From Rahnella bruchi (GTDB lineage: Bacteria > Pseudomonadota > Gammaproteobacteria > Enterobacterales > Enterobacteriaceae), in NCBI RefSeq assembly GCF_003614975.1, contig NZ_QZWI01000001.1, positions 744,001-808,000 of the forward strand: 64,000 nt of DNA. Reading direction: 5' to 3'. Below, in pieces: positions 1-64,000 of the stretch (positions are counted from its first letter, which is position 1; every line of letters starts with the position of its first letter). Both the position numbers and the translations under genes were made by a program. The notes below the pieces were generated by a model. That model saw nothing but the letters and a program-made list of their open reading frames with translations, made no database searches and was not told where the DNA came from.

Positions 1-135
1 CTGCGTTTCCCGGCCGGATATCTGGCGCAGAACAATCTGGTTCAGCTGGATTTTGAGAAAGAACAGAGTTACTGGAATGACGTCACGGGCTGGAAACTGA
101 TGCTCGAAGAAGAAGACGCGACAGCGGAAGACTGA
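1..135 (+). CDS. ppx: Exopolyphosphatase, C-terminal end (partial)
   Basis: Only the last 44 codons lie in the window; the gene enters from the left edge and stops with TGA. The tail contains [15 protein letters not shown] followed by an acidic run, which I recognise as the C-terminus of Ppx, the enzyme that removes phosphate processively from polyphosphate. The neighbour on the right is pdeF (yfgF) in convergent orientation, as in the E. coli ppk-ppx-yfgF-yfgG region, which supports the call. No catalytic part is visible here. Confidence 0.8.
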
Positions 136-163
136 TCGGTTATTGCTTTAAAAAAGTCGCGAT

Positions 164-203
164 AAAAAAGCCCTCTGGCACAGCGTGCTCAGAGGGCTTT
201 TTA
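164..203. terminator. Bidirectional terminator between ppx and pdeF
   Basis: A stem pairs AAAAAGCCCTCTG with CAGAGGGCTTTTT around a short loop. The A-run before and T-run after the stem let it work on both strands, ending ppx on plus and pdeF on minus. Confidence 0.85.
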
Positions 204-231
204 GTTTCTACGTGCTGGTTTCCCGCAAAAA

Positions 232-2463
232 TCAGGATGTCTGGAAATCGAGCAATGTGGTCAGTGGCTGCGGTTTACCTACCAGATAACCCTGCATGTA
301 ATCGACACCCAGCGCATGAAGCGCGGCTTTCTGTTCTTCCGTTTCCACATACTCCGCCACAATCGACAGGTGCTTCATACGTGCAACCTGACAAATAGAC
401 TGCACGATGTAAGCATCCAGTGAATCGGTAAGCATATTGCGCACAAAGCTGCCGTCAATTTTCAGGATATCGGCCTGAATGGCTTTCAGACGCCCGTAAC
501 TGGCGTAACCCGTACCGAAATCGTCAATCGCAATCCGGCAGCCATAAGCGCGCAATTCCCGCATCGCGAAATCAGCATATTTCATATTCTGCAGGAGATG
601 CGATTCGGTGACTTCCAGTACGATCTGGAACGGCTCAATTTCATATTCAAGCATCAGCGATTTAAAGTCGCGGGTAAATGTCGGGCGGCATAACGTCGAG
701 GGCGTGAAGTTCACGGCAAAACGCAGGCTCGGCAAACGGACACGGTTCTGATTGATAAACATCAGTGAATGTTTGAGCACCCACATATCCATCTGATAAG
801 ACAACCCAAATTCGTGGACGACTGGCAGGAATTTGTCCGGCGTCACCAGCGCTTCCTGCGAGCCATCAAACATTCGCAGCAGGATTTCGTGGTAGCTGTC
901 ACCGCGCACACCCAGTATCGGCTGGGCCATCAGCACAAAGCGATCGTCGTCTAACGCACGCTGAATTTTGTGCAACATGTCGACTTTGTCTCTGATCTCG
1001 AGCTGAACCTGGCTGTGATCACTTTTGTTCGACTCCGGCTGACCGGTGGTCAGTGAAACTTCCGCAATACCACTGAGTTCACCCAGCAGAATAGGCAGAT
1101 GTTCGACAGGCGAATACACCGTGCAGTAGGACAAACCAATGTTGGGATGCAACGGCAACCCGTTCCAGATCAGGCGGAAATCCTCCAGATAATCATGCAG
1201 CCCCTGCAATTTCATATCCGCATCTTCGCAGTTGAGGCGCAGAACCAGATCATAGCCGGGTAAGTGATACACGCGCTCGCCAGGCTGGAGGGAAGGTTTA
1301 AGTCCGGCCGCCAGCTGCTGTTTGAACTGGATCCGCAGCTGCATACCGTAGTTACGGCTGAGCACATCCATATCCGACACGCGGATGAAGCAGAGCATGG
1401 AACGCGGATGGCGTGCTAAATCGCGGTTAAAGGCACGCAGATTGGGCAAACCAAATACCGGATCCTGCAAGGCAGCTGAGCTGAATTTCTTCATCAGAAG
1501 ACGCTGACGGGAAGAAAGCGCCGCCATCAGCAACAGAGTGATGGTGTAAACCAGCATTAGCGCAGAGACAAATACCAGATTATGAATAAAACCAGTTTCT
1601 GAGATATAGCCTTGATAATTGAAGAATAAAATAGTGAGGGTAATACTCCATACGATGCTGATGAAGTAATAGCCATAGCGTAATGCCCCGAACAGCATCA
1701 CAGGGAAAAGCAGCGTCAGAGTGTAGTCACTCAGCAAAATTTTAGTGAAGGGCTCGCTTATCCCTGGCACGCACAGCAGCGTCACCATGATTCCCAAGAC
1801 CAGGAACCAAAGCACCATTTCGGTGGTTTTCACACCAGGCGCCCGTTGCTTTCGCAGCATCATACGCAACACGCGCCAGTAGCGGGGTTGACGCATCATG
1901 CGGATAACCAGGTAAATGATATGCGAATTGAGCAAAATACCGATGATCATCGCCTGCAAATTGATGAGGGTGCGCAACGTCACAAACTCAGCAGTGACCA
2001 GCCCCAGGTAACCCGGCAGCAACCCGCTTTCAACCACAATTTGCAGCACAATCATGAAGAAAAAAGTGAGGAAGATAAGCAGCCAACCGACACGGATCCA
2101 TGCCAGATTCATCAGGCCTAAAGGTGCCGACCAGCGGTTCCCGGCCTGCCAGCGGTATCCGAGCCAGGCCAGAAAAAGAGAGGTGAAATAAATCACCGTC
2201 AGCAGCGTCGCCATTTCTGCGCCGACTCTGAAATAATAACGCAGGAACAATGTCAGGATGATCCCGGGCAAAGCGGCCCAGTCAAAAACCATCAGCAACG
2301 CAACACTCGTCGCCAATGGCATATAAATCAGATAGGTGCGACCTTCTGGCAAATATATGACCGGAGAAAGCCATGAGGTTAAGGGGATCAACACCAGCGC
2401 GCAAATGACGGGAAGTCCCCACCATTTATGGCGAATCTCATGCCAGGAAAAAAGTTTACGCAT
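232..2463 (-). CDS. pdeF: Cyclic-di-GMP phosphodiesterase PdeF (YfgF)
   Basis: This 743-residue inner-membrane protein hydrolyses cyclic di-GMP. About 310 N-terminal residues form a multi-helix membrane sensor domain of the MASE1 kind, starting with the KWWGLP stretch typical of YfgF. A GGDEF-like domain follows that is degenerate: LPGYDLVLR stands where GG(D/E)EF should be, so no cyclase activity is expected. The C-terminal EAL domain looks intact, with EILLR as the EAL motif, the N in AVNFTPS, the E in EVTES, DDFGTGYAS, the K in LKIDGSF, AEYVE and DYMQGY. Length is close to E. coli YfgF (747). It is convergent with ppx and divergent from yfgG. In E. coli it is linked to anaerobic growth and surface control. 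Confidence 0.93.
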   Translation of the reverse strand: MRKLFSWHEIRHKWWGLPVICALVLIPLTSWLSPVIYLPEGRTYLIYMPLATSVALLMVFDWAALPGIILTLFLRYYFRVGAEMATLLTVIYFTSLFLAWLGYRWQAGNRWSAPLGLMNLAWIRVGWLLIFLTFFFMIVLQIVVESGLLPGYLGLVTAEFVTLRTLINLQAMIIGILLNSHIIYLVIRMMRQPRYWRVLRMMLRKQRAPGVKTTEMVLWFLVLGIMVTLLCVPGISEPFTKILLSDYTLTLLFPVMLFGALRYGYYFISIVWSITLTILFFNYQGYISETGFIHNLVFVSALMLVYTITLLLMAALSSRQRLLMKKFSSAALQDPVFGLPNLRAFNRDLARHPRSMLCFIRVSDMDVLSRNYGMQLRIQFKQQLAAGLKPSLQPGERVYHLPGYDLVLRLNCEDADMKLQGLHDYLEDFRLIWNGLPLHPNIGLSYCTVYSPVEHLPILLGELSGIAEVSLTTGQPESNKSDHSQVQLEIRDKVDMLHKIQRALDDDRFVLMAQPILGVRGDSYHEILLRMFDGSQEALVTPDKFLPVVHEFGLSYQMDMWVLKHSLMFINQNRVRLPSLRFAVNFTPSTLCRPTFTRDFKSLMLEYEIEPFQIVLEVTESHLLQNMKYADFAMRELRAYGCRIAIDDFGTGYASYGRLKAIQADILKIDGSFVRNMLTDSLDAYIVQSICQVARMKHLSIVAEYVETEEQKAALHALGVDYMQGYLVGKPQPLTTLLDFQTS

Positions 2464-2979
2464 TCAGCCCATCTAAGTTTTGCGCATGAACTTCATGCCG
2501 CGGTGAATGATTCATTGTGTAACGGACGTCAGACAAGCAGGCTGACAACCGCAGTTGCAGGCTCCGTCCTGAATTATCGTAGTAAAAACGTCATTTCACA
2601 TAAAACAACTGAAGAAAAAAGAATACAGCGGAGGCCAGAGTACAACGCTTTAAAAATATGGCTGGATTCTAATGTGACTTATCTTAAATCTCTTGATGCA
2701 GATCATTAAACACAATCTTTGTGATTTCACATAAAAATCATCTTAAACAAATTTACCTTGTGATTAACAAAAATGCTTTTTATATCCAGTCAGATAGAAT
2801 AATCCGAAGAAAAAGGAAAATTCCTGAAATCAGAATTTTTTCCAAAAAAGGATAAAACGCCACTTCACCTTTATTTGATTATCTGGCTGCTCGTTTAGAT
2901 GTGTTATATATTGTAAACGTTATCATTTGCAGTTCTTCATCCTTCCACCGGAGCAACGATTTACTTAAGCGATCACATT
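2464..2979. other. 516-bp AT-rich intergenic region between pdeF and yfgG
   Basis: This holds the divergent promoters of pdeF and yfgG. The right half is strongly AT-rich. No convincing coding sequence was found. Near the yfgG side there is TTATATATTG and an imperfect dyad TGTAAACGTTATCA (2912-2925) that resembles a LacI-family operator, but I cannot assign a regulator. Confidence 0.5.
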
Positions 2980-3198
2980 ATGTCTCGAAAAACCAACATC
3001 ACAATGACGAAAATCGTTTTATCGATCAGCTTCATTATTTTGTTAGGACGCCTGGTCTATTCCGGTATCGGCGCGTATTCCCACCATCAGAATCAAAAAC
3101 AACAGCAAACCGATGGGCAAACCGTAGCACCTCAGGAACCGACTTCCGACAAAGCTTGTACCGGCACACTCAAGACCTGCCGCTACCATAAGGATTAA
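2980..3198 (+). CDS. yfgG: YfgG, small membrane protein (DUF2633)
   Basis: A 72-residue protein with one N-terminal membrane helix (about residues 9-28, IVLSISFIILLGRLVYSGIG) followed by a polar Gln/His-rich tail ending in two cysteines. It matches E. coli YfgG in the helix and the GRxxYSxxGA segment and sits beside pdeF as in E. coli. YfgG has been linked to tolerance of nickel and cobalt; the mechanism is not known. The stop lies 9 bp before mgtE, so the two are probably co-transcribed, which fits a divalent-metal theme. Confidence 0.85.
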   Translation: MSRKTNITMTKIVLSISFIILLGRLVYSGIGAYSHHQNQKQQQTDGQTVAPQEPTSDKACTGTLKTCRYHKD

Positions 3199-3207
3199 GG
3201 ATCCCGA

Positions 3208-4647
3208 ATGTCTGCCGAAAAACCGATAAGTTACGGCCAAAAACTCGCCGAGAGTCGCCGCCGGATCCTCGATCTCCTTCTGAATACCGATGACCTTGCT
3301 GACAGCATTCTCGGTGAAGAGATTGACGTTGATGATGTCACCCGCGCCAGACTGATGGACAACACCGCAGAGCTGAGCTCGCGGGTGCAAAAACTCCATG
3401 CCGCCGACGTAGCGGATGTGCTGGAAGCCTTACCCATTCATGAACGCCTGGCGCTGTGGCGACTGGTGGAACCGGCTGCCCGCGGTAAGGCGCTGGTCGA
3501 AGTCTCAGAAACCGTCTGGGACAGCCTCATTGAAGAAATGAGCGACAAAGACCTGCTGAAAACCATGTCACTGCTGGATGTGGACGATCAGGTTTATCTG
3601 GCTGAATATCTGCCGCGCGACCTGACGGGCCGCGTTCTCACTTCACTGGATCCGCGCCAGCGCGATAAAGTCCGTGAAGTGATGAAGTTCAGTAAAGAGT
3701 GCGTGGGCAGGATCATGGACTTTGAGCTGCTGACGGTTCGACCTGACGTTTCACTTGGCACCGTACAGCGCTTTCTTCGCCTGAACAAAGCCATACCACA
3801 AGCTTCTGATAAGCTGTTTATCACTGACCGTAAAAATACGTTATTGGGCGAATTACCGCTGACTGCGATTCTGCTTAACCCGCCACATACGCTGGTGTCA
3901 GACGTCATGGTCACCGACCTCACCAGTTTTGAGCCGGAAGATAAAGCCGAGGACGCTGCCAGTGCGTTCGAACGTTATGACCTGATCACCGCGCCGGTAG
4001 TGGACAAAAAAGGCAAGCTGATGGGTCGCCTGACGGTGGAAGAAATCGTCGATTTCGTCAATAACGATACCGACAGCAATTTACGCCGCATGGGCGGTCT
4101 GAGCCCTGAAGAGGATGTGTTTTCACCGGTCACCAAAGCCGTGCGTAACCGCTGGGCGTGGCTGGCAATCAATCTGTGTACCGCGTTTATCGCCTCGCGC
4201 GTGATTGGCCTGTTTGAGCATACGATTTCGCAACTGGTGGCGCTGGCTGCACTGATGCCGATTGTTGCCGGCATCGGCGGGAATACCGGTAATCAGACCA
4301 TCACCATGATTGTCCGCGGGCTGGCCCTGCACCATGTCCAGCTCGGCAACCTGAAATTCCTGATGTTCAGGGAACTGGGTGTGGCGCTGATCAATGGTCT
4401 GGTCTGGGGCGGACTGATGGGCGTCGTGACATGGCTGCTGTACAGTGACTGGGAAATGGGCGCTGTGATGACGCTGGCGATGGTGCTGAACCTGCTGCTG
4501 GCTGCGCTGATGGGCGTGGTTATCCCGCTGACTATGGTGCGTATGGGGCGTGACCCTGCGGTCGGTTCCAGCGTGATGATCACCGCGCTGACCGATACCG
4601 GCGGATTCTTTATCTTCCTTGGCCTCGCCACTATTTTCCTGCTTTGA
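3208..4647 (+). CDS. mgtE: Magnesium transporter MgtE
   Basis: A 479-residue Mg2+ channel of the inner membrane. In order: a cytosolic MgtE-N superhelix (about 45-140), a pair of CBS domains (about 145-275) that sense intracellular Mg2+, a plug helix, and five membrane helices from about residue 310 with the conserved GIGGNTGNQ pore motif. Length is normal for the family. The start ATG follows AGGATCCCGA, giving a usable ribosome binding site, and the gene lies 9 bp after yfgG. E. coli K-12 has no mgtE here, relying on CorA and MgtA. Confidence 0.93.
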   Translation: MSAEKPISYGQKLAESRRRILDLLLNTDDLADSILGEEIDVDDVTRARLMDNTAELSSRVQKLHAADVADVLEALPIHERLALWRLVEPAARGKALVEVSETVWDSLIEEMSDKDLLKTMSLLDVDDQVYLAEYLPRDLTGRVLTSLDPRQRDKVREVMKFSKECVGRIMDFELLTVRPDVSLGTVQRFLRLNKAIPQASDKLFITDRKNTLLGELPLTAILLNPPHTLVSDVMVTDLTSFEPEDKAEDAASAFERYDLITAPVVDKKGKLMGRLTVEEIVDFVNNDTDSNLRRMGGLSPEEDVFSPVTKAVRNRWAWLAINLCTAFIASRVIGLFEHTISQLVALAALMPIVAGIGGNTGNQTITMIVRGLALHHVQLGNLKFLMFRELGVALINGLVWGGLMGVVTWLLYSDWEMGAVMTLAMVLNLLLAALMGVVIPLTMVRMGRDPAVGSSVMITALTDTGGFFIFLGLATIFLL

Positions 4648-4657
4648 CCCATGAACT

Positions 4658-4673
4658 CCGGCCACCCGGCCGG
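4658..4673. terminator. GC-rich hairpin after mgtE
   Basis: CCGGCC-ACCC-GGCCGG forms a perfect 6-bp stem just after the mgtE stop. It lacks a clear T-run, so its role as an intrinsic terminator is uncertain. Confidence 0.35.
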
Positions 4674-4781
4674 AATATTCGTTAACTATTACAACGTAAT
4701 GTAGAATTTAAATTAATAATTAGTCGCGCTTTTCCGATACTGATAGTACCTGTCACCTTAAGTGCTCATGGTGACGCGTAA

Positions 4782-7118
4782 GTGATAAAAAACAGAAAAA
4801 CCATCATCACTGCAACTGTTCTGGATCCAAACTCCAGCCTGAAAAAGGTTTTCACCGTGGAAAAAAGCAAACCACCCTCGATCTTAGTCAATCGGGCGAA
4901 CTGGACATCTCACGTACTGCTAGGCATTTCAGTTTGCCTGCTTGCGCTCGCCTGCATGAGCGTGATTCAGAAATCATCGAGTCTGGCGGGTTTGTGGTTG
5001 CCGACAGCGCTGATGATCCCGGTGCTGTTTCATCACCGCTACCGCGACTGGCTGCCATTGCTGTGCGCCAGCGCATTGGGTATTGCCGCAGCGCATACTG
5101 TTCTGGGCACACCTTTCCTGCGCTATCTGCCCTATATGCTCAACAACCTTTTTGAAGCCTCGCTTTGTGCGTCTCTTTTGCGCCGGATGTTACCGGCGCA
5201 GGATCCCCTCTCCGGCCTCGGTTACTGGATCAGATTCCTGCTGATAGCGGTCATTTTATGCCCGCTGGTCAGCTCATTTATCATGATGCTGTTTATCCTG
5301 CATGTTCATTCGCCGGTGGAACTGCAAAGTCGTTTTGCCACCTGGTTCATGTCTGAGGCTGTGGCGATCCTGGCGCTGACCCCGCTCGGGCTGATTTATC
5401 AGCGCGGTTATTTCAGGAAAAACCTGACTCCGGACCGTTTTTTCGGGTTACTTCTGACGCTCGTTATCACGCTGGTTGCAGGTTTTCTGGCGCTCAAATG
5501 GCTGCCTTATACCTTCGCCTTCATCACCATTCCGTTGTTATGGTGTGCCATCCGTTTACCCCGCGTCGAAGCATTCATCATTTTTCTGTCGATGACGCTG
5601 ATGATTACTTTACTGCACACCAGCGGCATTGTTTCCGTGCAGCCGCATACCGTCGTGCAAATTCCGCAGGGACTTATTTTCCTGCCGTTGCTGCTGATCC
5701 TCACTCCCGCAAACGCGATGGCGATGGCGATGCACGCCCTGCGGGCAGAGAAGTCGCATATCACGCAGAGTGAAAATCGCTTTCGCAACGCGATGGAATA
5801 TTCGGCGATTGGCATGGCGCTGGTTTCCCCGCAGGGCAAACTGTTACAGGTAAATAAATCGCTGTGTAATTTGCTGGGTTATGAGGCGAGATATCTCACC
5901 ACGCTGACCTTTCAGGAAATTACGTATCAGGAAGATTTGGGTAAGGATCTGACATTGCTCGGGCAGTTGCTTAACGATGAAATTCAGAACTACACCATGG
6001 AAAAACGTTACTTGTGTCGCAGCGGTGAAGTGATTTGGGCGTTACTGGCGGTGTCGCTGGTGCGCGATGAAGAGCATAACCCGCTGTATTTCATTTCTCA
6101 GATAGAGGATATCAACGACCTCAAGCACACCGAAGTGACCAATAAGCGTCTTTCGGAAGCGCTGCATGAAGAGAAAGAGCTGCTGCACATCACCCTCAAT
6201 TCCATCAACGAAGCCGTAATTTCTACCGACCGGAATATGAACATCACGTTTATGAACCCGGTGGCGGAGAAAATGACCGGATGGACGGAAGAACAGGCGC
6301 AGGGTCAGCCGGTGAACCGCATTGTGCTCATCAGCAAAGGGCAGGATGGCCCGCTTATCGACAACCTGCTGCAATTTGATATTAATGAAAATCTTCACTC
6401 TTCCATTGAGCGATCCTTGGTGCTGCACGGCTATCACACCGGTCTGTTTGATGTCCAGCTGGCGGTTTCCCCGCTGCGTACCCTGAAAGATGAACCGATT
6501 GGCATCGTGCTGGTATTGCAGGACGTCAGTAAATCCCGCGAGCTGATGCGCAAGCTCAGCTACAGCGCGTCTCACGATTTACTGACCGGATTGTCGAACC
6601 GTGGCAGTTTCGAATCCAGCCTGAAAAAAGCACTGAATCTGATAGTCACTGCGCATCAGTCGCACTGTCTGGCGTTTATCGATCTGGATCGCTTTAAAGC
6701 AATTAATGATACGGCAGGGCACGCCGCCGGTGACGAACTGCTGCGCCAGATAAGCACGCTGATGCAGGAACACATCCGCAACAGCGACCGCCTCGCGCGG
6801 CTGGGCGGCGATGAATTTGCGCTGATCTTATTTGATTGTCCGGCGGAACAGGGATTGAGCACGCTTGCGAAACTGGTCAGTGAAATCAATCAGTTCGAAT
6901 TTATCTGGGAAGACAAATTCTACCGCATCGGTGCCAGCGCCGGATTAACGAAGATGAATGACCCCGATGTCAGTAGCAGCGAATACATGGCGCAGGCGGA
7001 TAAGGCCTGTTATACCGCTAAAAATAACGGACGCGGACGGGTTTTCCGCTACGAACCGGAACAGAAAACCGCCACCGTTCATACTGACAACAGCGTGTTC
7101 CCGACCGATAAGCATTAA
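4782..7118 (+). CDS. dgcE: DgcE-like diguanylate cyclase (MASE1-PAS-PAS-GGDEF)
   Basis: This 778-residue membrane protein should make cyclic di-GMP from two GTP. Residues about 40-310 form a MASE1 multi-helix sensor; two PAS domains follow (about 325-450 and 465-580), then a GGDEF domain. The GGDEF motif is intact at residues 675-679, and an RNSD inhibitory site sits five residues before it, so product feedback is likely. The GGDEF domain closely resembles E. coli DgcE (YegE), and alkA is next door as in E. coli. However, E. coli DgcE is about 1100 residues with three PAS domains and a C-terminal EAL domain; this protein stops right after GGDEF. The start is GTG at 4782; in-frame ATG codons downstream are possible. 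Confidence 0.82.
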   Translation: MIKNRKTIITATVLDPNSSLKKVFTVEKSKPPSILVNRANWTSHVLLGISVCLLALACMSVIQKSSSLAGLWLPTALMIPVLFHHRYRDWLPLLCASALGIAAAHTVLGTPFLRYLPYMLNNLFEASLCASLLRRMLPAQDPLSGLGYWIRFLLIAVILCPLVSSFIMMLFILHVHSPVELQSRFATWFMSEAVAILALTPLGLIYQRGYFRKNLTPDRFFGLLLTLVITLVAGFLALKWLPYTFAFITIPLLWCAIRLPRVEAFIIFLSMTLMITLLHTSGIVSVQPHTVVQIPQGLIFLPLLLILTPANAMAMAMHALRAEKSHITQSENRFRNAMEYSAIGMALVSPQGKLLQVNKSLCNLLGYEARYLTTLTFQEITYQEDLGKDLTLLGQLLNDEIQNYTMEKRYLCRSGEVIWALLAVSLVRDEEHNPLYFISQIEDINDLKHTEVTNKRLSEALHEEKELLHITLNSINEAVISTDRNMNITFMNPVAEKMTGWTEEQAQGQPVNRIVLISKGQDGPLIDNLLQFDINENLHSSIERSLVLHGYHTGLFDVQLAVSPLRTLKDEPIGIVLVLQDVSKSRELMRKLSYSASHDLLTGLSNRGSFESSLKKALNLIVTAHQSHCLAFIDLDRFKAINDTAGHAAGDELLRQISTLMQEHIRNSDRLARLGGDEFALILFDCPAEQGLSTLAKLVSEINQFEFIWEDKFYRIGASAGLTKMNDPDVSSSEYMAQADKACYTAKNNGRGRVFRYEPEQKTATVHTDNSVFPTDKH

Positions 7119-7128
7119 CCGGGGCCGG

Positions 7129-8001
7129 TTAAGGGGTATCCGGTTGCCAGTCGTTATTGAACCACAAATGCAGCGTGGCGTAGGTACGCCACGGTTTCCA
7201 GAGTTCTGCATAGCGGGCAATTTTCCCCGGTGTCATGCCCGGAAAACGCTGCTTAATCAGATAGTCGCCACCCAGAAAAACATCCGGCGCGGACCACGCC
7301 CGCATCGCCACATAACTGGCTGTCCAGCTACCAATCCCCGGCATCGCCAGCAATTGTCTGACACCTTCCTGCACATCGGTAATTTCATCGAGCGGTAACC
7401 GCCCTTCTTCCACGGCCTGCGCAAGATTGATCAGACACGCCGCGCGTTTGGCCTGCACGCCGATACCGCGCAAATCATCCACCGTTAATTTACCGACCGA
7501 TGCAGGAGACGGGAACAGATGCGTCAGCGCCGGGAAAGGCGTTGTGACAGATTCACCCCATTTTTCGGTCAGCCGCGTCGCCAGCGTCGCCGCCATTTTT
7601 ACGCTCACCAGCTGTCCGAGAATAGCTCTGACCGTCAGCTCAAAACGGTTTATACAACCCGGCAGACGCAATCCCACCGCGTTTTCCGCCAGCGCGCCTA
7701 AACCCTCGGCGATAAGCAGTGGCTGCGCGTCCAGATCCAGTAACCGCCGTACCTGCCTGGCCACATTATCCGCAACCGGCACCAGCGATGGCGAAATCTC
7801 AAGTTCGACGCTATTAACATCCGCCAGAGGCCGCAGCCGCAACCAGCCGGTCAGCCGTACGCCGTTGTGCATCACCGCCAGCGTCCGCTGATAATAGTCG
7901 CCGTCCTGTTGCTCAACGCCCTGCAATGTCCGCGCGCCGAGAAACGCCGTCATCCACTGCCAGTCATACGGAGGCTGATACGTCAGAAGCATTTGAGTCA
8001 C
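7129..8001 (-). CDS. alkA: DNA-3-methyladenine glycosylase II
   Basis: AlkA removes 3-methyladenine and other alkylated bases in the adaptive response. The N-terminal YQPPYDWQWM segment, LRLPGC, the RAILGQLVSV helix, the helix-hairpin-helix around MPGIGSWTASYVAMR and the following catalytic aspartate in APDVFLGGDYL all match the family. I chose the GTG at 8001, giving 290 residues (E. coli 282), because AAGGA lies seven bases upstream. The in-frame ATG three codons later is too far from it, and a longer reading would run back through the cysS terminator. It is convergent with dgcE, with only 10 bp between stops. Confidence 0.9.
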   Translation of the reverse strand: MTQMLLTYQPPYDWQWMTAFLGARTLQGVEQQDGDYYQRTLAVMHNGVRLTGWLRLRPLADVNSVELEISPSLVPVADNVARQVRRLLDLDAQPLLIAEGLGALAENAVGLRLPGCINRFELTVRAILGQLVSVKMAATLATRLTEKWGESVTTPFPALTHLFPSPASVGKLTVDDLRGIGVQAKRAACLINLAQAVEEGRLPLDEITDVQEGVRQLLAMPGIGSWTASYVAMRAWSAPDVFLGGDYLIKQRFPGMTPGKIARYAELWKPWRTYATLHLWFNNDWQPDTP

Positions 8002-8011
8002 AGAATAATCC

Positions 8012-8040
8012 TTATAAAAAAGCCTCCTGAAAAGGAGGCT
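8012..8040 (-). terminator. cysS terminator
   Basis: Read on minus, AGCCTCC and GGAGGCT pair and are followed by TTTTTT. It lies between the cysS stop and the alkA start, so alkA needs either read-through or its own promoter. Confidence 0.85.
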
Positions 8041-8083
8041 ATTGAGATCCCGCATCTCCAAAATAACCGGAGTCTGAAGGAGA

Positions 8084-9475
8084 TTATTTACGGCGCCAGG
8101 TGGTTCCGTTTGCCCCATCTTCTAAGACAATACCCATTTCATTCAGGCGATCACGCGCTTTATCTGCCATGCCCCAGTCTTTGCTGGCACGGGCATCGTT
8201 ACGCTGTTTAATTAAGGCTTCTATTTCAGCGACTTCATCGTCGTTATCCGCCTGCGCACCGGATTTCAGGAACTGCTCCGGATCCTGCGCCAGCAAGCCC
8301 AGCACACCGGCCAGCTGACGCAGTTCTGCTGCCAGACCGTTTGCCGCAGACAAATCCTCCGTTTTCAGGCGGTTGATGTCGCGTGCCATATCGAACAGCA
8401 CGGAATAGGCTTCAGGCGTGTTGAAATCGTCGTCCATTGCGGCACGAAAACGCGCCACGAACGCTTCGCCACCGGCTGGCGTTGCACTGGCGTCAGTCCC
8501 GCGCAGCGCGGTATACAGACGTTCCATCGAGGTACGCGCCAGCTTCAGGTTCTCTTCGCTGTAGTTCAGCTGGCTGCGGTAATGGCCAGACATCAGGAAG
8601 TAACGCACGCTTTCAGCATCGTAATATTTCAGGACATCGCGCACGGTAAAGAAATTATCCAGCGATTTGGACATCTTTTCGCGGTCGATCATCACCATGC
8701 CGGAGTGCATCCAGGTGTTCACATACGGGCCGTCATGCGCGCAACTGGACTGAGCAATTTCGTTTTCGTGGTGCGGGAACATCAGGTCAGAACCCCCACC
8801 GTGAATGTCGAAATGCGCGCCGAGCTGTTTGCAGTTCATCGCCGAACATTCGATATGCCAGCCCGGACGGCCTTCGCCCCACGGCGAGGTCCAGCTCGGT
8901 TCGCCCGGCTTGGACATTTTCCACAGCACGAAGTCCATCGGATTACGTTTCACGTTGGCTTCGACTTCGACGCGTGCCCCTGCCTGCAACTGATCCAGAT
9001 CCTGACGGGACAACACACCGTAATCCGGATCGCTTTCCACCCAGAACATCACATCGCCGTTTGAGGCCACATACGCATGATCACGGTCGATCAACTTCTG
9101 CACGATATCGATGATTTCATGAATATGCCCGGTCGCGCGCGGCTCAGAATCCGGTGGCAGGATGTTCAGCGCAGCAAAATCCGCATGCATTTCTGCGATC
9201 ATTCGATCGGTTAATGCCATGAAGGTTTCGCCATTTTCAGCGGCACGTTTAATGATTTTATCGTCGATATCGGTGATGTTACGCACATACTTCAGGTCAT
9301 AACCGACGTAACGCAGGTAACGCGATACCACGTCGAAAGACACAAAGGTGCGACCATGGCCGATATGACACAGGTCGTAAACAGTGATCCCACACACGTA
9401 CATCCCGACTTTACCGGCATGAATTGGCTTGAATTCCTCTTTTTGGCGACTCAGGGTATTAAAAATCTTCAGCAT
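8084..9475 (-). CDS. cysS: Cysteinyl-tRNA synthetase
   Basis: A 463-residue cytosolic class I aminoacyl-tRNA synthetase that charges tRNA-Cys. The zinc-site cysteine in [10 protein letters not shown], the HIGH motif (HIGHGRT), the zinc ligands in IECSAMNC and FPHHENE, and the KMSKS loop ([10 protein letters not shown]) are all present, followed by the DALR anticodon-binding domain. Length is within two residues of E. coli (461). It is divergent from ppiB, the usual enterobacterial arrangement. Confidence 0.97.
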
Positions 9476-9625
9476 CAGGCTATTCCGTGTGTTGGGCGTA
9501 GAAAATGACGTTGGCGCATTTAAGCGACACTAACGGCCATAATATAACGAAAATGATTTCACCGAAACGGCATAAGGCCGCCGGACGGGGTTTAGTGGTC
9601 ACAAAGGCGCTGCTGACGGCAACTT

Positions 9626-9655
9626 TTGAGTTATGGTATAAGAAAAGGCTATAGT
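9626..9655 (+). promoter_or_regulatory. Putative sigma-70 promoter of ppiB-lpxH
   Basis: TTGAGT (9626-9631) and TATAGT (9650-9655) are separated by 18 bp, with the expected start near 9662, about 40 bases before the ppiB ATG. Confidence 0.45.
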
Positions 9656-9702
9656 AGCCGCTCTAACCAAGAGCACACACCAACATTAGCAGGATGATAA
9701 AC

Positions 9703-10197
9703 ATGGTCACTTTCCACACCAACCACGGCGACATCGTCATTAAAACTTTCGCTGACAAAGCGCCAGCCACGGTTGAAAACTTCCTGAACTATTGCCGTAA
9801 AGGCTTCTACGACAACACGATTTTCCACCGTGTCATTAACGGTTTCATGATCCAGGGTGGCGGTTTTGAGCCAGGCATGAACCAGAAAAACACGGATGCA
9901 CCTGTCAACAACGAAGCAGACAACGGCCTGAAAAATACCAAAGGCACGCTGGCGATGGCTCGTACCAACGATCCACATTCTGCTACTGCGCAGTTCTTTA
10001 TCAACGTCACTGACAACGATTTCCTCAACCACAGCGGCAAAAATGCGCAAGGTTGGGGTTACTGCGTATTTGCAGAAGTGGTTGAAGGTCAGGACGTTGT
10101 TGACGCAATCAAAGCCGTCAAAACGGGCCGCAGCGGTATGCACCAGGACGTTCCAAAAGAAGATGTTGTGATCAAAAGCGTCACAGTCAGCGAATAA
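9703..10197 (+). CDS. ppiB: Peptidyl-prolyl cis-trans isomerase B (cyclophilin)
   Basis: A 164-residue cytoplasmic cyclophilin that speeds proline isomerisation during folding. It begins [15 protein letters not shown] and carries the cyclophilin core [13 protein letters not shown] and ATAQFFINV, matching E. coli PpiB (164 residues). The ATG at 9703 is preferred over one three codons earlier because AGGA sits eight bases before it, while the earlier codon abuts the AGG. It has no signal peptide. lpxH follows after 11 bp, suggesting an operon. Confidence 0.96.
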
Positions 10198-10208
10198 TCA
10201 ACGTCGGG

Positions 10209-10931
10209 ATGACCACGTTTTTTATCGCAGATATCCATCTTTGCGCACAGGAACCGGCAATCACTGCCGGTTTTCTGCGTTTTCTGCGTGAAGATGCGCC
10301 GCAGGCCGATGCCCTGTACATTCTCGGTGATCTGTTCGAAGCCTGGATTGGTGACGACGATCCGCAGCCTCTTCACACCGAAATCTCTGCCGCACTCAAT
10401 CAGTTACACCAGCAAGGTGTGCCCTGCTTCTTCATTCACGGCAACCGCGATTTTCTGCTCGGCAGACGTTTTGCGCGCGACAGTCTGATGACGCTGCTGC
10501 CAGAGAAAAAAGTGCTGGAGCTGTATGGCCGCCGCGTTCTGATACTGCACGGCGACACGCTGTGTACCGACGACGTCGCTTATCAAAACTTCCGCAAAAA
10601 AGTCCACAATCCGTTAATTCAGAAACTGTTCCTGATGCTGCCACTGAAATGGCGACTGGGTATTGCCGCCAGAATGCGCGCCAACAGCAAAGCATCTAAT
10701 CAGGGAAAACCACTGGAAATTATGGATGTGAACCCGCAGGCGGTGGTCAGCGAAATGCAGGCGGCAGGCGTCGAGTGGATGATCCACGGCCACACCCATC
10801 GCCCGGCGATCCACGATGTGCCGCTGGAGAATAAAACCGGCCACCGCGTGGTACTCGGCGCATGGCACGAAGAAGGTTCGATGGTGAAAGTCACCGCCGA
10901 TAACGTCGAGCTGATCAGCTTCCCGTTTTAA
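10209..10931 (+). CDS. lpxH: UDP-2,3-diacylglucosamine diphosphatase LpxH
   Basis: LpxH cleaves UDP-2,3-diacylglucosamine to lipid X, the fourth step of lipid A synthesis, at the inner face of the membrane. The calcineurin-like metal motifs are visible in order: [33 protein letters not shown] and HGHTHRP. Its length of 240 residues equals E. coli LpxH. The start has only a weak CGGG ribosome site and probably depends on coupling to ppiB, whose stop is 11 bp upstream. Confidence 0.96.
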
Positions 10932-10944
10932 GTCATCTCAAAAT

Positions 10945-11067
10945 TACCCGAAATAATTCGAGTTGCTGGAAGGCGACAAGCTCATGAATCCCTGGGAATT
11001 TAGCTGACTAAGTGACCGGGGTGAATGAGCGCAGTCAACGCATCAGCAGCTCGAAGTATGAAGGGTA
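10945..11067. repeat. 123-bp palindromic intergenic repeat element
   Basis: The element begins TACCCGAAATAATTCGAG and ends with the complement of TACCCTTCATACTTCGAG, so the ends form an imperfect inverted repeat that extends to GCTG. The interior (CCGGGGTGAATGAGCGCAG and flanks) looks like a dispersed family I know from Yersinia and Serratia-type genomes, though I cannot name it with certainty. A decayed second copy of one arm lies at 40562-40601. Its right end overlaps the 3' end of miaE. Confidence 0.6.
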
Positions 11068-11675
11068 ACGGGTACGCCTGAATGGAAGCGGAATTGTTCA
11101 TCCGGTGTGAGGATCAGTTCCGCTTCAATCCTGCCAAACTCTTCCACACGCTCACTGATATCCGTTCCCGCATATTGTTCGGCCAGCGCCAGATAATCGG
11201 CAAAATGACGTGATTCTGAGCGCAACAGCGACGTATAAAAGCGCGACAGGGTTTCATCGAGATGCGGTGCAATCTTGGCGAAACGCTCACACGAACGCGC
11301 TTCGATATACGCCCCGATAATCAGCCGATCGACCAGAATATTCAGGTCATCGTGATGGCGGGTATGTTTAATCATACCGCTGGCATAGCGCGACGGCGAA
11401 AGCTGGGTATAGGTAATATTGCGTTTTTGCATGATTTCCACCACCTGCTCAAAGTGGTGAAGCTCTTCGCGAGCCAGACGCGCCGCACAAAACAGCAACT
11501 CGGTGCGATCCAGATATTTAGTCATCAGGCTCATCGCCGTCGCCGCCGCCTTCTTTTCACAGTTAGCGTGGTCAATCAGCATGACCGTCTGATTTTCCAG
11601 CGCCACATCCACCCACAATGCGGGGGTTTCACAGTGAAGAAAATCATAAATCGGTGCCAGTAAAGCCTGCGTCAT
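11043..11675 (-). CDS. miaE: tRNA 2-methylthio-N6-isopentenyladenosine-37 hydroxylase
   Basis: MiaE is a non-haem di-iron monooxygenase that hydroxylates the isopentenyl group of ms2i6A at position 37 of tRNAs reading U-starting codons. The ferritin-like fold and ligands are visible as DHANCEKKAAATA, REELHHFEQV, EARSCERF and SESRHFADYL. It has 210 residues. K-12 lacks miaE; here it sits between lpxH and purE on the opposite strand. The last residues (about TLHTSSC) and the stop codon fall inside the flanking repeat element, so the C-terminus has been altered by it. Confidence 0.93.
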   Translation of the reverse strand: MTQALLAPIYDFLHCETPALWVDVALENQTVMLIDHANCEKKAAATAMSLMTKYLDRTELLFCAARLAREELHHFEQVVEIMQKRNITYTQLSPSRYASGMIKHTRHHDDLNILVDRLIIGAYIEARSCERFAKIAPHLDETLSRFYTSLLRSESRHFADYLALAEQYAGTDISERVEEFGRIEAELILTPDEQFRFHSGVPVTLHTSSC

Positions 11676-11770
11676 AAATCAGTTTCCAATAAAATTAGTC
11701 ATTAATATATTGACTCGGATTATACAAATCTGCGGCAAACTTCTCATCAAAAATGCGCCGTTTTCCGGCG

Positions 11771-11808
11771 ACGCAACCGTTTTCCTCCCTCGCGGAGCAT
11801 GCTATCAT
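11771..11808 (+). promoter_or_regulatory. purEK promoter with PurR operator
   Basis: ACGCAACCGTTTTCCT (11771-11786) is a near-consensus PurR box, the same type as at E. coli purE. It overlaps a -35 of TTTTCC (11780-11785), and 17 bp further on is the -10 TATCAT (11803-11808). Repression by PurR with hypoxanthine or guanine is expected. Confidence 0.85.
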
Positions 11809-11855
11809 TTGCGCCCTCGCAGTTTCTATTTCCGAACCACAGGAGCTTTAAAGAC

Positions 11856-12365
11856 ATGTCATCCAACGTTACCCCGGCAAAAATCGCCATCGTTATGGGG
11901 TCTAAAAGTGACTGGGCGACCATGCAGTTTGCCGCCGAAGTCCTCACAACGCTGAATATTCCTTTCCATGTCGATATCGTCTCCGCTCACCGCACGCCGG
12001 ACAAATTGTTCACTTTCGCTGAGCAGGCTTCCGCCAATGGTTTTGATGTGATCATCGCAGGCGCAGGCGGCGCGGCACATCTTCCGGGCATGCTGGCGGC
12101 GAAAACCCTGGTGCCGGTGCTGGGTGTGCCGGTGCAAAGTGCTGCGCTGAGCGGCATCGACAGCCTGTATTCCATCGTACAAATGCCGCGCGGTATTCCG
12201 GTCGGTACACTGGCGATTGGTAAAGCCGGTGCCGCTAACGCCGCCTTGCTGGCCGCACAAATCCTTGCCCTGCACGATGCTGAGATTGCTAAAAATCTGG
12301 CCGCATGGCGCACAGCACAAACTGACGAAGTGCTGAACAATCCCGATCCGCGGGAGGAAGTATGA
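11856..12365 (+). CDS. purE: N5-carboxyaminoimidazole ribonucleotide mutase
   Basis: PurE moves the carboxylate of N5-CAIR to form CAIR in purine synthesis. The class I signature is clear: [37 protein letters not shown] and MPRGIPVGT. It is 169 residues, as in E. coli. The start at 11856 follows AGGAG by ten bases; an upstream in-frame start would lie in the promoter. Its stop overlaps the purK start (ATGA), indicating translational coupling. Confidence 0.97.
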
Positions 12366-13426
12366 AGCCGGTTTGCGTACTCGGAAACGGCCAGTTAGGC
12401 AGAATGCTGCGTCAGGCCGGTGAACCGCTGGGGATCGCCGTTTATCCCGTCGGGCTTGATGCCGAACCGGAAGCCGTGCCGTATCAGCAAAGCGTCATCA
12501 CCGCAGAAATCGAACGCTGGCCGGAGACCGCGCTGACCCGCGAACTGGCGACACACAATGCGTTTGTTAACCGCGAGATTTTCCCGCGTCTGGCTGACCG
12601 CCTGACGCAAAAACAATTGCTCGATCAGCTCGGTCTGGCGACCGCGCCGTGGCAGTTGCTGGCTGATGCCGCCGAATGGCCTCAGGTATTTTCTGAGATT
12701 GGCGAACTGGCGATTGTTAAACGCCGCGTCGGCGGCTACGACGGCCGTGGTCAGTGGCGTCTGCGTTCCGGCGAAGAAAATACACTGCCGCAGGATTGCT
12801 ACGGCGAATGTATCGTTGAACAGGGCATCAATTTCTCCGGCGAAGTTTCGCTGGTGGGTGCGCGCGGACATGACGGCAAAACCGTGTTTTATCCGCTGAC
12901 CCATAACCTGCATCAGGACGGCATTCTGCGCACCAGCGTGGCACTGCCGAAGCCGGACGCCGCCCAGCAACAGCAGGCGGAAAGCATGTTGTCGGCCATC
13001 CTCAACGAACTGAATTATGTCGGCGTGATGGCGATGGAATGTTTCGTGGTCAGCGAAGGTTTGCTGATAAACGAACTGGCTCCGCGCGTTCATAACAGCG
13101 GACACTGGACGCAAAACGGCGCCTCCTACAGCCAGTTTGAAATGCACCTGCGCGCGATCCTCGGCCTGCCGCTGCCGAAACCGGTAGTCAGTACGCCATC
13201 GGTGATGGTGAATCTGATTGGTACGGATGTGTCAGAACAGTGGCTGAACCTGCCGCTGGTCAATCTGCACTGGTACGAGAAAGAGGTGCGTCCGGGCCGT
13301 AAAGTCGGACACCTGAATATTAACGACGCAAGTGCCAGCCTGCTGAAAGAAAACCTCAACGCACTGATCCCGATGCTGCCGGAAGAATATGCCAGCGGTA
13401 TTGAATGGGCAGTAGAAAAGCTTTGA
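12362..13426 (+). CDS. purK: 5-(carboxyamino)imidazole ribonucleotide synthase
   Basis: PurK is the ATP-grasp enzyme that carboxylates AIR to N5-CAIR using bicarbonate and ATP, handing the product to PurE. It starts [17 protein letters not shown], a Rossmann-like pre-ATP-grasp segment, with [14 protein letters not shown] for ATP binding and [14 protein letters not shown] near the metal site. Length is 354 residues (E. coli 355). It overlaps purE by four bases. In E. coli a large rhs and allantoin region follows; here ybbP faces it directly. Confidence 0.97.
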
Positions 13427-13434
13427 TTTGATCG

Positions 13435-13460
13435 GCTCCTCCCCTGCGAAGGGGAGGAGC
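13435..13460. terminator. Hairpin between convergent purK and ybbP
   Basis: GCTCCTCCCC and GGGGAGGAGC form a perfect 10-bp stem with a six-base loop midway between the two convergent stops. No clear T-run follows on either strand, but position and stability suggest shared termination. Confidence 0.5.
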
Positions 13461-13467
13461 AAAACCA

Positions 13468-15900
13468 TCAACTGTCGTACTGCCTGAACAATGCCCGCCC
13501 CCGCAGCAACCGCACACCGAGCCAGCCACCGCAGACGGACAACAGCACCGCGCTGACCACCGGTACCGCAATCCACATCAGGTAATTCGGTTCCCACGGG
13601 AAATCGAACACTTTGCGTTGCAGCAACCATAATGCGGCTTCCGCGCCAATTGCGGCGGCGATGCCTGCGACCAGCCCGAGCACGGCAAATTCACACCACA
13701 GCGTCCGGTGCAGCATTTTTTTGCTGGCACCCAACGTGCGGTAAACGATCAGCTCCTGACGGCGCTGACGCATGCCAACCTGGATTTGCGCCAGCAGCAG
13801 CAATCCGCCGCACAGCATTACCAGCAGAACCATCACTTCCAGCGCCCTACTTACCTGCTGTAATACCTGTCCGACCTGACGCAGTATGGAACCGATATCC
13901 AGCAAACTCAGCGTCGGGAACTGGCGGTTTAGCTGCGTAATGGTGCTGACATCGCCGTGATAACGGAAACTGGTCAGCCAGCTTTGCGGCTGTGCGTCTA
14001 GCGCTCCTGGCGGGAAGATAAAGTAGAAATTCGGCTTCAGGCTGTCCCAGTCCACTTTCCGCAGGCTGGTAATTTTGGCACTGAACTCCTGGGTATCGCC
14101 GCTGAATGTGACGGTATCGCCGAGTTTCAGCCCCAGACGTCCAGCCAGCCCTTCGTCAATCGACACTTCACCGGCTTTCGGTGGCGCATTGCCTGCGACC
14201 AGCGGATTATGATCTGGCAGCCCTTCCATCCAGGTCAGGTTCAGCTCACGGTTCACCGCTTCCCCGCCTGCATCATCCGGCTTGATGATATCGGTGGCGA
14301 CCTTATCGTTAATCTTCGTCAGGCGAACCCGCACAATCGGATAGAAAGTTTCCGGCTCCGCTTTATGCTGATGCAGGAAATCCGTGACCTGCGGAATTTG
14401 CTCCTTGGTGATATTGAGCAGGAAGTAATTCGGGCTATCCGGCGGCAGCTGTTGCTCCCAGCGATCCAGCAAATCTCCGCGCATCACCAGCAGCAATGCC
14501 AGCAACATAAACGACATCGAGAATGCCGCCAGCTGGCTGAGCGTCACCCACGGCTGGCGCAGCAGGCGGTTAACGGCGAGGCGCAGCGGCAACTGACGGA
14601 ACGTGAGTTTGCGTAACAGCAGCAGCGCGCCCCAGCCAATTACGCCCAGCAACAGCGAAAGCACCAGCACGCCCGCCAGCAGCGACCAGAGCAATGAACT
14701 GCCGCCCATCAGCGCCGCCAGCAAACCGACGACGACCAGCACCATCACCGGCAGGAAATAACGCAGCGGCCAGACATTGGCCACCACGTCCTGACGCAGC
14801 ACCCGCAGCGGCTGGGTCGCCAGCAACTGACGATACGGACGAATACCAATCAGCAGGGAGATCACCACCATCGCGCCCATCGACCATACCCACGGCCAGC
14901 CACCGGCAGGTGGCAAAGCCGCAGGCAGAACCGGTGCCAGCACTTTCATTAGTACGGCCTCAAATACCAGGCCGACCACGCTGCCGCAAATTCCGGCCAG
15001 CACCAGCACCGCCAGCCACTGACCGATAATCAGTTTTCGCAGTGCCTTTTTCCCGGCACCTAATGTTTTCAGCACGGCAACCAGATCGTAACGGCTGCGG
15101 CAATAATGCCCCATCGAAACAGCAATGGCGGCAATCGACAACATCAGCGTCAGCAGTGCAGAAAGCGTGAGGAACTGCTGGGAACGCTGCAACGATTTAC
15201 CCAGCGCGCCTTCGGAGTCTTCCATTCCGCTCCAGCGCTGATCTGGCTTGAGCAGCCCTTTAATTGCCTCACCGTAGGTCTGAATCGCCTGCGGTGAACC
15301 GGCGAACATATAACGATAGGTCAGGCGACTTCCCGGCTGAATGGCACCGGTTTTCGGCACATCATCCAGATTCATGATTACGCGGGGCGCAGTCTGGAAC
15401 GGGTTAAAACCCGAATCCGGCTCCTGAACAATCACACCGGCAATTTTCAGCGTGGTGTCGCCGACATCCAGATTGTCGCCGACTTTCACATTCAGTAACG
15501 CCAGCAAACGCGGCGCAACCAGCACGGTGCCCGGCTGAGGTTTCAGCCCTGCCGGTTCAGTTTGTAACGCACCATACAGCGGATACGCCAAATCGGTGGC
15601 TTTGACGGCCGCCAGCTGCGGCGTTTCACCGGCAAATGTCATGGTCATGAAAGAGAGCTGACGGCTGACTTTCAGCCCCTGCGACTGCGCATCCTGTAAC
15701 CAGGCTTCGGTAATCGGATGGGCGGAACGCAGCACGCGGTCACCGGCGATAAACTCGCGGCTTTGCTGGCTCAGCCCTTTATCCATACGGTCGCTGATAC
15801 TGCCGAGCGCCAGCACACAGGCCACCGCCAGTGTCAGAGCCAGCCAGACGATCAGCAGCGATGGCGAACGCCATTCCCGCCAGAACCAGCGCCAGATCAT
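13468..15900 (-). CDS. ybbP: YbbP, FtsX-like ABC transporter permease
   Basis: A large inner-membrane permease of the FtsX/MacB type, 810 residues against 804 in E. coli. One N-terminal helix is followed by a periplasmic domain, then groups of helices around residues 240-430 and 690-800 typical of the two-FtsX-domain architecture. The start at 15898-15900 has GGAGGAAGC immediately before it and matches the IWRWFWREWRSPSLL opening of E. coli YbbP. Its ATG overlaps the ybbA stop (ATGA), so the ATPase and permease are coupled. The substrate is unknown; links to lipid handling are inferred from the tesA neighbour. Confidence 0.93.
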   Translation of the reverse strand: MIWRWFWREWRSPSLLIVWLALTLAVACVLALGSISDRMDKGLSQQSREFIAGDRVLRSAHPITEAWLQDAQSQGLKVSRQLSFMTMTFAGETPQLAAVKATDLAYPLYGALQTEPAGLKPQPGTVLVAPRLLALLNVKVGDNLDVGDTTLKIAGVIVQEPDSGFNPFQTAPRVIMNLDDVPKTGAIQPGSRLTYRYMFAGSPQAIQTYGEAIKGLLKPDQRWSGMEDSEGALGKSLQRSQQFLTLSALLTLMLSIAAIAVSMGHYCRSRYDLVAVLKTLGAGKKALRKLIIGQWLAVLVLAGICGSVVGLVFEAVLMKVLAPVLPAALPPAGGWPWVWSMGAMVVISLLIGIRPYRQLLATQPLRVLRQDVVANVWPLRYFLPVMVLVVVGLLAALMGGSSLLWSLLAGVLVLSLLLGVIGWGALLLLRKLTFRQLPLRLAVNRLLRQPWVTLSQLAAFSMSFMLLALLLVMRGDLLDRWEQQLPPDSPNYFLLNITKEQIPQVTDFLHQHKAEPETFYPIVRVRLTKINDKVATDIIKPDDAGGEAVNRELNLTWMEGLPDHNPLVAGNAPPKAGEVSIDEGLAGRLGLKLGDTVTFSGDTQEFSAKITSLRKVDWDSLKPNFYFIFPPGALDAQPQSWLTSFRYHGDVSTITQLNRQFPTLSLLDIGSILRQVGQVLQQVSRALEVMVLLVMLCGGLLLLAQIQVGMRQRRQELIVYRTLGASKKMLHRTLWCEFAVLGLVAGIAAAIGAEAALWLLQRKVFDFPWEPNYLMWIAVPVVSAVLLSVCGGWLGVRLLRGRALFRQYDS

Positions 15901-16583
15901 GCTTCCTCCCACAATTTCCCGTCGCGCAAACGTAACCGCCGCTGGCAACGCGCCGCCAGCTGCTCATCATGCGTGACCAGGATCAGCGTCGTCGCTGCAT
16001 CGCGGTTCAGGGAGAACAGCAAGTCGACAATACGTTCACCCGTGGCGCGATCCAGATTACCGGTCGGCTCATCGGCGAAAAGTAATTTTGGTTTGCCGAT
16101 AAACGCCCGCGCCAGCGCCACACGTTGCTGTTCACCACCGGAAAGCTGTGCGGGAAGGTGATGCAGACGCCCGCCCAGCCCGAGGCTTTCCAGCAACTGC
16201 ACCGCCTGCTGACGGCTGCTGCTGTCGCTTTCTCCGCGTAAAAGCGCAGGAAGCTGCACGTTTTCCAGCGCGTTAAGCGTCGGCACCAGCATGAAAGACT
16301 GGAACACGAAGCCGACATTTTTTGCCCGCAGCTCCGCGCGCCCTTCTTCATTGAGTTCACCGAGAGATTTGCCCAGCAACTTCACGTCGCCGCTGGTGCC
16401 GTCATCCAGCCCGGCAAGAATGCCGAGTAAGGTGGATTTACCGGAACCGGATTCGCCAATCAGGGTAATTGTCTGGGCAGGTTTGACAACCAGCTCCACA
16501 CCGGACAGGATGGTGAGCTGACCTTCACCCTGACCGACGTGCTTACTTAGATGATGAACTTCAAGAACATTTTCCGCTGGCAT
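15897..16583 (-). CDS. ybbA: YbbA, ABC transporter ATP-binding protein
   Basis: A 228-residue ATPase of the LolD/MacB-like class, partner of YbbP. Walker A is GESGSGKST, the signature is LSGGEQQRVALARA, Walker B is LLFADEPTGNLD and the switch histidine lies in LVTHDEQ. Length equals E. coli YbbA. The first 33 bases of its coding region are antisense to the start of tesA, an overlap that also exists in E. coli, so its promoter must lie inside tesA. Confidence 0.95.
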   Translation of the reverse strand: MPAENVLEVHHLSKHVGQGEGQLTILSGVELVVKPAQTITLIGESGSGKSTLLGILAGLDDGTSGDVKLLGKSLGELNEEGRAELRAKNVGFVFQSFMLVPTLNALENVQLPALLRGESDSSSRQQAVQLLESLGLGGRLHHLPAQLSGGEQQRVALARAFIGKPKLLFADEPTGNLDRATGERIVDLLFSLNRDAATTLILVTHDEQLAARCQRRLRLRDGKLWEEA

Positions 16584-17183
16584 CTCCCCTTCCTTATGTT
16601 GTTAGGATTATTGAGTTTTCGCGCCGTTGCTGCTGATAACTTGCTGATTATTGGCGACAGTTTGAGTGCTGTCTATCGACTTCCTGTAGCCGAATCCTGG
16701 CCAACATTACTGAATAACAAATGGCAAAAAGAAGGTGGGAAGCCCACCATCATTAACGCCAGCATCAGCGGCGATACCGCTGAACAAGGGCTGGCGCGTT
16801 TGCAAACCTTGCTGCAACAGCATCATCCGCGCTGGGTGCTGATTGAACTGGGCGCCAATGACGGGTTGCGCGGGTTTGCGCCGCAGACCATTTCGCAAAC
16901 GCTGACGCAGATTATCAGTCAGGTAAAACAGGCCAATGCCGAGCCGCTGCTGATGCAAATCCGTCTGCCGCCTAATTATGGCCGCCGCTACGGCGATGCG
17001 TTCTACGCCATTTATCCGGCGCTGGCGAAGCAGGAAAACATCCCGCTGGTGCCGTTCTTTATGGAACAGGTCGCCGTAAAACCTGAATGGATGCAGGATG
17101 ACGGATTACATCCGGCACTGGCAGCACAGTCGTTTATTGCCGACTGGATGTCTGAAAAACTCACGCCGTTACTGACGCATTAA
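16551..17183 (+). CDS. tesA: Acyl-CoA thioesterase I / protease I / lysophospholipase L1
   Basis: A periplasmic SGNH hydrolase of 210 residues with a signal peptide (residues 1-28, cleavage after RAVAA). Block I is GDSLS with catalytic Ser37, block II is the Gly in ASISGDT, block III is LGANDGLRG and block V is DDGLHP with the catalytic Asp and His. E. coli has glycine in SAGYR right after block I; here it is valine (SAVYR, residue 41), an unusual change beside the active site. The gene overlaps the 5' end of ybbA by 33 bases on the opposite strand. Confidence 0.95.
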   Translation: MMNFKNIFRWHLPFLMLLGLLSFRAVAADNLLIIGDSLSAVYRLPVAESWPTLLNNKWQKEGGKPTIINASISGDTAEQGLARLQTLLQQHHPRWVLIELGANDGLRGFAPQTISQTLTQIISQVKQANAEPLLMQIRLPPNYGRRYGDAFYAIYPALAKQENIPLVPFFMEQVAVKPEWMQDDGLHPALAAQSFIADWMSEKLTPLLTH

Positions 17184-17303
17184 GTTTAAAATACGACGAA
17201 TAAAATAATACCGGGACGTGAGTAAAACCAAGACGTTACCTTTTCATCCGACTCCCTAGTAAATCACAGTCATAAAAAATAGGGACATCCCACAGGTAAA
17301 GTT

Positions 17304-18080
17304 ATGCAAAAAGCTGTATTAATCACCGGTTGTTCCAGTGGTATCGGGTTAGTCGCCGCCCAGGATTTGCGCGCACGTGGCTACCGGGTACTGGCGGCAT
17401 GTCGTAAAACGCAGGATATCGACACGCTGCAACAAATGGGTTTTGAAACTATTCAGTTAGATCTGGATGATAAACAGAGTGTCGAACTCGCCGCCGCCGA
17501 GGTGATTGCGCTGACGGGAAACCGCCTGTACGGCCTGTTTAACAATGCCGGTTATGGTGTTTACGGCACGCTCAGCACCGTCAGCCGTGAGCAGTTCGAG
17601 CAGCAATTCTCCACGAATCTTTTCGGCACACATCAGCTGACGCAGCTTCTGCTGCCCGCCATGTTGCCGCACGGCGAAGGCCGCATTATCCAGACCAGTT
17701 CGGTAATGGGGCTGATTACCACGCCGCGTCGTGGCGTTTATGCCGCCAGTAAATTTGCGCTGGAAGCCTGGTCCGACACGCTGCGTATGGAGTTGCATGG
17801 CACGGGGATTCAGGTCAGCCTGATTGAACCCGGCCCGCTGAGCAGTAACTTCACCGCGAACGTCAATCAGTCGCAGGCCGACCAGCCGGTAGAAAATCCG
17901 GGTATTGCCCGCCGATTTACGCTCAAGCCAGAGGCAGTTTTACCAAAACTGCACCATGCTTTAGAAAACCCGCGCGCGCGTTTTCGTTATCCGGTCACGC
18001 TGGTCGCCCATGCACTGGCAGTGCTTAAGCGCCTGTTGCCAGCCCGTTTGCTGGATAAAATATTACGCGGAAACAGCTAA
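17304..18080 (+). CDS. ybbO: YbbO, short-chain dehydrogenase/reductase
   Basis: A 258-residue NADP-dependent SDR. TGCSSGIG is the cofactor-binding motif, NNAGYG the structural NAG motif, and S-x12-YAASKFA (SSVMGLITTPRRGVYAASK region) supplies the catalytic Ser, Tyr and Lys. E. coli YbbO acts on aldehydes and related carbonyls. It lies between tesA and cnoX as in E. coli. Confidence 0.9.
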   Translation: MQKAVLITGCSSGIGLVAAQDLRARGYRVLAACRKTQDIDTLQQMGFETIQLDLDDKQSVELAAAEVIALTGNRLYGLFNNAGYGVYGTLSTVSREQFEQQFSTNLFGTHQLTQLLLPAMLPHGEGRIIQTSSVMGLITTPRRGVYAASKFALEAWSDTLRMELHGTGIQVSLIEPGPLSSNFTANVNQSQADQPVENPGIARRFTLKPEAVLPKLHHALENPRARFRYPVTLVAHALAVLKRLLPARLLDKILRGNS

Positions 18081-18167
18081 GTAAAAGCGATAAGGGGTTG
18101 AAGCGGCACGAGTCGCCCCCATCTTATTTTTAATGCTTTAAACGCCTTAGTCAGAGAGAACGAATTC

Positions 18168-19025
18168 ATGCTTGCACAACCTACAGTAATCGATATCAAC
18201 GAAACAAACCTGCACCAGACGCTGGAACAATCCATGTCTGTGCCGGTAATGTTCTATTTCTGGTCTGAACGCAGCCAGCACTGCCTGCAACTGGGGCCGA
18301 TCCTCGACAAACTGGCGGTGGAATATGCCGGTCAGCTGATTCTGGCGAAAGTGGACTGCGATACCGAGCAGATGATTGCCCAGCAGTTTGGTCTGCGTTC
18401 GATCCCTGCGGTTTACCTGTTTAAAGACGGTCAGCCGGTCGATGGTTTCCAGGGGCCGCAGCCGGAAGAAGTGATCCGCGAACTGCTGCAAAAAGTGCTG
18501 CCGAAAGAAGAAGAGCTGAAACTGGCTCAGGCGCAGGAACTGTTGCAGGCCGGCAATGTGGCTGAAGCCCTGCCGTTGCTCAAAGATGCATGGCAGCTGA
18601 GCAATCAGCGCAGTGATATCGGTCTGTTGCTGGCAGAAACGCAAATTCACTTAAACCGCACCGAAGATGCGCAAGCCGTGCTGGCGACCATTCCGTTACA
18701 GGATAAAGACTCCCGTTATCAGGGGCTGATTGCGCAAATTGAATTGCTGAAACAGGCGGCTGATACGCCGGAAATTCAGCTGCTGCAACAGGAATTACAA
18801 CAAGATCCTGAGAACGCTGAACTCATCGTCAAGCTCAGCCTGCAATTGCATCAGGTCGGGCGTAACGAAGAAGCCCTGGAACTGCTGATAGCACCGCTGA
18901 AAAAAGATTTAAGCGCGGCGAACGGCGCGGCGCGTAAAACGCTGATGGATATTATGGCCGCTCTCGGTACCGGCGATGCGCTGGCTGCTAAATATCGCCG
19001 CCAGTTATATTCCCTGCTGTATTAA
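18168..19025 (+). CDS. cnoX: Chaperedoxin CnoX (YbbN)
   Basis: A 285-residue protein with an N-terminal thioredoxin fold (about 1-110) and C-terminal TPR-like repeats (about 115-285). The usual CxxC is replaced by SQHC (in FWSERSQHC), as in E. coli, so it is not a normal disulfide reductase. It is a holdase that works with GroEL and DnaK under bleach stress. Order tesA-ybbO-cnoX follows E. coli, but the next gene here is an autotransporter instead of fetB-fetA. Confidence 0.94.
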
Positions 19026-19049
19026 TTCACAAGAATTATAATTACAAAC

Positions 19050-19072
19050 ACCGGCCTCGTGCCGGTTTTTTT
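19050..19072 (+). terminator. cnoX terminator
   Basis: ACCGGC-CTCGT-GCCGGT forms the stem, followed by seven T residues. Confidence 0.88.
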
Positions 19073-19345
19073 ATGCTCACATATAAATAACTAATTATCA
19101 TTTTAATTACTAAATTATATTCATCATTTACCAATTATAAAGCATACAAATTAATTAATATTTTACCTAGCAGAATAGCCCTATATCACCAAATATCATT
19201 CCCATCCACTAATTAAAACCGTAGTATACCTCCCACAAAAAAAAACCACGTAGCCCGCCTGTCTACTAGAAAACAAAAAAAGTAACAAAATAAAATTTTT
19301 TAAAACCACCAAGCTGGTGATATTTCATAAACATGGAGTTTTTAT
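19073..19345. other. AT-rich leader of the autotransporter gene
   Basis: About 270 bp of very AT-rich sequence, far lower in GC than the flanking core genes. It presumably carries the autotransporter promoter and looks like a target for H-NS-type silencing. No coding sequence or clear operator was found. Confidence 0.5.
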
Positions 19346-22300
19346 ATGAAATTTAAAAAAACATTCATTTCTTCAATGCTATTCGTCGGCCAAATAAATT
19401 ATGTGTCAGCGGCTTTAATGCGTGATGATATTAGCGTACAAGTCTATCGTGATTACGCAGAAAACCGCGGGGTATTTTCTCCTGGTGCGCTAAATGTTCC
19501 GGTCTATCATATAGATGGTTCAATGAGTGGCATCCTCAACGTTATTCCTGATTTTAGCTCAAGTGCAGACGGGGGGTTTTCAACCTTAATTACTTCTCAG
19601 GTTGCGCCTTCTGCAGCGCATGTTAATTACACAGACAACCTCACCTTTGCTAAACGTTTTCAGCAACTTGATGCGACCTTATTCAGTGGTGCCGAAAATG
19701 CTTCAAGTTATACATTAATGAATGAAGTGACTGAACGCGCTTATGATATCAGTGCGGGAGATGACTATAAGCTGACAAGGTTACGAACGCTGGTAACGGA
19801 TGCTGCGCCTTCGGAGTTATTCACCGATATATCCCAGTTAAAGAAAGGCTTAGCAATTGCACGCGTAGGTGGAGGATATCTGACAATTGCTTTTGCGGGA
19901 GGTGGCGCTGACACCATTGATTATGGTCCACTGGCTGGTGGTACAAATATTATCACCAACATCAGCAAGAACGGCGATGTTTACACCTTCAATTATAAAT
20001 TAACTGAACAGCAAAAAACGGCATTAGATGTCGGTGCGATGTCCGGCGACAGCGGCAGCGGGATTTGGGGCTGGGATTCTAAATCACAAAGCTGGAAACT
20101 TCTTGGCATTCATTCGGCGCATAGCGGAGCACAACAATATGACACGCTGACAAATATCGGAAGGGCAGCCCCGGACTGGACACTAGCCACTATTGAAAGT
20201 TTTAACGATCCCGCTATTAATACGCTAAATAGCGATGACATTATTGATGTCGGTTATCAGGATATGTATACCGGAGAAGGTCATTTCATACTCAATGGCA
20301 AATACATTAATTATCACGGGATACGTACTGATATCGATTCAGCCACTCTGGCCGATGCGGATTTTAAAAATAATAAAAACCTGATCCTCGGGGGCGCGGG
20401 GGGTACTCTCCGGCTGAATTCAGGTAATTTGAATTTAGGGGCAGGTTCCATCACCTTTAATTCGAATTATACTCTTTCTGACGGCGGCGACAGCAGTCGC
20501 AGGCTCAACAGTGCCGGTTATATCATCAATGCAGGCGCTGTTGTCACCAGTTTACTTACCGGTGGCGTGGGTGATATCTGGCGAAAACTCGGTGAAGGCA
20601 CGCTCATCATCGCCGGTAACGGAAATAATCAAGCGGGATTAAACATCGGTGAAGGGCTGACTATTTTACAACGCGCCGGCGGATCAGCGCTGAAAACATT
20701 ACATATCAGCAGTGGTCGCGGTACGGTACGGCTCGGTGCCGCCGGTCAGCTCGACGGAACCCAGGTCGGTTTCGGCACCCGAGGCGGCATCCTTGACCTC
20801 TACGGCCAGTCGCTTAGCTGGGACGACATTATCCACATGGATAACGGCGCGACGATTGCTGCCACAAAATCAGGTGCGCAGTCCACTTTCACCTTCACCG
20901 GCAACGGACCTAAAACCTACCTGGGCAATTTTATCGACGGTGGCTCACTTCAGGACGGGTTGCTACATCTTGTATATGCCCCGACGACCAAAGATTCATC
21001 CTGGACTTTGAAAGGGTATATCAATACCCGCGGCGGAATGGATATTACGTCCGGTAAACTGGCGGTTCAGGGTGCTCTGACCCTGCATGCCGGCGGATAT
21101 ATCGACCCGACTCAGTATGAAAAAGCCACCTTTGATTTGGGCGACAGCCTGGTCAATCTGACTGACGCCAGTTTTACCGTCGGGCGCAATGCAACAGCGC
21201 GTGGACATTTCGTTCTAGATGATACATCGACCCTGGTCGTCGATTCGCGCGGTGAGACAAGCAGTGATGCCCAAGGTGTTCTTGAAGGGGCTTATCTGGA
21301 CGGTAGTGTTAACTTAACAACAAAAAATTCTACTCTCCGGGTCACACCTGACGACAAGTTCAGGGTGCAAATCAATGCCGATTTAACCGGTAAAGGCCGC
21401 ATCATCAAAGAAGGTGCAGGCACCCTTTTCATCACCGGTATCAATATGCTCACCGGAAACAGCCTGATTTCAGATGGCCGGGTGATCGTAAGCACGCTCG
21501 CCGGTCTGGGCTCACAGCATGACGGCTGGACGATAGAGAAAACAGGTGTTCTGGATGTGGGTGACAACGCCGGCAGCATCGCCAGTATTCTGGATACAAT
21601 ATCTGACACATCCCGGGGCGTGCTTGCGCTCAATGGCGCTATAACCTCTTCCGCTGATATTAAGAGTCTGACGGATGAACTGTATATCGGCAGCAGTAAT
21701 TATTTATCGCTCGGCACTTTCGGACAGAAACTGACGACAAGCTCCGATGAATTCTATCTGGGGGGCGGTGATGGCACAGTCGGTATCAAAGGTAGCCTCT
21801 CGTTAGGCGACGCGTTGTATCTGGGAAATGGGGAAAGCCACGGCATCGTTCGTATAGAAAGTCACAACGACAACTGGCTAGGAAACATTGAGTTACGGCA
21901 AGGAATTACCCTCATGGGTGATTTTGACGATTCTCTCGGAGATGGCACCCTGAAGGTGAGTTACGGTGCAACAGCCAGCTCAAAATTCTTATCAAATATC
22001 ACCCGTGATTCTGCCGGAATGATCAACATCGATCAGGCGAAAAAATTTGATTTCGACCTCAGTGATTTCGATAAGTTAGCGTTAGGAGCACTGGCCGGCG
22101 AAACGCTGATGCTTGACCAGCCACTCACTGCCACGAAAACCGGCTATTACTTCTCGGGGGCGGGTGATGTGCTGATAAACAGTACTCTGGATAAAAATGA
22201 AAATCTTACTATTGATGCGCAGGATAATCAGGGCAGTGTCATTACTCTGAACCAGGCAAATGATTTACAAAGTCTGGTGACCTTGCGGGGCTACAATGCC

Positions 22301-25300
22301 AGTAATGCATCTTCAATGAAAAGTGACGAAACCCTGAAGCTGGGCGTTGATGAAGCAATTGGCAACAAGGCGCGCTTAATATTAGAAGATGGCAGTATTC
22401 TCGATCTTAACGGCCATACCGCATCTCTGGATATTGAAAAAAGCAGTCAACTCTCCAAAATAATTTCAACGCAAGATAATAAAGATTCAGTACTTAATTT
22501 GCTGGTTAATGCCGACATTACACTTAACAGTATTATCTCCGGGGCAAATATCCATCTGAATAAAATGGGGCTTGGCACTTTATTTCTGACAGGTGCAAAT
22601 ACCTTCAGCGGGGATACCTTATTAAGATCCGGGAAAACCGTTCTCAATAACAGTCTTGGATTTGGTCTGGCAACTAATAACGTGACTGTGGCTAAAGATG
22701 CGATCCTTGATCTGTCAGGTTATAGCCTTGAAAATACAATAACACTGGACTCGGGCAGTTTACTGAATACCCGTTCCGGCGCTGTCAGCATCGGGGGCAT
22801 TAACCTTAAAAATGACAGTATAATGACATTCAATAGCACATCCGATAAAGCAACCATTGGTGCTTATCAGCTAAATGGACATCACCTCACCGTTGATAAT
22901 ATTTCCACCAAGTTAGACGCATCACCCTTTGATAACGGAGATATTACTTTCAATCAAAGCAAAGTGGAATGGACCGGTAACAACAGCTTGTTAAGCAACA
23001 GCACGGGCTTCTTCACAGTCGGAAAAGGAACAACTCTCGAATTACGGGATTTAGACCAAACTTCCGGGCCGGCAAAAACATTGGTTCTTGATGGCGGTAC
23101 TATTGCATCAGGCACTAACGGCAATGGCGGCGGTGCTGGGGCAAAACTTCGAAGTGATATTAATATCACCAGCAGCGGAACGTTAGTCGGAAATAATAAC
23201 TCTTTCAAAAAAGTTCTCGGCCTTTATGGCACGCTGACCGGCAACGGAACACTCAATATTTCCGGCAATCAGGGTGTCAGTTTTTATGGCGATACGTCAG
23301 GTTTTACAGGTGATTTACTGCTGAAAAATAAAGGCATTGCTTATTTAGCTCCCGCGCAGGACATGAAACTTGCAGCAAATATCAAATCTGAAGGAACGGG
23401 TAAAGTGGTTAAGCAAGGAATAGGAAGCCTTGTCCTTATCGGAAATAACCAGGGTTATGTCAATGAACTGGAAGTCAGTCAAGGACAATTAGCCTTTGGA
23501 ACAGCGCAATCCCTCACTGGCGGGAAAATTAAAATAACCGGCGGCAGTCTGGCGTTCGACAGCGATGAAGATCTGATCCTGAATAATATTATCAGTGGCA
23601 CAGCCGGGAGCATTCTTAAACAAGGTTCGGGGAGCACAGTGCTCAACGCAGTGAATACGTTTAATCAGGAAACAGTGGTTCAGGAAGGCACACTGATGGT
23701 TGGTGATGCAACGCATACCAACGCGCAATTAGCCGGAAATATCAATGTTGATCCTTTCGGTACATTGCAGGGCTACGGCACGGTCGGCGGAAATGTCTAC
23801 AATAACGGCAATGTCCGACCGGCAGGCGCAGGAAAAACATTTAGTGTTAAAGGCAAATACAGCCAGACCGCTGATGCCACGCTTTTCATCGATATTGATC
23901 CCCTGCTGGGTGCCTCAAAACTGGCCATCACTGGAGTTGCAGAATTAGCCGGACATTTGCAGACACTGTTTGCGCCCGGCACTTACACAGAACGCACGTA
24001 TGAAATTCTGACCGCTGGCGGTGGTGTCACGGGAATATTTGATGATAACCTTCAGACGGGCAACGACAGTATGAGCCAGTCTTTGAGCTATACTGACAGG
24101 AGCGTAACGCTTACGACAGCAGTGAATCCTGTTGACCCGGTAACTCCTGTAGACCCTGTTGACCCGGTAACTCCTGTCGACCCTGTTGACCCGGTAACTC
24201 CTGTTGACCCTGTTGACCCGGTAACTCCTGTTGACCCTGTTGACCCGGTAACTCCTGTTGACCCTGTTAACCCGGTAACTCCAGTCGACCCTGTTGACCC
24301 GGTAATTCCTGTCGACCCGGTAAATCCTGTTGATCCGACGGAACCTGCAGAACCACAGCCAACGTTTGTTGTGCTCCCCGCCAATATTCACGCCTATGAC
24401 CCGCAAATGCTGGCTATTGGTTTGCAAAAACCGACCACCCGCAGCCTGCAGCAGGTTGACTGGGCATTAAATCCCATCACCAAATCGGCCTGTAATATTT
24501 CAGGTGAATGCTTCAGTGACGATGCAATGTGGATTACGCCGCACACCAGCAAAGGTTCTGGCAATTCCGCTCTGGACGCCGACATCACTGGGATTTCTGT
24601 CGGCGGTTATATCGAAGGTCTGGATAGCCGCGTCGGTCTCTCTGTCGATTACTCAGATTTTGACCTTTCTACAGACGGCGCTTCATCTTCTTCAAGTCGT
24701 TATGCCGTCAATGCCTTTGCATCAGAGAGATTTGAAGATTTTGTGCTGAGCGGTTCGCTGGGATATACCCATGCACCTGTCGATACAACGCGTCAGGTCA
24801 CCAGCAGTGGCATCACGCTGGGCGAAGGGAAAAGTACTTTTTCATCCGAAGCGATTTCTACGGCGCTCAGTGTCAGCTGGCCGCTGGCTTTGGGGGAAAC
24901 CAAAATTGTTCCGCAAATCGGCATAGATACTCTGAATGTTCATTATTCTGGCTTTGACGAAAGCATGTCGGCTGACAAAGAAATATTCCGGTCGGTCATT
25001 GGCAAAATGAAAGTTCGTGGTGATTCAGATAACTACCAAAGTGTACAACCGAATGTAGGTATCAGTATTTACAACACGTTCACTGTTGCTGGCAAAGAGG
25101 TGACGCCAAACCTCAACCTGACGTATCGCCGGGAACTGATGGATGACAATAGCAGCACAGTTTACAGCAATGACGGCACTGAATTTGGTGTTGCAGGTAA
25201 CACCTTAGGGCGTGATATTGCCGAATATTCTCTGGGAGTCGACGTCAAACTCACACCAAATCTGCACACCATGCTGAGCTACACCGGCAGCTGGCAACAG

Positions 25301-25348
25301 GGATACCAGTCTCAGGAAGGAATGATTCAGGTGAAATATAAGTTCTGA
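19346..25348 (+). CDS. Large S6-type serine protease autotransporter
   Basis: A 2000-residue type Va autotransporter. A signal peptide of about 22 residues ([10 protein letters not shown]...YVSA) leads to an S6-like protease domain (about 25-300). The putative triad is His92 (SAAHVN), Asp140 ([13 protein letters not shown], aligning with the Asp region of SPATEs) and Ser236 in GDSGSGIW. A long beta-helix passenger with many G-T-L/N repeats follows (about 340-1590), then a PVDPVTP-type linker (about 1596-1664) and a beta-barrel ending in KYKF. It is likely secreted, but whether the passenger is released is unknown. It lacks the extended signal peptide of SPATEs. It lies in AT-rich DNA at the cnoX-qmcA junction where E. 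coli has fetAB. GGAG precedes the ATG by seven bases. Confidence 0.88.
24131..24336 (+). repeat. 27-bp tandem repeat coding a Pro-Val-Asp linker
   Basis: About seven imperfect units of GTTGACCCGGTAACTCCT plus a GT(A/T/C)GACCCT half unit encode VDPVDPVTP again and again, decaying to VNP and PTEPAEP at the right end. It lies between the beta-helix and the barrel and may be a stiff spacer across the outer membrane or cell surface. Tandem units like these often vary in number between strains. Confidence 0.88.
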
Positions 25349-25393
25349 TGAAAAGTTAGCGGGTCATTTCTCTGCTTAACGTCCACCCACTCA

Positions 25394-25421
25394 AAGGCTG
25401 CGTATCATTCGCAGCCTTTTT
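25394..25421 (+). terminator. Terminator after the autotransporter gene
   Basis: AAGGCTGCG-TATCATT-CGCAGCCTT forms a strong stem followed by T residues, 46 bp after the stop. Confidence 0.88.
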
Positions 25422-25586
25422 CACGAGTTGTGTCCCCTGAACTATCCTTTATTAATACGATGTAACCGTTATTTGTGCGACAATTGAACACACACTATGC
25501 CGGTTGGCGGATGTGCCAGGGACATGTTTTTACTCGATTATTTCATCCGGAATAGTCAGTGCACCGTTTTACAGGAGTTTCACACT

Positions 25587-26507
25587 ATGTTTGATCTGAT
25601 CCCCATTCCTATCCTTATTCTGATCGTGCTGGCGTTGCTGGTGGTTTACGCCGGGATCAAAATCGTGCCACAGGGTTATCAGTGGACCGTCGAGCGCTTT
25701 GGTCGCTATACCAAGACTCTGATGCCAGGCCTGAATCTGGTCGTGCCATTTGTGGACCGTATCGGCCGTAAAATCAATATGATGGAACAGGTGCTGGACA
25801 TTCCTTCCCAGGAAGTGATTTCCCGCGATAACGCCAATGTGGCCATCGACGCCGTTTGCTTTATTCAGGTGATTGACCCGGCGCGCGCAGCGTATGAAGT
25901 CAGCAATCTTGAGCAGGCGATCGTCAATTTGACAATGACTAATTTTCGTACAGTTCTGGGTTCAATGGAACTTGACGAAATGCTGTCACAACGCGACAAC
26001 ATCAACGCACGTTTGCTGCATATCGTCGATGAAGCTACCAATCCGTGGGGCGTAAAAATCACCCGTATCGAGATCCGTGACGTGCGTCCGCCTGCTGAAC
26101 TTATCTCCGCGATGAACGCGCAGATGAAAGCCGAGCGTACAAAACGTGCCGATATTCTGGAAGCGGAAGGCGTGCGTCAGTCCGCCATTTTACGTGCTGA
26201 AGGTGAGAAGCAGTCGCAAATTCTGAAAGCAGAAGGTGAACGTCAGTCGGCGTTCCTGCAAGCTGAAGCGCGTGAACGTGCGGCAGAAGCAGAAGCACAG
26301 GCGACCAAAATGGTGTCTGAAGCGATTGCGGCCGGTGATGTGCAGGCGATTAACTACTTCGTGGCACAAAAATATACTGATGCGCTGACCAAAATCGGTA
26401 CGGCTAATAACAGCAAAATCATCATGATGCCGCTGGATGCCACCAGTCTGATGGGCTCCATTGGCGGGATTGCTGAGCTGCTGAAAGAAACCAAAGGCGG
26501 CAAATAA
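25587..26507 (+). CDS. qmcA: QmcA, SPFH/stomatin-like membrane protein
   Basis: A 306-residue SPFH/band-7 protein with one N-terminal membrane helix (about 4-24), the SPFH core ([15 protein letters not shown] onward) and a long C-terminal coiled coil with repeated AEGE(K/R)QS units. Length matches E. coli (305). The ATG at 25587 follows AGGAG by nine bases; an upstream in-frame ATG adds residues not seen in the family. It is associated with detergent-resistant membrane domains and, genetically, with FtsH and HtpX. The ybbJ start overlaps its stop (TAATG). Confidence 0.95.
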
Positions 26508-26962
26508 TGCTGCATGATTTCATGGCAAATCCGCACGTATTCTGGCTGTCTCTGGGTGGCCTGTTACTGGCGGCAGAGTTGGTGGGTGCGAGTGGTTACT
26601 TGCTGTGGAGCGGCGTGGCAGCGGCGGTGGTAGGCGCTGTCACGTGGATAATTCCGCTGCCATGGGAATGGCAGGGTACCGCATTTGCGCTGCTGACTAT
26701 TCTGGCGGCGTGGCTGTGGTGGAAGTGGCTGAATCAGCGGGTGGACAAATCTGCGGGAAATTCAGCGCTGAACCAGCGTGGTCAGCAGTTAGTGGGCACG
26801 CATGCCACCGTGCTGGAACCGTTGAACAATCAGTTCACGCGGGTGCAAATCGGTGACAGCAGCTGGCGTGCAATTTGCGCCTCGCCGCTGAACGTCGGCG
26901 ATAAAGTGATTATCACCAGCGTGGAAGGCGCGACGCTGCGCATAGAACCCGATATCAGTTAA
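26507..26962 (+). CDS. ybbJ: YbbJ, NfeD-like membrane protein
   Basis: A 151-residue protein with two or three N-terminal membrane helices (about 10-75) and a small C-terminal OB-fold (about 90-148) of the NfeD family. NfeD proteins pair with SPFH partners, and here it overlaps qmcA by one base. Its 3' end overlaps the cueR stop on the other strand by four bases. Confidence 0.92.
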
Positions 26963-27366
26963 TGCTGCTTTTGGTGGCTGCATCCGGACAGATTATCAAT
27001 GATCGGGCAGTCCGCCCCTTCGTCACCCGGACAAGCATCCGCCAGCGTCAGTAAGCGCTCACGCATCGCTTTCAGTTCTGCAATGTGCCGCTCAATTTCG
27101 GCGGCCTTTTCTAATGTCCGCGCTTTCACGTCCGCGCTGTGGCGATCCGGATTGTGGAATAACGCCACCAGTTCCTGACATTCTTCCAGCGTAAATCCGA
27201 CCTGCCGCGCCTGACGTAATAACGTCAGTTCTTCGATATGTTTTTGTGCATAGCTGCGGTAGCCGTTCTCGCTGCGGGCCGGTGCCGTGACCAGCCCTTT
27301 CTCTTCATAAAAACGAATCGCTTTACTGGTGAGACCGGTTTTTTTTGCCACATCACTGATGTTCAT
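26959..27366 (-). CDS. cueR: Copper efflux regulator CueR (MerR family)
   Basis: A 135-residue activator that binds Cu(I), Ag(I) or Au(I) and twists its promoters open. The winged helix-turn-helix begins [20 protein letters not shown], a dimerisation helix follows, and the metal-binding Cys112 and Cys120 lie in [11 protein letters not shown] at the same positions as in E. coli, followed by a Cys/His tail. I chose the start at 27366 by family alignment. Its target promoter is seen at copA (29226-29256); unlike E. coli, two transporter genes separate cueR from copA. Confidence 0.96.
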
Positions 27367-27429
27367 TTCGCCTCCATGACAACCTGATTTTTTGCGCATG
27401 ATACGGACATCATACGCCATCCGAGACGA

Positions 27430-28221
27430 TCAGCTGTAATCAACGGTGTGTTTTTTGGTGCGCAGAAGCAGCCACATCGGCAAAGGCAACGTCACAATCA
27501 GCAGGATCCACAGCAGTGAATACACTGAAGTCACGCCGTCGTTTTGCAGGTTAATAAACATTTTGACCGGAATGCCCTGCGGGAAATAGCAGAACACCAT
27601 CACGATGCCAAACTCTCCTATAGCGCGCACCCAGGCGATCGCCACACCGGCGGCAATCCCGCGTGAGGCCAGCGGGAATGTGAGGCGGATAAACACCTGA
27701 AACGGTGAAGCACCGAGCGTTTTCCCTGCCTCCTCCACATCCTTCGGCACCGCTTCCAGCGCACCTCTCGCAGAGAGTATAAAATATGGCAACGCACCAT
27801 AAATCTGCGCCAGCACGAACGCGGGCGCATTGTTATTGAGCGTCATGCCGATAGCGGACAGGATTTCCCCGACCGAGCCGTAAGGCCCGTAAACCGACAC
27901 CAGCAAAATCCCCATTGCCAGCGGCGGGGTAAGCAGTGGGATCAGCACCAGCACTTCCACAACATTGCGCCAGTGCGATGACGTTTTCGCCAGCCAGAAT
28001 GCCACCGGCAAACCCAGCAGAACAATCAGCCCCACTGAAATCAGACTGAGTCCGAGCGACACCGCCACCGCATGGCTGTCGCCGTAAGCCAGATGAAAAT
28101 CTGACCACGGCGTCAGGAACAGCAGCGTAACAAACGGCACCATCAGCAGTGCCAGCGCTGGAACCGCCAGTCCTGACGCGCGCAACTTAAAGGTTTCCGC
28201 CTTTCGGTTTGTCATAACCAT
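27430..28221 (-). CDS. ABC transporter permease, molybdate/tungstate type
   Basis: About 263 residues with six predicted membrane helices and the EAA loop in PKDVEEAGKTLGASPFQVFIRLTFP, as in ModB/WtpB and CysT permeases. The start is unsettled: a TTG at 28230 and ATGs at 28221 and 28215 are in frame and none has a good ribosome site; all overlap the end of the binding-protein gene, so coupling is likely. A ModE-type operator upstream of the pair and the relatedness to ModB point to molybdate or tungstate. No ATPase gene lies beside it. Confidence 0.82.
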   Translation of the reverse strand: MVMTNRKAETFKLRASGLAVPALALLMVPFVTLLFLTPWSDFHLAYGDSHAVAVSLGLSLISVGLIVLLGLPVAFWLAKTSSHWRNVVEVLVLIPLLTPPLAMGILLVSVYGPYGSVGEILSAIGMTLNNNAPAFVLAQIYGALPYFILSARGALEAVPKDVEEAGKTLGASPFQVFIRLTFPLASRGIAAGVAIAWVRAIGEFGIVMVFCYFPQGIPVKMFINLQNDGVTSVYSLLWILLIVTLPLPMWLLLRTKKHTVDYS

Positions 28222-29107
28222 TTTGTTCAAACAGTTTCTGACCCTTCGCGCTTTGCATATAGCTGATGAACTCTTTCGCCAGTTCAGGGTGCGGCGCGTT
28301 ATTCAGCACCACCGCGTAGAACACCAGCGGCTGCGTGCTCAGCTTTTTCTCTTTGCCGGTCGCATCTTTCACATTGAACGTCACTTTGCTGTACCAGTCT
28401 TTGCTCATCTGCGGATTGCTCAGGTTAATTTCATCCGGCAATTTGATGTACGGCAGATGGGCAGAAAGGGTGGCGCTTTCGTAGCCCGATGCGGCATCAA
28501 CCTGACCGGCTTCCAGTCGCGTCAGCAGTCCGCCTTCACCGGAAATCTGTTCAGGGTTCTGCACGTCGCCCAGCAACGCTTTTTCCAGCCCCGGTTGTTT
28601 ATAGTAGTTTTCCGCCAGCATCATGGTGAAAATGATGTTCTGACCTTGCGGATCGCTCACCGGATCAGTACGGCCAAATTGCAGCCCCGGCGTTTGTAGC
28701 ACTTTCCACCACGGTTCTGCGCCCGCTTTTCCGTCTTTTATGGCTGCAAATTTTTCGGCGTATTTGCCTTTCGGATTGTAGGCGATCACCATGCTGGTGC
28801 TGGCAACCGGGATTGCCTGCCCGGCCATTCCGGCTTTTTGCAGGATTTCAACCGGCCCCGGCGTGATTGAAACAAACACGTCCGCCACGACTTTTTTCGA
28901 TGCCAGCAAGTTCGCCATGCCGTAAGCGCCCTGCCCTTGTCCTTGATAATTTACCTTCTTCTCTTTCGCGAAATCCGGACCCAGATATTTGTCCATTACC
29001 ACGCCCATCGAACCGGCGTATGTCACACGAAAATCGTCAGCAGCTTGTGAAACCTGTGCCGCCATTAATCCCGCCATCAGCAGAAGCGTTGTCTGCATCT
29101 TTGCCAT
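28187..29107 (-). CDS. Periplasmic binding protein, molybdate/tungstate-like
   Basis: A 306-residue periplasmic binding protein with a signal peptide (about 1-22, ending QVSQA). It begins the mature part with FRVTYAGSMGVVMDKYLGPDF, and has SITPGPVE, ASTSMVIAYNPKGK and FGRTDPVSDPQGQ, which resemble the WtpA/ModA-like binding proteins for oxyanions. The start at 29107 is preceded by AAGGGG with a six-base gap; two earlier in-frame ATGs lack a ribosome site. A ModE-type dyad lies 22 bases upstream. Its substrate is inferred, tungstate being as likely as molybdate. Confidence 0.82.
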   Translation of the reverse strand: MAKMQTTLLLMAGLMAAQVSQAADDFRVTYAGSMGVVMDKYLGPDFAKEKKVNYQGQGQGAYGMANLLASKKVVADVFVSITPGPVEILQKAGMAGQAIPVASTSMVIAYNPKGKYAEKFAAIKDGKAGAEPWWKVLQTPGLQFGRTDPVSDPQGQNIIFTMMLAENYYKQPGLEKALLGDVQNPEQISGEGGLLTRLEAGQVDAASGYESATLSAHLPYIKLPDEINLSNPQMSKDWYSKVTFNVKDATGKEKKLSTQPLVFYAVVLNNAPHPELAKEFISYMQSAKGQKLFEQNGYDKPKGGNL

Positions 29108-29128
29108 CGAAATCCCCTTACCCTTCAT

Positions 29129-29152
29129 CGTTATATAATTTGGGAGATAACG
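29129..29152 (-). promoter_or_regulatory. ModE-type operator
   Basis: CGTTAT and ATAACG face each other across 12 bases, the same outer half-sites and spacing as the E. coli modABC operator, with a TATAT inner element. ModE with bound molybdate should repress the binding-protein/permease pair. Confidence 0.75.
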
Positions 29153-29225
29153 ATAAGCCAATCTGCTGAGAAGTTTCTAAATAAATTGTAAATGGACGAT
29201 AAATGAAAATAACGAATACTGCGGC

Positions 29226-29256
29226 TTGACCTTCCCCTTGCTGGAAGGTTTATCCT
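29226..29256 (+). promoter_or_regulatory. CueR-activated copA promoter
   Basis: TTGACC (29226-29231) and TATCCT (29251-29256) are separated by 19 bp, the overlong spacer of MerR-family promoters. The dyad ACCTTCC-N7-GGAAGGT (29229-29249) fills the spacer and matches the E. coli copA CueR box. Confidence 0.93.
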
Positions 29257-29291
29257 CTGTCCTTAGTGAAGTTAACCCAAGGAAAATAATC

Positions 29292-31823
29292 ATGACGACC
29301 ACCGTATTATCTCTGCAAGGCCTGTCCTGCGGGCACTGCGTGGCTTCAACGCGTAAAGCGCTGGAAGCTGTGGAAGGCACGACTGCCGTTGAAGTTTCTC
29401 TGGATAAAGCCATCGTAAAAGGCGATGCCAGCAGCCAGAGCCTGGTCGATGCCGTGGTTAACGCCGGTTATGAAGCACAGGTGGTGGAAGACGCATCCCC
29501 AAAATCTGAGCCGCTGACCGATAAGGCGAAAGTTTTGCCGGAACCCCTGTCAGCGGCGGCGTCACCTGTTCCGGCAGAAACTCATGCCACACAAACCACA
29601 GACGACAGCGTACAGCTGTTGCTCAGCGGGATGAGCTGCGCCAGCTGCGTCAGTAAAGTGCAGCGGGCGCTGGAAGGCGTGGACGGTGTCGAACGGGCGC
29701 GGGTCAATCTGGCTGAACGCAGTGCGCTGGTCAGCGGTAATGCTGATCAGAATGCCCTGATTGCCGCCGTTGAACAGGCCGGTTACGGCGCTGAAATTAT
29801 TATCGACGAAACTAAACGTCGTGAGCGCCAGCAACAAACCTCACGTAAAAGCATGATCCGCTTCAGCTGGCAGGCCGCTGTCGGCTTAGCCGCCGGTATC
29901 CCGATGATGTTATGGGGATTACTCGGCGGGGAAATGATGGTGACCGCCAGTAACCAGACCGGTTGGCTTTTCGTCGGTGTGCTGACGCTGCTGATCATGG
30001 TAGTAGCGGGTGGCCATTTTTACCGGAGTGCCTGGAAAAGCCTGATGCACGGCAGCGCCAATATGGACACGCTGGTGTCGCTCGGTACCGGCGCGGCCTG
30101 GATATTTTCCTTCGCGGTCAGTCTGTGGCCGGAAGCGTTCCCGATGCAGGCGCGGCATCTTTATTACGAAGCCAGCGTGATGATTATCGGTCTGATTAAC
30201 CTCGGACATGCGATGGAACAACGCGGACGCCAGCGCTCCTCTCAGGCTCTCGAACGTCTGTTAGATCTTACGCCACCGACCGCACGCGTTGTTACCGAAC
30301 AGGGAGAGAAAACTCTGCCGCTGGCTGACGTTCAGCAAGGTATGACGTTGCGCCTGACGACCGGTGACCGCGTACCCGTTGACGGCGAAATTCAAAGTGG
30401 CGAAGCCTGGATGGATGAGGCGATGCTGACCGGCGAACCGATCCCCCGGCAGAAATCTCAGGGTGAAAAAGTACATGCCGGTACGCTGGTCAAAGACGGC
30501 AGCGTGCTGTTCCGCGCAGATGCCATCGGCAGCCAGACCACTCTTTCCCGCATTATTAATCTGGTGCGCGAAGCTCAAAGCAGTAAACCTGAAATCGGTA
30601 AGCTGGCAGATAAAATCTCAGCCGTCTTCGTACCGGTAGTGGTGCTGATTGCGTTGTTCAGTGGTGCCATCTGGTACTTCTTTGGTCCGCAACCACAGCT
30701 GATGTACACACTGGTGATTGTCACCACGGTGCTTATCATCGCCTGTCCTTGTGCGCTGGGTCTGGCGACACCGATGTCGATTACCGCCGGTGTCGGACGC
30801 GCCGCGGAGTTTGGCGTGCTGGTGCGTGATGCCGATGCGCTGCAAAAAGCCAGTACGCTTTCCACGCTGGTATTTGATAAAACCGGAACACTGACCGAAG
30901 GCCTGCCGAAAGTGACAGACATTCACACGTTCAGCGGTTTCACTGAGCAGCAGGCTTTACGGTTTGCCGCCGCACTGGAAAAAGGTTCACATCATCCTCT
31001 GGCACAGGCGATTGTCGAAAAAGCAGAAGGAATGGAAATCCCCATGATCGCGAATTTCCGTACCCTTGGCGGGCTGGGTTTGCGCGGCGAGGCACAAGAA
31101 CATTCCCTGCTGTTGGGTAATCAGGCGCTGATGCAGGAAAACGGCGTCGATACTCAGGCGGCCGATGCGCTGCTGGACAAACTGGCCGGAGAAGGTGCAA
31201 CGCCGGTATTACTGGCCGCCAGCGGAAAAATTGCGGCGCTGTTTGCCCTGCGTGATCCGCTGCGTGAAGACAGCGTCAGCGCGTTGCAGCGCCTGCATCA
31301 GCTGGGGTATCAGCTGGTGATGCTGACCGGTGACAATCCGCGTACCGCGCAAGCTATTGCGGCCCAGGCGGGGATTGATAGGGTGATTGCCGGTGTGCGT
31401 CCTGAAGGGAAAGCCGATGCCATCAAAGCTTTGCAGGCCAAAGGGCAGCAGGTCGCCATGATTGGTGACGGCATTAACGATGCCCCGGCGCTGGCTCAGG
31501 CGGATGTAGGGATTGCGATGGGTGGCGGCAGCGATGTCGCGATCGAAACCGCGGCCATTACGCTGATGCGCCCGAGCCTGCACGGTGTCGCCGATGCACT
31601 GGCGATGTCTCAGGCCACGCTGCGTAATATGAAGCAGAACCTGCTGGGTGCCTTTGTGTACAACGTGATTGGTATCCCGATCGCCGCCGGTGTGCTTTAT
31701 CCGCTGACCGGAACCCTGCTCAGCCCGATAGTGGCGGGTGCGGCGATGGCGCTGTCCTCCATCACTGTGGTGGCCAACGCAAACCGTCTGTTGCGCTTTT
31801 CACCTAAAAAAGGGCAGTCATGA
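29292..31823 (+). CDS. copA: Copper-exporting P-type ATPase CopA
   Basis: CopA pumps Cu(I) and Ag(I) from cytoplasm to periplasm. It is 843 residues (E. coli 834). Two N-terminal metal-binding domains carry GLSCGHC (Cys14, Cys17) and GMSCASC (Cys116, Cys119); eight membrane helices follow, with the transport CPC motif at 485-487, the phosphorylated Asp529 in [13 protein letters not shown] in the actuator domain, SHHPLA and [16 protein letters not shown]. The ATG at 29292 follows AAGGA by eight bases. Confidence 0.97.
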
Positions 31824-31913
31824 AAAACACGCCGAAAAAACAAGACGTTTCCTCTGTTCGCTAAACCGCAGGCGCGTTAGCATGGTCTCTCATTTTTCGG
31901 GAGACCCTGCATT

Positions 31914-32714
31914 ATGGCGCCGTTCTTAAACCGGGCATTCAGCTGGCTTCGTCAGCTGTTCCCCGCAGAGTATTCCTATCCCGCTATTGATATCCGGCTC
32001 CCCGGCAACCGATTTCTGCATCTGGTTGGCAGCATTCATATGGGCACGCAGGATATGCAACCGCTGCCTGCCCAATTGTTGCGCCGCCTGAAAAAAGCCG
32101 ATGCGCTGATTGTCGAGGCGGATATCAGCGGCACCGATTCCCCTTTCAGTATGACCGGAGAATTTCCTCCGCTGTCCGAACGCCTTCCTGAATCCCAATA
32201 TCTGCACGTCGAACGCTTATGCGAAGAACTCGGTGTTTCAATGTGGACGCTCAATCCTTTGCCTTCATGGCAGGTCGCGCTGATGTTACAGGCCACGCAG
32301 GCGCAGCGTCTTGGGCTGCGCGGAAATTACGGCATCGATTATCAGTTATTGCAGACCGCCAAAGAGCAGGCAACCCCGGTCATTGAACTTGAAGGGCCAG
32401 AGGAGCAGTTTGCGTTGTTGCAACAACTTCCTGACGACGGACTGGGGCTGCTGGAAGATACCCTGACGCACTGGCACACCAACGCCCGCCTGCTGCAAAC
32501 TATGATCAGCTGGTGGCTGGACACCAAACCGGGGCTGGCGGTCGAACAACTGCCGAATACGTTCAGCAGTGATTTATATGATGTGCTGATGAATCAGCGA
32601 AATGTGCGCTGGAAAAAACAGCTGCTGGACTTACCTGCGGGAAACTACGTGGTAGCCGTTGGTGCACTGCATTTGTACGGCGAGGGGAATTTACCGGAAT
32701 TACTCAAAGGATAA
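31914..32714 (+). CDS. ybaP: YbaP, TraB/GumN family protein
   Basis: A 266-residue protein of the TraB/GumN family, some members of which are metal-dependent proteases. Conserved family points are GSIHMG with its histidine, ALIVEADIS and the C-terminal VAVGALHLYGEGNLP. It follows copA as in E. coli, where ybaP is likewise a neighbour. Its role is unknown. ChiX is encoded on the opposite strand immediately after the stop. Confidence 0.9.
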   Translation: MAPFLNRAFSWLRQLFPAEYSYPAIDIRLPGNRFLHLVGSIHMGTQDMQPLPAQLLRRLKKADALIVEADISGTDSPFSMTGEFPPLSERLPESQYLHVERLCEELGVSMWTLNPLPSWQVALMLQATQAQRLGLRGNYGIDYQLLQTAKEQATPVIELEGPEEQFALLQQLPDDGLGLLEDTLTHWHTNARLLQTMISWWLDTKPGLAVEQLPNTFSSDLYDVLMNQRNVRWKKQLLDLPAGNYVVAVGALHLYGEGNLPELLKG

Positions 32715-32807
32715 AAAAATGGCCGATATTTCTATCGGCCAGTCAAAGAGGAATTTCATTTTATTAGTTATAGCTTCAGTACCGGCCTTTGCAGGCACAG
32801 CACCGGC
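32713..32807 (-). ncRNA. chiX: Small regulatory RNA ChiX (MicM/SroB)
   Basis: Read on minus, the sequence has the core ATGAAATTCCTCTTTGAC, then the terminator hairpin TGGCCGATA-GAAA-TATCGGCCA followed by seven T, nearly identical to E. coli ChiX. It lies between ybaP and ybaK, the same place as in E. coli. ChiX with Hfq silences the chitoporin mRNA chiP and dpiBA until chitosugar mRNA decoys it. The 5' end is placed from a putative promoter (TTGCCA, 18 bp, TACCCT with the -10 at 32814-32819) and is uncertain by about ten bases. Confidence 0.9.
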
Positions 32808-32964
32808 GCGCACAGGGTATCAATCTGCGGCGGGTCTTGGCAATAACCATTCATTGCTCTACTATTTCTTCCTCGCTCAGTAATCATACTTTATTGTTTG
32901 TTTTCATCAGATTGAGCTGATGACGATTTTCCGAACAAAAAAGTAAATAAAATAGGCGGTAATC

Positions 32965-33444
32965 ATGACACCCGCGGTCATCCTCCTGGAAAAAAACAAA
33001 GTCAGCTTTACCCTTCACCCTTACGAACACAGCAGCGATGAAACGAATTTTGGCGACGAAGCCGTGAATAAACTCGGGCTGGATGCGCGCCAGGTTTATA
33101 AAACATTGCTCGTTTCACTCAACGGCGATGCCAAAAATCTGGCCGTAGCCGTCACACCGGTGGCATCGAAGCTGGATCTGAAAAAAGTCGCCAAAGCCCT
33201 GAAAGCCAAAAAAGCCGATATGGCAGATCCGACGATTGCCCAGCGCGTCACCGGATATCTGGTTGGCGGCATCAGTCCGCTGGGTCAGAAAAAACTGCTG
33301 CCAACGGTGATCGACAGTCCGGCGCAGGCATTTTCGACGATTTATGTTTCAGGCGGTAAACGCGGGCTTGATATTGAACTGTCGGCAGGCGATCTTTGCC
33401 GTTTACTCAAAGGCCAGTTTGCTGATATCGCTAAAATCGACTGA
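32965..33444 (+). CDS. ybaK: Cys-tRNA(Pro)/Cys-tRNA(Cys) deacylase YbaK
   Basis: A 159-residue editing enzyme that hydrolyses Cys-tRNA(Pro) made in error by ProRS. The YbaK/EbsC fold is clear from [19 protein letters not shown] with the key lysine, [14 protein letters not shown] and [13 protein letters not shown]. Length equals the E. coli protein. In E. coli ushA lies between ybaK and fsr; here fsr follows directly. Confidence 0.96.
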
Positions 33445-33489
33445 CGGCCAGAATATCTGTACTCCTAATATAATAAAGGCATGCCTGCT

Positions 33490-34701
33490 ATGACTGACAA
33501 TATAGCTACGCCAGAAACCCCGCAGAAAGACGCAGTCAAAAAGACTGCATTTTCTATTCTGGCGGCTATCAGCGTTTCCCACCTGCTCAATGACATGATT
33601 CAGTCGCTGATACTGGCGATTTATCCGTTGCTGCAAAACGAGTTTTCCCTGAGCTTTACGCAGATCGGGCTGATTACCCTGACCTATCAGATCACTGCGT
33701 CGCTGCTACAGCCGCTGATCGGCTATTACACCGACAAACATCCGCAGCCATATTCCTTGCCAATCGGCATGGGCTTTACGCTCTCCGGCCTTCTGTTGCT
33801 GGCGGTCGCGCAGAGTTTCCCGGTGGTATTGCTGGCGGCGGCGCTGGTCGGGACAGGCTCTTCGGTGTTCCATCCCGAATCTTCACGCGTGGCGCGTATG
33901 GCTTCCGGCGGACGTCACGGGCTGGCGCAGTCGCTGTTCCAGGTCGGAGGCAACTTCGGTTCTTCACTCGGGCCGTTGCTTGCGGCACTGATTATCGCGC
34001 CTTACGGAAAGGGCAACGTCGCATGGTTCTCGCTGGCAGCATTACTGGGGATTGTGGTGCTGTTGCAAATCAGCAAATGGTATCGACAGCAAAATCAGAT
34101 CGCCAAAAAGCGGGGGCCGGTGAGCAGCAATATCACTGTGCTGCCGCGTAAAACGGTGGCGATGTCACTGGGTATTCTGCTGGTGCTGGTGTTTTCGAAG
34201 TATTTCTACCTGACCAGCCTGAGCAGCTATTACACCTTTTACCTGATTCATAAATTTGGTGTGTCGGTACAAAACGCGCAAATCCATTTGTTCATATTTC
34301 TGTTTGCCGTCGCGGCGGGCACGATTATCGGCGGCCCGGTGGGCGATAGGATTGGGCGCAAATACGTCATCTGGGCCTCAATTCTGGGCGTCGCGCCATT
34401 TACGCTACTTTTACCACACGCCAATCTGATGTGGACCAGCGTGCTGAGCGTGATTATCGGCGTGATCCTGGCCTCGGCATTTTCGGCGATTCTGGTGTTT
34501 GCTCAGGAACTGATGCCGGGCAAAGTCGGTATGGTTTCCGGTCTGTTCTTCGGTCTGGCCTTTGGTATGGGCGGGCTGGGCGCTGCGGTTCTCGGCTATG
34601 TGGCAGATAAAACCAGCATCGAGCTGGTGTATCAGATTTGTGCCTTCCTGCCGTTGCTCGGGATCCTGACCGCATTCCTGCCGAATATAGAACGTAAATA
34701 G
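33490..34701 (+). CDS. fsr: Fosmidomycin resistance transporter Fsr (MFS)
   Basis: A 403-residue, 12-helix major facilitator efflux protein. Matching features include SHLLNDMIQSLILAIYPLLQ, HPESSRVARMASGGRHGLAQS and GDRIGRKYVIW, the MFS loop motif. E. coli Fsr gives resistance to fosmidomycin when overproduced; its natural substrate is unknown. I prefer the ATG at 33490 with AAAGG about ten bases upstream; one three codons earlier is directly next to that site. Confidence 0.93.
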   Translation: MTDNIATPETPQKDAVKKTAFSILAAISVSHLLNDMIQSLILAIYPLLQNEFSLSFTQIGLITLTYQITASLLQPLIGYYTDKHPQPYSLPIGMGFTLSGLLLLAVAQSFPVVLLAAALVGTGSSVFHPESSRVARMASGGRHGLAQSLFQVGGNFGSSLGPLLAALIIAPYGKGNVAWFSLAALLGIVVLLQISKWYRQQNQIAKKRGPVSSNITVLPRKTVAMSLGILLVLVFSKYFYLTSLSSYYTFYLIHKFGVSVQNAQIHLFIFLFAVAAGTIIGGPVGDRIGRKYVIWASILGVAPFTLLLPHANLMWTSVLSVIIGVILASAFSAILVFAQELMPGKVGMVSGLFFGLAFGMGGLGAAVLGYVADKTSIELVYQICAFLPLLGILTAFLPNIERK

Positions 34702-34721
34702 CCTTTAACCTTTCCTTCCCG

Positions 34722-34747
34722 GCTGCCGATAGTTAAATATCGGCAGC
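34722..34747 (+). terminator. Hairpin after fsr
   Basis: GCTGCCGATA and TATCGGCAGC pair around a short loop 20 bases after the fsr stop. There is no T-run, so termination is uncertain. Confidence 0.45.
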
Positions 34748-34939
34748 GTCTGAACCCCTTATTCTCTTGATATCTTCCTGATAAAACCCATTTAAATCCT
34801 GCGTTGGAATTTTTTTTATCGTCTGCTGATGATTTTTGATAAAAAAGGCCAAAATTCCCCAACGCCGAGACGATTTTTACCATAAACTTAGAAACAATCA
34901 GCAACATATTTGCTTTATGCATAACCAGAAGGAGTCTGA

Positions 34940-36631
34940 ATGCATCATTCTACGCCTCTCATCACTACCATCGTTGGCGGTCTGGTACTGGCTTTCCTGT
35001 TAGGAATGCTTGCCAACCGCCTGCGAATATCTCCTCTGGTTGGCTATCTCGCCGCTGGCGTGCTGGCCGGCCCCTTTACGCCCGGTTTCGTTGCTGACAC
35101 GTCGCTGGCACCGGAACTGGCTGAGATCGGCGTCATTCTGCTGATGTTCGGCGTCGGTCTGCATTTTTCTCTGAAAGATTTACTCGCCGTAAAGTCGATA
35201 GCCATTCCCGGCGCTGTAGCGCAAATCGCGGTAGCGACGCTGCTTGGGATGGGTTTATCGAGTCTGATGGGCTGGGATCTGGCCACCGGACTGGTGTTCG
35301 GGCTATGTCTGTCGACCGCCAGTACCGTGGTGCTGCTGCGTGCGCTTGAAGAACGGCAACTGATTGAAAGCCAGCGCGGACAAATTGCCATTGGCTGGCT
35401 GATTGTGGAAGACCTGGTGATGGTGCTGACGCTGGTTCTGCTGCCCGCGTTCAGCGGTATGCTGGAAAGCCATCACTCAAGCCCGGTCGAACTGCTGACC
35501 GGGCTGGCGGTGACCATCGGCAAAGTGATTGCGTTCATGGTGCTGATGATGGTGGTCGGTCGCCGCGTCGTGCCGTGGATCCTCGCTAAAACGGCCAGTA
35601 CCGGTTCGCGCGAACTGTTTACACTGTCTGTTCTGGCATTAGCCCTGGGCATCGCTTACGGCGCAGTAGAATTCTTTGATGTGTCGTTCGCCCTCGGCGC
35701 GTTCTTCGCCGGTATGGTGCTCAACGAATCCGAACTCAGCCAGCGTGCGGCGCACGATACCTTACCGCTGCGTGATGCATTTGCGGTGCTGTTCTTCGTC
35801 TCCGTCGGCATGTTGTTTGACCCGATGATTCTGGTGCGCGAACCGCTGACCGTGATTGCGACGCTGGCGATTATCGTGTTCGGTAAATCCATCGCGGCGT
35901 TCCTACTGGTAAAAATGTTCGGGCATTCCAAACGCACCGCTCTAACAATTTCCGTCAGTCTGGCGCAAATAGGAGAGTTCGCCTTTATCCTCGCGGGTCT
36001 GGGAATTTCGCTCGGATTACTGTCGGAGCATGGCCGTAATCTGGTGCTGGCGGGAGCCATTCTGTCGATTATGTTTAACCCGTTGCTATTCACGTTGCTT
36101 GAAAAGTATCTGGCAAAAACGGAAACCATTGAAGATCAGAGCATTGAAGAAGCTGTGGAAGACGAGAAGCAAATCCCGTTCGATTTGTGCAATCACGCGC
36201 TGCTGGTCGGTTATGGTCGCGTCGGCAGCCTGCTCGGCGAGAAACTTCAGGCTGCCGGTATTCCGCTGGTGGTGATTGAGAATTCGCGTCCGCGCGTCGA
36301 AGCACTGCGCGATCAGGGGATCAGTACGGTGCTGGGCAATGCCGCCAATCAGGAAGTGATGGATCTGGCGCGTCTTGATTGCGCCCGCTGGCTGCTGGTG
36401 ACCATTCCAAATGGTTACGAAGCCGGGGAAATCGTGGCGTCAGCCCGTACCAAACGGCCTAATATTGAGATTATCGCCCGTGCGCATTATGACGATGAAG
36501 TCACCTACATCATGGAGCGCGGCGCGGATCGCGTGGTGATGGGAGAGCGGGAAATCGCCAACAGTATGGTGGACATGCTGCAAATCGACAAAATGACCGA
36601 AGACGAAAAACGGCCATTTTGTCCTGTCTGA
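34940..36631 (+). CDS. ybaL: YbaL, CPA2 cation:proton antiporter
   Basis: A 563-residue KefB/C-like protein. About twelve helices (1-390) form the Na+/H+ exchanger domain, followed by a TrkA-N (RCK) nucleotide-binding domain starting HALLVGYGRVGSLLGE (about 415) with the GxGxxG pattern. E. coli YbaL is a predicted potassium or proton antiporter; its ion is not proven. The ATG follows AAGGAG. Order fsr-ybaL is as in E. coli. Confidence 0.93.
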   Translation: MHHSTPLITTIVGGLVLAFLLGMLANRLRISPLVGYLAAGVLAGPFTPGFVADTSLAPELAEIGVILLMFGVGLHFSLKDLLAVKSIAIPGAVAQIAVATLLGMGLSSLMGWDLATGLVFGLCLSTASTVVLLRALEERQLIESQRGQIAIGWLIVEDLVMVLTLVLLPAFSGMLESHHSSPVELLTGLAVTIGKVIAFMVLMMVVGRRVVPWILAKTASTGSRELFTLSVLALALGIAYGAVEFFDVSFALGAFFAGMVLNESELSQRAAHDTLPLRDAFAVLFFVSVGMLFDPMILVREPLTVIATLAIIVFGKSIAAFLLVKMFGHSKRTALTISVSLAQIGEFAFILAGLGISLGLLSEHGRNLVLAGAILSIMFNPLLFTLLEKYLAKTETIEDQSIEEAVEDEKQIPFDLCNHALLVGYGRVGSLLGEKLQAAGIPLVVIENSRPRVEALRDQGISTVLGNAANQEVMDLARLDCARWLLVTIPNGYEAGEIVASARTKRPNIEIIARAHYDDEVTYIMERGADRVVMGEREIANSMVDMLQIDKMTEDEKRPFCPV

Positions 36632-36777
36632 TCAGATTCTGAAATGCGGGCGCAGAATGTTGGCTGCGCCCTTCCCTTTCCTGCGCAAAATTCCTTTAAC
36701 TTGCGCGACATAAAAAACGCCAAATCTGATCATTTCGCTGTATTCTATTTTTATGCCAAAAATTGACCGGTACTGCG

Positions 36778-38022
36778 ATGTTGCTATCCCATCTGGAAAC
36801 GTTAAACATTTTGAGCACGCCAGTCTGGGTGGTCTCAGTACATAACCAGCAAATTCTTTTCGCCAATACAGCGGCCAGAAAGCTGGCGGGGAATAGTCTG
36901 CTGGCACCGCTGCGCAACGGTCAGTTCTCCGTCCATTCTCTGCAATGCCTCGAGTCCTATCTGCCGCATCTGAAGAAAGGCGATCAGGTCATAGAAATCT
37001 GGACCATCCACAAAGAAGGCCGCGCCTTTCCGCTCAGTTGTCGCCTGTCGCTCGCGCAGTTTGGCGTGCAGGAACCGGCTATCGTGTTTGAGGGAACGCA
37101 TACCTCAGCGGCCAATGTGCCGGTGTCTGGCTCTTTCCTCAGCGAAGCCAGACCTTACCGCCGAGACCAAAGCGGTTTCTATGAGCGATTTTTCCAGACC
37201 AATACCGCGCCGATGCTGCTGATCGACCCGGATAACAACGGGCAAATTGTGGATGCGAATCTGGCAGCAACGCGATTCTATGGTTATTCACGCGACGAAA
37301 TGTGCATGAGGCATACCTGGGAAATCAATGCGATGGGCCAGGACGTTTTGCCCGTGATGCATGAAATCGCCCGCCTGCCCGGCGGACATAAACCGCTGAC
37401 GTTCGTGCATAAACTGGCGGACGGAAATCTGCGCCATGTGCAGACCTATGCCGGTCCCGTTGACGTGGATGGCGTCCGGCTGATGTTGTGCATTATTCAC
37501 GATATTACCGAGCAGAAGCGTCTTGAGCAGGAACTGGAACACGCCGCACTACGCGATCCGCTCACCGGATTAGGCAACCGCCGCCAGTTTATGCAACTGG
37601 TGGAGAATGCGCGGACGCAAAATCCGCAGCGGACACATAATTTCAGTCTGATGCTGGTCGATGCCGATCACTTCAAAGCAATTAACGATCAGTATGGTCA
37701 CAACAAAGGCGATGATGCGCTGGTGATGCTGGCGAGAACGCTGGAAACGGGGATCCGCGAAAGCGATACCGTGTTTCGCTGGGGTGGCGAAGAGTTTCTG
37801 ATTTTGCTGCCGCTGACCGGTCTGGAAGGCGCATTGCATGTGGCAGAAGCGCTGCGCTTAGCCGTAAACCAGTTTGCCCAGCCGGATCTGCCATCGATGA
37901 CGGTGAGCGTCGGTGTGGTGCAGTACGAAACCGGCGAAGACTTTACCAGTCTGTTTAAACGGGTGGATGACGCGTTGTATCGTGCGAAAACATCGGGAAG
38001 GAATCAGGTGCAGTCAGGCTGA
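36778..38022 (+). CDS. PAS-PAS-GGDEF diguanylate cyclase
   Basis: About 414 soluble residues: a weak PAS-like segment (about 10-105), a clear PAS domain (about 135-250, ending with a PAC-type ITEQKRLEQELEHA) and a GGDEF domain starting DPLTGLGNRRQF. The active motif is RWGGEEF, with an RESD inhibitory site five residues upstream, so it should be an active, feedback-controlled cyclase. No signal peptide or membrane segment is visible. The ATG at 36778 is chosen over a TTG five codons earlier; neither has a strong ribosome site. It sits between ybaL and gsk, where E. coli has nothing. Confidence 0.88.
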   Translation: MLLSHLETLNILSTPVWVVSVHNQQILFANTAARKLAGNSLLAPLRNGQFSVHSLQCLESYLPHLKKGDQVIEIWTIHKEGRAFPLSCRLSLAQFGVQEPAIVFEGTHTSAANVPVSGSFLSEARPYRRDQSGFYERFFQTNTAPMLLIDPDNNGQIVDANLAATRFYGYSRDEMCMRHTWEINAMGQDVLPVMHEIARLPGGHKPLTFVHKLADGNLRHVQTYAGPVDVDGVRLMLCIIHDITEQKRLEQELEHAALRDPLTGLGNRRQFMQLVENARTQNPQRTHNFSLMLVDADHFKAINDQYGHNKGDDALVMLARTLETGIRESDTVFRWGGEEFLILLPLTGLEGALHVAEALRLAVNQFAQPDLPSMTVSVGVVQYETGEDFTSLFKRVDDALYRAKTSGRNQVQSG

Positions 38023-38024
38023 AA

Positions 38025-38055
38025 AAAAGGGCGGGAGATTTAATCCCCGCCCTTT
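38025..38055. terminator. Bidirectional terminator between the cyclase gene and gsk
   Basis: AAAAGGGCGGG and CCCGCCCTTTT pair around a loop, with A- and T-runs on both sides, between two convergent stops. Confidence 0.87.
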
Positions 38056-38078
38056 TCACTTTTCGTTTCCGGCAACGT

Positions 38079-39398
38079 TTATCGTTCCCAATAACTCTCT
38101 TCCAGACTGTCTTCACGCTCCGGCAAACCACGCGTCAGGCGCGGAGAATGCTGGTTCAGCACCTGATAACTCACGCGGTTGGCGTATTTACACACCTGCG
38201 CCAGTGAGGAATAGGTCAGATACTCGCGGGAATGTTTGCTGGAATTCGGCACGGAAGTGCGGTGGAAGCCGTTGGCCGCAATGTCATGCAGCAGTGCAGA
38301 CAGCGCACCATCACCCGCGCCATTGGTGTTCATGATTTTTTCCGGTCCGCCCATATACGGTGCGATGTGAGAATAAATCTTCAACGGATCCTGGCAGCAT
38401 TCACGACGCATTGCGCGGCTGAATTCGTACTGATTAAATTCGGCAATCGCGCCCGGCAGCAACGGATGCTGAGTAGTGCGTTTGAAGGCTTCTTCGGTAT
38501 AACTGGCCATAAACAGGCCGTTCGGTCCGGCAGTGCACAACACCAGATCCACCCAGTCCAGCGCTTTATCCGCCGCCATCAGCGGATCTTTCAGGCCGGT
38601 CAGTGCAAAACCTTCATCTTCGTTCATCGCCAGAATCGACACGTGATCCCGCAGGAAATCGCGCCATGCCTGCGGATCATCGGCGATGACATATTGCGTC
38701 CCCAGCGTTAACACGACCGGCACATGGTATTTTTTCGCGTACTCAATGGCCTGCATGGTGGCTTCGGGCATCGGCTCGCCCGGTTTGCTGCGCAGCAGAT
38801 ACGACGTCAGCAGCAGCGCGGAAGCCCCGGCAATCACCTCTTCCGGCACACTGTACGAATGCAATTCATTCATTTTGCCCGGACTGATAGCAAATGTGCG
38901 CTCGCCGGTATCGCTGATCAGTGTGAAACAGCGGCCAATTGCACCGTCCACGCCTTGCAGGAAGTTAAGATCCACGCGGCTGGAGGTGTTGCACAAATAG
39001 CGGTAAGCATAATCGCCGATTTTAACGTTGTTACACATCACGCCCAGCAGCACTGAGCGGTCATCGGCCAGCACGGAGTAGTTGTGCAACGTATTTCCGA
39101 CGGTGCCGCCCGCAAACTGATGAGTGATCAGCTGCTGGCTCATCAGTTCCTGATACAGCGCTTCTGACATTTCATCGTCGAGAATATTGGATTCACCCGG
39201 CGTCAGGCCGTAACGGGCCACAAAATTTTCATCCACGCGCGCTTCGATATCCACCAGCGTCTGGTCGATCCCGACGATGTACGATGTCCCCGCTTCAGAT
39301 TCCGGCTGCATTTCCTGCAACATAGAATCACGCAATAGAGGGTCACGCGCGCTGACCGGAAAATAGTGTTTAGACTTACGTTTACCAGGAAATTTCAT
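38079..39398 (-). CDS. gsk: Inosine-guanosine kinase
   Basis: Gsk phosphorylates inosine and guanosine to IMP and GMP in purine salvage. This 439-residue PfkB/ribokinase-family protein has FAGGTVGNTLHNYSV in the nucleoside pocket and NTNGAGDGALSALLHD, with the GAGD anion hole and catalytic Asp. Length is close to E. coli (434). It follows hemH by 38 bp on the same strand; aes, between them in E. coli, is absent. Confidence 0.96.
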   Translation of the reverse strand: MKFPGKRKSKHYFPVSARDPLLRDSMLQEMQPESEAGTSYIVGIDQTLVDIEARVDENFVARYGLTPGESNILDDEMSEALYQELMSQQLITHQFAGGTVGNTLHNYSVLADDRSVLLGVMCNNVKIGDYAYRYLCNTSSRVDLNFLQGVDGAIGRCFTLISDTGERTFAISPGKMNELHSYSVPEEVIAGASALLLTSYLLRSKPGEPMPEATMQAIEYAKKYHVPVVLTLGTQYVIADDPQAWRDFLRDHVSILAMNEDEGFALTGLKDPLMAADKALDWVDLVLCTAGPNGLFMASYTEEAFKRTTQHPLLPGAIAEFNQYEFSRAMRRECCQDPLKIYSHIAPYMGGPEKIMNTNGAGDGALSALLHDIAANGFHRTSVPNSSKHSREYLTYSSLAQVCKYANRVSYQVLNQHSPRLTRGLPEREDSLEESYWER

Positions 39399-39436
39399 TC
39401 ATTATTCTCGGGAAATTCAAAAAAATCAGACTTCAT

Positions 39437-40399
39437 TCAGAAGTGCTGAGTGACCAGTTGTTGCAGCAGATCGATATGCTCCGGCTGGTCGTTTAAGGCG
39501 TCAATATATTCGAAGCGCTCGCCGCCTGCATGAATAAAAATCTCACGATTCTCGCCTTTGATCTCTTCCAGCGTCTCCAGACAGTCCGCCGCAAAACCAG
39601 GGCACAGGATCTGAATATGCTTAACGCCCTGAGCCGGAAGACCTTTCAGCGTTTCATCAGTATAAGGCGTCAGCCACGGCTCGCGGCCAAAGCGCGACTG
39701 GAAGGTCAGCATTATTTTGCCCGACGGCAGTTGCAGGGCATCGGTCAGCGCCTGTGCGGTATCGCGACAACGTTGTTCATAGTCATCGCCCTCAGCGACA
39801 AAGCGCTTCGGAATGCCGTGGAAGGACAGCACCAGACGATCCGGCTCGCCATGCTGAGCAAAGGAACGTTCAATACTGGCTTTAAGCGCAGAAATGTACG
39901 CCGGATGGGTGGCGTAATCGCGGATAAAGCTCAGTGAAGGCAGGCGGCGCTGAGATTTCAGTACGCGCGCCACGCCGTCAAATACCGCGGCGCTGGTCGA
40001 ACACGAATATTGCGGATACAGCGGCAGCACCACCATTTTCGTCACGCCCTGCGCCAGCAGTTTTTCAATCGGTTCTTTCATCCCCGGTTTGCCGTAGCTC
40101 ATCGCCAGTTCAACCGGCGTGCCCGGCAGGCGTTCTGCCAGCGCTTTCTGCTGCCGACGGCTGTACACCATCAGCGGCGAGCCTTCTTCCATCCAGACCG
40201 CTTTGTACAGTTTGGAAACGCGCGGAGAACGCAGCGGCAGGATCACAAAATTCAGGATAGGCCACCACAGCAGACGGGGCGTATCCACGACGCGGATATC
40301 ACTCAAAAACTCAGCCAGATATTTTTTAACGGCCTGCGGAGTCGGTGCTTCCGGTGTTCCGAGATTGACCAGGAGAACACCGAATTTAGTCTGCGTCAT
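39437..40399 (-). CDS. hemH: Ferrochelatase
   Basis: HemH inserts Fe2+ into protoporphyrin IX, the last step of protohaem synthesis, at the cytoplasmic side of the membrane. It is 320 residues, as in E. coli. The catalytic histidine is in [10 protein letters not shown] and the conserved glutamate in [12 protein letters not shown]. The start at 40399 follows AGGA by eight bases; an upstream in-frame ATG would add 44 residues unlike the family. Confidence 0.96.
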
Positions 40400-40561
40400 G
40401 CTGAATATCCTAAATTTAAGGCATTGAAGCCGTGTGAAAAATGATGGGCGCCACCGTTTTGTGATACTGCCGTTTGTGATGCTGAAAAGAGGCGCAGGCC
40501 ATTGTAACGAAATCAAAGAGGATCGGAACAACGGCAGTAGCTATCAATGCGAATTGTTATT

Positions 40562-40601
40562 AATACCCTTCATACTTCAAACGGCAGATGTGTTGGTGCA
40601 G
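40562..40601. repeat. Truncated copy of the palindromic repeat arm
   Basis: TACCCTTCATACTTC followed by a diverged GGCAGATGTGTTGG matches, in reverse, the right arm of the element at 10945-11067. Only about 40 bases remain, placed between adk and hemH just after the adk terminator. Confidence 0.5.
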
Positions 40602-40632
40602 AAAAACAAACGGGGCGACCGAAGTCACCCCG
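40602..40632 (-). terminator. adk terminator
   Basis: On minus, CGGGGTGAC-TTCG-GTCGCCCCG forms a strong tetraloop hairpin followed by TTTGTTTTT. Confidence 0.87.
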
Positions 40633-40654
40633 TGATAGCGCGCAGTAAAGACGA

Positions 40655-41368
<714 letters not shown>

Positions 41369-41429
41369 TTAGCTCAAGGAACAACCCCTTCGGGCACAAG
41401 GTTAACGCAGCAGGAAACAGTGTGACCAT

Positions 41430-41463
41430 AAAAAAAGGGCCTCGTTTTCACGACGCCCTTTTC
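41430..41463 (-). terminator. htpG terminator
   Basis: On minus, AAAAGGGCGTCG pairs with CGAGGCCCTTTT with one mismatch and is followed by a T-run. Confidence 0.8.
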
Positions 41464-41480
41464 AGTGTTATTTCAGTTAA

Positions 41481-43352
41481 TTACGCCTGTAACAGCGTGT
41501 TCATACGACGGATGAACAGGTTTGGATCTTCCAGCGTGCCACGTTCTGCGAACAACGCCTGATCCAGCAGCAGCTCAATCCACTCGCTGAACTGGTCTTC
41601 GTCAGCCACATCAGATGCACGTTTCACCAGCGCGTGCTCCGGATTCAGCTCAAAGATATATTTCACTTCCGGCGCTTCCTGCCCGGCAGCAGCAAACAGT
41701 TTTGCCATCTGCGTCGTCATTTCGTCAGCACCGGTGGTAACGATGGCTGGCGTGTCAGTCAGACGGTGCGTCAGACGCACTTCTTTCACACGCTCACCCA
41801 GTAGCGTTTTCACGCGCTCAACGAACGGTTCCAGGGCTTTTTCAGCTTCTTTCTGCTCTTCGCTTTCGTCAGCCAGTTTGTCCAGTGTGTCATCGGCTTT
41901 GCTGACGGACTGGAAGACTTTGCCATCGAATTCTGTCAGATAGCTCATCATCCATTCGTCGATGCGGTCAGACAGCAGCAGGACTTCAATGCCTTTCTTG
42001 CGGAACAGTTCCAGATGCGGGCTGCTCTTCGCGGCGGCGTAGCTGTCGGCAGTGATGTAATAAATCTTGTCCTGACCTTCCACCATGCTCGCCACATACT
42101 CTTCCAGCGACAGAGTCTGCTCGCTGCTGTCGTTGCGGGTGCTGGCGAAACGCAGCAGTTTAGCGATCACTTCTTTATTCGCGCCGTCTTCTGCCGGACC
42201 TTCTTTCAATACCAGACCAAACTGTTTCCAGAATTGCAGGTATTTTTCGTTATCGTCTTTCGCCAGTTTTTCCAACATTTGCAGAACACGTTTGGTCAGT
42301 GCACTGCGCAGGTTCTGGGTAATGCGGCTGTCCTGCAAAATTTCACGGGACACGTTCAGCGGCAGATCGTTGGAATCTATCAGGCCACGAACGAAACGCA
42401 GGTAGTTCGGCATGAACTGCTCGGCTTCGTCCATGATAAATACGCGCTGAACATAGAGTTTCAGGCCATGTTTATGGTCGCGGTTCCACATATCCCAAGG
42501 CGCCTGTGAAGGGATATACAGCAGGCTGGTGTATTCCTGCTTACCTTCCACACGGTTGTGGCTCCAGCTCAGCGGATCGCTGAAATCATGGGAAATATGT
42601 TTGTAGAACTCAACGTATTCTTCGTCGGTGACTTCCGATTTACCGCGGGTCCACAGGGCTTGAGCCTTGTTGATCTGCTCCCAGGTAACGGTGCCGTCTT
42701 CTTCGTTGCGGGTTTCGACTTCAACCGGCAGCGCAATGTGGTCAGAGTATTTGCTGATGATGGAGCGCACACGCCAGTCATCCAGGAATTCGTCCTGATC
42801 TTCACGCAGGTGCAGGGTAATTTCGGTACCGCGGTCGGCTTTTTCGATGTCCGCCAGGGTGTACTCACCTTCACCGGCAGATTCCCAGAACACACCTTCT
42901 TCCGCGCTGGCACCGGCTGCACGGGTGCGTACAGTGACTTTATCGGCCACGATGAAGGCAGAATAGAACCCGACGCCGAACTGACCAATCAGCTGGCTGT
43001 CTTTCGCCTGCTCAGAACCCACAGATTGCAGGAACGCTTTGGTGCCGGATTTCGCGATAGTCCCGAGGTTATCGATGACTTCATCGCGGCTCATACCGAT
43101 GCCGTTATCGCTCAGCGTCAGGGTGCGTTTTTCTTTATCAAACGCCAGACGAACGTGCAGCTCGCCGTCACCTTCATAAAGCTCCGGCGCAGACAGCGCG
43201 CGGAAACGCAGTTTATCAGCGGCATCCGAGGCGTTAGAGATTAACTCGCGCAGGAAAATTTCTTTGTTTGAATACAGAGAATGGATCATCAGATGAAGCA
43301 GTTGTTTTACTTCAGACTGGAAGCCACGTGTCTCTTGTCCTTTCATACTCAT
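41481..43352 (-). CDS. htpG: Chaperone HtpG (bacterial Hsp90)
   Basis: A 623-residue Hsp90 that works with DnaK in protein remodelling. The GHKL ATPase motifs are visible: [21 protein letters not shown] and [11 protein letters not shown]; the middle domain and C-terminal dimerisation domain follow, ending [12 protein letters not shown]. The ATG at 43352 has GAGG seven bases upstream. It is preceded by a heat-shock promoter. Confidence 0.98.
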
Positions 43353-43404
43353 CAAATTACCTCAATCCAGATACTGTTATTGACCAAATCAGACGCTGAA
43401 GAAT

Positions 43405-43433
43405 AAGTGGGGTTATATGTCAGGCTTTTCAAG
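43405..43433 (-). promoter_or_regulatory. Sigma-32 heat-shock promoter of htpG
   Basis: CTTGAAA (43427-43433) and CCCCACTT (43405-43412) are separated by 14 bp, matching the sigma-32 consensus CTTGAAA and CCCCATnT closely. Confidence 0.85.
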
Positions 43434-43473
43434 CGCAGGAAGAAATATTTAAGAAGAAATGCAGAGGGATAGA

Positions 43474-43500
43474 ATAAAACGGGCGCAGAAGACTGCGCCC
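43474..43500 (-). terminator. recR terminator
   Basis: On minus, GGGCGCAG-TCTT-CTGCGCCC forms a perfect stem followed by GTTTTATT, ending the dnaX-ybaB-recR unit. Confidence 0.85.
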
Positions 43501-43509
43501 GCATAACAG

Positions 43510-44115
43510 TCAGAACCGGAAGGGATTACGCCCGGCGAGGGAATGGGACAGCGTGGTGCCATCAACCATATCCAGTTCGCCCCCGACCGGCACACCGTGC
43601 GCGATACGGCTCGCCAGCACGCCAAACTGGCCGCACATTTCAGCAATATAGTTGGCGGTCGCTTCACCTTCGACCGTCGGATTGGTCGCCAGAATCACTT
43701 CCTGAATGCTTTCACTTTCAAGGCGCTCTTCCAGACGGCCCAAGCCAATGTCGTCTGGCCCGATACCATCCAGCGGTGACAGGTGGCCCATCAGCACAAA
43801 ATAGCGACCAGAAAACTGACCGGTTTGTTCTATCGCATGGATGTCAGCCGGACTTTCCACCACGCAAATCTGACCATTTTCTTTACGCCGTGGATTGGCG
43901 CAAATGGTACAGATTTCCTGTTCGGTAAAAGTACGGCAATCGGCACAGTGGCCAATTTCAGACATGGCACGCGTTAAAGACTGCGCCAGCCGCATTCCAC
44001 CGCTGCGATCACGTTGCAGCAGCTGGAATGCCATACGTTGCGCGGACTTCGGGCCAACGCCCGGCAGGCAACGCAACGCCTCCATTAAAGACTCAAGGAG
44101 AGGGCTGGTTTGCAT
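43510..44115 (-). CDS. recR: Recombination protein RecR
   Basis: RecR acts with RecF and RecO to load RecA at gaps. It is 201 residues as in E. coli. A helix-hairpin-helix ([14 protein letters not shown]) leads into a zinc finger (CADC...CTIC, with a final Cys at ICAN) and a Toprim domain ([14 protein letters not shown]). Its ATG overlaps the ybaB stop by one base (TGATG). Confidence 0.97.
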
Positions 44116-44444
44116 CAGAACGGCATCTTAAAGCCTGGTGGCAACTGCATGCCGCCAGAAACGGCTGCCATTTTTTCTTTCTGAGTTTCTTCGATACGAC
44201 GTGCTGCATCGTTGAACGCCGCAGCGATCAGGTCTTCCAGCATGTCTTTATCGTCTTCCAGCAGGCTTGGATCGATTTCAACGCGACGCACGTTATGTGC
44301 ACCGTTGATAGTGATTTTCACCATACCAGCGCCTGACTCACCGGTCACTTCCAGCAGAGCGATTTCTGCCTGAGCCTGTTGCATTTTTTCCTGCATTTGC
44401 TGGGCCTGTTTCATCAGGTTACCAATGCCGCCTTTTCCAAACAT
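44115..44444 (-). CDS. ybaB: YbaB/EbfC nucleoid-associated protein
   Basis: A 109-residue DNA-binding protein with N- and C-terminal helices and a central beta strand, rich in Met and Gln ([17 protein letters not shown]). It is the same length as E. coli YbaB. The start at 44444 is set by family alignment, with AGAGAAG before it. It lies between dnaX and recR in one operon, as in most enterics. Confidence 0.96.
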
Positions 44445-44485
44445 AGTCTTCTCTCTCAGCAATGGCCGCGTCACAATCGCGGCGT

Positions 44486-46435
44486 TTAAATTGGGCGGAT
44501 ACTTTCTTCATCCAGATCAGCGTCAAAGAAACGGCGCAGCGTCTGAATGTTGTTATCCGCAATAATAGACTGACGCGCCTGCGCCAGTTTTTCTTCATAA
44601 ATGGCCTGTCGCCATTCCAGCGGCGTCTTCACCGCCAGATTATCATCTTCCAGCACGGTGAGTTCAACCGGCGTCTGATGCAATGCCGATAAGGCGTCCG
44701 TCAGTACCTTTTGCGCGGACGGAGAATTCAGATGCCTTTGTGAAGAACGCAGGTGCAGGCAAATTTTGCCTGGCTCCGGTTGCTCACGGTACGCATTCAG
44801 CGCCAGTTGCTGCACCAGTTTAGGAAGGGGCATCCGGCTGATTTCAGCCGCCCATTCGTCGCGTTCAATCGCTTCTTCCGCCAGACGGGAAGACAGCTCC
44901 GGCGATTTTTCATGTTCCAGCGCGGTACGCAAAGCTTTGGGCGTTGCCACCGGTTCCGGCGCTTCTTCCGGTTCCATCATCGCTTTCCAGCGATACGCTT
45001 CTTCTTTTACCGGCGCGGCAGGTTCTTTCTTCACCGCCAATGTCTGCGCACGTTCAGTCACCGAAGCGAGGCGCTCCAGTGCTGAGGTTGCCGGCCGCGC
45101 TTTTCCTGGCGCTGCCGGCTCAGCTTTTTTTGGGGTGGTACTCCCCTGCCTGAGCAATTGTGTTCGCGCCTGTAAAAGTTGCGCGGTGGAATCGGGCATG
45201 GCGGCCGGTTCTGCATTGCCCTGTGGCGCAGGAGCATTGTAGTTTTGCTGCGGCGGTGCATTGCGCGGCACTGCCGGTTGCGACGGCACCTGTGGCGCAG
45301 TATAGGCCGGTGCCGCGACGGGCTGCGGAGCCGGTTCAGCAATAATCACTTTCGGATGAAAGGCCAGCGCACGCAGCAGCGTCATTTCAACGCCCATACG
45401 TTTGTCCGGCGCATAGGCCAGCTCTTTGCGGCCAATCAACATTGTCTGGTAGTAAAGCTGCACGTCCGCTGGCGGAATAACACGCGCCAGTTCCCGCAGA
45501 CGCTGTTCGATCGCCGCATAATGGTTATCGAGCACCGACGGTAACAGCTGAACCATTGCAATGCGATGCAGCAGCGCCAGAGTCTCAACCAGCAGGTTTT
45601 CCCAGTCCACGCCACGGGACGCGGCCTGTTCAACCTGAGCCATCATCTGACCGCCATCGGCGCTGACCAGCGCTTCCAGCATCGCCAGCGGCTGTTCGTC
45701 GTCCAGCGTACCGAGCATTTGTGCCACAGTTTCGGTAGTGACGGCGCCCTGCCCCATGGCAATCGCCTGATCGGTAAGACTCAGTGCATCACGCATACTG
45801 CCGTCGGCAGCACGGGAAAGCAGCTGAAGCGCGCGCGGTTCAGTGGCAATGGTTTCCTGAGTTAATACATTGTCGAGCTGTTTGCGTATCTGTTCCGGAT
45901 CTAAGGCTTTCAGATGGAACTGCAAACAACGCGATAAAATCGTGACCGGCAGTTTTTGCGGATCCGTGGTCGCCAGCAGGAATTTAACGTGCGAAGGCGG
46001 CTCTTCCAGCGTTTTCAACAGCGCATTGAAGCTGTGACGCGAGAGCATGTGTACTTCGTCAATCAGGTAAACTTTGAAGCGGCCACGCGCCGGTGCATAT
46101 TGCACGTTATCGAGCAGTTCGCGGGTATCTTCGACTTTGGTGCGGGAAGCAGCATCGATTTCAATCAGATCGACAAATCGGCCCTGCTCAATTTCACGGC
46201 AGTTATCGCAGACGCCACAAGGCGTTGATGTGATGCCGGTTTCGCAGTTAAGCCCTTTGGCCAGCAGACGGGCGATGGTGGTTTTCCCCACGCCGCGGGT
46301 ACCGGAAAACAGGTAAGCGTGATGGATGCGCCCGAGCGACAGGCCATTGGCCAGCGCGGTCAGCACATGTTCCTGTCCGACGACGTCGGCAAAAGTTTGG
46401 GGGCGCCACTTACGGGCAAGAACCTGATAGCTCAT
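44486..46435 (-). CDS. dnaX: DNA polymerase III tau subunit (and gamma by frameshift)
   Basis: Tau ties the polymerase cores, clamp loader and DnaB together. The AAA+ part has Walker [10 protein letters not shown], a four-Cys zinc module (CETG...CGVC..C), Walker B LIDEVHML and SRC sensor motifs. A Pro/Ala/Gln-rich linker (about 370-500) precedes the tau-specific C-terminal domains. It has 649 residues (E. coli 643). A slippery run lets ribosomes make a shorter gamma of about 438 residues. The ATG at 46435 is chosen by alignment; a GTG two codons upstream is possible. Confidence 0.97.
45075..45145 (-). promoter_or_regulatory. dnaX programmed -1 frameshift signal
   Basis: On minus, the slippery run A-AAA-AAA (45125-45131) is preceded at about ten bases by a Shine-Dalgarno-like AGGGGAG. 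It is followed by a stem in which CTGAGCCGGC and GCGC pair with downstream GCGC, GCCGG and CTCAG. After a -1 shift the next codons are AGC and TGA (45120-45122), ending gamma at once. This is the same three-part design as E. coli, with AAA replacing AAG in the second slippery codon. Confidence 0.85.
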
Positions 46436-46639
46436 TAACACTTCATCGTTGATTTATAATGAATAATTTGACGATACACGAAAAAACATCGTTTAACCCG
46501 ACTTTCTGCGCGGGTCGGCGAATCACAGACAGAAGGGTAAGCATAATGATGCCCGCGCCAGACTGCCACTTCTTAGTGTACCAGCAGGGTCGCCATCATT
46601 CCTATTACTTTACTTTTCGGGTACTGCGCCGCAGTTTCT

Positions 46640-46682
46640 CCCCCTTCGTCCTCCTCCTGACTTTTCGCGTTCAGGGATGAGG
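46640..46682 (+). promoter_or_regulatory. Putative MalT binding sites upstream of malS
   Basis: AGGGATGAGG (46673-46682) is one base from the MalT box GGGGA(T/G)GAGG. The complement of 46640-46658 reads as GGAGGAGGACGAAGGGGG, giving further box-like runs in the opposite direction. This would fit maltodextrin control of malS. Confidence 0.4.
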
Positions 46683-46700
46683 GCAATTTTTGCGCACTGA

Positions 46701-46730
46701 TTACACTCAATTCACCTCTGTTCTGATAAT
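46701..46730 (+). promoter_or_regulatory. Putative malS promoter
   Basis: TTACAC (46701-46706) and GATAAT (46725-46730) are 18 bp apart, about 27 bp before the malS ATG and just downstream of the MalT-like boxes. Confidence 0.4.
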
Positions 46731-46756
46731 GCTTCCTGCCCCGCGTAAGGAGAGCC

Positions 46757-48829
46757 ATGAAATACCTGACCCTGCCTTTATTACTGCTCGTTTCCCCCGC
46801 CGCACACGCTAGCTGGGCGCTGGAAGGCTTCCCTGCCTTTGCCGAACCGGTCAGCGGAATATTCACCAGCAATGCCACTTTGTCCAAAGGCCAGCGCCAG
46901 CTGGAATTACATCAGGACAATCAGTGCTGGCAGCCTTCTGACGCAGTAAAACTCAATGAGATGCTGTCGCTGCAACCCTGCGAAAGTCATCCGCCGGTGA
47001 ACTGGAAGCAGTTTCGCGCGGGCGATTATCAGGTACGAATTGATACCCGCAGTGGCACACCCACACTTCAGCTGAGCCTGAAAACGGCGCAGGAAGCTGT
47101 CGCGGCGGTAGCAAAAACGTGTCCGCGCCGGGACGACAAACCGCTGACTGTGGATGTCTCCGGTACTTTTAGCGATGGCGAAACAGTGCGGGATTTTTAT
47201 TCCGGCCAGAGCGTACAGGTTGCTAATGGTCACATTACGATGACGCCCGATCCGGCCAGCGGCGGTTTGCTGTTGCTTGAATCCGCCGCGCGTAAAACGC
47301 CCGCCACCTTCAGCTGGCAGAACGCCACGGTGTATTTCGTTCTGACCGACAGGTTCGAGAACGGTAATCCGGATAACGATCACAGCTATGGCCGACACAG
47401 TGACGGAATGCAGGAAATCGGCACTTTCCACGGCGGCGATCTGGCCGGGCTGACCAGCAAGCTGGATTATTTACAACAACTGGGCGTGAACGCCTTGTGG
47501 ATCAGTTCGCCACTGGAGCAGATCCACGGCTGGGTAGGCGGCGGCACCAAAGGTGATTTCCCGCATTATGCCTATCACGGTTACTACACGCTCGACTGGA
47601 CAAAACTCGACGCCAATATGGGCACCGGCGAAGACTTACAAAAGCTGGTCAGCGAAGCGCACAAACGCGGGATCCGCATTCTGTTTGACGTGGTGGTCAA
47701 TCACACCGGTTACGCCACGCTGGCGGATATGCAAACGTTCCATTTCGGCTCGCTGTATCTCAAAGACAGTGAAATCGAAAAAACGCTGGGCAAAAACTGG
47801 ACCGACTGGAAACCCGGCCCCGGCCAGAACTGGCACAGTTTTAATGATTACATCAATTTCAGCGACAAAAACGCCTGGAGCACCTGGTGGGGCAAAAAAT
47901 GGATCCGCACCGACATCGGAGATTATGACTCACCCGGTTATGACGATCTGACCATGTCGTTGGCGTTCCTGCCGGATATTAAAACTGAGTCCACACAGGC
48001 CAGCGGCCTGCCCGTTTTCTATCGCAACAAACCGGATACCGCTGCCCGTGAAATCCCGGACGCCACGCCGCGCGATTATCTGGTGACCTGGCTCAGTCAG
48101 TGGGTGCGCGATTACGGCATCGACGGTTTCCGCGTCGATACCGCCAAGCATGTGGAGAAACCGACGCTGGCTTTGTTGAAAGCCCGTTCTGCCGAGGCGT
48201 TGAAACAGTGGAAAGCCGCCAATCCTTCCCAGGCGCTGGACGACGCACCATTCTGGATGACGGGTGAGGCCTGGGGCCATGGCGTGATGAAAAGTGATTA
48301 TTACGCCAACGGCTTTGATGCGATGATCAACTTTGATTTTCAGGATCAGGCTTCGGCAGCGCTGAATTGTTTTGCCAGTATCGACGCCACGTATCAGCTG
48401 ATGGCGGAGAAAATGCAGGATTTCAATGTGCTAAGTTATCTTTCGTCACACGATACCCGATTGTTTTTCGCCGATGACGCCAAAGGGTCGGTTCCCCTGC
48501 AACAACGTGCAGCGGATCTTTTACTGCTGGCACCGGGCGCGGTGCAGATTTATTACGGTGATGAAAGCGGACGTCAGTTCGGCCCGACGGGATCAGACCC
48601 TTTACAGGGAACGCGATCGGACATGAACTGGAATGAGCTGAACGGCGCAAAACAGGCGTTGCTGAAGCACTGGCAAAAATTGGGGAAATTCAGAGAGCAG
48701 CATCCGGCAATCGGTGCGGGCACTCAGAAATCACAGCAGACGACGCAATATTACGCCTTCAGCCGCGAGCACGGTGACGACAAAGTGATGGTGGTCTGGA
48801 CAGAAGAAAGCGCAAAAGAGTCGCGCTGA
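46757..48829 (+). CDS. malS: Periplasmic alpha-amylase MalS
   Basis: MalS cuts maltodextrins in the periplasm, releasing maltohexaose. The protein has 690 residues (E. coli 676) with a signal peptide of about 18 residues ending AAHA. The N-terminal non-catalytic domain (about 20-185) has paired cysteines. The GH13 barrel follows, with DVVVNHTG, the nucleophile in GIDGFRVDTAKH, the acid/base in WMTGEAWG and SSHDTR. AAGGAGAGCC precedes the ATG. It lies between dnaX and apt, not its place in E. coli. Confidence 0.95.
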   Translation: MKYLTLPLLLLVSPAAHASWALEGFPAFAEPVSGIFTSNATLSKGQRQLELHQDNQCWQPSDAVKLNEMLSLQPCESHPPVNWKQFRAGDYQVRIDTRSGTPTLQLSLKTAQEAVAAVAKTCPRRDDKPLTVDVSGTFSDGETVRDFYSGQSVQVANGHITMTPDPASGGLLLLESAARKTPATFSWQNATVYFVLTDRFENGNPDNDHSYGRHSDGMQEIGTFHGGDLAGLTSKLDYLQQLGVNALWISSPLEQIHGWVGGGTKGDFPHYAYHGYYTLDWTKLDANMGTGEDLQKLVSEAHKRGIRILFDVVVNHTGYATLADMQTFHFGSLYLKDSEIEKTLGKNWTDWKPGPGQNWHSFNDYINFSDKNAWSTWWGKKWIRTDIGDYDSPGYDDLTMSLAFLPDIKTESTQASGLPVFYRNKPDTAAREIPDATPRDYLVTWLSQWVRDYGIDGFRVDTAKHVEKPTLALLKARSAEALKQWKAANPSQALDDAPFWMTGEAWGHGVMKSDYYANGFDAMINFDFQDQASAALNCFASIDATYQLMAEKMQDFNVLSYLSSHDTRLFFADDAKGSVPLQQRAADLLLLAPGAVQIYYGDESGRQFGPTGSDPLQGTRSDMNWNELNGAKQALLKHWQKLGKFREQHPAIGAGTQKSQQTTQYYAFSREHGDDKVMVVWTEESAKESR

Positions 48830-48833
48830 AAAC

Positions 48834-48866
48834 AAAAAGGCCTCGCGTGAACGGCGGGGCCTTTTT
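48834..48866. terminator. Bidirectional terminator between malS and apt
   Basis: AAAAAGGCC...GGCCTTTTT with an inner CGC/GCG forms the stem, with A- and T-runs on either side and convergent genes around it. Confidence 0.85.
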
Positions 48867-48888
48867 ACATCACACTGCAAACGTCGAA

Positions 48889-49440
48889 TCAGTGCCCGTC
48901 GAAACACACCAGGCTGTAGCAGTTGATATGGGAATCGTTCAGGCGTTTTTCACCGCCCAGATCCGGCAAATTGATGATGAATGCTGCATCAGTCACTTCC
49001 CCACCCAGACGGCGGATCAGTTTCGCGGTGGCTTCAATAGTGCCACCCGTTGCCAGCAAGTCGTCAATCACCAGAATTTTTTCACCCGGCTGAATGGCAT
49101 CAGTGTGGATCTCAAGGCTGTCAGTGCCGTATTCCAGATCGTAGGTTTCGCTGATGGTTTCACGCGGTAATTTACCCGGTTTACGCACGGGAACAAAACC
49201 CACACCTAAAACCAGCGCAACCGGAGCGCCAAACAGGAAACCACGTGCTTCGGTGCCCACCACTTTGGTGACACCCGCATCGCGGTAACGATCGGCCAGT
49301 AACTGAATGCTTGCAGCGTAAGCTTTTGGGTCTTCCAGCAAGCTGGTGACGTCACGGAACAGTATGCCTGGCTTCGGATAGTCAGGAATGGTCTTGATAC
49401 TGTCTTTAATAAACTGTAGCTGCTGTGCGGTAGCGGTCAT
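48889..49440 (-). CDS. apt: Adenine phosphoribosyltransferase
   Basis: Apt makes AMP from adenine and PRPP in salvage. It has 183 residues as in E. coli, with the PRPP motif [25 protein letters not shown] and [10 protein letters not shown]. It is separated from dnaX by malS here; in E. coli apt is next to dnaX. Confidence 0.97.
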
Positions 49441-49624
49441 AATGTTAATTGCCTGATAAAGCTGCTGTTCATACTTAAACGCGGGCGGTCAAATGTCCCC
49501 CGTCATGCCCTTTTAAAGCATGTCGTTCAAGGAAGGAAATTGGGAGCGCACCGACGTACGAGATGCCCAAATCTATGCAAAGCTGCTTTAAAAAGCAACC
49601 CGCAGCCGGACATGATCGCCTGTT

Positions 49625-49993
49625 TTATTGCTCAAGGTCAACCACTGGTAATCGCCACATCATGATCAATAACGCAAACATCATGCAAACCAATAAAATG
49701 CGTACCCATAATAGCGGGACAAAATAGATCGAAATCGAGAAAGTGATCACAATCAGCGCAACGGCTTTGGGTTTCGCTCCTTTCGGCAACGCTCGGTGCG
49801 CGTGCCAGTGACGTAAATAGCTGCCAAACCATGAACGATGCAGCAGCCAGTGATGAAAGCGTGGCGATGAACGGGCAAAACACCAGGCAGCCAGCAGTAA
49901 AAACGGCGTGGTGGGCAAAAGTGGCAGCACCACGCCCAGCGTGGCCAGTACCACGCTCAGCCAGCCGACCATAATCAGTAATATGCGCTTCAT
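49625..49993 (-). CDS. ybaN: YbaN, DUF454 inner-membrane protein
   Basis: A 122-residue protein with about three or four membrane helices and the DUF454 core LGVVLPLLPTTPFLLLAAWCFARSSPRFH split over two helices. E. coli YbaN is 125 residues. The start at 49993 has AAGGA five bases upstream. Function unknown. It is divergent from priC, the E. coli arrangement. Confidence 0.93.
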   Translation of the reverse strand: MKRILLIMVGWLSVVLATLGVVLPLLPTTPFLLLAAWCFARSSPRFHHWLLHRSWFGSYLRHWHAHRALPKGAKPKAVALIVITFSISIYFVPLLWVRILLVCMMFALLIMMWRLPVVDLEQ

Positions 49994-50116
49994 GCAGTTC
50001 CTTTTGATTCGCACAAATTGCCAGAAAAATCTGCCCCACAGTTTATACAAGTGCAGCGAAGGTGTCATAACCGCCGGTTGCAGGTAAGCTATGAATGTCA
50101 TTAATGGAGATAACCT

Positions 50117-50653
50117 GTGAGCACTGAACGAATTTTACATGTCCTTGATCAGCAGATAGAAACTCTGGCGCGGGAAATCGAACCCATCGGCCATGTTTCT
50201 GCTTCGCAGGCCCGGTTTGATATCGCCCTTTTTTCAACCAAAGGCACCCGTCTGCGCGATTATCTGGCAGAAATTAAGGTGAATTTACAGCAACTGAATC
50301 AGGAAGTGGTTGAGAAACGTTCTGCGCAGGTGGCGTTTATCGCCGAGCGACTGGTGGCACAAATCACCGCTATGCAGCGGGAACTGGCTACGCAAACGCT
50401 GCGTAAAACGCATCAGACACCGGAACGCAAAAGTCATGATAATTATACCAAACTGGCGGAAACTCAGCAGTTCGAGCGTCGCCTGATTGCCATGATTGAA
50501 GATCGGGAAACCACGCTGGGGCAACTCGCCACATTCAGCGATCAGCAGCGGGTGCAAAAGGAACTGGCCGCACTGGAAGGACGCTTAATGCGTTGTCGTC
50601 AGGCGCTAGCCAAAATTGAGAGGCAAATCGAGAGGCAGGAAAAAGGTTTTTGA
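50117..50653 (+). CDS. priC: Primosomal replication protein N'' (PriC)
   Basis: PriC helps reload DnaB at stalled forks with gaps. The 178-residue protein is a helical bundle rich in Gln and Arg with the family pattern RFDIALF and ERRLIAMIEDRE. The start is GTG at 50117 with GGAG seven bases upstream. ybaM follows after about 95 bp. Confidence 0.9.
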   Translation: MSTERILHVLDQQIETLAREIEPIGHVSASQARFDIALFSTKGTRLRDYLAEIKVNLQQLNQEVVEKRSAQVAFIAERLVAQITAMQRELATQTLRKTHQTPERKSHDNYTKLAETQQFERRLIAMIEDRETTLGQLATFSDQQRVQKELAALEGRLMRCRQALAKIERQIERQEKGF

Positions 50654-50748
50654 ATCTTTATCACATTTTTTTAATCAGGCGTTCAGGCCCGGCATTTTCT
50701 TATCTATAATGGTAAGTCCAAAACCTGCTAATAATAATGTTGGCCAAT

Positions 50749-50922
50749 ATGTCCGTAGAAAATGCGCCTCCCGAACTTCAGCTTGCTGTTGATCTGATCT
50801 ATCTGCTTGAGTGCAACGAAATTGCACCGGAAACCGCTCTTGCAGCACTGGAAATCGTACAACGCGATTATCAGGAAAAGCTGAAAAACAGCAAAAGCAC
50901 GCTGTCGATCAGCTATCTTTAA
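50749..50922 (+). CDS. ybaM: YbaM, small DUF2496 protein
   Basis: A 57-residue protein beginning [20 protein letters not shown], matching E. coli YbaM (53 residues), which is also next to priC. Function unknown. The ATG at 50749 is chosen by alignment; one four codons upstream is in frame and neither has a good ribosome site. Confidence 0.88.
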
Positions 50923-50941
50923 GCCGTCCGGCTGATTGTAT

Positions 50942-50964
50942 CAGGGGACCTTCCCATTCCCCTG
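50942..50964. terminator. Hairpin between convergent ybaM and mscK
   Basis: CAGGGGA and TCCCCTG pair around nine bases between the two stops. There is no T-run on either side. Confidence 0.35.
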
Positions 50965-50974
50965 AATTGCCCGA

Positions 50975-53900
50975 TTATCCCTGGCCCTGAGACAACGCAT
51001 CCGGCTCATCACCCGGTTGTCTCAACACGCGCTTAACTTCCTGAACCTCGCTGCCGTTCTGATTATGCAGATACACCTCCAGCTGATTGAAGGCGATATT
51101 GATGTCGTTCTCGCGGCAAAGTTTATCAATGCTGCGGTTCAGCTCATCGACGGTATAACTGCGGTCACCCAGTTCACGCACATAGACTCGCAGTTCATGA
51201 TCGAGCGTGCTGGCACCAAAATTCAGGAAGAAGACCAGCGGTGCCGGGTCGCTCATCACACGGGTATTTTCATGCGCCGCCTGTAACAAGATCTCTTTCA
51301 CTTTATCCAGATCTGAACCGTACGCCACGCCAATTTTGATCAGCACGCGCGTCACGGTATCGCTCAGCGACCAGTTGATCAGCCGTTCCGTCACAAAGGC
51401 TTTGTTCGGAATGATCACTTCTTTGCGGTCAAAATCGATAATGGTCGTTGCGCGAATACGGATACGACTGACCGTGCCGGAAAATGTTCCGATGGTCACG
51501 GTGTCGCCAATACGTACCGGGCGTTCGAAAAGGATAATCAGACCCGAGACAAAGTTTGCAAAAATTTCCTGCAAACCAAACCCCAGCCCGACCGACAGTG
51601 CCGCCACCAGCCATTGTAATTTATCCCACGAAACCCCGAGCGAACCGAGCGCCGTGATTGCTCCGATCACCGTGATCGAATAAGTCAGGATAGTGGTGAT
51701 GGCATACGACGTCCCCTGCCGCAATTGCAGCCGTGAGAGCACGACAACTTCCAGCAGCCCCGGCAGGTTTCTTGTCAAAACATACGCCACAATCACAGCC
51801 AGGAAACCGAGCAGCATATTGCCCAGCGTCACGGTTTGCTGAGTCACTGCGCCCGCCACGGTGTTGGAATAATGCCAGAGTGAAATGCTGTCCAGATACG
51901 AAATCACCGTCAGCAGGTCCGACCAAATCCAGTAAAACACCGTCGCGAAGATAAAGAACAGCCCCATGGTGGTCAGACGCAGCGACTGCTGGTTAATCTG
52001 ATCCAGCCCGATCTGCGGTTCTTCAACCGGCTCATTGCCCTCAGCGCCTTCTTTCGCGGCATTTGTCTGACGGCGAGCCAGCGCACGACGATAAGCCAGA
52101 CGCCGTGCTGCAACGCTTAATCCCCGCAGCGCCGTGAGATAAATAATGTTCCAGAAAATCAGCAGGTAAAGACTGTCAATCCAGCGCCCCGCCAGACGCA
52201 GCGTGGTATAAAAATATCCGGTGACCACCAGCCCGACCAGGAAAGCCGGTGCCAGCGCAATTGCCGTGACCACTACCAGACGAATACTGTGAGAATCTTT
52301 TTCGCGCCAGCCATCCCGTGCGATCGGGAAGACCAGCACCGTCAGCGCAAGCAGCGTCAGGAAAATCACCACCTGCCCGATGATGTCATCCACCAGACCA
52401 AGCGGGGCTTTTTCACCACGCACTGACCAGAAAATCAGCGGCAACATCACCAGACTCAGGCGAATGACAGACCGGCGATAATGCGCGCAGGTCGCCGCAG
52501 GCGTATTGAAGTGCCGCTCGTTGATCCCGCCCGGTTTAAGAATGCGATAGCAAAAGCCCATGACCAGCTGGAATACAGCCAGCCGTTGCGCCAGCGTCCA
52601 TAAAAAATCACTCGGTTCGATATCACACTGCGAAAGCCAGTAGCCCACACCCAGCATCAGCAATACGCCCGGCAAGACGTTCAGAGCCATCAATAACAGG
52701 GCCTGCGGCGTATGCAGCTGGCTGTCGCGCTTAAGCTGCCCGACATCACTGGTGAGTTTTTCAATGCGCTGATCAATGTATTTCCGCCGCCAGAGCAGCA
52801 GCAAAATCGCGACAAGCAAAGGAAGGGTGACCGGCAATGAATGTATTGCGCCCATCATTAATTCACCTGGCGGAATATTCAGACTCAGGCTGCTGAGCTG
52901 ATTTTTTACATCATCCGGCAATGACTTAATGAATTCCCAGTTCATTGGTTTGTTGCTGCTAACCCAGAAAATCTGCTGAGTCAGCGTTTCTGTCAGCGAC
53001 TGGTTGATACTCAGCAATTGCTGCTGGTTAATCTGCAAATTGATGGCCAGTGAGAGCTGATTTCCGAGCTGTTTATTCAGCTGATCAAGCAGTTCGCGGC
53101 GCATATCGACAATCTGATCGAGCGCATCACTGATATCGGCATTAATCGTTTCTTTGCTGTTCCCGACCACGCCCTGAATGTAACTGTCGCCCTGGAATAA
53201 TGCATCGCGTTGCTGATTGATGGTGAACTGTTCAAGGCGTAAATCAGCAATGCGCGTGCTCATGTCCGTGACCAGACCAGAAGGTGGTGTGGTGTTTTGC
53301 TGTTGCTGATACAGAATACGTGACAGTAATAAACTGCCTTTCAGCACAGTGATCTGCTCTTTAAGGTCATGTTCAGCCTGCGCCGAACGATCCAGCCAGT
53401 TTTTCACTGTGATGTTTTTCTGCACCAGCTGGTTGCCTTCTTCGGTTGCGGCAATCAGGCGTTCGCTGAGTTTACGGTTAATCCCCAGTTCCTGTGCCAC
53501 CAGCGGATCATTTTGGATATTCGAGGTGTCGTCCGGCGTTTGCGCTTCTTTCGCTGTACGTTCGGACAAAATCAACCGTTTACCGTTGACCACTTCCTGC
53601 AATAACTGGGCGGTGTGTTCAAGCTGATTGATATGGGCGTTGGTGTAATCGCGTTGTTTTTGCAGTAGATCCTGCAAAGTCGTATTGGCTTCAAGGCTTT
53701 TACGTTGTAAGTCGATTTGCGCATTCAGCAAAGCTTGCTGCGTAACCAGCATGTTTTGTTGGGTGTTGCGTAAATCCTGCTGGCCGGGTGACATGCCGTT
53801 AAGCTGATTGCGGATCTTCTGAATCGCCAGAGAATAGGTATACATCGCGTTCTGTACGCGCTCAGGCTGAGTTTGCAGCGAAATCAGCTGGGTGTTGAAC

Positions 53901-54331
53901 GTCGATAAATCTTCCTGCGAAGATTGCAAATCGTCGAGGGTATCATTTAGGCGGTTTTCCAGCTGACGTAATGAAAGCGCCGACAGCTGCGCTTTATCTG
54001 CATCATCTTTAGGATTGTTTTTAAGCTGATCCAGACCACCAATTGCCATCCGTAATTTCTGCGGCGCTTCGGCTACCTGTTTTTGCAACTGGCTGGCGTC
54101 TTGTTTCACCCTGTCGAGCGCATCCAGATATTCAATCGTGTGGATCAAATCCTGTTGGGACAGTTTGTCGACCGGCGTCAGGTTTTTCTGGCGATTCAGC
54201 GCATCCAGCTGGTTCTGAACTTCATTACGGGTAGGAATGTCATTAGAAGCCGCCTGCCCTGGAAGGGAAATAACCAGCAGTGCGAGGCACATCACAAACA
54301 TAAAAAAACGCGAAATCCCATTTCTTTTCAT
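50975..54331 (-). CDS. mscK: Mechanosensitive channel MscK (KefA)
   Basis: A potassium-dependent mechanosensitive channel of 1118 residues (E. coli 1120). A signal peptide (about 1-28) precedes a large periplasmic coiled-coil domain (to about 480). Around ten membrane helices follow, and the MscS-like pore and beta domain (LQWLVAALSVGLGFGLQEIFANFVSGLIILFERPVRIGD region) end in a cytoplasmic vestibule. The start at 54331 is chosen for the signal peptide; a start 15 codons upstream is in frame and no ribosome site settles it. Confidence 0.94.
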   Translation of the reverse strand: MKRNGISRFFMFVMCLALLVISLPGQAASNDIPTRNEVQNQLDALNRQKNLTPVDKLSQQDLIHTIEYLDALDRVKQDASQLQKQVAEAPQKLRMAIGGLDQLKNNPKDDADKAQLSALSLRQLENRLNDTLDDLQSSQEDLSTFNTQLISLQTQPERVQNAMYTYSLAIQKIRNQLNGMSPGQQDLRNTQQNMLVTQQALLNAQIDLQRKSLEANTTLQDLLQKQRDYTNAHINQLEHTAQLLQEVVNGKRLILSERTAKEAQTPDDTSNIQNDPLVAQELGINRKLSERLIAATEEGNQLVQKNITVKNWLDRSAQAEHDLKEQITVLKGSLLLSRILYQQQQNTTPPSGLVTDMSTRIADLRLEQFTINQQRDALFQGDSYIQGVVGNSKETINADISDALDQIVDMRRELLDQLNKQLGNQLSLAINLQINQQQLLSINQSLTETLTQQIFWVSSNKPMNWEFIKSLPDDVKNQLSSLSLNIPPGELMMGAIHSLPVTLPLLVAILLLLWRRKYIDQRIEKLTSDVGQLKRDSQLHTPQALLLMALNVLPGVLLMLGVGYWLSQCDIEPSDFLWTLAQRLAVFQLVMGFCYRILKPGGINERHFNTPAATCAHYRRSVIRLSLVMLPLIFWSVRGEKAPLGLVDDIIGQVVIFLTLLALTVLVFPIARDGWREKDSHSIRLVVVTAIALAPAFLVGLVVTGYFYTTLRLAGRWIDSLYLLIFWNIIYLTALRGLSVAARRLAYRRALARRQTNAAKEGAEGNEPVEEPQIGLDQINQQSLRLTTMGLFFIFATVFYWIWSDLLTVISYLDSISLWHYSNTVAGAVTQQTVTLGNMLLGFLAVIVAYVLTRNLPGLLEVVVLSRLQLRQGTSYAITTILTYSITVIGAITALGSLGVSWDKLQWLVAALSVGLGFGLQEIFANFVSGLIILFERPVRIGDTVTIGTFSGTVSRIRIRATTIIDFDRKEVIIPNKAFVTERLINWSLSDTVTRVLIKIGVAYGSDLDKVKEILLQAAHENTRVMSDPAPLVFFLNFGASTLDHELRVYVRELGDRSYTVDELNRSIDKLCRENDINIAFNQLEVYLHNQNGSEVQEVKRVLRQPGDEPDALSQGQG

Positions 54332-54548
54332 GGTTGGAATTACGTCAGAAGAGGCGGCAAAAAACCGGATAAACATACGTCTGCGTCAGCTCATTTACTA
54401 AATGAATAATATAAAGATGACAATAGCAGCGTTCGTGATGAAAGGAAGGGGAAAAGCGTATCTGAATACAACATTTGCACGTTGATTAAGTCATCAGGTG
54501 GGGGTAAATATTTGCAGGCTTATTAATTAACCGGAAAGTATTAAGACA

Positions 54549-55187
54549 TTATTTTACAGCGGTGAGATAGGCGGAATGGCGAAGCATATCAATATACGTA
54601 TCCACAAACCTGCCAGCATTACCTTCTAAATCAAAGCTTTCAGGGATGAAAAGCCAGTTTTCCATCAGTCCGGTGAGATAAGCACGAAGAATAATGGCGG
54701 CCTGGCGGGTATCGAGATCTTCCGGGAGCTGCTTTTCTTCTATACAACGAACAAGAATACGTTCGATTTTACCGTACCCTTCCATGTAGAGCGCTTTGCG
54801 GGCTTCATGAACTGATGTCATCTCCCCAACAAATTCACATTTATGGAATATAATTTCCATCAATGCCTTACGCTGGGTATCGGTCACAGTGGCGACCAGT
54901 ATGTAAATAAGGATTTCGCGTAAAATACGCAGTGGATTATTCGGAAACTTTGTCTGATACTCTACTTCGAGCACTTTTATCCGGGATTCATAGGCTTCCC
55001 AGATCGCGTTAAACAGTTCCACTTTGTTCCTGAAATGCCAATAAATTGCGCCCCGCGTCACACCGGCTGCATTCGCAATATCAGTCAGTGATGTCGACGA
55101 TACCCCACGGGCAGAAAACTCACGTACAGCGGCATCCAGAATCTGTTGTCTGGTTTCCAGCGCCTGTGATTTGGTTTTTCGTGCCAT
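54549..55187 (-). CDS. acrR: Multidrug efflux repressor AcrR (TetR family)
   Basis: A 212-residue TetR-family repressor (E. coli 215). The helix-turn-helix is at about residues 28-50 ([21 protein letters not shown]), followed by a helical ligand-binding domain that in E. coli binds drugs and dyes. It starts [19 protein letters not shown]; the upstream in-frame ATGs lie in the operator. It is divergent from acrAB and should repress both. Confidence 0.96.
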
Positions 55188-55214
55188 AGGTTTATCTTTA
55201 AGGGGAGTTTGATT

Positions 55215-55238
55215 TACATACATTCTTGAATGTATGTA
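55215..55238. promoter_or_regulatory. AcrR operator
   Basis: TACATACATT and AATGTATGTA form a perfect 10-bp dyad around a four-base centre, the same sequence as the E. coli AcrR operator except in the centre. It lies between acrR and acrA and overlaps a TTTACA that may be the acrA -35. Confidence 0.95.
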
Positions 55239-55328
55239 ACATAGCACGCACATACTAAAAGCGCAGCAATGGATTTGGAATGTTGTGATCCATTGGACAA
55301 TTTGAAATCGGACACTTGAGGTTTATTT

Positions 55329-56504
55329 ATGAACAAAAACAGAGGGTTAACGCCTCTGGCGGTAGTTCTGATGCTATCCGGAAGCTTAGCACTTACAGGA
55401 TGTAACGATAAAGAAGCTCAACAAGGTGCACCTCATGCTCCGCAGGTTGGCGTCGTTACTCTCAAAACTGCACCGTTAAATGTGACTACCGAACTTCCTG
55501 GTCGTACTGCTGCTTTTCGCATTGCTGAAGTACGTCCTCAGGTTGGCGGTATTATTTTAAAACGCAACTTCGTTGAAGGCAGCGACATTAAAGCCGGGAC
55601 CTCTTTATATCAGATTGATCCAGCCACTTATCAGGCCGCGTATGACAGCGCTAAAGGCGATCTGGTAAAAGCTCAGGCTAACGCACAAATTTCACGCCTC
55701 ACCGTCACCCGTTACAAACCACTGCTTGGTACTAACTACATCAGTAAGCAAGATTACGATACCGCTGTAGCCACGGCAGCTCAGGCTGATGCAGCCGTAG
55801 TGAGTGCAAAAGCCGCAGTTGAAACTGCACGTATCAATCTCGCTTATACCAAAGTCACCTCCCCTATCAGCGGACGCATCGGTAAATCTTCTGTGACTGA
55901 AGGTGCACTGGTTTCTAACGGTCAGACCAATGCGCTGGCGACTGTGCAACAACTGGACCCTATCTATGTTGATGTCACTCAGTCGAGCAACGATTTCCTG
56001 CGTCTGAAACAGGAACTCGCTGACGGTGCAATGAAACAAGTTGACGGTAAAGCCCAGGTCAAGTTGCTGATGGATAACGGTAAAGAATATTCACAGCCGG
56101 GTACATTAGAATTCTCTGATGTGACTGTTGATGAAACTACTGGTTCCATTACTTTGCGTGCCATCTTCCCTAATCCAAATGACGCCTTGCTGCCAGGCAT
56201 GTTTGTGCGCGCGCGTCTGGATGAAGGGGTAAACGACAACGCTCTGCTGGTTCCTCAGCAAGGTATTACCCGTAACCCACGTGGTGATGCAACGGCGATG
56301 GTGATTGGTGCGGACAACAAAGTTGAACTTCGTACTGTGACCACAACGCAGGCAATTGGCGACAAATGGGTTGTGACAGACGGCCTGAAAAGTGGCGATA
56401 AGGTTATCGTGACAGGTCTGCAAAAAATTAAGCCAGGCGTACAGGTTACTGCACAGGAAGTCGATCAAAACGCAGCAGCACCCGCTACAGCGACGAAGTC
56501 TTAA
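55329..56504 (+). CDS. acrA: Efflux periplasmic adaptor AcrA
   Basis: The membrane-fusion subunit of AcrAB-TolC, 391 residues (E. coli 397). A lipoprotein signal ends in LTGC with Cys25 as the lipid anchor. The lipoyl half-motifs (VRPQVGGIILKRNFVEGSDI and VTSPISGRIGKS), a helical hairpin and the beta-barrel domains follow. GAGG precedes the ATG by seven bases. acrB starts 16 bp after its stop. Confidence 0.97.
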   Translation: MNKNRGLTPLAVVLMLSGSLALTGCNDKEAQQGAPHAPQVGVVTLKTAPLNVTTELPGRTAAFRIAEVRPQVGGIILKRNFVEGSDIKAGTSLYQIDPATYQAAYDSAKGDLVKAQANAQISRLTVTRYKPLLGTNYISKQDYDTAVATAAQADAAVVSAKAAVETARINLAYTKVTSPISGRIGKSSVTEGALVSNGQTNALATVQQLDPIYVDVTQSSNDFLRLKQELADGAMKQVDGKAQVKLLMDNGKEYSQPGTLEFSDVTVDETTGSITLRAIFPNPNDALLPGMFVRARLDEGVNDNALLVPQQGITRNPRGDATAMVIGADNKVELRTVTTTQAIGDKWVVTDGLKSGDKVIVTGLQKIKPGVQVTAQEVDQNAAAPATATKS

Positions 56505-56520
56505 TAGGAGCCGGTAATTC

Positions 56521-59500
56521 ATGGCTAAGTTTTTTATAGATCGTCCCATCTTTGCATGGGTAATTGCGATCATCATCATGTTGGCAGGGGGATTGGCAAT
56601 ACTTAAATTGCCAATCGCACAGTATCCAACCGTTGCACCGCCAGCAATTCAGCTGACAGCAACTTATCCGGGCGCGGATGCGCAGACCGTACAGGATACC
56701 GTTACTCAGGTTATCGAACAGAACATGAACGGTATCGACAACATGATGTACATGTCGTCGACCAGTGATTCATCAGGTACTGTTCAGATTACCCTGACCT
56801 TTGCTTCCGGTACTGACGCGGATATCGCGCAGGTACAGGTTCAGAACAAACTGCAGCTGGCGACACCATTGCTGCCGCAGGAAGTTCAGCAACAGGGTAT
56901 TTCGGTTGAGAAATCAAGCAGCAGCTTCCTGATGGTAGCCGGCTTTATTTCCAATAACGGTTCAATGACCCAGGATGACATCGCCGACTACGTAGGTTCC
57001 AACATCAAGGATCCTATTAGCCGTACTGCGGGTGTAGGTGACGTTCAGCTGTTCGGTGCTCAGTACGCGATGCGTATCTGGATGGACCCGAGCAAACTGA
57101 ATAACTACCAGCTGACGCCGGTCGATGTTATCAACGCCATCAAGGTTCAGAACAACCAGATCGCAGCAGGTCAGCTTGGTGGTACTCCACCGGTTCCTGG
57201 CCAGCAGCTGAACTCCTCTATCGTGGCGCAGACCCGTCTGAAGTCACCAGATGAATTCGGTAAAATCATTCTGAAAGTAAATCAGGATGGTTCTCAGGTT
57301 CGCCTGAAAGATGTGGCTAAAATCGAACTGGGTGGTGAAAACTACGACGTTATTGCCCGTTTCAACGGACAACCCGCGTCAGGTTTGGGTATCAAACTGG
57401 CAACCGGTGCGAACGCCCTGAACACCGCAGCGTCTGTAAAAGCTACGCTGGCTAAGCTTGAGCCGTTCTTCCCGGCTGGCCTGGAAGTCGTTTACCCATA
57501 CGACACCACGCCGTTCGTAAAAATCTCGATTAAAGAAGTAGGTAAAACGCTGTTCGAGGCCATCGTCCTGGTATTCCTGGTCATGTTCTTGTTCCTGCAA
57601 AACTTCCGCGCAACGCTTATCCCAACCATTGCGGTGCCGGTGGTCTTGCTCGGTACCTTTGCAATCCTGGCAGCGTTTGGCTATTCGATAAACACCCTGA
57701 CGATGTTCGGGATGGTGCTCGCGATAGGCTTGCTCGTCGATGACGCCATCGTCGTCGTCGAGAACGTCGAACGCGTCATGGTCGAAGATGGCCTGCCTCC
57801 GAAAGAAGCCACCAAAAAATCCATGGAGCAGATCCAAGGGGCATTGGTCGGTATCGCAATGGTGCTGTCCGCAGTATTCATCCCGATGGCCTTCTTCGGC
57901 GGTTCTACCGGTGTTATCTACCGTCAGTTCTCCATCACCATCGTTTCTGCCATGGTGCTGTCAGTTCTGGTGGCGATGATCCTGACGCCTGCACTTTGTG
58001 CGACCATGCTTAAGCCGGTTGCCAAAGGTGAGCATCACGAGAAGAAAGGTTTCTTCGGTTGGTTTAACAAGAAATTCGACCAAAGCACACACCACTACAC
58101 CGACAGCGTAGGCAACATTCTGCGCAGCACCGGTCGCTATCTGGTGATTTATCTGTTGATCGTTGTCGGCATGGCCTTCCTGTTTATCCGCCTGCCAACC
58201 TCCTTCCTGCCGGAAGAAGACCAAGGTGTATTCCTGACCATGGCGCAGTTGCCAGCAGGTGCAACCCAGGAACGTACGCAGAAAGTGCTCGATGAAGTCA
58301 GCAACTACTATCTGACGAAAGAAAAAGCCAACGTGAACTCCGTGTTTACGGTTAACGGCTTTGGCTTCGCAGGTCGTGGTCAGAACACCGGTATTGCGTT
58401 TATCAGTCTGAAAGACTGGTCCGAACGTAATGGCTCCGAGAACAAAGTTCCTGCAATAGCAGGCCGTGCAATGGGTGCATTCAGCACCATTAAAGATGCA
58501 CTGGTGTTCCCGTTCAACTTACCAGCGATTGTTGAGTTGGGTACGGCAACAGGCTTCGACTTCCAGCTGATTGACCAGGCTAACCTTGGGCATGACAAAC
58601 TGACACAAGCACGTAACCAGTTGCTGGGCATGGTTGCTCAACACCCGGACTTGCTGACTCAGGTTCGTCCTAACGGTCTGGAAGATACGCCACAGTTCAA
58701 AATCGAAATTGATCAGGAAAAAGCAACGGCACTTGGCGTTTCAATTTCCGACATCAACACCACTCTGGGTGCTTCGATTGGTGGTAGCTACGTCAACGAC
58801 TTCATCGACCGCGGTCGTGTGAAGAAAGTGTACGTTCAGGCTGAAAATAAATACCGTATGTTGCCGTCAGACATCAATAACTTGTATGTCCGTGGCAGCG
58901 CAGGCCAGATGGTGCCGTTCTCCGCATTCTCCAGCGCGAAATGGGAATACGGTTCACCGCGTCTGGAACGTTATAATGGTCTGCCATCAATGGAAATTTT
59001 GGGTCAGCCAGCTCCGGGCCAAAGTTCGGGTGCTGCTATGGAAATGATGGAGTCTCTGGCTTCCAAACTGCCAAGCGGTATCGGCTATGACTGGACCGGT
59101 TTGTCCTATCAGGAACGTTTATCAGGAAACCAGGCTCCGGCCTTATATGCTATCTCCCTGATTGTCGTATTCCTGTGTCTGGCAGCGTTGTATGAAAGCT
59201 GGTCAATACCGTTCTCGGTAATGCTGGTGGTTCCGCTCGGGGTTGTGGGTGCGCTTCTGGCAGCAACGATGCGAGGACTCAGTAACGACGTTTACTTCCA
59301 GGTAGGCCTGCTGACCACCATTGGGTTGTCCGCGAAGAACGCCATATTGATTGTCGAATTCGCCAAGGACCTGATGGACAAAGAAGGTAAGGGTCTGATC
59401 GAATCCACGCTTGAAGCGGTTCGTATGCGTCTTCGTCCGATACTGATGACCTCACTGGCGTTTATCCTCGGTGTAATGCCGCTGGTTATCAGCTCCGGCG

Positions 59501-59673
59501 CGGGTTCCGGTTCTCAGAACGCTGTTGGTACCGGCGTAATGGGCGGGATGATCACGGCGACACTGCTGGCGATCTTCTTTGTTCCGGTCTTCTTCGTGGT
59601 GGTTCGTCGCCGCTTCGGTAAGAAGAACGAGGACATTGAACATACGCACAAACCAGAGCATCCGACGCTGTAA
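56521..59673 (+). CDS. acrB: RND multidrug efflux pump AcrB
   Basis: The proton-driven inner-membrane pump of AcrAB-TolC. It has 1050 residues (E. coli 1049), with twelve membrane helices, two large periplasmic loops forming porter and docking domains, the proton-relay pair of aspartates in [18 protein letters not shown], and the relay lysine in [16 protein letters not shown]. The start [17 protein letters not shown] is typical. A strong terminator follows, so acrAB ends here. Confidence 0.98.
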
Positions 59674-59691
59674 CGGATCCTCAACCTGACG

Positions 59692-59718
59692 AAAGGCCGC
59701 TTATGCGGCCTTTTTTTT
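59692..59718 (+). terminator. acrAB terminator
   Basis: AAAGGCCGC-TTAT-GCGGCCTTT forms the stem, continued by a run of eight T. Confidence 0.92.
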
Positions 59719-59728
59719 CGCCTGAGTC

Positions 59729-59775
59729 TTGAACCGGAAAACAGATGGGTGCATACTTATTGTTATAGTATAACA
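59729..59775 (+). promoter_or_regulatory. rpmE2 promoter with Zur operator
   Basis: TTGAAC (59729-59734) and CATACT (59752-59757) are 17 bp apart. The predicted start falls inside TGTTATAGTATAACA (59761-59775), a near-perfect Zur dyad of the TGTTATAnTATAACA type. Zur with zinc should block transcription. Confidence 0.85.
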
Positions 59776-59792
59776 TAACAAATTGAGGCATT

Positions 59793-60047
59793 ATGAAACC
59801 CACTATCCATCCTGCATATCGCACCGTGGTTTTCCACGACACCAGTGCTGATGAGTACTTCAAGGTCGGTTCAACTATCTCGACAGACCGCACCATTGAA
59901 CTGGAAGGGGCTACCTACCCTTATATCACAATTGAAGTTTCTTCAGCTTCCCATCCGTATTACACCGGTAAGCAGAAAGAGTATTCAAAAGAAGGCAGCA
60001 CCGCGCGATTCAATCAACGCTTCGGCAGCTTCCTCGGTAAGAAGTAA
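59793..60047 (+). CDS. rpmE2: Ribosomal protein L31 type B (zinc-independent)
   Basis: An 84-residue L31 paralogue (YkgM). It has no cysteine at all, so it lacks the zinc ribbon of the housekeeping L31 and can replace it when zinc is short, freeing zinc. The [24 protein letters not shown] opening and the [11 protein letters not shown] tail are typical. It sits 17 bp after a Zur box and is followed by rpmJ2, as in the E. coli ykgMO operon. Confidence 0.96.
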
Positions 60048-60067
60048 ACAACATCAGGGAAATTGTT

Positions 60068-60208
60068 ATGCAGGTTCTGAGTTCATTACGTTCAGCGAAA
60101 AAACGTCATCCGGATTGTCGTGTAGTGCGCCGTAAAGGCCGCATTTATGTGATCTGTAAAAGTAATCCGCGCTTTAAAGCCGTACAGGGCAAAAAGAAAA
60201 AGCGTTAA
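60068..60208 (+). CDS. rpmJ2: Ribosomal protein L36 type B (zinc-independent)
   Basis: A 46-residue L36 paralogue (YkgO). It reads [17 protein letters not shown] and ends [11 protein letters not shown], like E. coli YkgO. Two cysteines remain but the full four-ligand zinc knuckle of the housekeeping L36 is missing. It starts 20 bp after rpmE2 and shares its Zur-controlled promoter. Confidence 0.95.
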
Positions 60209-60243
60209 TACCGCGCCTTGCCTTTACGCCCGCCATAAAAACA

Positions 60244-60275
60244 AAAGCCCCGCCGCTTGCCCGACGGGGCTTTTT
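60244..60275 (+). terminator. rpmE2-rpmJ2 terminator
   Basis: AAAGCCCCG and CGGGGCTTTTT pair around a 12-base loop after the rpmJ2 stop. Confidence 0.85.
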
Positions 60276-60295
60276 CTTCTGTTAAGACATGATGT

Positions 60296-60327
60296 AAAAC
60301 CTCCTCACAGATACACCGTGAGGAGGG
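60296..60327 (-). terminator. Terminator of the zinc-type ABC operon
   Basis: On minus, CCTCCTCAC and GTGAGGAGG pair and are followed by TTTTACAT, just after the binding-protein stop. Confidence 0.78.
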
Positions 60328-60333
60328 AAAATC

Positions 60334-61212
60334 TTATTTCATACTGGCAACAATCGTCTCAACGTTATGTTTGAACGCTTTGATATAGGTTGTGGCCGGC
60401 CCCTGGGGGCCTGACAACGCTTCCGGATACAGTTCACCACCAGGTTGCGCGCCGCTCGCCGCAGCAATCTGTTTCACCAGGCGGGGATCGGTCTGGTTTT
60501 CGATGAAGTAAGTTTTCACTTTCTCCGCTTTGATCTGCTTAATTAACGAAGCCACACCGCTGGCACTGGCTTCAGCTTCGGTTGAGAAACCGACAGGCGC
60601 CATAAAGCTGACGTGATATTCCTGACCAAAATAACCAAACGCATCATGGCTGGTCAGCACTTTACGTTTTGACTGGGGTATACCGGTGAATTCCGTTTTT
60701 GCCCACGCATCAAGTTTTTGCAGTTGCTCAATATAGGCCGTTCCGCGCTGGCGGAAATAGTCAGCATCTTCCGGATCGGCTTTGATCAGCGCATTCATTA
60801 CATTGGTCGCATAAATTACGCCATTCGCCATGCTGTTCCAGGCGTGAGGGTCGGTGATTTGCTTGCCGTCTTCTTCCATTTTGCGGGAATTAACGCCCTC
60901 AGATGCCGTCACTAAATGACCTTTATATCCGGAAGCCGTCACCAGACGATCAATCCAACCTTCCAGACCTAACCCGCTGACGAATACGACATCAGAGCTA
61001 TTAATCGCTTTGCTGTCTTTCGGCGAAGGCTCGAAGCTGTGCGGATCACCGTCCGGCCCGACTAACGTCGTGACTTTCACGTGTTCGCCACCCACTTCCT
61101 GAACGATATCCCCGAGAATGGAGAAACTGGCTACCGCTTCCACAGTTTTCGCCATGGCCAGCGGGCTCGACAGCAGGGCAGCTACTGCGAGTGATACAGG
61201 TAATACTTTCAT
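60334..61212 (-). CDS. Zinc-type ABC transporter binding protein
   Basis: A 292-residue periplasmic cluster A-I (cluster 9) metal binding protein with a signal peptide of about 21 residues ending AMAK. The likely metal ligands are the histidines in GDPHSFEPS, TDPHAWNS and TSHDAFGYFG; a histidine rather than glutamate at the third site points to zinc, not manganese. It lacks the long His-rich loop of ZnuA, so it is a second, distinct system. The ATG at 61212 is spaced five bases from AAGGGG; the preceding ATG is too close. It is the last gene of a Zur-controlled operon. Confidence 0.88.
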   Translation of the reverse strand: MKVLPVSLAVAALLSSPLAMAKTVEAVASFSILGDIVQEVGGEHVKVTTLVGPDGDPHSFEPSPKDSKAINSSDVVFVSGLGLEGWIDRLVTASGYKGHLVTASEGVNSRKMEEDGKQITDPHAWNSMANGVIYATNVMNALIKADPEDADYFRQRGTAYIEQLQKLDAWAKTEFTGIPQSKRKVLTSHDAFGYFGQEYHVSFMAPVGFSTEAEASASGVASLIKQIKAEKVKTYFIENQTDPRLVKQIAAASGAQPGGELYPEALSGPQGPATTYIKAFKHNVETIVASMK

Positions 61213-61252
61213 CATGTCCCCTTAATTGTTGTACTACTTATTAACGTGCTGC

Positions 61253-62110
61253 TTACGTTCGCGAGGCAGTTAACATCCCGCCACGCTTTCCAAATAAAAC
61301 TGAAATAAAGAAGATCACCGTGGCGCTGAGTACGATGGACGGGCCCGCAGGCAGTGAAGCGTAGTAAGACCAGATAAGCCCGACAACGCTGGCAATCACG
61401 CCGATGATCATGGCGCTCAGCAGGGTATGGGGTAAATCCTGCGCCCAGAAACGCGCGCTTGCCGCAGGTAACATCATCAAACCAACCGACATCAGTGTGC
61501 CGAGGATCTGGAAACCGGCGACAAGGTTCACGACCACCAGCGCCAGGAAAATCCCATGTATCGCCGCCAGCCATTTTCCCGCGCTGACGCGTAAAAACAG
61601 CGAATCAAAAGATTCAATGACCAGAGCGCGATAAATGCAGGCGAGTACCAGCAATGACACGCTGGTAATTATGCCGACCATAATCATGGCGGAAGAGTCG
61701 ATAGCGAGAATAGATCCAAACAGAACGTGCAGAAGGTCAACACTGGAACCGCGCAGGGAAACCAGTGTGACACCCAGCGCGAGCGAGCCCAGATAGAAAC
61801 CGGCGAAACTGGCATCTTCCTTTAGTTGCGTCCGACGGCTTACCAGCCCGGAAAGCATCGCAACCGCCAGTCCTGCAATAAAACCGCCGATCCCCATCGC
61901 GACCAGCGACATTCCCGATATCAGATAACCAATCGCCGCACCCGGTAATACGGCGTGGGAAAGTGCGTCCCCTACCAGACTCATCCGGCGTAATAGGAGG
62001 AAAACACCCAGAGGCGTGGCGCTGATGGATAAAGCGATACAGGCAATTAACGCGCGGCGCATGAAACCAAACTCAATGAAGGGGTCGGCCAGCAAATGGA
62101 AAAGCATCAT
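61253..62110 (-). CDS. Zinc-type ABC transporter permease
   Basis: A 285-residue permease of the ABC-3 (ZnuB/TroC) family with about eight membrane helices and the family stretch RRMSLVGDALSHAVLPGAAIGYL. Its ATG overlaps the stop of the ATPase gene (ATGA) and GGGAG lies ten bases upstream. The binding-protein gene follows after about 40 bp. Confidence 0.92.
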   Translation of the reverse strand: MMLFHLLADPFIEFGFMRRALIACIALSISATPLGVFLLLRRMSLVGDALSHAVLPGAAIGYLISGMSLVAMGIGGFIAGLAVAMLSGLVSRRTQLKEDASFAGFYLGSLALGVTLVSLRGSSVDLLHVLFGSILAIDSSAMIMVGIITSVSLLVLACIYRALVIESFDSLFLRVSAGKWLAAIHGIFLALVVVNLVAGFQILGTLMSVGLMMLPAASARFWAQDLPHTLLSAMIIGVIASVVGLIWSYYASLPAGPSIVLSATVIFFISVLFGKRGGMLTASRT

Positions 62111-62835
62111 GAATTGGCGACTCCCGCCACGAGAGAAAAAGGTTCGGTCGAAATACAGGCATGCGCCTGATGCGGGAAGTGCCCCAGAACGTCGTGGGCG
62201 GTTCCCCACAAATTCTTCTGCGCGCTGAGATAGAGCACATGTGGAAAATGCCGGGCAACCATTGAGATATCATGTAAAACCGCAATGACGGTTTTTCCTT
62301 CCTGATGCCACCGGGCAATAACCTTGAGCAAAAGATCAGTTGTCTGGGTATCAATGCCGGTAAAGGGTTCATCAAGCATGATCAGGGGCGCCTGTTGCAC
62401 CAGCAAACGCGCGAATAAAGTGCGTTGCAGTTGGCCTCCGGAAAGCGATCCAACGGGCAAATGCGACATTTCTGTCATCCCGACCGTCTCCAGCGCCTTA
62501 GCCACGGCGTCAGCTGACTGCTGATTTATGCCGCCAAAAAGTCCGCTTTGCGGCCAACAGCCCATCGCGACCAGATCGAATACGCTGATCGGAAAACCGC
62601 GATCCAATTCGGCCTGCTGTGGCAAATATGCCAGACGCGGACGCTTGTTTCCGTTAAAAGTAATATTGCCGGTAACCGCCTGCTGAAGGCCTGCCAGCGT
62701 TTTAAGGAAAGTAGATTTACCCGCTCCGTTGGCCCCGATAACAGCCGTCAGTGAACCGGCAAGAAATTGCCCGCTGATTGGCATCGCGACCGCCCGGCGG
62801 TCATAACCAACCTCAACATTATTAACAAAAATCAT
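62107..62835 (-). CDS. Zinc-type ABC transporter ATP-binding protein
   Basis: A 242-residue ATPase with Walker A GANGAGKST, signature LSGGQLQRTLFARL, Walker B LIMLDEPFTG and switch VLHDIS. I place the start at 62835 because an upstream reading would run through a separate 35-codon ORF in another frame that has the good ribosome site. That ORF's stop overlaps this ATG (ATGA), and this gene has no ribosome site of its own, so its translation probably depends on the small ORF. Confidence 0.9.
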   Translation of the reverse strand: MIFVNNVEVGYDRRAVAMPISGQFLAGSLTAVIGANGAGKSTFLKTLAGLQQAVTGNITFNGNKRPRLAYLPQQAELDRGFPISVFDLVAMGCWPQSGLFGGINQQSADAVAKALETVGMTEMSHLPVGSLSGGQLQRTLFARLLVQQAPLIMLDEPFTGIDTQTTDLLLKVIARWHQEGKTVIAVLHDISMVARHFPHVLYLSAQKNLWGTAHDVLGHFPHQAHACISTEPFSLVAGVANS

Positions 62836-62939
62836 GGTAGTGAAATTGCCCAGTAAATTGCTGCCCATAAAACAGCGAGCACAGCCAGCACGGCAAGACA
62901 GCGCGCTGGCGAAGATAGTGTAAAGAGTGTTTTGGTCAT
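62832..62939 (-). CDS. 35-residue putative membrane peptide, Zur-linked
   Basis: The frame starts ATG at 62939 after GGAGGGG, the strongest ribosome site in the operon, and reads MTKTLFTLSSPARCL, then a hydrophobic helix AVLAVLAVLWAAIYWAISLP to a TGA. The stop overlaps the ATPase start as ATGA. A Zur-type box lies 14 bases upstream of the ATG. The helix suggests a single-pass small membrane protein; alternatively it is only a leader for coupling. I know no named family. Confidence 0.65.
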   Translation of the reverse strand: MTKTLFTLSSPARCLAVLAVLAVLWAAIYWAISLP

Positions 62940-62952
62940 AGCCCCTCCGTTC

Positions 62953-62989
62953 GTTACAATATAACATCACATAGTGCGTTTTGTATCAA
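62953..62989 (-). promoter_or_regulatory. Promoter and Zur-type operator of the zinc ABC operon
   Basis: On minus, TTGATA (62984-62989) and TGTTAT (62961-62966) are 17 bp apart. The dyad GTTATATTGTAAC (62953-62965) overlaps the -10 and is one mismatch per arm from the Zur consensus GTTATAnTATAAC. Confidence 0.75.
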
Positions 62990-63218
62990 GCCGTGAACTG
63001 TTTCGATTTTTTACCGCATGCCCTCGTCAGGCCGTGAAAGCGCACCTCAGGCAAAGCAAAATTGTCAGAAAAGGGTAAAATTTAGTGAATATAAACTAAT
63101 TACTATTACAATCAGAAAGTTATGAATTTTCGCAATGCAACTTTTTTTCTTTGCTCAAAACACATCCTCATAAAAGTATGCAATAATAGAAAGGTATGGA
63201 GTCCAAAGGCGAAAACTG

Positions 63219-63572
63219 GTGAAAAAATTTATCCCCTACCCTATTAAGGGGAAAAATCTGACTCCTTCAGATTTGCTGCAGATTATTGAACGTTATTTAT
63301 CTGAAATTGAAGAATCCTTAATTGGCGATTTAACTTATTTCTCAGAAAATGCACGTTATGAACCGAATTCTTTGCAAATCGTGTCAATCGCTGCAATCGG
63401 CGAAAATTGTTATTCGATGAGCTATCAGTACCGATGGACGATTTTCAACGGCTGCCTGGACATTAATGCCAATGAGTTTTCGACGCAAAGTGTCACATTC
63501 CTTGTTAAACCTGAAGGCCTGGAGTTTGATATTATTGATTTGTTCAAAGGTTCGACGGCTGAAGAATTGTAA
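63219..63572 (+). CDS. Hypothetical protein
   Basis: A 117-residue protein I do not recognise. It starts with GTG after AAAGG (nine-base gap) and reads KKFIPYPIKGKNLTPSDLLQ. It is acidic in the N-terminal half, mixed alpha/beta by eye, with two cysteines and no signal peptide or membrane helix. The composition is AT-rich, unlike its neighbours. It lies alone between the zinc operon and tomB with its own AT-rich upstream region. The size and charge are compatible with an immunity or adaptor protein, but there is no evidence for either. Confidence 0.65.
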   Translation: MKKFIPYPIKGKNLTPSDLLQIIERYLSEIEESLIGDLTYFSENARYEPNSLQIVSIAAIGENCYSMSYQYRWTIFNGCLDINANEFSTQSVTFLVKPEGLEFDIIDLFKGSTAEEL

Positions 63573-63794
63573 GTTTGAGTAATACGTTTGCGCAGCTTTC
63601 TAAAAATGAATTATATTTAAATTATATGTTTCAAATAAGTCCGGAAAAGTCCATCTCAAAGACCGCGATTGTCTTTGATGTATAAGTCAGTTCATAGCGT
63701 TAGTAGTGAGAGCCGTTTTCTGTAAGCCATCAAGTTTTGTTGTTTACTCACAGAGTGTTATCAACACCGAATAAACCATTACGGAGGGGATGAT

Positions 63795-64000
63795 ATGGAT
63801 GAGTACTCGCCTAAGCGGCACGATATCGCTCAGTTACGCTACCTGAATGAAATGCTCTACGATGAAGGCATCGCGACACTGGGTGACAGTCACCACGGTT
63901 GGGTCAACGACCCCACTTCTGCTGTTAACCTGCAGCTCAACGAACTGATTGAGCACATTGCATCCTTTGTGATGAGCTTTAAAATAAAGTATCCGGATGA
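63795..64000 (+). CDS. tomB: TomB, Hha toxicity modulator (5' part)
   Basis: The window ends inside this gene. The first 68 residues, MDEYSPKRHDIAQLRYLNE through HHGWVNDPTSAVNLQLNELIEHIA, match E. coli TomB (YbaJ), the antidote to Hha that acts in biofilm control. GGAGGGG lies five bases before the ATG at 63795; another ATG at 63790 is out of frame. hha is expected just beyond the right edge. Confidence 0.95.
   Translation, partial: MDEYSPKRHDIAQLRYLNEMLYDEGIATLGDSHHGWVNDPTSAVNLQLNELIEHIASFVMSFKIKYPD

Follow-up and report, generated by a model that had tools for sequence, protein, structure and literature searches.

A conserved 35-codon frame ahead of the ATPase gene as a candidate first gene of Zur-controlled zniCBA-type zinc importer operons

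The window, by which we mean the whole 64,000-nucleotide stretch that was analyzed, is part of a 5.5-Mb genome, and the nearest named ATPases are those of Rahnella, with 98% identity in R. woolbedingensis, for which reason the window and the other genomes of its genus are taken here as Rahnella. Its minus strand carries an importer operon in which a small frame lies between a Zur-like box and an ATPase gene of the AztA/ZniC type. The features of this region are the following:

59761..59775, no strand assigned: perfect Zur-like palindrome in front of rpmE2-rpmJ2
59793..60208, plus strand: genes for the type B ribosomal proteins L31 (59793-60047) and L36 (60068-60208), by family matches
60334..61215, minus strand: zinc-binding protein, ZniA type
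61253..62110, minus strand: membrane permease, AztB/ZniB type
62107..62835, minus strand: ATP-binding subunit, AztA/ZniC type, 242 aa, with a weak ribosome site of its own
62832..62939, minus strand: gene 1 of the operon, encoding a predicted small single-helix membrane protein of 35 aa, MTKTLFTLSSPARCLAVLAVLAVLWAAIYWAISLP
62942..62948, minus strand: ribosome-binding site GGAGGGG of the small gene
62952..62966, no strand assigned: Zur-like palindrome TGTTATATTGTAACG, 15-base core

A recheck of the sequence returned the 35-codon frame exactly as the original prediction had placed it, with its ATG at 62939-62937 and, within the string CCATGA, a TGA (62834-62832) that overlaps the ATPase ATG (62835-62833). 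Calculated pairing with the anti-Shine-Dalgarno tail of the 16S rRNA was -10.0 kcal/mol for the small gene versus -2.4 kcal/mol for the ATPase, in agreement with the earlier view that the ATPase has no good ribosome site of its own. The same calculation gave -6.9 for the permease (GGGAG) and, for the binding-protein gene, -8.3 at the second ATG (AAGGGG) and -4.7 at the first. GGAGGGG had also been described as the only strong site of the operon; it is indeed the strongest, but not the sole good one, and among the four genes it is only the ATPase whose calculated site is weak. The first ATG of the permease overlaps the ATPase stop, while a mechanical listing of open reading frames starts the permease upstream at 62209. 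These overlaps and the short gaps suggest that the operon is co-transcribed.

The type B L31 and L36 genes next to the operon are typical members of Zur regulons. For the importer itself, Pfam matches were PF01297 for the binding protein (277.5 bits), PF00950 for the permease (175.1 bits) and PF00005 for the ATPase (86.9 bits), so that a zinc-type binding protein, an ABC-3 permease and an ATPase stand in one operon, as in cluster A-I importers of the ZniCBA/AztABC type. The scores stayed below the AztABC equivalog cutoffs (NF040873 AztA, 203 bits for a cutoff of 220; NF040871 AztB, 250.6 for 280; AztC, 269.9 for 350), and the best PDB match of the binding protein was 8SVC (E 1.3e-124), which is ZniA of K. 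pneumoniae as described in passages of PMC10797113. Because the AztABC matches are below cutoff, so that the genes are related to these equivalogs but do not belong to them, and the best PDB match is ZniA, we describe the operon as zniCBA type; the Pfam and PDB matches uphold its assignment as a zinc importer. AztD was absent from the 64-kb window and from loci L234-L241 in a tblastn search with two AztD queries, one of them partial. Divergent from the operon lies a 117-aa ORF with a GTG start (63219-63572, plus strand), for which Pfam returned nothing and NCBIfam nothing significant.

A Zur-type box had been placed 14 bases before the small gene; the box is present, but its core ends 12 bases before the ATG. 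The core has 2 mismatches to TGTTATANNATAACA, which we take to be the Zur consensus and against which all Zur-like boxes here were scored, the operon carrying a Zur-regulon-type palindrome on that scoring. In the whole window, TGTTATANNATAACA at up to 3 mismatches occurred 14 times versus a shuffle mean of 9.66, and 17 of 100 shuffles reached 14. Since the pattern is no commoner window-wide than in shuffles, the case for this box is made by its position and its conservation. A box with at most 3 mismatches was found upstream in all 75 Enterobacterales-type loci (all 65 distinct ones), and an alignment of 8 named Rahnella genomes with 2 outgroups contains it, a TTG being conserved as well. A sigma-70 scan returned no minus-strand match at the promoter, and the conserved TTG together with the box suggests that the -10 element may lie inside the Zur-like box. 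Expression of the relatives under zinc limitation is reported in passages of PMC10797113 and PMC12183173.

The conservation check proposed with the original prediction was run within the genus. An ATPase match was found in 13 of 14 genomes, and all 13 carried the small frame intact with 35 codons. Its pN/pS over all pairs was 0.16, compared with 0.097 for the ATPase proper, these sequences being related and the pairwise counts therefore not independent. A column-shuffle control, which preserves columns but not phylogeny and skips codons turned into stops, had a mean of 0.85, and 0 of 300 shuffles were as low as the observed value. Variable columns were distributed 8/7/22 over the three codon positions of the 35 codons. 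When the same DNA was read in the ATPase frame, pN/pS rose to 1.69 and stops appeared in 3 of 13 genomes, while the third frame had a stop in 13 of 13. This contrast, together with the stops, indicates that the small frame is selected as a protein and that the ATPase does not reach over it. The outcome was thus the reverse of a broken small frame beside a preserved upstream ATPase frame, which had been named as the refuting case. In the remaining genus genome (G002), neither an ATPase match nor a match to the small-protein profile was found; we count this shared absence for linkage of the two genes, with the reservation that the assembly has 650 contigs and the double absence may be a gap in it.

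The same data bear on whether the small frame could be the N-terminus of a longer ATPase starting at the GTG at 62970, or be joined to the ATPase by frameshifting. In the window, no stop interrupts the ATPase frame upstream as far as 62970, and the annotation of E. coli KC-Dl-1 has an ATPase start upstream that spans the small frame. Against this stand the substitution ratio and the stops in that frame, as well as the stop and the gap that separate the two frames in many relatives; codon pattern, stops and gaps rule out such an extension or fusion, to which we give next to no credence. That annotators extend the ATPase over the frame, as had been anticipated, is true of E. coli KC-Dl-1, but records of K. 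aerogenes NCTC10006, Skermanella rosea, Thioclava and Comamonas list a separate nameless protein ("Uncharacterised" or "hypothetical"). In the K. aerogenes record (L036), mltB beside the zni operon is annotated as three consecutive pieces (1580-2712), possibly through a sequencing or assembly error. With a coding signature in the genus and conservation across the phylum, the small frame is beyond chance and, as far as sequence comparison goes, almost certainly a real gene.

To determine the extent of the family, whole genomes were searched with a seed profile (A1) built from 24 members. Among 349 genomes of Pseudomonadota, there were 56 matches at E 0.01 or better. Of these, 49 lay 5' of a same-strand ATPase match, from a one-base overlap up to 83 bases upstream; the other 7 were weak (E 2.5e-4 to 9.8e-3). 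Non-seed genomes contributed 44 of the 49 linked matches, the remaining five coming from seed suppliers (G000, G032, G042, G044 and G053). At this genome-wide threshold, 49 of the 93 ATPase places in the sample had a match. When ATPase-upstream regions were searched directly, A1 alone passed 68 of 109, and an iterated profile applied to the 450 bases before the ATPase found the small frame in 162 of 207 loci (local E 0.01 or better), or in 152 of 197 distinct regions, with 0 of 207 on the reverse strand; as this profile was trained on the very regions that it scored, the independent figure is that of the 349-genome search. The 207 loci include ten duplicates, in which a place had been retrieved a second time; totals given in this text as 162, 122 and 75 include such duplicates, and 152, 112 and 65 exclude them. 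A diverged copy was recognizable by eye in seven of the 45 regions below threshold (L203, L206, L211, L215-L218). The upstream region of L273, with just 41 bases before the ATPase match, is too short to judge.

Carriers within Enterobacterales include Klebsiella, Enterobacter, Serratia, Yersinia, Ewingella, Rouxiella and E. coli KC-Dl-1; further named carriers are Thioclava, Azospirillum, Skermanella, Bartonella, Rhizobium, Komagataeibacter, Comamonas and Neisseria. The small protein precedes the ATPase in alpha-, beta- and gammaproteobacteria alike. The original prediction had presented the frame as new at this locus, which holds but understates the finding, as the small gene recurs throughout the ZniCBA class. 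Three reduced genomes of 0.8-1.4 Mb keep it (L021, L022, L027), and in a fourth, of 1.0 Mb (L029), the ATPase is kept and the small gene is absent. DNA-level matches to the ATPase region occurred in 6 of 5426 E. coli genomes; in E. coli KC-Dl-1 (L034), the operon adjoins a frameshifted IS630-family transposase, with hlyC about 1 kb off, which suggests that it arrived on a mobile island. One record, titled Mycobacterium sp. KBS0706 (L271), has an ATPase that groups with that of Inquilinus limosus at near-zero distance and is probably mislabelled.

This linkage bears on what the protein could act on. Some small stress proteins, such as MgtS, MntS and AcrZ, act on partners encoded elsewhere, and the product could likewise be a free-standing effector of zinc starvation that merely shares the promoter and is directed at a different membrane protein (ZnuB, an exporter or a protease). 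The fact that 49 of the 56 profile matches adjoin one type of ATPase, in an order constant across three classes, points to the importer instead and makes a free-standing effector distinctly unlikely.

At the protein level, an alignment of 148 family members showed a pattern of roughly [ST]-x4-S-x3-R-L-x9-L-W-x2-I-x-W-A. Its Arg, Arg13 in the window protein, was invariant (148/148), and L was found in 137 rows, W in 132, the second W in 120 and A in 122, with LW and WA both above 80%. Over all 162 passing loci, 161 had Arg and one had Lys (L204); Lys was also seen by eye at the Arg place in L203 and L206, two diverged copies below threshold. The protein has 35 residues in the window and about 33-49 in relatives. 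Each of the 162 had one strong hydrophobic stretch (hydropathy of at least 1.69 in the best 18-residue segment), followed by a tail with a median of 3 residues, and in 153 the ten residues before the stretch were more basic than the tail, for which reason the N-terminus is predicted to be inside. An AlphaFold2 model showed nothing but helix, spanning residues 5-33 (mean pLDDT 85.3, pTM 0.49). Hydropathy and the AlphaFold2 prediction therefore agree with the single hydrophobic helix that had been claimed for the frame, and charge bias is in line with it at the level of prediction. For the window protein, the predicted topology places the N-terminus in the cytoplasm, Arg13 of the single helix at the inner face of the membrane, and a nearly bare C-terminus outside.

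Two variations on this plan were observed. Some window-class versions (L175, L177, L185, L189) have a His-rich stretch before the helix, for example HTHRHNKEGPCHF, which, if coding, could possibly bind metal on the cytoplasmic side. Seven loci (L117, L118, L120-L122, L125, L129; family code f63), which we guess to be Bradyrhizobium-like, have the variant SILRMT...RL...LW, in which the Arg and LW are kept and the WA motif is absent. We also looked for a catalogued family to which the protein could belong. None of the 24 members tested matched Pfam or NCBIfam at E 0.1, the window peptide alone gave a single chance-level NCBIfam match (E 0.57), and no chain among PDB sequences matched it at E 1; membership in a known small-protein family of Pfam-A, NCBIfam or the PDB sequences was therefore rejected for want of a significant match.

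The overlap with the ATPase start raises the question of whether the peptide matters at all, since the frame could be a coupling leader only, which brings ribosomes to the weak ATPase start through termination-reinitiation while the peptide is idle; in a variant of this idea, a Leu-Pro-stop end slows termination and tunes re-initiation. The pairing values of the two sites fit such a leader, and so does the ATGA overlap, which is shared by 111 of the 162 loci (101 of 152 without duplicates). Many Enterobacterales members also end in LP-stop, but this end is missing in many more distant ones. With ATPase starts picked by script as the nearest in-frame start, a gap separates the small gene from the ATPase in 44 of 162 loci, and 48 of 118 overlapping or abutting ATPases have a site of their own of -6 or better; that of Skermanella reaches -11.7. 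A mere leader, moreover, need not keep its Arg in every row, its LW and WA motifs and a low pN/pS. Amino acid constraint and the gapped arrangement together argue against a pure coupling leader, which we regard as unlikely, and coupling to the ATPase is probably a second role of the small gene. The original prediction had left the choice between a small zinc-stress membrane protein and a coupling leader: the pair is supported, with the functional membrane protein favored by the constraint in the genus and by the residue pattern shared among alpha-, beta- and gammaproteobacteria.

A different kind of leader would use the nascent helix to carry the polycistronic transcript to the membrane, where ATPase and permease would then be synthesized next to each other. 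The small gene always lies directly before the ATPase where it is found, and every passing copy has its one hydrophobic stretch, as this mechanism would have it. Hydrophobicity alone, however, leaves the conservation of Arg and Trp unexplained, and the permease could do the same job; membrane targeting as the function of the small gene is accordingly very unlikely in our estimate.

Part of the wider importer family has no small gene. In a FastTree phylogeny of 206 ATPases, presence of the gene was clustered, with 9 changes compared with a shuffled mean of 41.2. A clade of 13 rows (support 99) that sits among carriers lacks it in 13 of 13; this clade is of the AztABCD type and includes Paracoccus versutus, Sinorhizobium and the K. 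pneumoniae plasmid pBio30. The gene is absent from a second clade of 16 rows as well. The tree, whose branches are long and whose deep forks are weak, was relied on for these two clades only. The small protein is thus not found with every AztA relative, a possibility rejected because 40 of the 206 ATPases were scored without it, 29 of them in the two clades. AztD was detected in 4 of 19 loci without the small gene, a fifth (Paracoccus versutus) being known by annotation, and in 0 of 68 loci with it, 59 of which had at least 1 kb of sequence beyond the binding protein. As the AztD-bearing loci fall in one clade, we read this as one event and not as a correlation. A longer permease as replacement for the helix in AztABCD was not apparent, annotated permease lengths looking alike in the fetched records.

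The promoter geometry changes with the gene. A search of the 300 bases preceding the ATPase for boxes that differ from TGTTATANNATAACA at no more than 2 positions was positive in 135 loci, distances being measured to the start of the ATPase match. In loci with the small gene, weak copies included, the box was at least 111 nt away in 122 of 122 (112 of 112 distinct), compared with 52-80 nt in 11 of the 13 loci scored without it, so that small gene and box appear to move together. The two exceptions are L218, with a diverged copy recognizable by eye, and L174, in which inspection by eye showed no such frame and the box is at 113 nt. Frame and box touch in 5 of the 122 loci, and there the box extends over the initial residues of the profile match. 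In R. leguminosarum, a passage of PMC12183173 places the Zur motif 153 bp before zniC. The spacing seen here agrees with that distance: a stretch of this kind is filled by the small frame in Pararhizobium polonicum and R. herbae (L274, L275).

The window system has the same order of ATPase, permease and binding protein as ZniCBA of K. pneumoniae and Rhizobium leguminosarum, which is induced by zinc limitation according to passages of PMC10797113 and PMC12183173. In the passages covered, both papers name three genes only, and neither main text contains the term "small protein"; the passages describe deletion or expression of the importer genes with the small frame undiscussed. Two Klebsiella records carry it in the mltB-pncC slot that PMC10797113 describes. 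AztABCD, of the Paracoccus denitrificans type, has homologous ATPase, permease and binding protein and a reported Zur motif (passages of PMC5387054), and differs from the window system in that its clade is without the small gene and AztD accompanies some of its members. In Neisseria, the mntABC/znuCBA operon is described as having three genes, with "small protein" occurring 0 times in the available text of PMC9280163, and one N. gonorrhoeae record has a diverged small frame before the ATPase (local E 1e-4). Searches of titles, abstract starts and text passages, subscription papers being outside their scope, found no description of the small frame, and a term search of PMC10903887 and PMC11364881 returned 0 mentions of zinc or ABC transporter.

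CbiN and NikN of cobalt/nickel ECF importers resemble the window protein in being a small membrane component of a metal importer, although they have two helices and belong to a different transporter class. By kind, the protein can be likened to KdpF, CydX, TorE/NapE and AcrZ, tiny one-helix proteins that bind membrane complexes and stabilize or tune them (PMC6134056, PMC6005532 and PMC7267776). None of the complexes they serve is an ABC importer; these are a P-type ATPase, oxidases, reductases and an RND pump.

Taken together, the best reading of these comparisons is that the small gene is probably the unrecognized first gene of the Zur-controlled zniCBA class, in the order small protein, ATPase, permease and binding protein. 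On synteny and constraint, and in our own judgment, its product is probably an accessory subunit of ZniCBA-class importers that is translationally coupled to the ATPase. In such a scheme, low zinc would release Zur, and the small protein would be made first as zinc falls. Ribosomes would load at its strong site and re-initiate at the overlapping ATPase ATG, which would couple the amounts of the two proteins. The helix would then pack against the ZniB/ZniC importer and stabilize it or tune transport, as KdpF, CydX, TorE and AcrZ do for their own complexes. Weighing against a subunit are the AztABCD clade (13 of 13 rows), the 16-row clade and the reduced genome L029, all of which do without it, the 49 of 93 ATPase places with a profile match, and an Arg that is not absolute.

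For a broader claim, we consider the evidence evenly balanced: that throughout Pseudomonadota, K. pneumoniae and Neisseria included, ZniCBA-class importers would be four-component systems with a single-helix protein of about 33-49 residues and a near-invariant Arg as a constitutive regulatory subunit, which the AztABCD clade would have dropped, some of its members having AztD instead. The parts of the literature covered here treat this class of zinc importer as having three genes. Should a conserved fourth membrane component indeed be present, complementation, reconstitution and promoter-fusion work on ZniCBA would have been done unaware of the small protein, and the "promoter" stretch between the Zur box and zniC would be partly coding. 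The small gene, together with a natural clade that is without it, would offer a clean model for the role of a single-helix protein in an ABC importer.
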